From: Lachnospiraceae bacterium
GTDB taxonomy: Bacteria; Bacillota; Clostridia; Lachnospirales; Lachnospiraceae
Length of the DNA stretch: 34,807 nt
Direction: 5' to 3'
Assembly: GCA_022797375.1 (NCBI GenBank)
Contig: JAAWKM010000022.1
Coordinates: 1 to 34,807, forward strand
In this document: piece after piece, positions 1 through 34,807 of the stretch
Layout of the letters: every line of letters starts with the position of its first letter
Numbering within the stretch: the stretch's first letter is position 1
Translations under genes and position numbers: made by a program
The notes under the pieces: model-generated
The model's database searches: none
The model's input: only the letters and a program-made list of their open reading frames with translations
Told to the model about the DNA's origin: nothing

Positions 1-387
1 TTTTTTTTCATCATTAAATAATTCTTTTATTGTACCAGCCAGTTCTTTATATTCTTTCTCATAGCTGCCAGTGCCTTCCAGAAGCTGTTCTATCTGGCAG
101 TAACTTGACTGCAGGTTTGCAATCTGTATATAAAAGGAATTATCACTTACCCCTGGTATATCATCCGCATTTATTTCTGTTTCTGCTTCTGGCAGTCGCC
201 CTATCATTAATTCTGCACCAGTGTGTAAAAATTTTCCTTCTGTAACAGGCATTTTTTTATTTTTCAGTTTATTTTCCTGTACATTACTGCATGATGTTAT
301 AAACATCGGGACTATTATCAATAAAATACTTATTACTGTTGATTTTATTATTTTAAAAATACTTTTTCCATATATATATTCGTTCAT
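1..387 (-). CDS. Putative lipoprotein, 3' end truncated by the window edge
   Basis: Manual minus-strand translation from ATG at 387: MNEYIYGKSIFKIIKSTVISILLIIVPMFITSCSNVQENKL...; lipobox-like ITSC; RBS GGAGGTGTAAT upstream; frame open for 129 codons to position 1. Absent from the ORF track because it runs off the edge. Confidence 0.8.
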   Translation of the reverse strand, partial: MNEYIYGKSIFKIIKSTVISILLIIVPMFITSCSNVQENKLKNKKMPVTEGKFLHTGAELMIGRLPEAETEINADDIPGVSDNSFYIQIANLQSSYCQIEQLLEGTGSYEKEYKELAGTIKELFNDEKK

Positions 388-584
388 ATTACACCTCCAA
401 TTTTTCACACTTTGGTTTCCTGGCTTATTTAATAGTTAGCACAAATTTTAAATATCTAATGGCAGACGCATAGAAATTTTAAATAATAAAAATCCAGCTA
501 TGCTCCACCATTAGAACATAACATCTATTCTTAAATAGTCAAACTTAATTTTTTCTTTTTAAATAAACATAAATGATGTGGGTA

Positions 585-1706
585 TCACTTTTTTGATAAA
601 GTAGTTTCCCAATAATAAGAATGTGTATCCATTTTCAAAAATTCATTTCCAATATCAGCATATATCTTTGAATTTTTCCCACCATTTTTATTATTTAGAT
701 AAGAGTCCCACCATTCTATTTTTTCTGAAGATGTATAGCCATATATCGTTACGGCATGTCCTGTATAATTTGGACTTTCACATATAAGATTTGCAATAAT
801 TGGATTCCCACTGTCAATATTATCTTTTATTTCATTCAATAGCAACATTCTAAATCTCACTTTACCATAACTCACCCCATATAAGTTCAATGCATTCTGC
901 TCATCATATATAGTGCCAGTATCATTATAACCAATCCCCAGTCTGTCACATATTTCATAAGGTGTAACAGTAATTGTTTTTTTATAATTTATAATAGTTG
1001 TTGCGGCTGAAGCCCAGCACATATTATAACCATATTGTCCCATAGGATTATGTAAATCCAGTGAATTTCTGGTATTATCACTCAAATCACTATCAGATAA
1101 TAATTCATTTTTCTTACATGGAACCATATCTGAAATCTTCTGGTTTATTTTATTGTATTTTTCAGCATAAGTTAAATCAAAAAATTCTTCATAATTTTGA
1201 GCTGTTTCTTTACTATAATCTAATAAACTCATTGGTCTGGAATACAAACATATCTTAGAATTATCATTTTCTGCATATACACTATTATTATATTCATATA
1301 TAACAGGATTTGTTTCCAGATAATCTATTTCATTAAGGTATTCTGCTATATCATCTCCACACTGGTGCATTAGTCCATATTCTGTATCTAGTATAGTAAA
1401 AATTGAAATAATATTATTTTCCTTTACTACAGGGAAATAATATATTGCCTGCTGCTTCACAGATGGATTATACACTATATAAGGGTTTGCCAGCCATAAA
1501 CCTGCTTTTTCTGTTTCAGAAACTTCTCCAATTTCTACCATCAGCCCAAAAACATCACTCTTATTTTCCTCTGCATATGACATAATATAATCTGGTATAT
1601 CCATTACATCATTAACAGTCTGGGCAGATGCATGTATACAATTTATACCTCCAGAAAGCAGCATTATACAGCACAAAAATTTTATTTTGCAAATTATATT
1701 TTTCAT
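585..1706 (-). CDS. Secreted papain-like cysteine peptidase (C39/C47-type fold)
   Basis: N-terminal signal peptide; GQYGYNMCWASAATTIINY (Cys), GHAVTIYGY (His) and WWDSY (Asp) motifs in papain-like order. Confidence 0.75.
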   Translation of the reverse strand: MKNIICKIKFLCCIMLLSGGINCIHASAQTVNDVMDIPDYIMSYAEENKSDVFGLMVEIGEVSETEKAGLWLANPYIVYNPSVKQQAIYYFPVVKENNIISIFTILDTEYGLMHQCGDDIAEYLNEIDYLETNPVIYEYNNSVYAENDNSKICLYSRPMSLLDYSKETAQNYEEFFDLTYAEKYNKINQKISDMVPCKKNELLSDSDLSDNTRNSLDLHNPMGQYGYNMCWASAATTIINYKKTITVTPYEICDRLGIGYNDTGTIYDEQNALNLYGVSYGKVRFRMLLLNEIKDNIDSGNPIIANLICESPNYTGHAVTIYGYTSSEKIEWWDSYLNNKNGGKNSKIYADIGNEFLKMDTHSYYWETTLSKK

Positions 1707-2415
1707 AATAAATCCCCTTTTTGTAATAATGTTTGCACAAACATATAAAAACCAGTTATACTATATATTTTCTTTTGTAATTATAATCCTGCAACCCCTC
1801 CTTCCACTTTTTAAAAATAATTAATCTTATGTATAACTCTTTAAATTTGCTGGATATGTCTAATTTTTATAACTGGTTTTATTATATATTTTATATTATT
1901 ATATAATCTGTATATTTTAAAAGCTATAATAGTTTTTAGTGGTTTTTAACCGTATATTTTATATATTTAATTTCAATTTAATAAAGTATACATTATTAGT
2001 ACATATATTTATATTCCATTTATGGTTAATCTATATATTTTTTAAATCCAGCCTGGATTTCTTCATTCATACTCATATATTATTATCTGTATATTATTAC
2101 ATTCCCACACTATATAATTTTCTTTTATATATACCTATTACCATAATGTTTACTTATACAGCCAGATTATTTGTAAAAATTTTTAAATTTTTCTGTTGTG
2201 GTAACTGCATATCTGTTGTATTGTTTACTTTGAAAATATTTTTAGCAACTGAAAGTGCAGTTCTTATAATGTATTAGTAATTCCAGCCATTTCCAGATAT
2301 ATAGAAAATTGTAAGAATATTTTAAAAACTTTTTGATGGTATATAGGGGTATTTAGTATTATAATAATTAATGCAACAAAAACAATTTTTACAAAAAACA
2401 GAGGTGAGGAAAGTT

Positions 2416-4746
2416 ATGAAAACAATTAGTAGAAGGTTTTTTGCAATATCCATAACATCTTTTGCAATGGCATTAGTATTTACAGGATGTGGCAAAGGAG
2501 GTGGAAAAGATTCTGACAAGGGAAAAACCCCGGAATATGTATATGAATCAGAGTTTAATGACTTGGGCACTGCTGGAGTTGATTATGTAAGCAAGTCAAT
2601 AATAAATAATGGTAATATTTATATGACAGGTTCACATTACGAAGAAGACAAAAAAAACGGGACTGGAAAGTCTATAAATTATATTATGACTAGTTCTTTG
2701 GACAGACAGAAAATTGATATGGCTGAAATTAAAGGATTAAAAAAGGATGAATACCCGAGCAACTTGCTTATGGATGAAGAAGGAAATATTCTTATGGTTT
2801 CTTCTGTCTATAATTATAATGAAAAAACAAATACCAGCAATACAAAATATTTTATTCTGAATATTGATAAGAATGGCAAGTTATCCGGGCGTACTGAACT
2901 GAAACCTGGTCTTAAGAAAAATGAAGAATTTTATCTTAGCAGTTCTGTAATTTATGCCAATGAAAAATTTATATCAATTTCAGAACGAGACCGTAAAGTT
3001 TATATTTTCAATAAAGACGGCTCTTTAGATAAAACCGTTGAATCTGATAATTATATTGATAATATTTTTAAGGCAAATAATGGCAAAATCTATATTATGG
3101 GCAGTATGACGGATTCAATTGGCATGTGTGTGTGTGAACTTGATATAAAAGCTGGTAAATTTGGTGAACCTCTTGACTTGGGTGGCAATGTTATATACAA
3201 CGTCAAAAATACAAAACATGGCAAAGATGGCATTGTATACTTGTGTAATGATGAGGGGTTATATGAGTTTGATATTAATAAAAATAAGTCAGAGCTTTTA
3301 TTTAACTGGATAAATGTTGACATTAATGGTAATGATGTATCAGATTTCCAGATGGCAGAAGACGGAAACTTATCTGTTTTATGTACTTCATACAATTATG
3401 ACTCATCTGGAAATGGCAGTTCATCTTCAAATATCGAACTGGCATCTATTGCTAAAAAGAAATATTCCGAATCTGCACAAAAGAAAAGACTTACACTTGC
3501 AGCAAATTATTTAAGCCAGGAACTGAAAGATGAAGTCTTAAAATATAACAGGGACAATAAAGATTACCATATTGATGTTAAAAGTTACAGTATGTATGAA
3601 GACCCTCAAAAACAGATGAACCTTGATATAATATCAGGTGATGTGCCAGATATTATGGAAATGGGCGGATTATCTAAACCTATGTATATTAAGAAAGGTA
3701 TACTGGCTGATATATCTGGATTTATTGAGAATGATGATGAAATTAAAAAAGAAGATTTTGTAGATTCTGTAATTAGCACTATTGAAAATGATGGCAAATT
3801 ATATTATCTGCCAGCCACATTTTCTATAGTTGCACTTGCTGGCCCTAAAGAAGTTTTTAATGGCATGGAGGGCTGGACATATGAAGAAATGGAAGAAATA
3901 TATAACAATATGCCAGAAGGCGGCGTATTTATGCAAAACATGACAAGTGAATGGTTTATACAAAATATGCTGACTTCACAAATGAAAGATTTTATTAACT
4001 TTGAAACAGGAGAGGTAAACCTTAATTCTAAAGAATTTATACATATGCTTGAATTTTCAAAGAACTTCCAGACAAGTGACCAGTATATGAAAGAAATGGA
4101 AGAAAACGGATGGAAAAGTGAGGATATATCTGAACTTATTAAAAAGAAGAAACTATTGTTAAATAATATGTACCTGTATGATTTTTCAGATATCCAGGTT
4201 AATGAACAGATATTTAAAAACCGTGGCGGTTTTGTTGTTGTCAGCCAGCCTTCTAAAGATAAGAATAATAAATTATCAATGTCAACTAGTATGTGTCTGG
4301 CTATTTCAGAAAAATGTGATGATAAAGAAAATGCATGGAAATTCCTGCGCAGGCTTTATTTATATGATTACCAGAAAAAAGCATCTAACAATGGCAGTGG
4401 TTTTCCTGTAAGAAAAGATGTTTTAGAGAAAAAAATTGAATATGCTATGGCAACTAAAGAATATACAGATGATGATGGTACAAAAGTAACCCCCGAAGGT
4501 GACAGTTCATATTCAATGAATGATTTTACAGTAAATATAAAGCCATATACAAAAGCCCATATGGATTTATTCCGTTCCATGGTTGACAGAATTGGCAAGG
4601 AAGACACTTATGATACATTTTATACTGACATTTCCAAGATGCTTGAGGAAGAAACAAAAGCATTTTTTGCAGGTGACAAAACTGCAGAGGAAACAGCAGA
4701 AGTCCTGCAAAGCAGGGTAAAAATTTATGTCAGCGAAAATTCTTAA
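2416..4746 (+). CDS. Extracellular sugar-type solute-binding lipoprotein with an additional N-terminal (possibly beta-propeller-like) domain
   Basis: RBS GAGGTGAGGAAAGTT before ATG 2416 (ORF track starts upstream at 2371); lipobox FTGCGK; C-terminal half resembles family-1 SBPs (DIISGDVPDIMEMGG, AWKFLRRLY). Confidence 0.85.
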   Translation: MKTISRRFFAISITSFAMALVFTGCGKGGGKDSDKGKTPEYVYESEFNDLGTAGVDYVSKSIINNGNIYMTGSHYEEDKKNGTGKSINYIMTSSLDRQKIDMAEIKGLKKDEYPSNLLMDEEGNILMVSSVYNYNEKTNTSNTKYFILNIDKNGKLSGRTELKPGLKKNEEFYLSSSVIYANEKFISISERDRKVYIFNKDGSLDKTVESDNYIDNIFKANNGKIYIMGSMTDSIGMCVCELDIKAGKFGEPLDLGGNVIYNVKNTKHGKDGIVYLCNDEGLYEFDINKNKSELLFNWINVDINGNDVSDFQMAEDGNLSVLCTSYNYDSSGNGSSSSNIELASIAKKKYSESAQKKRLTLAANYLSQELKDEVLKYNRDNKDYHIDVKSYSMYEDPQKQMNLDIISGDVPDIMEMGGLSKPMYIKKGILADISGFIENDDEIKKEDFVDSVISTIENDGKLYYLPATFSIVALAGPKEVFNGMEGWTYEEMEEIYNNMPEGGVFMQNMTSEWFIQNMLTSQMKDFINFETGEVNLNSKEFIHMLEFSKNFQTSDQYMKEMEENGWKSEDISELIKKKKLLLNNMYLYDFSDIQVNEQIFKNRGGFVVVSQPSKDKNNKLSMSTSMCLAISEKCDDKENAWKFLRRLYLYDYQKKASNNGSGFPVRKDVLEKKIEYAMATKEYTDDDGTKVTPEGDSSYSMNDFTVNIKPYTKAHMDLFRSMVDRIGKEDTYDTFYTDISKMLEEETKAFFAGDKTAEETAEVLQSRVKIYVSENS

Positions 4747-4773
4747 TAATATCTGCAGGCAGATATTATTAAG
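4742..4773 (+). repeat. Perfect 32-bp palindrome/hairpin spanning the SBP stop codon
   Basis: CTTAATAATATCTGC-AG-GCAGATATTATTAAG: 15-bp perfect arms, 2-nt loop. Confidence 0.9.
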
Positions 4774-5706
4774 TTGCTGATAACAGATGGAGGTGGCAGC
4801 AGTACGGATAGGAAAAGGAAAAATAAAAATAAATCCAGAAATAAAAACCATTTAAAAGAACATCTTGTGTCAGGAATATTCCTTGCGCCCAGTTTTTTAG
4901 GTGTCCTGGTATTTATGGTTATTCCATTTATTGTGATTATTTATTATTCACTGGTTGACGGGCCTGTTGATGGCAATTTTGCAGGCCTGGATAATTTTAA
5001 GACGCTTTTTTCAAATGCTGCATTTCTACAAGCAGCAAGAAATAGTCTTCTTTTTTCAGTAATTGCAGTGCCGCTCGCAGTAGTGCTTTCTTTACTGCTT
5101 GCAGTACTGCTTGATGCCAATATCCCATGGCAAAGCCAGTTCAGGACATCTTTTCTTTGTCCTATGATGGTTCCTGTAGCATCTGTTGTCCTTATATGGC
5201 AGGTTATTTTTAATGCACACGGGGCTATGAACAGCCTGCTTGAAGTTTTTGGCTTTAAAGGTATTGACTGGCTTAAATCTGATTATAGCATGCTTGTTGT
5301 TATTAGTATGTTCCTATGGAAGAATTTAGGCTATAACATGATTTTATTTATGGCGGCACTTGGAAGTGTCCCAAAAGACATTATAGAAGTTGCACAGCTT
5401 GAGGCAGCAGGAAAATTTACAATCTTTTTCAAGATTAAGCTCAGGTACATAAATTCAACTGTTTTATTTGTAATAATTTTATCACTTATGAACTCATTTA
5501 AAGTATTCAGGGAAGTTTATCTTTTATCAGGTGCTTATCCTTATGAATCACTTTATATGCTGCAGCATTTTATGAATAACACGTTTGAATCCCTGGATTA
5601 CCAGAAACTTTCAGCTGCTGCTATTGTAATGTGTGCATTTATGGTTATTATAATTGGTATTTTATTTTTTATTGAGAGCAAGGCAGGTGAAGATTTTGAA
5701 AGTTAA
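4774..5706 (+). CDS. Sugar ABC transporter permease (MalF-like)
   Basis: About 6 TM segments; MetI-type EAA-like loop VPKDIIEVAQLEAAGKFTIFFKIKL; adjacent to SBP. Start uncertain (TTG 4774, or further downstream). Confidence 0.85.
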   Translation: MLITDGGGSSTDRKRKNKNKSRNKNHLKEHLVSGIFLAPSFLGVLVFMVIPFIVIIYYSLVDGPVDGNFAGLDNFKTLFSNAAFLQAARNSLLFSVIAVPLAVVLSLLLAVLLDANIPWQSQFRTSFLCPMMVPVASVVLIWQVIFNAHGAMNSLLEVFGFKGIDWLKSDYSMLVVISMFLWKNLGYNMILFMAALGSVPKDIIEVAQLEAAGKFTIFFKIKLRYINSTVLFVIILSLMNSFKVFREVYLLSGAYPYESLYMLQHFMNNTFESLDYQKLSAAAIVMCAFMVIIIGILFFIESKAGEDFES

Positions 5707-6586
5707 ACACAAAAAAAAGCGGCATAAAAAATCTGTTGTATTATTTATAATTGCATTGGCAATGGCAGTATTTTTCATGCTCCCTACTGTTCTTACAATA
5801 GCCAATTCATTTATGAGCCCGCAGGAAATTAAAGCAAATTATGGAATGGTTTTTAATGACCAGGAAAGTGCAGGATATATATCAGAGAAAGTAAACCTTA
5901 AATTTATTCCTGATATGGTAACATTTAAACAGTTTGCAACTGTTCTTTTTAACAGCCCTGATTACCTGTTTAAATTCTGGAATACAATAATATATACTGT
6001 TCCAATTCTTATAGTACAGGTTATTATTGCAATACTTGCAGCGTATAGTTTTACGAGATTTAAAGGAAGGTTAAAGGAGATTTTGTTTTTTGTATATATT
6101 ATACTTATGCTCCTCCCCTACCAGGTAACCCTTGTACCTAATTATCTTGTAACGGACTGGCTTGGACTGCTTGATACAAAATGGGCAATCTGGCTGCCAG
6201 GAATGACTTCACCTTTTAGTGTATTTCTGTTTACAAAATTTATGCGCCGCATACCAGATTCACTTATAGAAGCAGCAAAAATTGATGGTGCAGGGGAATG
6301 GCAGATTTTTTCAAAAATATGTGTACCCCTCTGCAAAGGGGCAATGGTTTCCGTATCAATACTTATATTTATTGATTACTGGAATATGGTTGAACAGCCA
6401 CTTATATTACTTAAAAATGAAGACCTGCACCCGCTTTCAGTTTTTCTCTCCAAGATTAATTCAAGTGAGATAAGTCTTGCATTTGCAGTTGCAACAATAT
6501 ATATGGTTCCAGGAATTTTAATATTTTTATATGGAGAGGAATATCTGATAGAGGGTATTTCATATTCTGGCGGATTAAAGGGTTAA
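5696..6586 (+). CDS. Carbohydrate ABC transporter permease (MalG-like)
   Basis: EAA motif IPDSLIEAAKIDGAGEWQIFSKICVPL; TTG start at 5696 preceded by AGGCAGGTGAAG and overlapping the upstream stop; ORF track start 5654 is probably too early. Confidence 0.85.
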   Translation: MKVKHKKKRHKKSVVLFIIALAMAVFFMLPTVLTIANSFMSPQEIKANYGMVFNDQESAGYISEKVNLKFIPDMVTFKQFATVLFNSPDYLFKFWNTIIYTVPILIVQVIIAILAAYSFTRFKGRLKEILFFVYIILMLLPYQVTLVPNYLVTDWLGLLDTKWAIWLPGMTSPFSVFLFTKFMRRIPDSLIEAAKIDGAGEWQIFSKICVPLCKGAMVSVSILIFIDYWNMVEQPLILLKNEDLHPLSVFLSKINSSEISLAFAVATIYMVPGILIFLYGEEYLIEGISYSGGLKG

Positions 6587-6612
6587 GTTTAGGGAAGGAG
6601 ATAATATTTCTT

Positions 6613-8931
6613 ATGACAGAACAGGATTTAACAAAGAAATACCAAAAGCGTAAAGATATAATTAAAAATATTGCTATTATCTTTTTAGTAATCATGCTTT
6701 TACTTACATTTTTTTCCAATACTATTATGAATTATTCGCTTGCAGAAGTGGAAACTGCTTATGCAGAATCGGGCACTCTTACTACAAAAATACGTGGTGA
6801 AGGTTATGTTGAGGCAAGAGAACCTGTAAAAGTAAGCAGCAAAAATGAAAGGGAAATTTTAAAAGTATTGGTGAAAGATGGTGATAAAGTTAAAAAGGGC
6901 CAGGCGCTGTTTGTACTTGCAGGCGAAAGCAGTGCAGATGCGCTTAGACAGGCAAAGTCAGAACTTATGACACTTAACCATGACTATGCAAAATCACTTC
7001 TTGAAATGGCTGTTCCTGGTTATGCCACAAATTCACTTGAAATAAAGTATGCAAAAAAAGACCTGCAAAATGCACTTAAAAATGTAGATGATGCTAAAAA
7101 AGAGAACAGCAGGAAGAAAACAAAGTATGCAGAACTTAAGAAAAAGGCTGGAGACGCTAAAAAGAAAATGCTAAATAAGGCAGATGAAGTATCAGCAAAT
7201 GCATATAAAATTTCACAGGCTGACCTTGAGCTTGAAAGCCTTGAAGGTGAAAAAGCAGAACTTAGTGGTGAGAACAGCGCAGATATGCAAGAACTGGATG
7301 CAGCAGTAACAGCAGCACAAAGAGAGACAGAAGACGCTGAAGATAAGGTAAAACAGTATGAAGACAGCCGCACTTCCAAAACGATTGAAGAAGAACTTAA
7401 AACAAAAAGAAAAGAACTGGAAGATATTCAAAAAAGCCTTGAAACTTTAAAGACTGAATTAAAAGAAGCAGAAACACCAGGTTCCCAAGATGAAAAGATT
7501 ACAACCTTAAACCGCAGCATACGTGACTGTAAGTCAGAGATATCTACGCTTAACAGCAAAGCCAGCCAGGCAGATGCTGAAATTGCAGAACTTAATTATT
7601 TATACTATAGTGCTGATGCTGAAATGAAAGACCATTACTGGCAGCAGCTAAGCAATGCTAAACAGGAGTATATTGAATTAACTAAACAGATAGATGATAA
7701 GAAACAGGAACTTGATGACCTGGAGAAAGATTTGGAAACTGCACAAAAAAATGCAGAAACATCAAGTGACAAGAAGATTAAACAGCTAAAAAAGGATATT
7801 ACAGAAAAGGAAAAGGATATCACAGAACTGCAGAAAGAAATATCTTCACTCGAAAAAGAAAAATCATTAAGTGATAACAGGGAGAGCCAGCTTGCATCAG
7901 CAAAAACAGAACTGTATGCTGCACAGAAAAAATTAAAAGATGCGCAGCGTAAGCTTGAGGATGCAAAGAACGCTGTTAAAAATGAAAACAGTACAAAGAT
8001 AAAGTCTGTAGAAGACAAAATCAAAGCATTAAAAAGCAAAAAACTTAAACTTAATAACCAGAAAACAAAACTTGAGAATTCATATGCCCAGCTCCAGTCA
8101 GCTTATGAAACTGCTAAAGCAGAGGCAGATTCTTACCAGAAAGCAGATGAAGACCTTATTGATACATTAAACCAGGCTGTACAGGAAAAGCGCAAGGCTC
8201 TTGAAACTCTTTATATTAACCTTGCAAAAGAAAAAAGTGATGATAGCCTTAAAAGGCAGGTAGCAACCCTTGATAATGAACAGAAGGCAAAATCAATCCA
8301 GTTGAAAAAAAATGAAATTGCACGCCTTAAAAAGAAACGCAGAAATGTTATAATCAGGGCAAAGCTTGCTGGCACTATTTCTGATTTAACCGCAAAGACC
8401 GGGGAAAATACAACACCTGGAAACAGCATGCTGCATATACAGCCAAGCGGAAACGGCTACCAGATAAGTATTCCTGTAACAGCAGAGCAGAGCAAACTGG
8501 TTAAACGTGGTGATAATGCTACAGTATTAAATATGTGGGATGATGATATAAAAGTGGTCCTGTCAAATATAAAGACAGACACACAAAATCCAAGTGCTGG
8601 CAAGACCCTTGTTTTTAATGTTTCAGGTAAAAATATTGAAAATGGTACTTCATTAAGCATATCTGTTGGTGAGAGAAAAGCAAATTATGATTACATAGTG
8701 CCTACAAGTGCAATACGCGAAGACAGTGATGGCAAATTTGTATTAGTAATCCAGGAAAAACCAAGCCCTGTAGGCAACCGTTATATTGCTAAAAAAGAAG
8801 AAGTACAGGTTCTTGCACAAAACGAAACGCAGTCAGCAATATCAGCGGGATTTGACAGTTATGCAAATGTTATTACTACTGCTTCCAAGGCTGTTGACAA
8901 GGGTGACTATGTACGTCTTGCACAGCAGTAA
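6613..8931 (+). CDS. HlyD-like membrane fusion/adaptor protein with a very long coiled coil
   Basis: N-terminal TM; lipoyl-like half-motif KVLVKDGDKVKKGQALFVL; long Glu/Lys heptad region; second half-motif IIRAKLAGTISDLTAKTGENTTPGNSML; RBS GGGAAGGAG. Confidence 0.85.
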   Translation: MTEQDLTKKYQKRKDIIKNIAIIFLVIMLLLTFFSNTIMNYSLAEVETAYAESGTLTTKIRGEGYVEAREPVKVSSKNEREILKVLVKDGDKVKKGQALFVLAGESSADALRQAKSELMTLNHDYAKSLLEMAVPGYATNSLEIKYAKKDLQNALKNVDDAKKENSRKKTKYAELKKKAGDAKKKMLNKADEVSANAYKISQADLELESLEGEKAELSGENSADMQELDAAVTAAQRETEDAEDKVKQYEDSRTSKTIEEELKTKRKELEDIQKSLETLKTELKEAETPGSQDEKITTLNRSIRDCKSEISTLNSKASQADAEIAELNYLYYSADAEMKDHYWQQLSNAKQEYIELTKQIDDKKQELDDLEKDLETAQKNAETSSDKKIKQLKKDITEKEKDITELQKEISSLEKEKSLSDNRESQLASAKTELYAAQKKLKDAQRKLEDAKNAVKNENSTKIKSVEDKIKALKSKKLKLNNQKTKLENSYAQLQSAYETAKAEADSYQKADEDLIDTLNQAVQEKRKALETLYINLAKEKSDDSLKRQVATLDNEQKAKSIQLKKNEIARLKKKRRNVIIRAKLAGTISDLTAKTGENTTPGNSMLHIQPSGNGYQISIPVTAEQSKLVKRGDNATVLNMWDDDIKVVLSNIKTDTQNPSAGKTLVFNVSGKNIENGTSLSISVGERKANYDYIVPTSAIREDSDGKFVLVIQEKPSPVGNRYIAKKEEVQVLAQNETQSAISAGFDSYANVITTASKAVDKGDYVRLAQQ

Positions 8932-8948
8932 AGGCAGGTGTTGTTTAT

Positions 8949-10073
8949 ATGAAAGTTTTCCTGGGGAAAACAAAAAATAAAATAAGGTTTACAACATTTT
9001 TAATATGTGTGGTTGTGGCTTTTGTGTGTCTGTGCCTTTTGCATGAAACTAACCAGAAAGAACGGGAGTCTAATGCAGCGGCACGCTGGAAATCAGACAA
9101 TCAGGAATTTTCATATATTTCTGTATATATTTCTCCAGAAGAAAACTGGAAAGAAAATGACAGGAATATGCTAATTAGTAATTTAAAAATGTCATTCCAG
9201 CAAAACTCCATTATAAACAAAGACAGGGAGGACAATAATGAAGGGCTTATAAAAGATTGTTTCAGCTGTGAAGATGTAATGGAATTTACTAATGGTAAAA
9301 ATACAGCAACAGCAAAAGTTACAGCGACAGGTGGTGATTTTTTCTTTTTCCACCAGCCTGTCTGGCTGTCTGGCTTTGCATATTCAGACAATGACGTAAT
9401 GGAAGACCGTGCCGTAATTGACAAAGAACTTGCCTGGCAGCTTTTTGGCGGGGAAAATGTAACAGGAATGCCATTTAAAATAAATGGCAATACATATTAT
9501 GTAGCAGGTGTAGTTGACACAAGCCAGCTAAAGGAAGATAAAAAAGCATATGGTGAAACCAGCCGTGCATGGCTTCCTTATAGCGCTTTCTGCAAAGAAT
9601 ACCAGGGAAATGAACCAGCACCTGGAGAAACAACAAATATTGGTATTAACAGTATGGCAGATACAGGTACAGGTACAGATGGACAATCAGATAAACTTCC
9701 CATTACATGCTATGAGATTGTACTCCCAGACCCTGTAAAAGAATGGGCAGTAAATCTTATACAAACAAGCCTCAATGCAAAAGAACGTAAAATGGTAGTA
9801 ATAGAAAACAGTAAAAGAACAAATTTCCTTTATGTAATTGATAATTTAAAGAATTTTTTCTATAAAACATCAGGTACACAGCCAGTTGCATATCCTTATT
9901 GGGAAAATGCAGCAAAAGTGCGCGATACTAAAAGAGAAATTTATACAGGGATTATTTTAGTTGCACTTATATACCCGGTATTATTATTTATCAGGATTAT
10001 TATATGGATTTACAAAACAATAGATGGTAAAATTAAAAAACGTATAAATAAAAAACATGCATACCCTCTTTAA
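8949..10073 (+). CDS. MacB_PCD-like extracytoplasmic protein with N- and C-terminal TM segments only
   Basis: RAVIDKELAWQLFGGENVTGMPFKINGNTYYVAGVVD resembles the MacB periplasmic core; TMs near residues 11-29 and 335-356; no FtsX permease domain. Confidence 0.7.
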   Translation: MKVFLGKTKNKIRFTTFLICVVVAFVCLCLLHETNQKERESNAAARWKSDNQEFSYISVYISPEENWKENDRNMLISNLKMSFQQNSIINKDREDNNEGLIKDCFSCEDVMEFTNGKNTATAKVTATGGDFFFFHQPVWLSGFAYSDNDVMEDRAVIDKELAWQLFGGENVTGMPFKINGNTYYVAGVVDTSQLKEDKKAYGETSRAWLPYSAFCKEYQGNEPAPGETTNIGINSMADTGTGTDGQSDKLPITCYEIVLPDPVKEWAVNLIQTSLNAKERKMVVIENSKRTNFLYVIDNLKNFFYKTSGTQPVAYPYWENAAKVRDTKREIYTGIILVALIYPVLLFIRIIIWIYKTIDGKIKKRINKKHAYPL

Positions 10074-10084
10074 AACAAGCAAAA

Positions 10085-10117
10085 ACTGCATAAGATTCCA
10101 GGTTAATCTTATGCAGT
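10085..10117 (-). terminator. Intrinsic terminator downstream of hpf
   Basis: ACTGCATAAGATT...AATCTTATGCAGT stem, followed by a T-tract on the minus strand. Confidence 0.8.
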
Positions 10118-10148
10118 ACCATATATAAGTATTTATCTTATATACCTT

Positions 10149-10676
10149 TTAGAACTCTGGCTCTATAAGACCAAATGTATTTCCTTTCCTCTTATAAACA
10201 ACATTTACCTCATCAGTTGTTGCATTACGGAAAACATAGAAATTATGTCCAAGCAGTTCCATCTGTATACAAGCCTCTTCTGGATCCATAGGCTTCATTG
10301 CAAACCTCTTAGAACGGATAATCTTAATCTCATCATCCTCTTCTATCTCTTCTTCTACAAAAGCCTTGCTAAGACCTATAGCTGACTGCTGCTGGTCAAT
10401 AATTTTATTTTTATATTTACGCAGCTGGCGTTCAATAATTTCCTCAACTAAATCTATAGAAACATACATATCATCACTAACTTGCTCCGCCCTTATTATG
10501 TTTCCTTTCATTGGTATGGTAATTTCTATTTTCTGCCTCTCTTTCTCCACACTAAGGGTAACATGTACTTCTGTCTCTGGAGTGAAATACCTTTCAAGCT
10601 TCCCTATCTTGTCACTAACCGCAGACCTAAGACCTTCCGTTACATCAATGTTTTTACCACTAATAATATACTGCAT
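10149..10676 (-). CDS. hpf: Ribosome hibernation promoting factor, long form
   Basis: MQYIISGKNIDVTEGLRSAVSDKIGKLERYF...; C-terminal domain ends NVVYKRKGNTFGLIEPEF; RBS AAGGAGTGGTATTT; ORF track start at 10805 is too early. Confidence 0.95.
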   Translation of the reverse strand: MQYIISGKNIDVTEGLRSAVSDKIGKLERYFTPETEVHVTLSVEKERQKIEITIPMKGNIIRAEQVSDDMYVSIDLVEEIIERQLRKYKNKIIDQQQSAIGLSKAFVEEEIEEDDEIKIIRSKRFAMKPMDPEEACIQMELLGHNFYVFRNATTDEVNVVYKRKGNTFGLIEPEF

Positions 10677-10707
10677 AAATACCACTCCTTTACTATTTAT
10701 TGTATCT

Positions 10708-10736
10708 ATTATAACGCATGTATAGAATATAATCAA
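10708..10736 (-). promoter_or_regulatory. Predicted sigma-A promoter of hpf
   Basis: Minus strand TTGATT-17 nt-TATAAT upstream of the hpf start. Confidence 0.65.
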
Positions 10737-10863
10737 GTAAAAATGCACAAATTTGACATTATTTAAACAGGCAGATAGTTTAAATTTAAATAAATTTTCC
10801 CTCAAATCTTTTATTTATCAGAAAATTCTAAAATGCCAGCAACTTATAATTTTACATATTATG

Positions 10864-10905
10864 TTATGCACAATGTTTATTAAAAATTGTGCATAATGTG
10901 GATAA
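10864..10905. promoter_or_regulatory. DnaA-box-like palindrome cluster
   Basis: TTATGCACA (10864, +), TGTGCATAA (10888, -), TGTGGATAA (10897, -); the first two form a perfect 11-bp-arm inverted repeat. Confidence 0.55.
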
Positions 10906-11072
10906 CTTTGCGGATAAGTCATTTTTTAGAGTTTTTTGATAACAATAACATGTTGACAACCTGTAAGTTATTAACATCCTCCTATAAATGTTTTACATAA
11001 TATAACTTTTTCCGGCAAAATCCGACATACTGTGTCAGATTTTTTGTTTTTTTATCATTAATTGTCAGATTA

Positions 11073-11102
11073 TTTATTTATTGTATAAGGCTATATCCAA
11101 AA
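11073..11102 (-). repeat. Distal copy of a 30-bp direct repeat
   Basis: TTTATTTATTGTATAAGGCTATATCCAAAA, identical to 13120..13149, which contains the 3' end of the XRE gene. Confidence 0.9.
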
Positions 11103-11107
11103 CAAGG

Positions 11108-11151
11108 AATAAAGTATGCAAGTGGCAAACAACAAACTTACATACTTTATT
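11108..11151 (-). terminator. Hairpin terminator downstream of the 11166 gene
   Basis: AATAAAGTATGCAAGT / ACTTACATACTTTATT, one mismatch in 16. Confidence 0.6.
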
Positions 11152-11165
11152 TTAAACTATTGTTA

Positions 11166-11750
11166 CTATTCTATATCCCTATTAACCTTTTCCCTTACTT
11201 CCTCAATATCTAACATTTTAATATCTGAATAATACAAATAATATCCATTTGTATCACCTCTGTCCTCACCATCTTCACTCTTGTAAAATTCCATTGCAAT
11301 TTCTCCATCTTTTAACCATACAATACTATAACAGCTTCTATTCTCTCTTTCTTCCCCAAGAGATACCCTGTATGATACATGAATATCCATAAAGAAATAT
11401 GATGGCAATTTATATAATCCACCATCATATTTTTCTATAAATGGTGCAAATGCTGGTATTACCCCTTCTGGTAGTCCATTAATAATATTAACATCTCCAT
11501 CAAACAACCTGTTTCCTCTTTCTTTAGTAACCACTCCATCTATAACTATTTTTTTTGATTTAATCTTATTTCCATCCTGGTCAATCCCTTCACACATTTT
11601 TGATATATGTATCTGTCCATAATTGCCAATAAAATGCATCCCATCTGAATGAAACCATCTGTAAAGTACTATGAATACACTGGCAAATACTAATACAAAT
11701 AACATAAAAATTGTAAATCTTAATAATTTTCTTTTTTCTATATTCTTCAT
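11166..11750 (-). CDS. Hypothetical membrane-anchored protein
   Basis: 194 aa; one N-terminal TM; family not recognised. Confidence 0.7.
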   Translation of the reverse strand: MKNIEKRKLLRFTIFMLFVLVFASVFIVLYRWFHSDGMHFIGNYGQIHISKMCEGIDQDGNKIKSKKIVIDGVVTKERGNRLFDGDVNIINGLPEGVIPAFAPFIEKYDGGLYKLPSYFFMDIHVSYRVSLGEERENRSCYSIVWLKDGEIAMEFYKSEDGEDRGDTNGYYLYYSDIKMLDIEEVREKVNRDIE

Positions 11751-11781
11751 TCCTCAACCCCATATAATATATGAAAATTTA

Positions 11782-12798
11782 TTAATTTCCATTAAGGCTT
11801 ACCTTTGGGATAATTATAACAACATCTGCTCCAATTGCTTTAAGATTAATTCTTCCAATATTATACAAATAATGATAATTATATTTTCTATTATAATTAT
11901 AAAATGCTTCACAAGCGTAACTAGATGATAAATTATAACCTTCACTATTCATAGTATATGAATATTTTTTACTTGAAACATCAGGCATAAATTTTCCATC
12001 TATATTAGTACCTGTTGGAGTACTTACTGCAGTAGTTCCTTCAACTGAGTTTCCCATATAACATATTACCTGGTCTTCATCCAAAGCTCCTTTATATTTA
12101 ACAAATATATATACAACTTCTACACTAATTGCAGTAGTATAAGTACACTCCGTTTCTCCTACACTAGAAGTTGGTTTTAAACCAGAAATAAATTCACTAA
12201 ATGCTTGGTAAAATGTAATCGCCGATGAAGCAACTGTTCCAGTTGCTGATACACCCTCAGATATAGCCAATCTTAATACATTTTTTGAACCTGCTACAAA
12301 ACCAGAAGAAGATTTTGAATAAGAAGTATCTTTTTTATATAATGTACTATTTTCACTCGTAGGAATACCACGTATAATTTGTAATTGATATTCTTTGCCA
12401 TTATATACGGTATTTTGTCTTACACTCGTCCATCGTGTATCTTTAGCAGAAGACACTGCTACCCTTTGGGAATTTTCTATATCTCCACCAGTTTTTGATA
12501 TTAATTTGCTTTTTTCTTCTATTTCTTTTTCAGATAAGGTCACAACACCTAATTGCTCAATTTTTTTATCTAATTGCTCAATTTCCTTTTGGTTTTCTTC
12601 ATAATCTTTTGCTAAAATTCTACGTTCAGAATACAATTCATTAATTAAATCTAATGTTTTTTCAGAAACTACTTCTTCATTATCCAGATTTTCTATAATA
12701 CTCGGATTTCCCATAGCATACGAAACCTGGTTTTTGCATACAAAAACTAAACTAAAAGCTAAACTAAAAACTAAACAATAATGTAATAATTTTTTCAT
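11782..12798 (-). CDS. Hypothetical secreted protein with a coiled-coil segment
   Basis: Signal peptide; LDLINELYSERRILAKDYEENQKEIEQLDKKIEQLG coiled coil; RBS GGAGGAAAAA. Confidence 0.75.
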   Translation of the reverse strand: MKKLLHYCLVFSLAFSLVFVCKNQVSYAMGNPSIIENLDNEEVVSEKTLDLINELYSERRILAKDYEENQKEIEQLDKKIEQLGVVTLSEKEIEEKSKLISKTGGDIENSQRVAVSSAKDTRWTSVRQNTVYNGKEYQLQIIRGIPTSENSTLYKKDTSYSKSSSGFVAGSKNVLRLAISEGVSATGTVASSAITFYQAFSEFISGLKPTSSVGETECTYTTAISVEVVYIFVKYKGALDEDQVICYMGNSVEGTTAVSTPTGTNIDGKFMPDVSSKKYSYTMNSEGYNLSSSYACEAFYNYNRKYNYHYLYNIGRINLKAIGADVVIIIPKVSLNGN

Positions 12799-13119
12799 TA
12801 TTTTTCCTCCTTTTTATAATTCAAATTTATATAGTATATTATACTCTATACTTGTATTATAGTTAATGTCATATATTATAAATATTATTTCTTATTTATA
12901 ATTATATTTATATTGATTTTTACGAATATACATTATATTCGTATTTTGTATAATTAAAAATTATATTAATAGCTTATACTATTTTCATTATAAAACAAAT
13001 ATATGTTTTATAATCCATATTTTATCTAGTAAATATGCTATTTTAACAAACGTAATTAAAAAATGTAAGATTAATAATATACCTTGGAGGATTATTTTAC
13101 ATCTTTATCCCTGCTGTTT

Positions 13120-13149
13120 TTTATTTATTGTATAAGGCTATATCCAAAA
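13120..13149 (-). repeat. Proximal copy of the 30-bp direct repeat (3' end of the XRE gene)
   Basis: Exact match to 11073..11102. Confidence 0.9.
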
Positions 13150-13547
13150 TCAAAAAGCAGCTCATTAGTATCTGTAAGTGTTATATTATGCTGCAGTGCA
13201 AATATAATAATACTGTCCCTGCTAATCCTTGCATATAGTATAGGATATCCTGTTGCCTTTAATAAATCTTGTATTTCCTCAAAAGATAACTTCAGGGTAA
13301 AGCATATAGCAAGCACTTTATCACGTGAAGGCTTTTTAGCACCTGATAAAATCTGGTATGTATAAGTCCTGTCAAGCCCTGAATTCTTAATAAGCAGCCC
13401 GCTTGAAATGCCTTTACTATTTAAAATGTTCCGGATGTATTCATGCAGTTCCATTTTAACAAGGTTATCTTCTTCTTTATCAATATAATCCCCTGGCTGT
13501 GCAACACCTTTTAAAATTTCTAATAATTCCTGTGTCTTTTTAAACAT
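13125..13547 (-). CDS. XRE/helix-turn-helix-type protein
   Basis: ISSGLLIKNSGLDRTYTYQILSGAKKPSRDKVLAICFTLKLSFEEIQDLLKATG resembles a Cro/CI HTH. Confidence 0.75.
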   Translation of the reverse strand: MFKKTQELLEILKGVAQPGDYIDKEEDNLVKMELHEYIRNILNSKGISSGLLIKNSGLDRTYTYQILSGAKKPSRDKVLAICFTLKLSFEEIQDLLKATGYPILYARISRDSIIIFALQHNITLTDTNELLFDFGYSLIQ

Positions 13548-13577
13548 TTATATTTATCCATCCTTTATTGTATAACA

Positions 13578-13910
13578 CTACTCTCTTATAAAACATCTGT
13601 CAGATGCTTTTATCCCTTCCTCATCTGACACATATCTCTCCACTTTCATATGCAGGTCATACTTTATTCTGAGTTCTGTAATTTTTTCCATCATTGGTGA
13701 CGCATGATGCCTGTCAAGTGCCTGCTGGTTTTCCCAACAGTCAGCCAGCAATACTGTTTCTGGTTCTGCCATAGGTAAAAAATAATCATACCTCAGGTTC
13801 CCTTCTTCCTTACGTATTGCCATAGCAGTTCCGCTGCTTTCCATTTCTTCCGCAAACTTTCTTGCATTACCATTTGTTCCTGTATAATAAATATTCACAG
13901 CTATACTCAT
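13578..13910 (-). CDS. Putative quinol monooxygenase (ABM-domain/YgiN-like)
   Basis: RKEEGNLRYDYFLPMAEPETVLLADCWENQQALDRHHASPMM typical of ABM dimeric barrels; RBS GGAGGGAAAC. Confidence 0.85.
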   Translation of the reverse strand: MSIAVNIYYTGTNGNARKFAEEMESSGTAMAIRKEEGNLRYDYFLPMAEPETVLLADCWENQQALDRHHASPMMEKITELRIKYDLHMKVERYVSDEEGIKASDRCFIRE

Positions 13911-13991
13911 TCAGTTTCCCTCCAGTTTTATTTTTCTTTTTTAATAATATCACAACAGCAACATTATTAAAAGTATAATACTAATGCAGAA

Positions 13992-14401
13992 CATGTCCGT
14001 TTCATAAAATTTTTAGTTATTTTGCATTTGTGTAAAAACGGACGAAGTTTTCTACGTCCAGGCTGGACATGTAAAACCTGCTGTCTTCTGGCAAAGTGAA
14101 TAATATAACTGGAAACTGTTAATTTTATTATCCTGGGTTTATTATAAATTTACAGTGGCAGGTTTTATATATTATAGAACCGCATTTATTCAATTTATTT
14201 CCATATGGATAATACCGCAGTATCTCCTGTTTGTCTGAATAATTTAGCACACAATAAAATTTCTAGTTATAATTCCAGGTCTGCCGGAAGACAGCAGGTT
14301 CCATGTGCCCTGGAGTGGGATAAACCCGTCCTGGCACTGGAAAACCTGCGTGCGTCCGTCTGCCAGCAAAGGATAACTGGAAATTTTATGAAACGGACGT
14401 G
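13992..14401. mobile_element. MITE-like non-autonomous element, 410 bp
   Basis: 29-bp imperfect TIRs (CATGTCCGTTTCATAAAATTTTTAGTTAT / CACGTCCGTTTCATAAAATTTCCAGTTAT) flanked by an identical 10-bp TAATGCAGAA at 13982..13991 and 14402..14411; interior also inversely repeated; no credible ORF. Confidence 0.85.
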
Positions 14402-14423
14402 TAATGCAGAATGAAAATTAATT

Positions 14424-14452
14424 TTGCATAAGCCAGATAAATAATGTATAAT
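14424..14452 (+). promoter_or_regulatory. Predicted promoter of the kinase gene
   Basis: TTGCAT-17 nt-TATAAT, starting 12 bp after the right TSD. Confidence 0.6.
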
Positions 14453-14510
14453 AACAATGCAAAAGAAATCCACAAATAAATACTGCTGGTAATGCAAAAA
14501 AGGAATAACT

Positions 14511-15623
14511 ATGGAAAATAACCTGCATATACAATATATTGATGAAAAATATATAAAACTTGATTTGCTTAGCAATAACCAGGGTTTAGAAACATGGCTT
14601 GTAAAGGATAACTGCACCGGAAAATTATTTATATTAAAAGAAACCATGCCAGAACTGGCAGAAATATACAGAACCCTGCAGCCATTCCCAAATAAAAACC
14701 TGGCGGCAATATATGAAACTTTCAAATTGGATAATAAATTCATTGTTATTGAGGAATTTATAAGCGGTGACACTTTAGAAGAAATTATAAATAAAGGAAA
14801 TACCAATGTACATACATCTTTTTATATTATAAAGCAAATTTTGGAAGTCTTGATTTTCCTTCATGGCATAAATATTATCCACAGGGATATTAACCCCAGA
14901 AATATACTGGTTTCAACAGATGGTATAGTTAAACTTATTGATTTTGGAATTGCAAGAAAATATAAAGAAGGTTCTGCAAATGATACGGCAATACTTGGGA
15001 CAGCAGGCTTTGCAGCACCAGAACAATTTGGTTTCCAGCAGACAGATGCAAGGTCTGATATTTATTCACTGGGTGTACTGTTCCATCTGCTCTTATCAGG
15101 CAGTATGCCAAAGGGAAGCCAGTGCCTTGATATAGAATATAAGGAATTTATACAAAAATGTATATCACTTGACCCATCCATGCGCTACCAGAGTGCTTTA
15201 GAGGCTTATACCTCACTAGTTTCTATAACAACAGCAGACCAGGTTAACCCTGTTTACAATAAACCAGATAACAATCCTTACTGCCTGCCAGGTTTTAGAA
15301 GCAATACCCCCTGGAAAAAAACCCTTGCTATAAGTTTTTATATTATTATGTCAATTTATATATTTGCCTCGCTTAAAGAATGTTCAAAAACACCAGCTTC
15401 TTTTTTCCTTGAATTTATGGCACTGTTTTTATATATTATATTTGCATTTATAATTGTTACAGATTATGGAAACTGGACTTACAGGCTATGGCCAGTTTCA
15501 CGTTTTAATAAATCTTTAAAAATATTTATACGGATTATACTTTTTATATTTATATTCTATTATGGGGCAACTCTTGAAGAATATGTAAGATATACAATGC
15601 TTGGAATTCCCAGACCCAAATAA
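14511..15623 (+). CDS. Membrane-associated Ser/Thr protein kinase
   Basis: LFILKE (VAIK-like), IHRDINPRNILV, LIDFGIAR, GTAGFAAPEQFG and DARSDIYSLGVLFHLLL; about three C-terminal TMs. Confidence 0.88.
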   Translation: MENNLHIQYIDEKYIKLDLLSNNQGLETWLVKDNCTGKLFILKETMPELAEIYRTLQPFPNKNLAAIYETFKLDNKFIVIEEFISGDTLEEIINKGNTNVHTSFYIIKQILEVLIFLHGINIIHRDINPRNILVSTDGIVKLIDFGIARKYKEGSANDTAILGTAGFAAPEQFGFQQTDARSDIYSLGVLFHLLLSGSMPKGSQCLDIEYKEFIQKCISLDPSMRYQSALEAYTSLVSITTADQVNPVYNKPDNNPYCLPGFRSNTPWKKTLAISFYIIMSIYIFASLKECSKTPASFFLEFMALFLYIIFAFIIVTDYGNWTYRLWPVSRFNKSLKIFIRIILFIFIFYYGATLEEYVRYTMLGIPRPK

Positions 15624-15672
15624 CTTTATTATAAAAATTTAATATGTGTATGCTGCCAGCATACCAAAAATA

Positions 15673-15709
15673 AAAATAACTTGTGTATGATATTAGCACA
15701 AGTTATTTT
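15673..15709 (+). terminator. Intrinsic terminator after the kinase gene
   Basis: AAAATAACTTGTG...CACAAGTTATTTT followed by ATTTTT. Confidence 0.75.
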
Positions 15710-15757
15710 ATTTTTACATAAAAACTTTGGAAGCATTAAAAGAAAGGAGGATATCAA

Positions 15758-16114
15758 ATGAAAACATCAAGACTTGTAATAGGGATAATTTCATGTGTTT
15801 TATTTGTTATAATTTCATTCCAGTCCTGTGCAGCTGGTGTAGGAAATGCACTTGAAGAAAATGGGGAAGTTAGTGGAAGTGCAGGTTTTATTCTTGCTGT
15901 TTGTATGCTTGTTGCAGGAATAGTTGGAATATGCTGCAGGAAATTAAAAACAGGAACCATAGTAGCTGGTGTATTTTATGCTTTAGGTGGTTTGATTGGC
16001 ATTACAAATTTTGGCTCATATGCTGATTTGCAAATCTGGTCTGTACTTAGTTTTATTTTTTCAGTAGTTTTTATTGCTACTGGAATAATGCAAAAGCAAA
16101 AAAAACTGGACTGA
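15758..16114 (+). CDS. Small polytopic membrane protein
   Basis: 118 aa, about 4 hydrophobic segments; RBS AAAGGAGGATATCAA. Confidence 0.8.
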   Translation: MKTSRLVIGIISCVLFVIISFQSCAAGVGNALEENGEVSGSAGFILAVCMLVAGIVGICCRKLKTGTIVAGVFYALGGLIGITNFGSYADLQIWSVLSFIFSVVFIATGIMQKQKKLD

Positions 16115-16160
16115 TAAATTTTGATTATATGTAATAGACAACACAGAAATGAGGTAAATT

Positions 16161-16940
16161 ATGAAAAAACCAATTAAACTTTTGCCAATCGCGGTAATAT
16201 GTTTATCACTGTGTGCCTGTAGTACAAATTCAGATGGCACTGCTTCTAAAAAAGAATATGGCAAAACAACTGTAGAAAAAGATAATTCCAAAAAACAGCC
16301 AGAAACATTGGATAACACAAAAGAGCCAGAAGAAAATACTTCGGTATCTGAAAATAAAAATGATGACGGGACATCACCTGATTTATCTGATACAGACTTA
16401 AACAGCCAGATAAAAGTAAAAGAATATTCCTATATTAATAGTATTGATACCACATGGTACTGCATGGAGGTTACAAATAATTCTTCTGTTACAGTTTCTA
16501 TTGAAACCAATGTTACAGCAAAAGATAAAAAAGGAAAAACCATAGGGGCAGCATCAGAGTCAGAAAAGGCAATAGAAGCTGGCCATACAGTATGCCTTAT
16601 GCATATGTTTTATGATACAGAGCCAGAAAGCTATGATTATACATTATCTGTAAAAGAGGATGAATACTACGAACCTGTTTTATCAGATTTATCCTATGAA
16701 GCATCCGACACTGGCAAGAAAGTTATTATTTCATGTACAAACAATGGCACAGAGGCAGCAGAATTTGTAGAAGGTATTGTACTGTTTTTCTCTGGCAAAA
16801 AACTACTGGGGCATAGTTCTGCTTATTTCACTGATGATGATTCAGAACTAAAACCAGGAAATACAATATCAAAAGAATTTGATTACTATAACGGTAAAAA
16901 ATACAATAATTTTAAAGTATATCTTACTGGAAGAAGGTAA
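16161..16940 (+). CDS. Lipoprotein, possibly with FxLYD-like domains
   Basis: Lipobox LCACS; repeated patterns of ITCTNN/EVTNNSSVTVSIETNVTAKDKKGKTIG type; acidic linker. Confidence 0.75.
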   Translation: MKKPIKLLPIAVICLSLCACSTNSDGTASKKEYGKTTVEKDNSKKQPETLDNTKEPEENTSVSENKNDDGTSPDLSDTDLNSQIKVKEYSYINSIDTTWYCMEVTNNSSVTVSIETNVTAKDKKGKTIGAASESEKAIEAGHTVCLMHMFYDTEPESYDYTLSVKEDEYYEPVLSDLSYEASDTGKKVIISCTNNGTEAAEFVEGIVLFFSGKKLLGHSSAYFTDDDSELKPGNTISKEFDYYNGKKYNNFKVYLTGRR

Positions 16941-16956
16941 TCATACCTGTAACTGG

Positions 16957-17118
16957 TTTATTCCCACGAAGGCGGAATACCCTGCCCCCTGGAGGGACTT
17001 GCTAAAGGCAAACCATGTTATGCCCAATGGCTTGCTATGGGGTATTTGACTGGCAGTATAGGACAGGGAATGGGTAAAATAAAGTGTGTAAGGCTCAAAT
17101 TCCAGTCTTACACACTTT
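16957..17118 (+). ncRNA. Candidate structured intergenic RNA ending in a terminator hairpin (strand uncertain)
   Basis: Outer helix TTTATTCCC/GGGAATGGG, inner helix AATACCC/GGGTATT, several local hairpins, then AAAGTGTGTAAG...CTTACACACTTT; no credible ORF. Confidence 0.45.
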
Positions 17119-17217
17119 AAATTTTCATAATTTTACCATCTTTTATTCTATATTCTGTCTTGCATTTTATTTAATGCCCTATTTTATATTTTTCATCTGC
17201 TGGTTTTAATATTTAAG

Positions 17218-18066
17218 TTAAAAGTCCACTTCATCAGGGTTTTTGCCAGAACTTCCGAAATCTTCCATTGAGTTTATTATTTCCATGTCCCCATCTGTTA
17301 TTTCAAAGTCAAAAACTTTGCTGTTTTCTTCAATGCGTGATGCTGTAACTGATTTTGGAAGCGGAATTATATCATGCTGCAGGCACCATTTTATACAAAG
17401 CTGTGCAACAGATTTATCATACTTCGCAGCTATTTCTTTTAAGGTTTTATTGTTAAGCATCCTGCCTGTACCAAGAGGGCTGTAAGCTTCTACCAGAATT
17501 ATATTTTTCTTGCAATAGTTTACTGTTTCCTGTTGCATAAACCCTGGATGGAATTCAATCTGGTTTACCATAGGTTTTATCTCTGTCTGCATTAATGCTT
17601 CTAAATGGTGTGGCATAAAGTTAGATACACCTATTGCTTTTGCCCTGCCAGATTTATATATTTCTGTCATTGCCCTCCATGTGCCAAGGTTAATTTCTTC
17701 CCAGTCTGCAAACTGTTTCTTATTAGCTGGCCAATGTATAAGGTACAGGTCAAGATAATCAAGCCCAAGGTTATCCAGTGTCCTCTGGAATGCTGCCATT
17801 GTCTTTTTATAGCCTCTTTCTGTATTCCAGACTTTACTTGTAACAAACAGTTCTTTTCTGGAAATCCCAGAGCCTGCAATGCCTTTTCCAACACCAGCTT
17901 CATTTTCATATAATGCCGCTGAGTCAATATGGCGGTAACCATATTTTATTGCTGTTTTGACACTTTCTTCTGCTGTCTGTCCTTCTGGTGTCTGCCATGT
18001 CCCGAAACCAATACATGGAACTGCTGTACCATTAGACATTATATAAGCATCATTTAATTTATACAT
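17218..18066 (-). CDS. Aldo/keto reductase
   Basis: GFGTWQTPEG, YRHIDSAALYENE, LDLYLIHWP, AIGVSNF and PLPKSVTASRIEEN motifs. Confidence 0.95.
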   Translation of the reverse strand: MYKLNDAYIMSNGTAVPCIGFGTWQTPEGQTAEESVKTAIKYGYRHIDSAALYENEAGVGKGIAGSGISRKELFVTSKVWNTERGYKKTMAAFQRTLDNLGLDYLDLYLIHWPANKKQFADWEEINLGTWRAMTEIYKSGRAKAIGVSNFMPHHLEALMQTEIKPMVNQIEFHPGFMQQETVNYCKKNIILVEAYSPLGTGRMLNNKTLKEIAAKYDKSVAQLCIKWCLQHDIIPLPKSVTASRIEENSKVFDFEITDGDMEIINSMEDFGSSGKNPDEVDF

Positions 18067-18100
18067 TTTAAGCCCTCCTGTTTATAATACCTGCATATAT

Positions 18101-21100
18101 TTATTTCTTTTCAAGATTTGATAAATACAGTGTACAGAACATATGTGACGGCTCAATTCTAAGTGCTTTGTGGAAAAATTCCTTTGCCTTTTCCACTTCG
18201 CCAAGCCCAAGCCTGCCAAGCCCCATAAGATAATAACAGTGTGCCTTGTTTCTTGCTGTATAGTCTTCATTGAATATCTGGAATTCTGGCAGTGAAACTG
18301 CAAAATATTCAATTTTGGTTTCATCCCACAAATGTTTCTCACCATAATCAATTAAACGGTAAAACCTTGATTTGGCTTCTGCTGTTTTTCCAAGTTTCTG
18401 TTTTGCAAGCCCCTGGTACATAATCATATCCGCTGGCTGGTCATTGTAATACATCATCCCTGCCGGCTCGTCTGTCCCATATGTTGCTTTCTCATAACAT
18501 TCTTTTGCTTTGTCTTCCATGCCCTGGGCTTCAAGTGCAAGTCCAAGATTATAAAATACATGGTTATCTTTAGTACCTTCAAGTTTGCCCTCACCAAGGT
18601 TTTCTGGATATACAAATGTCTTATGTAAAAGTTCTTCAGACTTGGCAGCATCCCCGTTAATAAGGGCTTGTTTTGCAAGTTCCACAAGTGCAAGTGTATA
18701 CTGCATTGTAATTTTACCTTCCCCGCCTTCCCATGTATGGAACTTATGCCCCATAGCAAGGTCATATGCTTTCTGGTGCCTGCCTGTCATATTATTAAGT
18801 GTAATATATTCAATAAATAAATCGTCCCTGCCTTCTATAATATCCCTGTGTTCTTCGTATTTTTCAAGCCTTTGTGCAAAGCTGTAACCTAACTTTTTAT
18901 AGAGCTGGTCAAGTTCAAGGAATACACGTACATCTGATGTATCTAATGCAAATGCTTTTTCCATTTCTGCCTTTGCGGCTTCCTTATTATTCTGGTTGTT
19001 GTAATATGCAAGTGCAAGGTTGCGGTGTACTGTTGCAAAACCTGGATATTGTGTGGCTGCCTTCTCCCAGAGTTTTATGGCTTCTGTACGCTGTAATTTG
19101 TCATAGAACAGGCATCCAAGATAGTATGCCGCCATACCAGCATCAAATGTATTAACAGCATAACGCAGTGCTAAAATATCTTCTAATTTATTAGGGAAAC
19201 AATAAGCAGGGTCTGCTGCTTCTGCTTCTTTTATCTTTGCACCAGCTTCTTCTGTCCTGCCAAGGCATCCAAGATAATATGCTTCATAATATTTTACAAG
19301 TGGTGATGTTTCTTTACATTCTGCAAGCATTAATAAAGCTTCTTCATAAGCCCCTGCTTCTGCATAATCCCTTGCAGACATCAGGTAATTCTGGACAAAT
19401 CCGCGCATAAGGCTGTCCAGTTCCTTTTTGGCTGCTGTACTGTCATCTGAAAGAAATGCCTTCTCAAAGCCGCTTACAAAATCAAATGGGTCAAGTAAAA
19501 GATTTTCTTCTGCAAGTTTTCCTGCCTCTTTAAACATTCCAAGTTTACGCAGTATATACACCTTTAAGCCGCGTGCTTTAATATTATGTGCATTTTTAAC
19601 AAGCCCTTTTTCTACCATTTCAAGTGCATGTGCCAGACGTCCTTTTCTAGCATCTATTGCTGCAAGATAATAGAATGACATTTCCTGCTGCTCATTGCTC
19701 CATGTTGCCTTAAAGAAATCATCATAAGCCCCGTCATATTCACCAAGATAAAACTTTGCAAGCCCCAGGTTATAATATGCCTCACTTGTATATGGGTTTG
19801 GGCTGCGCCTTGTCATACGCTCTAATGCCTTTTCAAGATATTTCTTAGCCTCTTTAAAATTACCACGCCTCATTAAAAGGCTTCCATATGCATTATTAGC
19901 ACGTATATCACCTGGGTCACGCTTTAATGCTTCAATATAATATGGGTCTGGCAGATATGTTGCATGGCGGTATTGTTCAATATGAAGCCCTGCAAGATAC
20001 AATTCCTCTACTGTTGGTATATCCTCTGGCTCACCAATTGCTTCAGCAGGTAAAGGAAGCTTCTCAATTTTCTGTTCTTCTGGTGTATAAGCTACAAGCA
20101 CTTTTCCATTTTCAGTAATGCATACATTAAGCTTTGTTTCATCTTCTGCGGTAAAATCTATATCTTTCTCAAATATATCTGTTGGTGAAAGTACCGTATT
20201 TTCTTCAAAAACTGTACTGCCATTATAACTTAGTGTAACCTTAGCCTCATGTTTTCCAGTTGCATATGCAATAATTTTTGTTTTTCCATCTTCTGTAAAC
20301 AGGTTTACAGCAGCGTCAATAGTTGCATTTTTAACCTGCCCAACTGCCTTGTATGGCATAAAATACTGTTTAAATGTCTTTTCTTCAAATGGTTTTAACC
20401 ATGTAAAATCAGGCTGGTTATCTGTATAAACACCTGTCATAAGTTCTACATATGGACCATCTTCATCTGTAAGATTCCTGTCCCATGCTTTCCCAAAATC
20501 ACCACAGCCCCATGTCCACTGTTTTTTACCAGGAGAAAAATGATGGTCTGCCACATGAAGTATTCCTGCACATTTCTGGTAATCATAACCGCCTACAAAA
20601 TCATATTTTGATTTTTCTGCCATATAGCTTGTTGGTACAGGGATATTTTTATATCTTGATATATCAACGCCTTCGCTGTAATCTTTTTTGTAATATACAC
20701 CTGTTGCAATTGGAAACCTTGAAACATCCCTTTTGCCATGGTCCATTACAGCATGTACATCTGGCGGGAATATTGACTGTGTATAATCATTTACTGGCAC
20801 TGCCGGGTTTGCCCACCATAAAAATGTCTGCGGAAGCGGTGTGCGGTTGTAAAGCTGCCCTGTTATCTCAATATATGCCTTCCCAGGATAAAGTGTAAAC
20901 TTTGCAATCCCTTTTGTACCATTTATCTGGTCTACATCATGTACAAGCACTGATTTGCTGCCGTCTGCATTTTCTTCTGTAATATAATCAACAGGAAGGT
21001 ATGTAGTAGGCCTGTGGTGCTGTGGCCAGTTAAATTCAATACCGCCAGAAATCCAAGGCCCTAAAAGCCCTACAAGTGCTGGTTTTATTACATGGTTATA

Positions 21101-21382
21101 ATATACAAAGTCATAATTATTTGTCTTATCATATGCCCTTTGTATACGTCCGCCCAGCTCTGGCAGAACCATAACCTTTAAATATTCATTTTCCAGGTAA
21201 ACGGCTTTATATTCCTTATTAACTTTTTCATCTTTAATTTTTTCTATTGTGGGATATGGATAAACTTTGCCTGAACTCCCCTGGTAGACACGCTTATCAA
21301 TAAATACCGGGTTCTTCTCTGGTTCCCCAATTTCATATGTTGGTATAATTACTTTTTCTTCCCATACTTTTACTACACTCAT
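18101..21382 (-). CDS. DUF5107-type domain plus TPR-repeat protein
   Basis: N-terminal beta-rich mutarotase-like sequence (VLPELGGRIQRAYDKTNNYDFVYYN, GGIEFNWPQHHRPTT); TPRs from about residue 480; no signal peptide; RBS GAGG. Confidence 0.85.
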   Translation of the reverse strand: MSVVKVWEEKVIIPTYEIGEPEKNPVFIDKRVYQGSSGKVYPYPTIEKIKDEKVNKEYKAVYLENEYLKVMVLPELGGRIQRAYDKTNNYDFVYYNHVIKPALVGLLGPWISGGIEFNWPQHHRPTTYLPVDYITEENADGSKSVLVHDVDQINGTKGIAKFTLYPGKAYIEITGQLYNRTPLPQTFLWWANPAVPVNDYTQSIFPPDVHAVMDHGKRDVSRFPIATGVYYKKDYSEGVDISRYKNIPVPTSYMAEKSKYDFVGGYDYQKCAGILHVADHHFSPGKKQWTWGCGDFGKAWDRNLTDEDGPYVELMTGVYTDNQPDFTWLKPFEEKTFKQYFMPYKAVGQVKNATIDAAVNLFTEDGKTKIIAYATGKHEAKVTLSYNGSTVFEENTVLSPTDIFEKDIDFTAEDETKLNVCITENGKVLVAYTPEEQKIEKLPLPAEAIGEPEDIPTVEELYLAGLHIEQYRHATYLPDPYYIEALKRDPGDIRANNAYGSLLMRRGNFKEAKKYLEKALERMTRRSPNPYTSEAYYNLGLAKFYLGEYDGAYDDFFKATWSNEQQEMSFYYLAAIDARKGRLAHALEMVEKGLVKNAHNIKARGLKVYILRKLGMFKEAGKLAEENLLLDPFDFVSGFEKAFLSDDSTAAKKELDSLMRGFVQNYLMSARDYAEAGAYEEALLMLAECKETSPLVKYYEAYYLGCLGRTEEAGAKIKEAEAADPAYCFPNKLEDILALRYAVNTFDAGMAAYYLGCLFYDKLQRTEAIKLWEKAATQYPGFATVHRNLALAYYNNQNNKEAAKAEMEKAFALDTSDVRVFLELDQLYKKLGYSFAQRLEKYEEHRDIIEGRDDLFIEYITLNNMTGRHQKAYDLAMGHKFHTWEGGEGKITMQYTLALVELAKQALINGDAAKSEELLHKTFVYPENLGEGKLEGTKDNHVFYNLGLALEAQGMEDKAKECYEKATYGTDEPAGMMYYNDQPADMIMYQGLAKQKLGKTAEAKSRFYRLIDYGEKHLWDETKIEYFAVSLPEFQIFNEDYTARNKAHCYYLMGLGRLGLGEVEKAKEFFHKALRIEPSHMFCTLYLSNLEKK

Positions 21383-21653
21383 ATTTTACCTCATTTCTGC
21401 GCTGCTTTAATAATCCAGGTTTGTGACAGGCAGCGCGCAGACACAAACTTTATCCAGGTTAATTATTATACTTTCGTTCCAATGTCTGTATTATACCCCT
21501 GTACCTTCATGGTTTCATTATCTGATTTTGCCTATTAGTTTATAAAAATTGCTCTTGTATGTAATTGTTATATATTATATAATTATTCTATAAAATTACA
21601 GGCAAATAACTTGTTTTTATGATATGAAGCTATATTAGAAGGAGGTATTAATT

Positions 21654-22505
21654 TTGAAATCTTGCGAAGAACATGTTTCCCCTTTATCAGATTATTTTAA
21701 TTACAGCCCAACTGTCACTGCTATAAACACATTTTTCTATCCAATCTGTACAGGGCACTTTATTTATGAGCCTGGCTACCACCAGCACCGCAATTCATAT
21801 GACAGTTTTCTTTTAATGTATATCCAGTCTGGCAAATGTGTTGTAAATATTGAAAATACCTCTGTAGAAACTGATGCAGGGCATTTTGTGCTTCTGGACT
21901 GTTTCAAACCACATGGATATTACAGTAATTATGGGTATGAATGTCTGTGGTTCCATTTTGATGGTCCTGTAGCCAGACAATATTATGAACTTATAACTTC
22001 ACACCTTGGCAATATATTTACCCTTAATGACACTTATCCTGTACTTAATAAAATGTCAAAACTTTATAATATTTTCTATAATAATGAGATAATCCGCGAA
22101 GCAATGATGTCAAAATATATTTCTGATATACTGACATTTCTTGTACTTTATATGCCACAGGGAACAACAAACCATACGAATTCTATAGAAGAAACTATTT
22201 CATATATTAATGAACACTTTACAGAGGAAATTTCTATTGATGACCTTGCTAAAAAAGCCATGTTAAGCCAGTATTATTTTATACGCCAGTTTAAAAAAGA
22301 AACCGGATATACTCCTCATGAATATATTATTAATACAAGGATAAGTACTGCTAAATACATGCTGCAGACTACACATATGCTTATTAAGGATATTTGTTTC
22401 CAGACAGGTTTTTCATGTGAAAGTGTATTTTGCACATCTTTTAAGAAAAATACAGGACAGACACCTGCACAATACCGCAGAAGCATTTCTGAGGGCATAA
22501 GATAA
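21654..22505 (+). CDS. AraC-family transcriptional regulator (TTG start)
   Basis: AraC-type N-terminal cupin-like region; C-terminal double HTH ISIDDLAKKAMLSQYYFIRQFKKETGYTPHEYIINTRI...FKKNTGQTPAQYRR; RBS GGAGG. Confidence 0.93.
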   Translation: MKSCEEHVSPLSDYFNYSPTVTAINTFFYPICTGHFIYEPGYHQHRNSYDSFLLMYIQSGKCVVNIENTSVETDAGHFVLLDCFKPHGYYSNYGYECLWFHFDGPVARQYYELITSHLGNIFTLNDTYPVLNKMSKLYNIFYNNEIIREAMMSKYISDILTFLVLYMPQGTTNHTNSIEETISYINEHFTEEISIDDLAKKAMLSQYYFIRQFKKETGYTPHEYIINTRISTAKYMLQTTHMLIKDICFQTGFSCESVFCTSFKKNTGQTPAQYRRSISEGIR

Positions 22506-22511
22506 AAAACA

Positions 22512-22550
22512 CCCCATTTTAAACATTAAATAAAAATGTCTAAAATGGGG
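22512..22550. terminator. Bidirectional intrinsic terminator between convergent genes
   Basis: CCCCATTTTA-AACATT...AATGTC-TAAAATGGGG hairpin, then CTTTTATA. Confidence 0.8.
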
Positions 22551-22560
22551 CTTTTATATA

Positions 22561-25500
22561 TTATTTTACTATAATTTTAAAATTTAATTTTTTTGTTTTT
22601 TCATTTTTCATAGTTACTTTTACATTAATTACAACACTGCCTTTAGATTTTGTTTTAATTTTCCCAGATTTTAATACTGTTGCAATATTTTTATTTGCGG
22701 AACTGGCAGTAATTTTTTTAATACTTGCCTTATCCATTTTTTTATTAAATGGAATTTTAACTTTTTTCCCTGTCCTGGCAGTTTTCTCTACAGCAGAAAG
22801 TTTTATTGTTTTCATAATTTTTTTCTCTGCTTTTTTACTATCTGCTTTGTCCAGAAGAATATAATTCTTTCCTGCTGGCATAGTTAATGTTAATGACCCG
22901 TTTCCAGATATTTTATATGTCTTTGCATTTACCATTGTGTATTTGCCTGTATTGTTATTGTAAGCGTATATATACAGTTTTTTGCCTTTAATTAAATTAT
23001 CTTTGTCCACGGTAACTGTGCACAGCTTTTTGCCTTTACTGTCCTTAATTTTTATTTTTACATTAACCGGTTTAGCAGTTTTAATTTCTTGTATTTCCTT
23101 TATACTTCCTTTGCTAATTACAGCTTTAACTTCTTTTTTAGAAACTTTGCCATTTACTGTTAAAGATACATTAACCGGTTTATCTTTATCATTATTGTCT
23201 ACTGGTTTTTCTGTAACAGATGGCACTGCACTCTCTGAAGGCTTTGCTGTAACTTGTGGCTGCATGCTTGCCTCTGGCTGCACAGTAACTTGTGGCTGCG
23301 GGCTTGCCTCTGGCTGTAAGCTTGCCTCTGGCAACGCACTTGTTTCTGGCAGCGGGCTTTCCACTGGCTGTGCACTTGCTGTTGCTGCCGGATAATATGG
23401 GTTTAAAATAACACTTCCACCTGGTTTTGGTGAAGAGGTAATTTCTGGTGATGGCACTGGTGAAGGTTCTTCCACAATCCCGTTTTCCTTTCCACAATAA
23501 CCAAGCTGTACAAGGTCAAGGACTGCCCAGTCTTTGCTTACGGTGTCCATATAAAAACCAACAGTAATATCCTCTCCCTTATCAACAGCAAATTCCAGTT
23601 CAACCGGCATATATGCCCCTGTATTTGGTATATCCTTTCTGGCAATAACTTCACCTTGCGGGTCTTTAACATACATATAAAACTTGCCATCCATCCACTC
23701 GCTATGTGTAACACCTGTATATGCATGTGCACGCAATATATATGTGCCCTTTTCAAGCCCTGTAACTGTCTGTGAAGCATCTGCCCAGAATTTATCTGCT
23801 GACCAGAATGCAAGTGCATATATTCCGTCATATCTGCTTGCTGCACTTCTCTCCTGCACTACTACGCCATTCGTACCTTCCTGGCATGTAAATTTCCATC
23901 CATCCGAAGAATTTTCAAAACTTGGATTTGTTATTTTGCCTGTATCTTCTGGCATAACAATAATGCCAGCATCACATACCGTATCTTTTTCAATTTCAAG
24001 CTGTAAATCCCTGCCAATACCGCCAGCAGCGGATATTGATAATTTTACTGTACCTGCTGTTACATTCTCAAATTTAAAACTGCCTGTTTCATCTGTAACA
24101 GTTTTCATGCCGCCATACATGCCTATAGCAACATTTATACCAGCAAGTGGTGCTTTATCCTTGTCTGTAACTTTTCCAGTTATAGTTCCTGTATTATCTT
24201 CCAGTACAACAGAAAGTTCTTTTTCTTCATATACAGAAAGGCTGCACTCTCTTTCTTCAGTTGCATAACTGTTCTTAACATAAGATATTTTGTAAGTCCT
24301 GCCTGCTTCCAGGTCTAATGTGTAAAAACCGTCCGCACCTGTTTTTACATTTATTGTATCTGTCCCGTCTGATGCAGATACCCTTGCTCCTTCTATTGGC
24401 ATTTTGCTGCTTGTTGTTATCGTCCCTGAAACTGTGCCCGAAGTTTTTTGTATTATTATATCCTGCCCTGACGTGGCTTGCAGCTCTATAACCTGTGGCT
24501 GCTCCTGTTTATAGCCTGCTGCCTTTACAGTAATACTGTAACTGCCTTTTGGAATATTTTCAAAAACCCAGTTTCCTGTTACATCTGTATAAATTGAAAA
24601 TACATCCCCGCTCTTTGTATTGCAGGCTGTTACCAGTGCCCCTGCCACTGGAAATGCACTTTCCCTTGTGTCTGTTTCCTTATTATAAATTACCCTGCCG
24701 TTTAAAGAAACTCCTGTGGCTGTTATTATGGCAGGCTCTGATGATACGTTGCCTTTGCCTATTGTAATGCTGCCTGGATTATCTATACTACAGTCCATTC
24801 CTTCAATATCTGCACTTATAGTATAATCCCCTGCTGGCACTTCCTTACGGAATTCACCATATCTGCCTGTCTTTATAGTAACTGCCTGGCCTGCTTTTGT
24901 ATTATCTGTTAATAATAATTTTGCTGTAACACCAGAAACCCCTTTACCGTCACTGCTAATAATTTTCCCGTCAAGTATTCCGGTTTCTGCAAGGCTTCCT
25001 TCCCTGTTATAGCGGTATGCATCTGCCACTGGAAGCAGTTTGTGCCCAAAGTCAAATAAAGTGGTATTTGAGATAACATTTACATCTGCTGTATCACTTT
25101 CTTCTAACATTGCCCATCCTACATTTTCCTGCTGTACCATTACCGGGTCCCAGTATAAATCACCTATACAGCGGCCATCTTTTACACTTTTGACACCATT
25201 TAAAACTTCATACATAAATTCACGCTGGTTATCAGGTGAGCTTCCCCCATCTGCCTGGTTTCCATTTGCATCTTTGCCCATAAAAGGATATGGCCCGTTA
25301 TGGTATAACTGCCCTGTATCTTTTCCGTTTGCAAGCAAATCATTAAAACATATAGCTGTTTCCATCAGCATAATATCTTTATCGTACCTGTCTACAAGCC
25401 CGTTACAGAAATCTACAATCTGGCCAGGCTCCATATTTGTCCAGAATGGATAATATGACGGGCCTATAATATCATAATCTACATTATATTCCTCACATTT

Positions 25501-27819
25501 ATCAAAAAAACCATTATATTTTGATGTATCACCTGCCCCGTCAAGATGTAAAATAATCCCGCATTCTTTACCGTATTCCTCCTCTGCTGCCCTTACTGCC
25601 TTTGCTGCAGAATTTAAAAACCTTGCAAGGTATGGCCACCTGTCATTTGCAGCTTTGCCAAGAGGATAGAAAAGACCATCCTGCATTTCATTGCCAAATG
25701 ATATATATTCTGGGAAAGTATCCTGCGCTGCCATTGCGTCAAGAACTTCTGCTGTATATTCTCCTGTAAGTTCTTCGAGTTTATTAACAGCTTCTTCCTC
25801 ATTCATGCCTTTTATCTTTTCCTGCCATTCCGATGGTATAATCTGTGTTGCCGCATTGCTCCAGTAATCACTGAAATGGAGTGAAAGCTGTATTCTCATT
25901 CCTTTTTCTTTAGCACGTTTTGCCTGGCTTAATATATCCTCCAGTGTCTCATAACCTTCGGGGCAGTAATACCCATTTTCACCACGTCCCTTTCCAGGAT
26001 TATTATAAAGACGCAGGCGTGCTATATTATATCCTGTATCTGCAAGTATCTGGAATACATCACCCTCCATACCTGCTTCATCATAAAATTTTGCACCCTC
26101 ATCTTCAAGCCATGTAATCATTGACATATCGCCACCCTGGTTAATGCTGTACTGTCTGTCCTGGTTTTTTTCCCTTTGTAACTGTATTGTGTCAAGCTTC
26201 AGCCTGTTACCTGCATATGCATCTGTATATACACCTACCGTTGCTTTGCCATCTTCACCTACATAAATACCCCTGGCTGTAATAAGAGTCCATTCATTTT
26301 CACTCTTTTTAACACCGCGCCTTGGAATAGCAGTAATGCTCTTAGACTGTCCAGTCCCGTTGCCATACAGATAGCATATTTTCTGGTCTTTGCTGCTCTC
26401 TCCCTTTGTCTTGTTAGCATATGCTGTAAGGTAATACCATCCCTCTTCTAAGCCTGTAACTTCCTGTGAAATCTCCGCTTTATAGTCTGAAGTGCCTGTA
26501 ATATCCAGATATTTAACACCTGTATGTGCACCATTCTCTTTTAATTCTATTATACCTGTGCTATCCATTGTCCATGATAATAAACTGCCATCCTCATCTG
26601 TCCTTTCAAAAGAGCTGTTATCTGGCTTAATATCTGTATCATTATATTCCTGTACTAATTCCAGTGAACAGTCATCAAAAATTGCCCATACATCTGCTGC
26701 TGATTTTACATGAATTCCAACAACTGCCTTTCCATCAGTACCAGCTTTAAATTCTAATTTATTTGCCTGCCAGTTCCAGCCAGAAGCAATATCCTTTTTT
26801 ACCTGTTCCTGGCTGTCTGAAGAAGCATAAATAAAACATTCTTCTGGTGCTCCTGTCTGTGCATAAACTGTAAAGACATATTTTCTGCCAGGAACAAGCC
26901 CTGTAACATTCTGGTAAATACTGGTGTCTGTTTCAACACCGCCTGTCTGCAAAGTATATTCCCCGTCCCTGGCATCTGCCCTTTTCATTGAATACACAGG
27001 TGTTCCTTCTGTTTCCCAGCCTGCTGGTATATATGTATCAGGAAATTCTTCAAAAGAACCATTTATAAAACTGCCCTTCCCTGTTTCATCTGGTTCTGGA
27101 TTTGGATTTTCCTCTCCGTCCCCGTCCCCAGTATCTGTATCTCCTGTATTTATAAGAGAAAACTTGTCAAGCCAGAGGGTTTTGCCTGCGTTCTCCCCTC
27201 CTTCTGCCTCTGCACCTATTATAATACTGCCACCTGTTACTTCTATATCACTAACTTTAATTTCCTGCCAGCTATTCCAATTAGTTTCAATTGAACCCTC
27301 TTTGTTAAACATACTGCTTTTTTCATTATCCTGGCTGCCACTATAAGCATATATTTTGCCATATGTTTCTTTATCTCCATATATCCAGGCTGAAAGTTCA
27401 TACTTCCCGTCTGGCACATTGTTTATTTCCTGGTACACATTTCCAATATATTTATTAGCATCATTTGTACTTTCATAACCTGCATTAAATTCTAATACTA
27501 CGCCTCCATCACATCCTGTCTGTGTTTCTGTTATCCAATGGTAATGTGCTGCCTTTCCTGAACCATTAGCATCTTTACTGCCGTAATCTGTAGTATTATC
27601 ACTAATTATCCATCCATCTATGCCATTTCCCCAGTTATTACTAATTTCAAACGACGGATTAACAACCAGGTTTGTTATACTTCCAGTGCCATCTCCTTCT
27701 TCTGCCGCCAATGCATATACTGGCACTATCTCCGTAACTGCCAGGGCCGCAGCAAGCATTATCCCTAAACTGCGGCGCAGCAAATAACATGGCTTAATAT
27801 GTTTTCCTAATACCCCCAT
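22561..27819 (-). CDS. Multidomain secreted GH53 endo-beta-1,4-galactanase
   Basis: GH53 core QGGDMSMITWLEDEGAKFYD...IARLRLYNNPG...LHFSDYWSNA, YISFGNEM (acid/base) and LMETAICF (nucleophile); several CBM-like domains, CarboxypepD_reg-like repeats, P/S/E/Q linker, Lys-rich C-terminus. Start at MGVLGK (27819) with RBS AAGGGAGATTAT. Confidence 0.92.
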   Translation of the reverse strand: MGVLGKHIKPCYLLRRSLGIMLAAALAVTEIVPVYALAAEEGDGTGSITNLVVNPSFEISNNWGNGIDGWIISDNTTDYGSKDANGSGKAAHYHWITETQTGCDGGVVLEFNAGYESTNDANKYIGNVYQEINNVPDGKYELSAWIYGDKETYGKIYAYSGSQDNEKSSMFNKEGSIETNWNSWQEIKVSDIEVTGGSIIIGAEAEGGENAGKTLWLDKFSLINTGDTDTGDGDGEENPNPEPDETGKGSFINGSFEEFPDTYIPAGWETEGTPVYSMKRADARDGEYTLQTGGVETDTSIYQNVTGLVPGRKYVFTVYAQTGAPEECFIYASSDSQEQVKKDIASGWNWQANKLEFKAGTDGKAVVGIHVKSAADVWAIFDDCSLELVQEYNDTDIKPDNSSFERTDEDGSLLSWTMDSTGIIELKENGAHTGVKYLDITGTSDYKAEISQEVTGLEEGWYYLTAYANKTKGESSKDQKICYLYGNGTGQSKSITAIPRRGVKKSENEWTLITARGIYVGEDGKATVGVYTDAYAGNRLKLDTIQLQREKNQDRQYSINQGGDMSMITWLEDEGAKFYDEAGMEGDVFQILADTGYNIARLRLYNNPGKGRGENGYYCPEGYETLEDILSQAKRAKEKGMRIQLSLHFSDYWSNAATQIIPSEWQEKIKGMNEEEAVNKLEELTGEYTAEVLDAMAAQDTFPEYISFGNEMQDGLFYPLGKAANDRWPYLARFLNSAAKAVRAAEEEYGKECGIILHLDGAGDTSKYNGFFDKCEEYNVDYDIIGPSYYPFWTNMEPGQIVDFCNGLVDRYDKDIMLMETAICFNDLLANGKDTGQLYHNGPYPFMGKDANGNQADGGSSPDNQREFMYEVLNGVKSVKDGRCIGDLYWDPVMVQQENVGWAMLEESDTADVNVISNTTLFDFGHKLLPVADAYRYNREGSLAETGILDGKIISSDGKGVSGVTAKLLLTDNTKAGQAVTIKTGRYGEFRKEVPAGDYTISADIEGMDCSIDNPGSITIGKGNVSSEPAIITATGVSLNGRVIYNKETDTRESAFPVAGALVTACNTKSGDVFSIYTDVTGNWVFENIPKGSYSITVKAAGYKQEQPQVIELQATSGQDIIIQKTSGTVSGTITTSSKMPIEGARVSASDGTDTINVKTGADGFYTLDLEAGRTYKISYVKNSYATEERECSLSVYEEKELSVVLEDNTGTITGKVTDKDKAPLAGINVAIGMYGGMKTVTDETGSFKFENVTAGTVKLSISAAGGIGRDLQLEIEKDTVCDAGIIVMPEDTGKITNPSFENSSDGWKFTCQEGTNGVVVQERSAASRYDGIYALAFWSADKFWADASQTVTGLEKGTYILRAHAYTGVTHSEWMDGKFYMYVKDPQGEVIARKDIPNTGAYMPVELEFAVDKGEDITVGFYMDTVSKDWAVLDLVQLGYCGKENGIVEEPSPVPSPEITSSPKPGGSVILNPYYPAATASAQPVESPLPETSALPEASLQPEASPQPQVTVQPEASMQPQVTAKPSESAVPSVTEKPVDNNDKDKPVNVSLTVNGKVSKKEVKAVISKGSIKEIQEIKTAKPVNVKIKIKDSKGKKLCTVTVDKDNLIKGKKLYIYAYNNNTGKYTMVNAKTYKISGNGSLTLTMPAGKNYILLDKADSKKAEKKIMKTIKLSAVEKTARTGKKVKIPFNKKMDKASIKKITASSANKNIATVLKSGKIKTKSKGSVVINVKVTMKNEKTKKLNFKIIVK

Positions 27820-27849
27820 ATAATCTCCCTTCTGCCTGTTTACAGGCAA

Positions 27850-30132
27850 TTATAAAATCTTTAGTTCATATACTGGTACTGCTTCTATACTGTTTATTTC
27901 ACCTGTTGTAGTTTCCACTTCTTCTATGCGTGCTGCCATTGCAGATTCTACATTTACCTTAGCGCCCTCTTTTAATGGTGTAACATAAATAACCAGCGGG
28001 TGCTCCTTTAACCTGTCCTCAAATGTGCGCAGCCCTATTTCCCATACAGCCCCATTACAGAAGTTATCATTTATCATGTTTCCATCAATAAATGCATGGC
28101 CAATATCACCCTGGTAATTAATGCGCAAAAGCACATCCTTTACACCTTGCATAAAGTTCTCTGGAAATGCTACTGTATACCGGTTTGCTGCCACTTCTTT
28201 TAATTCTGGTGATATTTGTACCTTATTGGCAGATGCCTTATAAAATCCAAAGCCTTCAATCCTGCTTTCTGCCCCTGCTTCTTCTACATAAATACTTCCA
28301 GCAAGAAGGTTTACAGGATATGTATATATTCCAGGCTGGTTATTATAAGTTTCCAGATATACACTCCCTTCTTTAACCATAACCGCATCTTCTGCAAATA
28401 AAAAACCTTTGTTGCCAAGTTTATACATTTTGTTGGAAAGCCCGCGGCTTATACATATTACCTTAAATACAGCTTCTCCCTTAGATACTGTGAAAATATC
28501 CGCCTCTTTTTCTGTATCTGCACTGTACCTGTTTACACTATTTCCATTTATAAGAACACCCTCCTCAAATATAAATTGTGATTTCATTCCATCAGGACGC
28601 ATAAATATATACACAATGCTGCTGCCATCCTGCATATATGTAACAGGCTGTGCTGTCGCATATTCAAGGTTAATGCCCTCCATATCAAAGTTAAACGGCA
28701 GAATACAGTTTTCATCAGTATCAATTCCAATATTTTCAAAAGTTATATCACCATCTGCAAGCTTTAATGTAATATTTTCATTTTCTTTTGCAGGCATTAC
28801 TTCATGGTCCTGGTAATTATTAATAAATAAAAAGCCCCTCTTTCCATCAGTACGTACAGCAAAACGCAGGGTATCTAAATCCTTTGGCGCAATCTGTGAA
28901 GCCCCGTCAGGAAGCATTGTTTTTAAACCGCAGAGTTTTTCCTGGTAAGTTTCTGCGAAATAATGCATTGTCTTTAAACGCGTGTATGATTCACGCACCT
29001 GCCCGTATTCACCTAGTGCTGCCTGGTAGTCATAACTGATTTTAGGCACCTGCCCTTCATTCATAAAAACACCATTTTTCCCTACTGGGTTGCTCCCTCC
29101 CTGGAACATATAATATCCAAGGAAATTACAGCCTGAAGCCATCTTTATATTTGCCATGGCATCTATACTTTTATATGGAAGCTGGAAACGGTAATAATAT
29201 GAACATGTCATGCCGCCGCCCATCTCACAGCAGGCATATGGCTTATCTTCTGGTTTATACTTTGGCTCAAAGTTGTATGACTTAGGGATTTCATTATTAT
29301 GCAAATCCTGGTACACATATTCCTGTGTACTTGGATGCTCACCTTTATAAGAATAAAAAAGCCAAGGCTGGAAAGCATACCCGCCCCAGAGCGGCATCAT
29401 ATTTTCCGGGGCTGATGCACCTCCCCAGCCAGTACATGTATAAAAAACAGGTGTTAAACCACATTCTGCCGCCAGTCTTTTAAGTTCCAGCATATAAGCA
29501 TCCCCTTCATTGCCGCCAAATACCCATTCATCTGATATTCCTGTTGTAATCTCCCAAGGTGCTGATGAATGCATATATTCATTGTCAATCTGTGTACCTA
29601 TTACTGGTCCGCCATCTTTAAAGAAAAGCCCTTTAACCTGTCCTGCAATCTCTGTATACAAGCGTCTGGTATAATACAAAAAACCTTCATTTAACTGCCT
29701 GCATTCAAATGGTTTGCCATACAGCCAGTCAGGAAGCCCTCCATTCCTTACCTCACCATGGTCAAAAGGCCCAACACGCAGTATTACATAAAGCCCATAT
29801 TTTCCACAGAGTTCTATAAATTTCCTTACATCCCTTCTGCCTGAAAAATCAAACCTGCCTTCTTCCTCTTCTATATGGTTCCAGAACACATAAGTAGCTA
29901 TTACATTAATCCCGCACATTTTTATCTTAGCAATTTCATCTTCCCACATACTGTCATCCATCCTTGACATATGGAATTCACCACTAATTCCGTAAAAAGG
30001 CGTTCCATTCTTTAACATATAATAATTATTAAACGATATTTTATCACCATTACTGCTTATGCCTGAAAAATCCTCCCCTAAATCCCATATTTCTTTGCCT
30101 TTAAAACCTGTTAAATCTATAACATTATCCAT
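27850..30132 (-). CDS. GH35-family beta-galactosidase, probably cytoplasmic
   Basis: GISGEFHMSRMDDSMWEDEIAKIKMCGINVIATYVFWNHIE, RVGPFDHGEVRNGGLPDWL, GTQIDNEY; no signal peptide. Confidence 0.88.
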   Translation of the reverse strand: MDNVIDLTGFKGKEIWDLGEDFSGISSNGDKISFNNYYMLKNGTPFYGISGEFHMSRMDDSMWEDEIAKIKMCGINVIATYVFWNHIEEEEGRFDFSGRRDVRKFIELCGKYGLYVILRVGPFDHGEVRNGGLPDWLYGKPFECRQLNEGFLYYTRRLYTEIAGQVKGLFFKDGGPVIGTQIDNEYMHSSAPWEITTGISDEWVFGGNEGDAYMLELKRLAAECGLTPVFYTCTGWGGASAPENMMPLWGGYAFQPWLFYSYKGEHPSTQEYVYQDLHNNEIPKSYNFEPKYKPEDKPYACCEMGGGMTCSYYYRFQLPYKSIDAMANIKMASGCNFLGYYMFQGGSNPVGKNGVFMNEGQVPKISYDYQAALGEYGQVRESYTRLKTMHYFAETYQEKLCGLKTMLPDGASQIAPKDLDTLRFAVRTDGKRGFLFINNYQDHEVMPAKENENITLKLADGDITFENIGIDTDENCILPFNFDMEGINLEYATAQPVTYMQDGSSIVYIFMRPDGMKSQFIFEEGVLINGNSVNRYSADTEKEADIFTVSKGEAVFKVICISRGLSNKMYKLGNKGFLFAEDAVMVKEGSVYLETYNNQPGIYTYPVNLLAGSIYVEEAGAESRIEGFGFYKASANKVQISPELKEVAANRYTVAFPENFMQGVKDVLLRINYQGDIGHAFIDGNMINDNFCNGAVWEIGLRTFEDRLKEHPLVIYVTPLKEGAKVNVESAMAARIEEVETTTGEINSIEAVPVYELKIL

Positions 30133-30282
30133 ATTTACCTCCCATACAAGCTATCTACTGTCAAATTATATCCACAATCTGCCCCGCCGCTTGCCAATTG
30201 GCAAAACAACCTCATTGCCGCTTAAGAGACATGCACTTTAAGGGCTTACTCAATTAGGTTAAATTATCTTTATACCTTTCTA

Positions 30283-31122
30283 TTATTCTTTTACTGCACC
30301 ACCGCCAAGGGAAGTTACAATAAGATTTTGTGAAAATACAAAAAATATAATAAATGGTATTGCAATTAACAGAGAACCTGCCGCAAATACTGTAAAGTCA
30401 TTTTTCTTTTCTGTAACAAATCCAAACAGTCCTATTGCCAGTGTCATTTTTTCACTGGAACGCAGTACCATCTTTGGAAATATAAAATCCATCCATGGTG
30501 CAGAAAAACTTGATATTGCCAGGAATACAAGTATAGGCTTTGCCACTGGCATTACTACTTTCCTGAAAATGTAGAAATGTGAAGCCCCATCTATACGTGC
30601 TGCCTCATCAAGTGAACGCGGCACTGTATCAACATAACTTTTAACCATCCATGTATTATATGGAATATTGTCAGCAAGGTATATAAGCACAAGCCCCCAT
30701 AATGTATCTAGTGCGTTTATACGGAGCAATATAACATACATTGCAACCATTCCTACTATTGATGGAAATATCTGTAATATTAACATTGCCATCATCATCT
30801 GTTTCTTCATTGTAAAACGGAAACGTGAAAATACATATGCTGAAAGTGCAGACACTACTGTTGTTGTTATAGCAGTAAGTACTGACACATATAAAGTATT
30901 TAGAAACCACTGGACATAATCTGTACGTTTAAACAAATAAGTAAAATGTTCCAATGTAAAACCGCTTCCAAATGGCTTTACTGGCAGCTGTGCAATTGAT
31001 GACCCCGGTGCAAATGCCCCGCTTACAAGGTAAACTAAAGGATAGATTACCCATAGTGAAACCAGTACAAGAAAGGCAATTGCTATATATCCCCATATTT
31101 TTTTAATTCCCCTTGCTTTCAT
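30283..31122 (-). CDS. ganQ: Sugar ABC transporter permease, GanQ/MalG-like
   Basis: EAA loop VPRSLDEAARIDGASHFYIFRKVVMPV; TAATG overlap with the upstream permease. Confidence 0.88.
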   Translation of the reverse strand: MKARGIKKIWGYIAIAFLVLVSLWVIYPLVYLVSGAFAPGSSIAQLPVKPFGSGFTLEHFTYLFKRTDYVQWFLNTLYVSVLTAITTTVVSALSAYVFSRFRFTMKKQMMMAMLILQIFPSIVGMVAMYVILLRINALDTLWGLVLIYLADNIPYNTWMVKSYVDTVPRSLDEAARIDGASHFYIFRKVVMPVAKPILVFLAISSFSAPWMDFIFPKMVLRSSEKMTLAIGLFGFVTEKKNDFTVFAAGSLLIAIPFIIFFVFSQNLIVTSLGGGAVKE

Positions 31123-32456
31123 TATAACTCACCCTCCTTGTAAGATTTCGTATTCTTAAAGTTCCATATTGCAAATGGAGCCATTATAACAAATATCATA
31201 ACTGCAATTACTGAAGCATAATTATATTTAAGCGCATTCATTGTTAAATTATAAATCCATGTAATAAGTATATCTGTACCACCTGCATTTGTAACAGTAG
31301 TATCAGCTACAACCGGGTTTCCGTTTGTCAGGAAATAAATTGCCCCAAAGTTATTTACATTGTGTGTAAATCCCATTATCAATAGTGGTGCTGTCTGGAA
31401 AATAACAAGCGGAAATGTTATCTTCTTAAATTGCATCCATACACTTGCACCATCAATTCTTGCTGCTTCATACAAATCTTCGCTTATAGAAGTCATATTG
31501 CCCATAACAAGCAGCATAAAATATGGAAAACCAGCCCATAAATTAATTAATATACAACTTACTTTTGCCATAAAAGGGTCACTTAACCAGGGTATATTTC
31601 CTGAAATCCCTATTTGCTGTAACGTCTTATTAACAATTCCAAATGAACCATTTAAAAGATTTGTCCACACAAGCATACTTATTACAGAAGGTACTGCATA
31701 AGGCAGGATAAAAATAACACGGAATACTGGTGCAATCTTTATTCTGGCTTCTTTAAGCACTACTGCTATAAGCATCCCAAATGCAAAACATGTAAATGTT
31801 GCAAATACTGCCCATACAATTGTCCATATAGCGACCCTTCCAAGTGCAGTTGTCCATGAATTGCTGCCTCCAAATAATTCCGAAAAGTTCTTGAAACCAA
31901 CCCAGTTTACAGTATTATTTGGCGGAATATGTCCAGGTGAAGAATAGTCAGTGAATGCTACTGCCGCTGAAAAAACAAGAGGTACAATTACAAAAAATAC
32001 AACAAGCAGAACTGCTGGCGCAAGTGCTGCTATTGGAAAAGATTTGCCAAAAATCTGCTTTACAGCCATTTTGTTAGAAGTAATTTCCCCTGTAATACAG
32101 AATACTTTATATTCATATAATGCACTTTTGACTGATATTATATAGACAATAACAAATAATAACACAATCATAAGTACCATAACACCATCAATAAGCATAA
32201 AAATTGAATTACTGCGTTCCTTTATGGGAAGTTCTGGCTGTGGTTCACCCAGCGTAACCATATCTGCCAGCTTGCCAATAGTAAATGGAAGCGAAATAAA
32301 CATAAGAATTTCTAAAATTGCAAATAATGCACCCTTAACATATTGTTTAAAATATATTATATGTGAAAGCCCCATAAATAAAACCGATGTCCTGATAACT
32401 TTATTCTTTGAACTTCCATCCCTTTCAAGTATATTGTTCTCCATACACACCACCAT
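31122..32456 (-). CDS. ganP: Sugar ABC transporter permease, GanP/MalF-like with extended N-terminus
   Basis: EAA loop ISEDLYEAARIDGASVWMQFKKITFPL; extra N-terminal TM segments as in MalF/GanP; start may be 32444. Confidence 0.88.
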   Translation of the reverse strand: MVVCMENNILERDGSSKNKVIRTSVLFMGLSHIIYFKQYVKGALFAILEILMFISLPFTIGKLADMVTLGEPQPELPIKERSNSIFMLIDGVMVLMIVLLFVIVYIISVKSALYEYKVFCITGEITSNKMAVKQIFGKSFPIAALAPAVLLVVFFVIVPLVFSAAVAFTDYSSPGHIPPNNTVNWVGFKNFSELFGGSNSWTTALGRVAIWTIVWAVFATFTCFAFGMLIAVVLKEARIKIAPVFRVIFILPYAVPSVISMLVWTNLLNGSFGIVNKTLQQIGISGNIPWLSDPFMAKVSCILINLWAGFPYFMLLVMGNMTSISEDLYEAARIDGASVWMQFKKITFPLVIFQTAPLLIMGFTHNVNNFGAIYFLTNGNPVVADTTVTNAGGTDILITWIYNLTMNALKYNYASVIAVMIFVIMAPFAIWNFKNTKSYKEGEL

Positions 32457-32521
32457 ACCTTTTATAAAAATGGCTATTACCAGTTATCATGGCAACAGCC
32501 ATCCATATACTATTACTTTGT

Positions 32522-33841
32522 CTAATTGCTTTCCATAATTGTCTTATCCACAGCGTCCATCTCTTTTTTAACGTCTGCACCATCCCAGATATTCTGTGTT
32601 GCTGCATTCATAGGGTCCCAGAAATAATCCATCCTTGTAATAGCAGGTGTAGGAAAAGCATATTCTAACTGTTTGGAAAATCCTGCAACATAATCTGCAT
32701 CTACTGATATGCTTGTAGAGGGAAGTGCGCCTGTAAGTTCAAAACGTAAATACTGCATTTCATCAGACATCATAAATGAACCAAAAGCTGCCGCTTCATC
32801 TGGATGGTCAGAATAGGCAGAAATGCACATTGTCCTTGCACTTGAAAATGATGCTGGAGGTTCATTGCTGCCTGGCAGGCTTGGAAGTGCTGCCACACCA
32901 AAATCTATTCCTGCATCCTTGAAATTTGCTACATTCCAAAGACCTGTAATATACATTGCCGCATTTCCTGCCTGGAAAGCACCATCACAATATGATGTTG
33001 TAACATCAGCAGCAGGCACATCAAGTATTTTCCTTAATGACTGGAAATATTTCATGCCTTCTACAGCAGTATCATTATTAAGATTTGTTGCTGACTCATC
33101 TGTACCATCTGGCCCGAATACACGGTTTCCATTATTTGTTGTAAATATATAGCTATAGTAACCTTCAAGGCTCATAAGAAAACCTTGTTTACCAGAATTT
33201 TTAGAATTAAAATCAAGGCACCAGGTTTTCAAATCGTCAAATGTTGCAGGTATCTCTTCATCTTTAATTAAATCCCTGTTATAGAATAATGCATAAGTAT
33301 CAGCGGAAATCGGATATCCCCATACCTGGTCTTCATATGTAACTGCACTTATACATGAAGCCGCTGCTTTATTCTGTACATATTCTGGATTTTGTAAAGG
33401 AAGTATATGCCCACCGTCTGTCAGTACACCAAGTGTATTATTTGGTGTAGCAAATAAATCCGGTCCTACACCTCCAGGCCCGTCCAATGCAATTTGTGAT
33501 TTTGTATCACCAAGTTCAACATTAACATATTTTATCTTAATGTTTGGATACATTTCAGTAAACTTTTCACCAGCCTGTATAACAAACTCGTCCGCCCCTG
33601 CCGTTGACTCCCATACTGTCAGCTCAATTTCATCTTCTGTCAGCTCAATCCCTTCATAATGATGCTCATCTGTTACATTGCTGCCTCCCTCTGACGAACC
33701 AGACGTTGCATTATTCTGCTGCTCCTTCTGTGTTGTAGTATTCTTATTGCTGCTATCTGTACCATCTGCCCCACATCCAGTAAGCATAGCACCCGCGAGA
33801 ATTACTGGACAAAGTAACAGGCTTAATAATTTTTGCTTCAT
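32522..33841 (-). CDS. ganS: Maltose/galacto-oligosaccharide-type solute-binding lipoprotein, GanS-like
   Basis: Lipobox LTGCGA; family-1 SBP features (VWGYPISADTYALFYNRDLI); adjacent GanPQ-like permeases. Confidence 0.88.
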   Translation of the reverse strand: MKQKLLSLLLCPVILAGAMLTGCGADGTDSSNKNTTTQKEQQNNATSGSSEGGSNVTDEHHYEGIELTEDEIELTVWESTAGADEFVIQAGEKFTEMYPNIKIKYVNVELGDTKSQIALDGPGGVGPDLFATPNNTLGVLTDGGHILPLQNPEYVQNKAAASCISAVTYEDQVWGYPISADTYALFYNRDLIKDEEIPATFDDLKTWCLDFNSKNSGKQGFLMSLEGYYSYIFTTNNGNRVFGPDGTDESATNLNNDTAVEGMKYFQSLRKILDVPAADVTTSYCDGAFQAGNAAMYITGLWNVANFKDAGIDFGVAALPSLPGSNEPPASFSSARTMCISAYSDHPDEAAAFGSFMMSDEMQYLRFELTGALPSTSISVDADYVAGFSKQLEYAFPTPAITRMDYFWDPMNAATQNIWDGADVKKEMDAVDKTIMESN

Positions 33842-33904
33842 ATTTTTTACCTCCCCTGATAAATATTTTTTGATGAAGTTTTGTGATTATTAACTTCTGG
33901 TTGT

Positions 33905-33933
33905 ATTCTAACATCTTGTAAAAATTTAAACAA
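33905..33933 (-). promoter_or_regulatory. Predicted promoter of ganS
   Basis: Minus strand TTGTTT-17 nt-TAGAAT. Confidence 0.5.
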
Positions 33934-34148
33934 TTTTAAGAATTGCCAATTTATTTATAAAAATTGCTTTAATAACTCTAAAATTAAAAGCATTTTTTAT
34001 TAATTTTTACAATACAGGTAAAAATATTTTGCCCAAAAAACCAAAAAATAAACAACACATAAGGTAAATACAAGCAGACTTGCATACAAATGCATATATA
34101 GCTTTGATTCTAATAAAAATTATTAATAGCAAAAGCAGAGCGGAAAAA

Positions 34149-34185
34149 AAAGCTGTAAACCCCATCTTACAAGGTTTACAGCTTT
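34149..34185 (-). terminator. Terminator of the tRNA operon
   Basis: Minus-strand AAAGCTGTAAACC...GGTTTACAGCTTT hairpin followed by a T-run. Confidence 0.85.
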
Positions 34186-34195
34186 TCAATAATAA

Positions 34196-34282
34196 TGCCG
34201 CAGACCGGAATCGAACCGGTACGGGTATCACTACCCACGGGATTTTAAGTCCCGGGCGTCTGCCAGTTCCGCCACTGCGGCA
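34196..34282 (-). tRNA. tRNA-Leu (TAA)
   Basis: 87-nt cloverleaf with variable arm; anticodon loop CTTAAAA; GGTTCGATTCC T-arm. Confidence 0.95.
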
Positions 34283-34299
34283 TAAAATTATTATTAAAA

Positions 34300-34372
34300 T
34301 GGGACCTACAGGGCTCGAACCTGTGACCCTCTGCTTGTAAGGCAGATGCTCTCCCAGCTGAGCTAAGATCCC
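34300..34372 (-). tRNA. tRNA-Val (TAC)
   Basis: GGGATCT/AGGTCCC acceptor; anticodon loop CTTACAA. Confidence 0.95.
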
Positions 34373-34441
34373 TGGTAACAAATTAAACTATAACATAATA
34401 AAAACAACTTGTCAATTAAAAACAGATACTTAAATATCTAA

Positions 34442-34515
34442 CGACCCAAACGGGACTCGAACCCGTGACCTCCGCCGTGACAGGGCGGCGCTCTAACCAA
34501 CTGAGCCACTGGGCC
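34442..34515 (-). tRNA. tRNA-Asp (GTC)
   Basis: GGCCCAG/TTGGGTC acceptor; anticodon loop CTGTCAC. Confidence 0.95.
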
Positions 34516-34529
34516 AGGTATAAATAAAA

Positions 34530-34603
34530 TGGACCCTCTGGGACTCGAACCCAGGACCGATCGGTTATGAGCCGATTGCTCTGACCAACTGAGCTAAAGG
34601 TCC
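34530..34603 (-). tRNA. tRNA-Met (CAT)
   Basis: GGACCTT/AGGGTCC acceptor; anticodon loop CTCATAA; paired first acceptor base suggests an elongator type. Confidence 0.9.
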
Positions 34604-34613
34604 AGAATATAAA

Positions 34614-34686
34614 AGCCGATGATCGGACTCGAACCGATAACCTGCTGATTACAAATCAGCTGCTCTGCCAATTGAGCCACATCGGC
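34614..34686 (-). tRNA. tRNA-Thr (TGT)
   Basis: GCCGATG/CATCGGC acceptor; anticodon loop TTTGTAA. Confidence 0.95.
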
Positions 34687-34710
34687 AATCTATACTGTAT
34701 AAAAATACAA

Positions 34711-34782
34711 CTCCCCGAGTTGGGCTCGAACCAACAACCCCACGGTTAACAGCCGTGTGCTCTACCATTGAGCTATCGAGGA
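34711..34782 (-). tRNA. tRNA-Asn (GTT)
   Basis: TCCTCGA/TCGGGGA acceptor; anticodon loop CTGTTAA. Confidence 0.95.
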
Positions 34783-34807
34783 ATACTGCCTCTTAAGGGT
34801 CTGTACC

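Follow-up and report, generated by a model that had tools for sequence, protein, structure and literature searches.

Why would the genes of a sugar-type ABC importer stand in one operon with an efflux-type adaptor and a MacB core, and with no gene for an ATPase? The question is raised by a stretch of 34,807 nucleotides (hereafter the window), which makes up the entire contig C62 of a draft genome of 3.9 Mb; the nearest of its named matches come from MAGs of Lachnospiraceae and Acetatifactor. Positions 2416 to 10073 of its plus strand hold five intact genes, in the order substrate-binding protein (SBP), MalF, MalG, membrane-fusion protein (MFP) and MacB-like protein. The gene calls are mechanical, and the five products matched families above the Pfam cut-off (SBP_bac_8/SBP_bac_1, BPD_transp_1 twice, HlyD_3 and MacB_PCD). 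The features of the locus are the following:

2416 to 4746, plus strand: SBP lipoprotein with a lipobox cysteine (Pfam SBP_bac_8), starting at an ATG with a ribosome site
4742 to 4773, plus strand: perfect 14-bp inverted repeat with a 4-nt loop, between the SBP and MalF genes (fold z-score -3.6)
about 4774 to 5706, plus strand: MalF-type CUT1 permease (Pfam BPD_transp_1), start codon approximate
5654 to 6586, plus strand: MalG-type CUT1 permease (Pfam BPD_transp_1), start within 5654-5690
6613 to 8931, plus strand: MFP, a HlyD/MacA-type adaptor (Pfam HlyD_3; model pLDDT 81, pTM 0.34)
8949 to 10073, plus strand: MacB-core protein (Pfam MacB_PCD; model pLDDT 89.5, pTM 0.86)
10085 to 10117, no strand assigned: 13-bp inverted repeat 3' of the last gene (fold z-score -4.8)

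The initial annotation had described five close plus-strand genes of these families, and the intact ORFs and the Pfam matches agree with it. Its start for the SBP gene, at ATG 2416, has a clear ribosome site upstream, and gene content bears out the lack of an ATPase gene in the operon. It had also spoken of 'fused' parts; the genes adjoin one another as separate genes and are not fused. The spacing between them is 17 to 30 bp where they do not overlap, and the 5' end of the MalG gene overlaps the MalF stop. No terminator-like sites were found on the plus strand between the operon genes, and the sole plus-strand terminator candidate, at 4217-4233, is internal to the SBP gene. By its placement, the repeat between the SBP and MalF genes is an intercistronic RNA hairpin and would act as such. 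The repeat behind the last gene has a T-rich tail on the minus strand only, so it suits termination of the opposing ribosome-hibernation gene better than that of the operon.

To determine how constant this arrangement is, we used MalF as the sole criterion to collect 80 named genome loci, 75 of which had enough flanking DNA to be evaluated. With such a selection, the adaptor and MacB genes could not bias the sample. MalF, MalG, MFP and MacB genes follow one another in the same order and on the same strand in 74 of the 75 evaluable loci, the exception being L126. The same four-gene order was found in 38 further loci from the order, picked on the MacB-like protein, and in 22 loci from a wider set, which brings the core to 134 loci in all, far above chance. 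The initial annotation would have been wrong if the last two genes were routinely separate from the others in relatives, and they are not. The module spans several families and occurs outside the class, with unrelated flanking genes. In one lineage (L192 and L200), all four genes are present in the order MFP-MacB-MalF-MalG. Furthermore, the pairwise distances of the four proteins over the 134 loci correlate at 0.89-0.95, as raw values that ignore relatedness, and the MFP stop lies at a median of -3 bases from the first matched MacB residue, a near overlap.

The ordinary CUT1 permeases used for comparison, those of L182 and L203-L205, lack both the MFP and the MacB partner; with the MalF profile they reach about 215 bits at most, and module members at least 236. 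L181 reaches 242 bits, yet it has no MFP and MacB partners either. In a second tier of about 290-350 bits, which includes six members of the window's genus, about 13 of 20 inspected loci carry the module. Glycan-degrading genes or glycoside hydrolases were not found in the recurrent operon-neighbour clusters, for which a few representatives were scanned. A defence system was considered and rejected, as the PADLOC matches are weak and mostly to coiled coils.

The import half of the locus comprises the SBP and the two permeases. MalF has an EAA-type loop and a clade motif, Y-x-LQHFMNN, and its PDB matches are SugA, AlgM1 and MalF; MalG has an EAAKIDGA loop and matches AlgM2, SugB and MalG. Family alignments show that the EAA loops are conserved in both permeases. 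The SBP and the two BPD_transp_1 permeases with EAA loops that characterize CUT1 importers are thus present. The remaining component of such importers, a MalK/MsmX-type ATPase with a TOBE domain, was found in relatives, and as a homologue in the host. A gene for a MalK/MsmX-type ATPase stands directly behind the MacB gene in eight loci from several lineages (L056, L124, L175-L180); three of the eight products have OB_MalK and TOBE_2 domains by Pfam, and the other five were recognized by sequence likeness. The homologue of the host genome is encoded on another contig, C257. The missing ATPase is therefore not an anomaly, and the linked genes of the relatives together with the host homologue point to an importer-type engine, the pairing of the host ATPase with this permease being putative. 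In Clostridia and Gram-positives, one MsmX-type ATPase is common to several sugar importers, and a stand-alone ATPase serves transporter B of C. thermocellum (PMC9601137). No MacB-type ATPase was found in the 134 modules. Behind the module of L140, a short ATPase resembles SufC by sequence. For comparison, L089 is a canonical MFP-ATPase-MacB operon.

In the window SBP, an extra N-terminal domain precedes the C-terminal SBP domain. It is probably a beta-propeller, whose repeats were matched weakly. Many module loci have two to five SBPs. Where a locus has several long ones, their pairwise identity is about 32%; diverged SBPs in such numbers are the pattern seen when several ligands share one permease. 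With a family profile, the best PDB match of the window SBP domain by far is CbpC of C. thermocellum (7x0o, E 2.5e-41). At L188, an SBP identical to CbpC is followed by genes for MalF, MalG, MFP and a MacB_PCD protein. Judged by sequence, transporter C (CbpC; clo1313_2783-2786 / Cthe_2125-2128) is a member of the same module. The MFP gene of L188 is split over two frames, as read from the assembly, so the module may be decaying in C. thermocellum. In 2022, CbpC was reported to bind none of the tested sugars, its pocket being blocked by a loop, and glucose, cellobiose and Avicel each supported normal growth of a cbpC mutant (PMC9601137). An earlier study, as cited in PMC9601137 and PMC11212667, reported that CbpC binds glucose and cellodextrins. 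The published results on sugar uptake via CbpC are contradictory.

The other half of the locus is of efflux type. According to the model and the fold matches, the MFP has the features of its family, with an N-terminal transmembrane (TM) segment, lipoyl and beta-barrel domains and a coiled coil at about residues 108-574. Its Foldseek matches are BesA, CusB, AcrA and MacA. If the coiled coil forms a single hairpin, each arm would have about 230 residues, a length that is no more than suggestive of a span across the wall because the pTM of the monomer model is low. MFPs have a median of about 590 aa in the named loci vs about 440 in the class-level sample. The MacB-like protein, which matches MacB, YknZ, Spr0694/5 and LolE in Foldseek, has two TM segments on either side of its MacB_PCD domain, and neither an ATPase domain nor an FtsX domain. 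Within a MalF clade of 116 loci (support 0.965), the MacB-like proteins mostly have two TM segments and none has four or more; outside this clade most have at least four. These counts are based on hydropathy for all proteins except the modelled one. Given this distribution, the window protein has apparently shed the TM segments through which MacB couples to its ATPase.

An MFP adjoining a MacB_PCD protein, as in systems of the MacAB/YknXYZ type, is found here, with two TM segments in the window MacB-like protein instead of four and with no dedicated MacB-type ATPase, fused or adjacent. A tripartite efflux pump has in addition an outer membrane with a TolC-type duct, and the searches revealed neither. 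The outer-membrane assembly factor Omp85 was not found in 25 carrier genomes, which thus give no evidence of an outer membrane, and no OEP match was found in the host or in the other genomes of family f1 tested. At the tip of the putative MFP hairpin, a loose pattern gave no consistent match to the TolC-binding motif. A tripartite pump of the Gram-negative type was rejected on the absence of Omp85 from the 25 carriers. In one genus, a gene for a TolC-like secreted protein lies behind the MacB gene.

What might such a combination do? We give an even chance to a Gram-positive ABC importer powered by MsmX, with a superstructure of MFP and MacB-like protein in the wall zone. SBP lipoproteins would capture their ligand outside the membrane and pass it to the MalF-MalG pair, which would be energized by a MalK/MsmX-type ATPase, shared in the host and operon-encoded in some relatives. 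Like MacA-type adaptors, the coiled-coil MFP might assemble into a wall-zone tube or collar that docks on the MacB-like protein next to the permease, and this assembly would organize how SBPs, or a large substrate, reach the importer. In favour of it we count the conserved order and correlated distances of the four core proteins, the EAA loops, the MalK-type ATPases behind MacB in relatives and elsewhere in the host, the lack of Omp85 in the 25 carriers, the several diverged SBPs and the adaptor and MacB-core folds, with the adaptor tube of Spr0693 as a Gram-positive precedent (PMC5768738). The negative sugar results for CbpC, which is the one SBP of the module to have been studied, the split MFP gene in C. 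thermocellum and the lack of a recurrent glycan-degrading neighbour were counted against an importer. The main rival, which we consider unlikely, is that the importer-type engine (MalFG and an MsmX-type ATPase) is re-used for work or sensing outside the membrane and not for nutrient import. The SBPs would then be sensors or effectors, and ATP-driven motion would be passed to the MacB-like core and the MFP by mechanotransmission as in MacB, LolCDE and FtsEX, in the service of envelope maintenance, antimicrobial defence or signalling. The blocked pocket and missing sugar phenotype of CbpC (PMC9601137), the extracytoplasmic work done by MacB-family proteins (PMC5985334) and the lack of recurrent glycoside hydrolases are consistent with it. 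So is the presence of OmpR-type two-component pairs (histidine kinase plus response regulator), which adjoin 17 of 67 divergent, mostly 4-TM loci vs 2 of 103 loci of the 2-TM group (raw adjacency, relatedness ignored). Nevertheless, these pairs are mostly absent from the window's own 2-TM group, and only one species underlies the negative sugar data. Moreover, the EAA loops and the MalK-type ATPase of relatives are typical of importers, and the usual MacB coupling segments appear to be gone from the window protein, so that force transfer would need an unknown contact.

Alternatively, the MFP and the MacB-like protein might drive the export of a compound from the membrane's outer face, unusually powered by MalFG. 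Pairs of an adaptor and a MacB core do usually act in efflux, as in YknXYZ and Spr0693-0695, and the TolC-like secreted protein of one genus would fit. We nevertheless regard an efflux pump as improbable: 0 of 134 modules has a MacB-type ATPase and the linked ones are MalK-type, SBPs are importer components, and the MacB-like proteins of the window group mostly have two TM segments only. That two unrelated systems lie side by side by chance is hardly credible. Every part, taken singly, belongs to a common family, but the order is conserved across families with unrelated flanks, ordinary CUT1 permeases (L182, L203-L205) do without the MFP and MacB partners, and the conservation of the neighbourhood (74 of 75 evaluable loci; 134 loci) refutes it.

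More broadly, the module might represent an unrecognized Gram-positive class of ABC systems, in which an importer engine is set in a wall-zone assembly of MFP and MacB-like protein, for import of large substrates or for extracytoplasmic work, the 2-TM core and the very long coiled coil being derived. We propose this tentatively, at rather less than an even chance. The initial annotation had singled the operon out as an under-described system, and we indeed find its import and efflux parts to form a conserved, co-inherited module. No description of such a module was found by family names in the open-access literature, so one may exist in a subscription journal; the module was traced in the literature via the CbpC match alone. 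Its genes match general families only (sugar-importer parts, HlyD-type adaptor, MacB core), none of which is specific to the module, and it occurs in a sizeable share of the sampled Clostridia, gut Lachnospiraceae included. To our knowledge, the role of membrane-fusion proteins in bacteria that lack an outer membrane is not settled. In the module they are tied to an importer instead of an efflux pump.

Compared with known systems, the module shares the adaptor and MacB periplasmic core folds with MacAB-TolC. It differs in that no NBD is fused to or adjoins the MacB core, the 25 carriers have no Omp85 and the host gives no OEP match. An MFP likewise accompanies a MacB-fold protein, in cells without an outer membrane, in YknWXYZ of Bacillus and Spr0693-0694-0695 of Streptococcus pneumoniae, and Spr0693 forms a hexameric tube reaching about 154 A above the membrane (PMC5768738). 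Unlike the module, these systems have no SBP and no MalFG, and each includes a dedicated MacB-type ATPase and a permease with four TM segments, as opposed to two in the window's MacB-like protein. The CUT1 importers that share MsmX (MalEFG, SugABC, AlgM1M2S; transporter B) resemble the module in their SBP and two EAA-loop permeases and in an ATPase often encoded elsewhere, but they lack an MFP or MacB-like partner. At the other end of the window, an ordinary CUT1 locus has GH53 and GH35 genes instead of the MFP and MacB-like genes. The SBP of transporter C lacks the extra N-terminal domain of the window SBP, its MacB-like protein has more TM segments and its MFP is shorter. It was studied as a possible sugar importer only and its efflux-type parts were left undiscussed; an 'acra' gene is named in the legend of the transporter map, with nothing further in the main text (PMC9601137). 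Membership of this module may bear on why transporter C has no sugar phenotype.

The distribution of the module across the genus of the window (genomes G000-G027) is patchy. Within this set, the MacB-like search detected the window-type module in three genomes, and the MalF search detected a divergent type in six further ones; no genome is common to the two groups.

In one genus, the gene of a GntR-like regulator immediately precedes the module together with genes for a 301-aa ABC ATPase and a large DUF6449 membrane protein, this set being located upstream of MalF at loci L057, L059, L060, L065-L069, L075 and L077. Many divergent modules adjoin pairs of OmpR-type response regulators and histidine kinases, found upstream of the module at loci L083, L085, L177-L180 and L215-L229.

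Locus L087 of genome G063 encodes one further protein next to the module:

493-1608: secreted TolC-like protein (OEP, PF02321), directly behind the MacB-like gene

G063 is devoid of the outer-membrane assembly factor Omp85. Its second MacB-like match, on contig C54, is also closely followed by OEP PF02321 matches.

At L188, the CbpC locus of C. thermocellum, the MFP gene is broken into two frames in the assembly read (6085-7059 and 5637-6122), and a remnant of a second SBP lies further upstream of this split gene (11351-11584). Based on these two features, the module may be decaying in that strain.

Other genes of the window are as follows:

585-1706 (-): secreted C39-like cysteine peptidase; a staphopain-type pro-region is weakly matched
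18101-21382 (-): DUF5107 protein with TPR repeats, 1093 aa
22561-33841 (-): CUT1 importer and glycoside hydrolase locus (SBP, permeases, GH53, GH35)

The peptidase gene is divergent to the 2416-10073 operon. The last of these regions is a galactan locus, in which an ordinary CUT1 importer has two glycoside hydrolases next to it, a GH53 endo-galactanase that bears carboxypeptidase-regulatory-like repeats and a GH35 beta-galactosidase, and it served as the same-contig contrast to the operon, whose sugar-type importer genes are accompanied by efflux-type partners.

What the first reader, a model, noticed from the sequence alone, without database searches (positions are those of the whole stretch)
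13982..14411. Intact MITE-like element with 29-bp TIRs and a perfect 10-bp target-site duplication
Sequence shows TAATGCAGAA on both sides of a 410-bp segment whose termini are CATGTCCGTTTCATAAAATTTTTAGTTAT and the reverse complement of CACGTCCGTTTCATAAAATTTCCAGTTAT (3 differences in 29). No ORF credibly encodes a transposase, so it looks non-autonomous. The identical TSD suggests a fairly recent insertion. I cannot assign a transposase family from the TIR or TSD length.
Basis: seen in the sequence. Interest (0 to 1): 0.75.

Follow-up and report, generated by a model that had tools for sequence, protein, structure and literature searches.

The report
Promoter-seeking ISAs1-type miniature transposon
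The 410-bp element is one of more than a hundred miniature transposons in this bacterium's genome, derived from ISAs1-family insertion sequences, and these elements insert at a fixed spot about 20 bp upstream of gene promoters, a targeting habit previously described only for an unrelated transposase superfamily.

Summary
It is a real MITE. The host genome holds 259 matches to the TIR core (≤3 mismatches) against 11 for a reversed control; congeners have a handful at most. Full-length copies are ~640-694-bp near-palindromes; the window copy lacks part of each arm. The mobilising family is ISAs1: TIR-bounded ISAs1 elements exist in this genome (degenerate) and in related genomes (one with an open frame), and ISAs1 elements elsewhere make exact 10-bp TSDs.

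The unexpected result is the insertion site. Of 123 distinct element ends, 67 have an outward sigma70-type promoter whose -35 starts 18-21 bp outside the TIR; other 4-bp windows give 0-6. The same register appears at 16 of 53 ends from 13 other genomes. So this ISAs1 clade inserts upstream of promoters in a register of about ±1 bp. Such targeting was described for ISLre2/TnGBS and ISKra4 (Mutator superfamily); I found no report for ISAs1, and ISAs1 copies on proteobacterial plasmids do not show it clearly. RNA polymerase-guided targeting is inferred, not shown.

The parts
13982..13991 (.). left 10-bp target-site duplication TAATGCAGAA
   Evidence: sequence; 10-bp TSDs also in other copies and in ISAs1-family elements on plasmids
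13992..14401 (+). 410-bp non-autonomous ISAs1-derived MITE; no transposase ORF
   Evidence: aligns to L027 (688 bp) positions ~1-52, 251-460 and 600-688, so parts of both arms are missing
13992..14020 (+). left terminal inverted repeat (29 bp)
14373..14401 (-). right terminal inverted repeat (29 bp, 26/29 identical to the left)
14075..14300 (.). inner module bounded by its own inverted repeat (arms 14075-14115 and 14260-14300, 76% complementary), shared with most other copies
   Evidence: (I3)
14402..14411 (.). right 10-bp target-site duplication TAATGCAGAA
14423..14452 (+). promoter-like site of the kinase gene, TTTGCA-18-TATAAT (10/12); -35 starts at +22 from the right TIR end
   Evidence: consensus match only
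13944..13972 (-). promoter-like site of the monooxygenase gene, TTTTAA-17-TATTAT (8/12) with extended -10 TG; -35 at +20 and -10 at +43 from the left TIR end, i.e. in exact family register
   Evidence: consensus match only
13578..13910 (-). flanking gene: ABM-domain (antibiotic biosynthesis monooxygenase family) protein
   Evidence: PF03992, 5.1e-12
14511..15623 (+). flanking gene: protein kinase
   Evidence: PF00069, 2.1e-32; orthologues next to the HTH gene in G007 and G013 without the element
13125..13547 (-). HTH protein that is the direct divergent neighbour of the kinase gene in relatives G007 and G013

Best explanation
This is a non-autonomous miniature element of the ISAs1 (DDE) insertion-sequence family, moved in trans by an ISAs1-type transposase that recognises the CAYGTYCGTTTCATAAA terminal repeats and makes a 10-bp staggered cut. 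The transposase of this clade inserts in fixed register upstream of sigma70/sigmaA promoters, so that the -35 hexamer starts 19-20 bp outside the element end; the 10-bp TSD then lies at roughly -55 to -46 from the transcription start (UP-element/alphaCTD region). This leaves the core promoter intact and swaps everything further upstream for the element. Shown by sequence: family, TSD, copy number, fixed register, recurrence in other genomes. Inferred: mobilisation in trans, and that the register comes from contact with promoter-bound RNA polymerase holoenzyme (about 55%) rather than from the transposase reading promoter DNA itself.
For: MITE status. Family: in the same genome C42 has a near-complete ~1.2-kb ISAs1-like element with a broken transposase and the shared TIR at its 3' end, and C7 and C38 join the TIR to ISAs1 transposase 5' ends. 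G257 C61:120-1333 is a TIR-bounded 1214-bp element with an open ISAs1 frame (NF033564 9.1e-80, cut-off passed; Pfam DDE_Tnp_1 plus DDE_Tnp_1_assoc). G044 has a 1275-bp ISAs1 element with a related TIR. ISAs1-family elements on plasmids have exact 10-bp TSDs in 5 of 5 with definable ends. Targeting: -35 start of outward promoters (9/12 or better) peaks at +19 (25 ends) and +20 (35 ends) of 123; 53.7% within +18..+23 against 1.8% at random genome positions. 67 of 123 at +18..+21 against 0-6 in other 4-bp windows; TATAAT starts peak at +42/+43; extended -10 TG at +39..41 in 61 ends against 15-27 elsewhere. Other genomes (13, several families): 16 of 53 ends at +18..+21, other windows mostly 0, maximum 4. 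Flanking genes point away from intact ends, 52:12, against 601:764 for control points. In G018 the element sits 19 bp upstream of the hpf -35; the orthologous hpf promoter in the window's genome is uninterrupted.
Against: Promoters are consensus matches, not mapped transcription starts. At 9/12 or better only 5 of 7 TSD-bearing copies have a promoter on one side (L147 scores 8/12, L027 none). In the window the right-hand promoter is 2-3 bp off the modal register, and the left one scores only 8/12. ISAs1 elements with other TIRs on plasmids, in G030 and in E. coli are not clearly promoter-linked, so the trait is not family-wide. No intact transposase with this TIR is present in the assembled host genome.
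Confidence: 0.87

Rival explanations
1. Insertion is untargeted; selection removed copies in genes and kept those upstream of promoters.
For: Most ends are intergenic and next to gene 5' ends, as selection would also give.
Against: Selection cannot give a ±1-bp register: hits fall at +19/+20, with almost none at +24 to +60, which would be equally tolerable. Control intergenic points do not favour gene 5' sides.
Confidence: 0.05
2. The transposase reads a DNA target motif (TTG about 20 bp away, TATAAT about 43 bp away) or promoter DNA shape directly, without RNA polymerase.
For: The only conserved flank positions are those of the -35 and -10 elements; nothing tested separates motif reading from protein recruitment.
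Against: A bipartite motif 20-48 bp from the cut, with spacer 16-18 and extended -10, is exactly what holoenzyme recognises; the promoter-targeting precedents are explained by RNA polymerase contact (PMC3942029, a proposal there too).
Confidence: 0.35
3. The promoter is part of the mobile unit, i.e. the true element end lies further out.
For: Promoter and element occur in fixed spacing.
Against: TSDs abut the TIRs, and flank sequences beyond the TIR differ at every site apart from the promoter hexamers.
Confidence: 0.01
4. The segment is conserved intergenic DNA or a structured RNA, not a mobile element.
For: Strong folding of the window copy (z -9.6); full-length copies fold into one long hairpin.
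Against: Multi-copy with distinct TSDs; absent from congeners; covariation adds no support to the consensus fold (covariation term +1.87).
Confidence: 0.01

Closest known systems
ISAs1 insertion-sequence family (NF033564; DDE_Tnp_1 + DDE_Tnp_1_assoc)
   Same: TIR-bounded relatives encode ISAs1 transposases; 10-bp TSD as in ISAs1, ISVa13, ISPa60 and ISAeme2-like elements; element length ~1.2 kb in complete relatives
   Different: The window copy has no transposase; TIR CACGTCCGTTTCATAAA differs from the proteobacterial CAGGGCGAGATCGC type; promoter-register targeting not seen clearly in other ISAs1 subgroups
TnGBS / ISLre2 (p-MULT 3) and ISKra4 lineage (p-MULT 4) promoter-targeting elements (PMC3942029)
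   Same: Insertion a fixed short distance upstream of the -35 of sigmaA promoters; near-symmetric TIRs go with promoters on either side
   Different: Those transposases are Mutator superfamily, DRs are 8-9 bp and the distance is 15-17 bp; here the transposase is ISAs1, TSD 10 bp and distance about 19-20 bp
Bacterial MITEs such as MITEAba12 (PMC6382973), Chunjie, QMITE, ERIC and Correia elements (PMC10969869)
   Same: Short, TIRs, TSDs, no transposase, mostly intergenic, size variants, thought to be moved in trans by a co-resident IS
   Different: ISAs1 parent, full-length ~690-bp near-palindromes, fixed promoter register
Ty3 of yeast
   Same: Works alike in outline: position-specific insertion next to transcription start complexes
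   Different: Retroelement and Pol III; analogy only, as drawn in PMC3942029

Membership tests
MITE | short element with TIRs, TSD and no transposase gene | tested here: met
MITE | multiple dispersed copies with different TSDs | tested here: met
MITE | TIRs shared with an autonomous-type element | tested here: met
   degenerate, same genome; open frame, other genome
ISAs1 family (as its non-autonomous derivative) | transposase of TIR-sharing elements belongs to ISAs1 | tested here: met
   NF033564 268 bits, cut-off 70
ISAs1 family (as its non-autonomous derivative) | TSD length of the family | tested here: met
   10 bp here; exact 10 bp in 5 of 5 plasmid ISAs1 elements with definable ends
ISAs1 family (as its non-autonomous derivative) | mobilisation by an ISAs1 transposase | not testable with these tools
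   needs an experiment; no intact transposase with this TIR in the host assembly
TnGBS/ISLre2/ISKra4 promoter-targeting group | Mutator-superfamily transposase | tested here: not met
   Pfam gives DDE_Tnp_1-type domains only
TnGBS/ISLre2/ISKra4 promoter-targeting group | insertion at a fixed distance upstream of sigmaA promoters | tested here: met
   (distance 19-20 bp instead of 15-17)
TnGBS/ISLre2/ISKra4 promoter-targeting group | DR of 8-9 bp | tested here: not met
   10 bp, in two copies 9 bp

The most novel reading that the evidence does not exclude
A clade of ISAs1-family elements in this bacterial order has, independently of the Mutator-type ISLre2/ISKra4 elements, evolved insertion guided by promoter-bound RNA polymerase, and one species carries more than a hundred miniature derivatives that have replaced the upstream regions of its promoters.
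Probability: 0.55. Interest if true: 0.8.

Novelty: new variant of a known kind. Interest (0 to 1): 0.68.

Why it matters
Fixed-register targeting of promoters was called a unique specificity of two Mutator-superfamily lineages (PMC3942029). Finding it in ISAs1, a different transposase family, suggests convergent evolution of a 'safe harbour' that spares genes and core promoters, and gives a second system for asking how a transposase senses a promoter. With on the order of a hundred copies upstream of promoters, the elements are also a natural experiment in regulatory rewiring, and their ends mark promoters in uncultured genomes.

Tried and rejected
A conserved structured RNA was considered: full-length copies fold into one long hairpin, but the alignment gives no net covariation support and arm variants move as blocks, pointing to arm exchange. 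Selection alone was rejected because of the ±1-bp register. PF01609 as a first family guess was replaced by NF033564. Generality in Proteobacteria: of plasmid ISAs1 elements only L276 has a TATAAT at +42; E. coli H52 sits inside bcsR; G030 copies lie in sequence without promoter matches. A base-exact empty site for the window copy itself was not obtained: relatives lack the element but also lack the neighbouring ABM gene. Literature searches gave no promoter-targeting ISAs1; PMC9208149 reports ISAs1 over-represented between convergent genes. The TIR-pair search failed to define the ends of ISAs1 in G041, G007, G017 and G018.

Full report
Observation. No ORF of 80 aa lies wholly inside. As single-stranded DNA it folds far better than shuffles (z -9.6).

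Copies. The 430 bp has 149 matches in its own 3.94-Mb genome. The TIR core CACGTCCGTTTCATAAAA occurs 127+132 times at ≤3 mismatches against 4+7 for the reversed control. That is on the order of 100-200 elements, many truncated or cut by contig ends. At ≤2 mismatches the count is 233 here and 0-4 in 24 congeners. DNA of the element itself has no match in 27 congeners or 33 other relatives. Of 15 complete TIR pairs, 7 carry 9-10-bp TSDs (window, L006, L027, L032, L129, L142, L147) against 0 of 210 mispaired flanks.

Anatomy. Full-length copies are ~640-694 bp and almost wholly palindromic; L027 (688 bp) folds into one long hairpin (-235 kcal/mol in the script's fold). The window copy aligns to L027 at ~1-52, 251-460 and 600-688, so it lacks about 200 bp of the left arm and 140 bp of the right. 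Many short copies (79-441 bp) mix the ends of this type with a second type of end, CACGTCCGTTTCATAAAAATCCCCATGCCGTGC.

Family. The second end type is the 5' end of an ISAs1-like element. In contig C42 it is joined, over ~1.2 kb, to a broken ISAs1 transposase whose 3' end carries the TIR; in C7 and C38 the TIR is joined to ISAs1 transposase starts. The host assembly has 17 ISAs1 matches, none an intact gene with this TIR. About 20 contigs end ~98 bp inside an element whose 5' end is identical to that of C42, so a multi-copy element is missing from the assembly. In other genomes the TIR bounds ISAs1 elements: a 1214-bp element with an open 395-codon frame in G257 (NF033564 9.1e-80; DDE_Tnp_1 and DDE_Tnp_1_assoc), a 1275-bp one in G044, a 549-bp remnant in G006 with a 9-10-bp TSD, and 287- and 93-bp remnants in Lachnoclostridium sp. 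UBA7097 and UBA7122. ISAs1-family elements on plasmids have exact 10-bp TSDs in all 5 cases where ends could be set.

Insertion site. Genes next to intact ends mostly point away from the element: 52 against 12, control points 601 against 764. The reason appeared when flanks were aligned on the TIR end. Across 123 distinct ends, position +20 is T in 92 and +21 is T in 74; TATAAT-like hexamers start at +42/+43; TG of an extended -10 lies at +39..41 in 61 ends against 15-27 elsewhere. Promoters scoring ≥9/12 with a 16-18-bp spacer have their -35 start at +18..+21 in 67 of 123 ends; other 4-bp windows have 0-6, and random genome positions give 1.8% for +18..+23. Since an insertion upstream of one promoter has the promoter on one side only, about half of all ends is what full targeting would give.

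Replication. The TIR pattern was then searched in 392 genomes of the order (11 positive; reversed control 1 hit). Of 53 ends from 13 genomes other than the host, 16 have a ≥9/12 promoter at +18..+21; other windows are mostly 0, maximum 4. Examples: G044 TTGACT/TATAAT at +20, G083 TTGACA/TATAAT at +19, G308 TTGACA/TATCAT at +20, G006 TTGACA/TAAGAT at +20. In G018 the element lies 19 bp upstream of the -35 of hpf, and the same hpf promoter in the window's genome is uninterrupted, an orthologous empty site for that copy.

The window copy. It sits between divergent genes. The kinase side has TTTGCA-18-TATAAT at +22/+46 (10/12); the monooxygenase side has TTTTAA-17-TATTAT at +20/+43 with an extended -10 (8/12). 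Either could have been the target; the left one is in exact family register. In G007 and G013 the kinase gene is directly divergent from the HTH gene, with 118 and 185 bp between them and no element, but the monooxygenase gene is missing too, so this is absence at the locus rather than a base-exact empty site.

Mechanism. With -35 at +20, the 10-bp TSD lies at about -55 to -46, where alphaCTD and UP elements sit (established promoter anatomy). The simplest model is that the transposase-element complex docks on promoter-bound holoenzyme and cuts the DNA just upstream. Direct reading of promoter DNA by the transposase is not excluded. Selection cannot give a ±1-bp register. The consequence is a well tolerated landing place: the core promoter is kept and only upstream sequence is displaced.

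What is known. Guerillot et al. 2014 (PMC3942029) showed that ISLre2/TnGBS and an ISKra4 lineage, Mutator-superfamily transposases with 8-9-bp repeats, insert upstream of sigmaA promoters (15-17 bp from the -35 for TnGBS and related ISs), and proposed contact with the RNA polymerase complex. The present elements work alike but are not members: transposase family, TSD length and distance differ. I found no paper reporting this for ISAs1; PMC9208149 found ISAs1 as a whole over-represented between convergent genes. ISAs1 elements with other TIRs on plasmids, in G030 and in E. coli show no clear register, so the trait seems confined to a clade. The literature search covered open-access papers only.

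Unexplained. Copies without a TSD usually have in-register or near-register promoters on both sides (L014, L023, L030, L114, L133, L151 at ≥9/12), while TSD-bearing copies have one at most at that cut-off. Two insertions upstream of two divergent promoters followed by recombination between them would explain this, but it was not tested.

Noticed in passing
L014, L023, L030, L114, L133, L151 (own genome); L088/L156 in G018: Copies without a TSD tend to have promoters in register at both ends, whereas TSD-bearing copies have one at most; may reflect recombination between two promoter-proximal insertions.
   Followed up: partly
L027, L006, L014, L030, L114, L125, L023: Full-length copies are ~690-bp near-palindromes whose arms carry exchangeable sub-hairpin variants (GCCCCTGTGT... 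versus ATCTGAAAAAACCAGAT...), matched or mismatched between arms; suggests arm homogenisation rather than selected RNA pairing.
   Followed up: partly
G000 contig ends, e.g. L035, L036, L126, L130, L132, L138, L146, L247: About 20 contigs stop ~98 bp inside an element whose 5' end is identical to that of the C42 ISAs1-like element; a multi-copy element, possibly the autonomous one, is missing from the assembly.
   Followed up: partly
L006 1279-1979: One copy lies exactly 10 bp from the end of another, the 10 bp being its TSD (GGGATTATTT).
   Followed up: no
L191 (G005): An ISAs1 element with a different TIR (CAGGACAAACGCATGAAT) and exact 10-bp TSD has TATCAT at +42 on one side; the promoter habit may extend beyond the CACGTYCG clade.
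   Followed up: no
L276 (Citrobacter plasmid, ISPa60-like): TATAAT at +42 outside the right end but a poor -35; single case, not significant.
   Followed up: no
window 22561-27849: Very large secreted-looking ORF that by eye resembles a GH53-type galactanase, near sugar ABC transporter-like genes; not tested.
   Followed up: no
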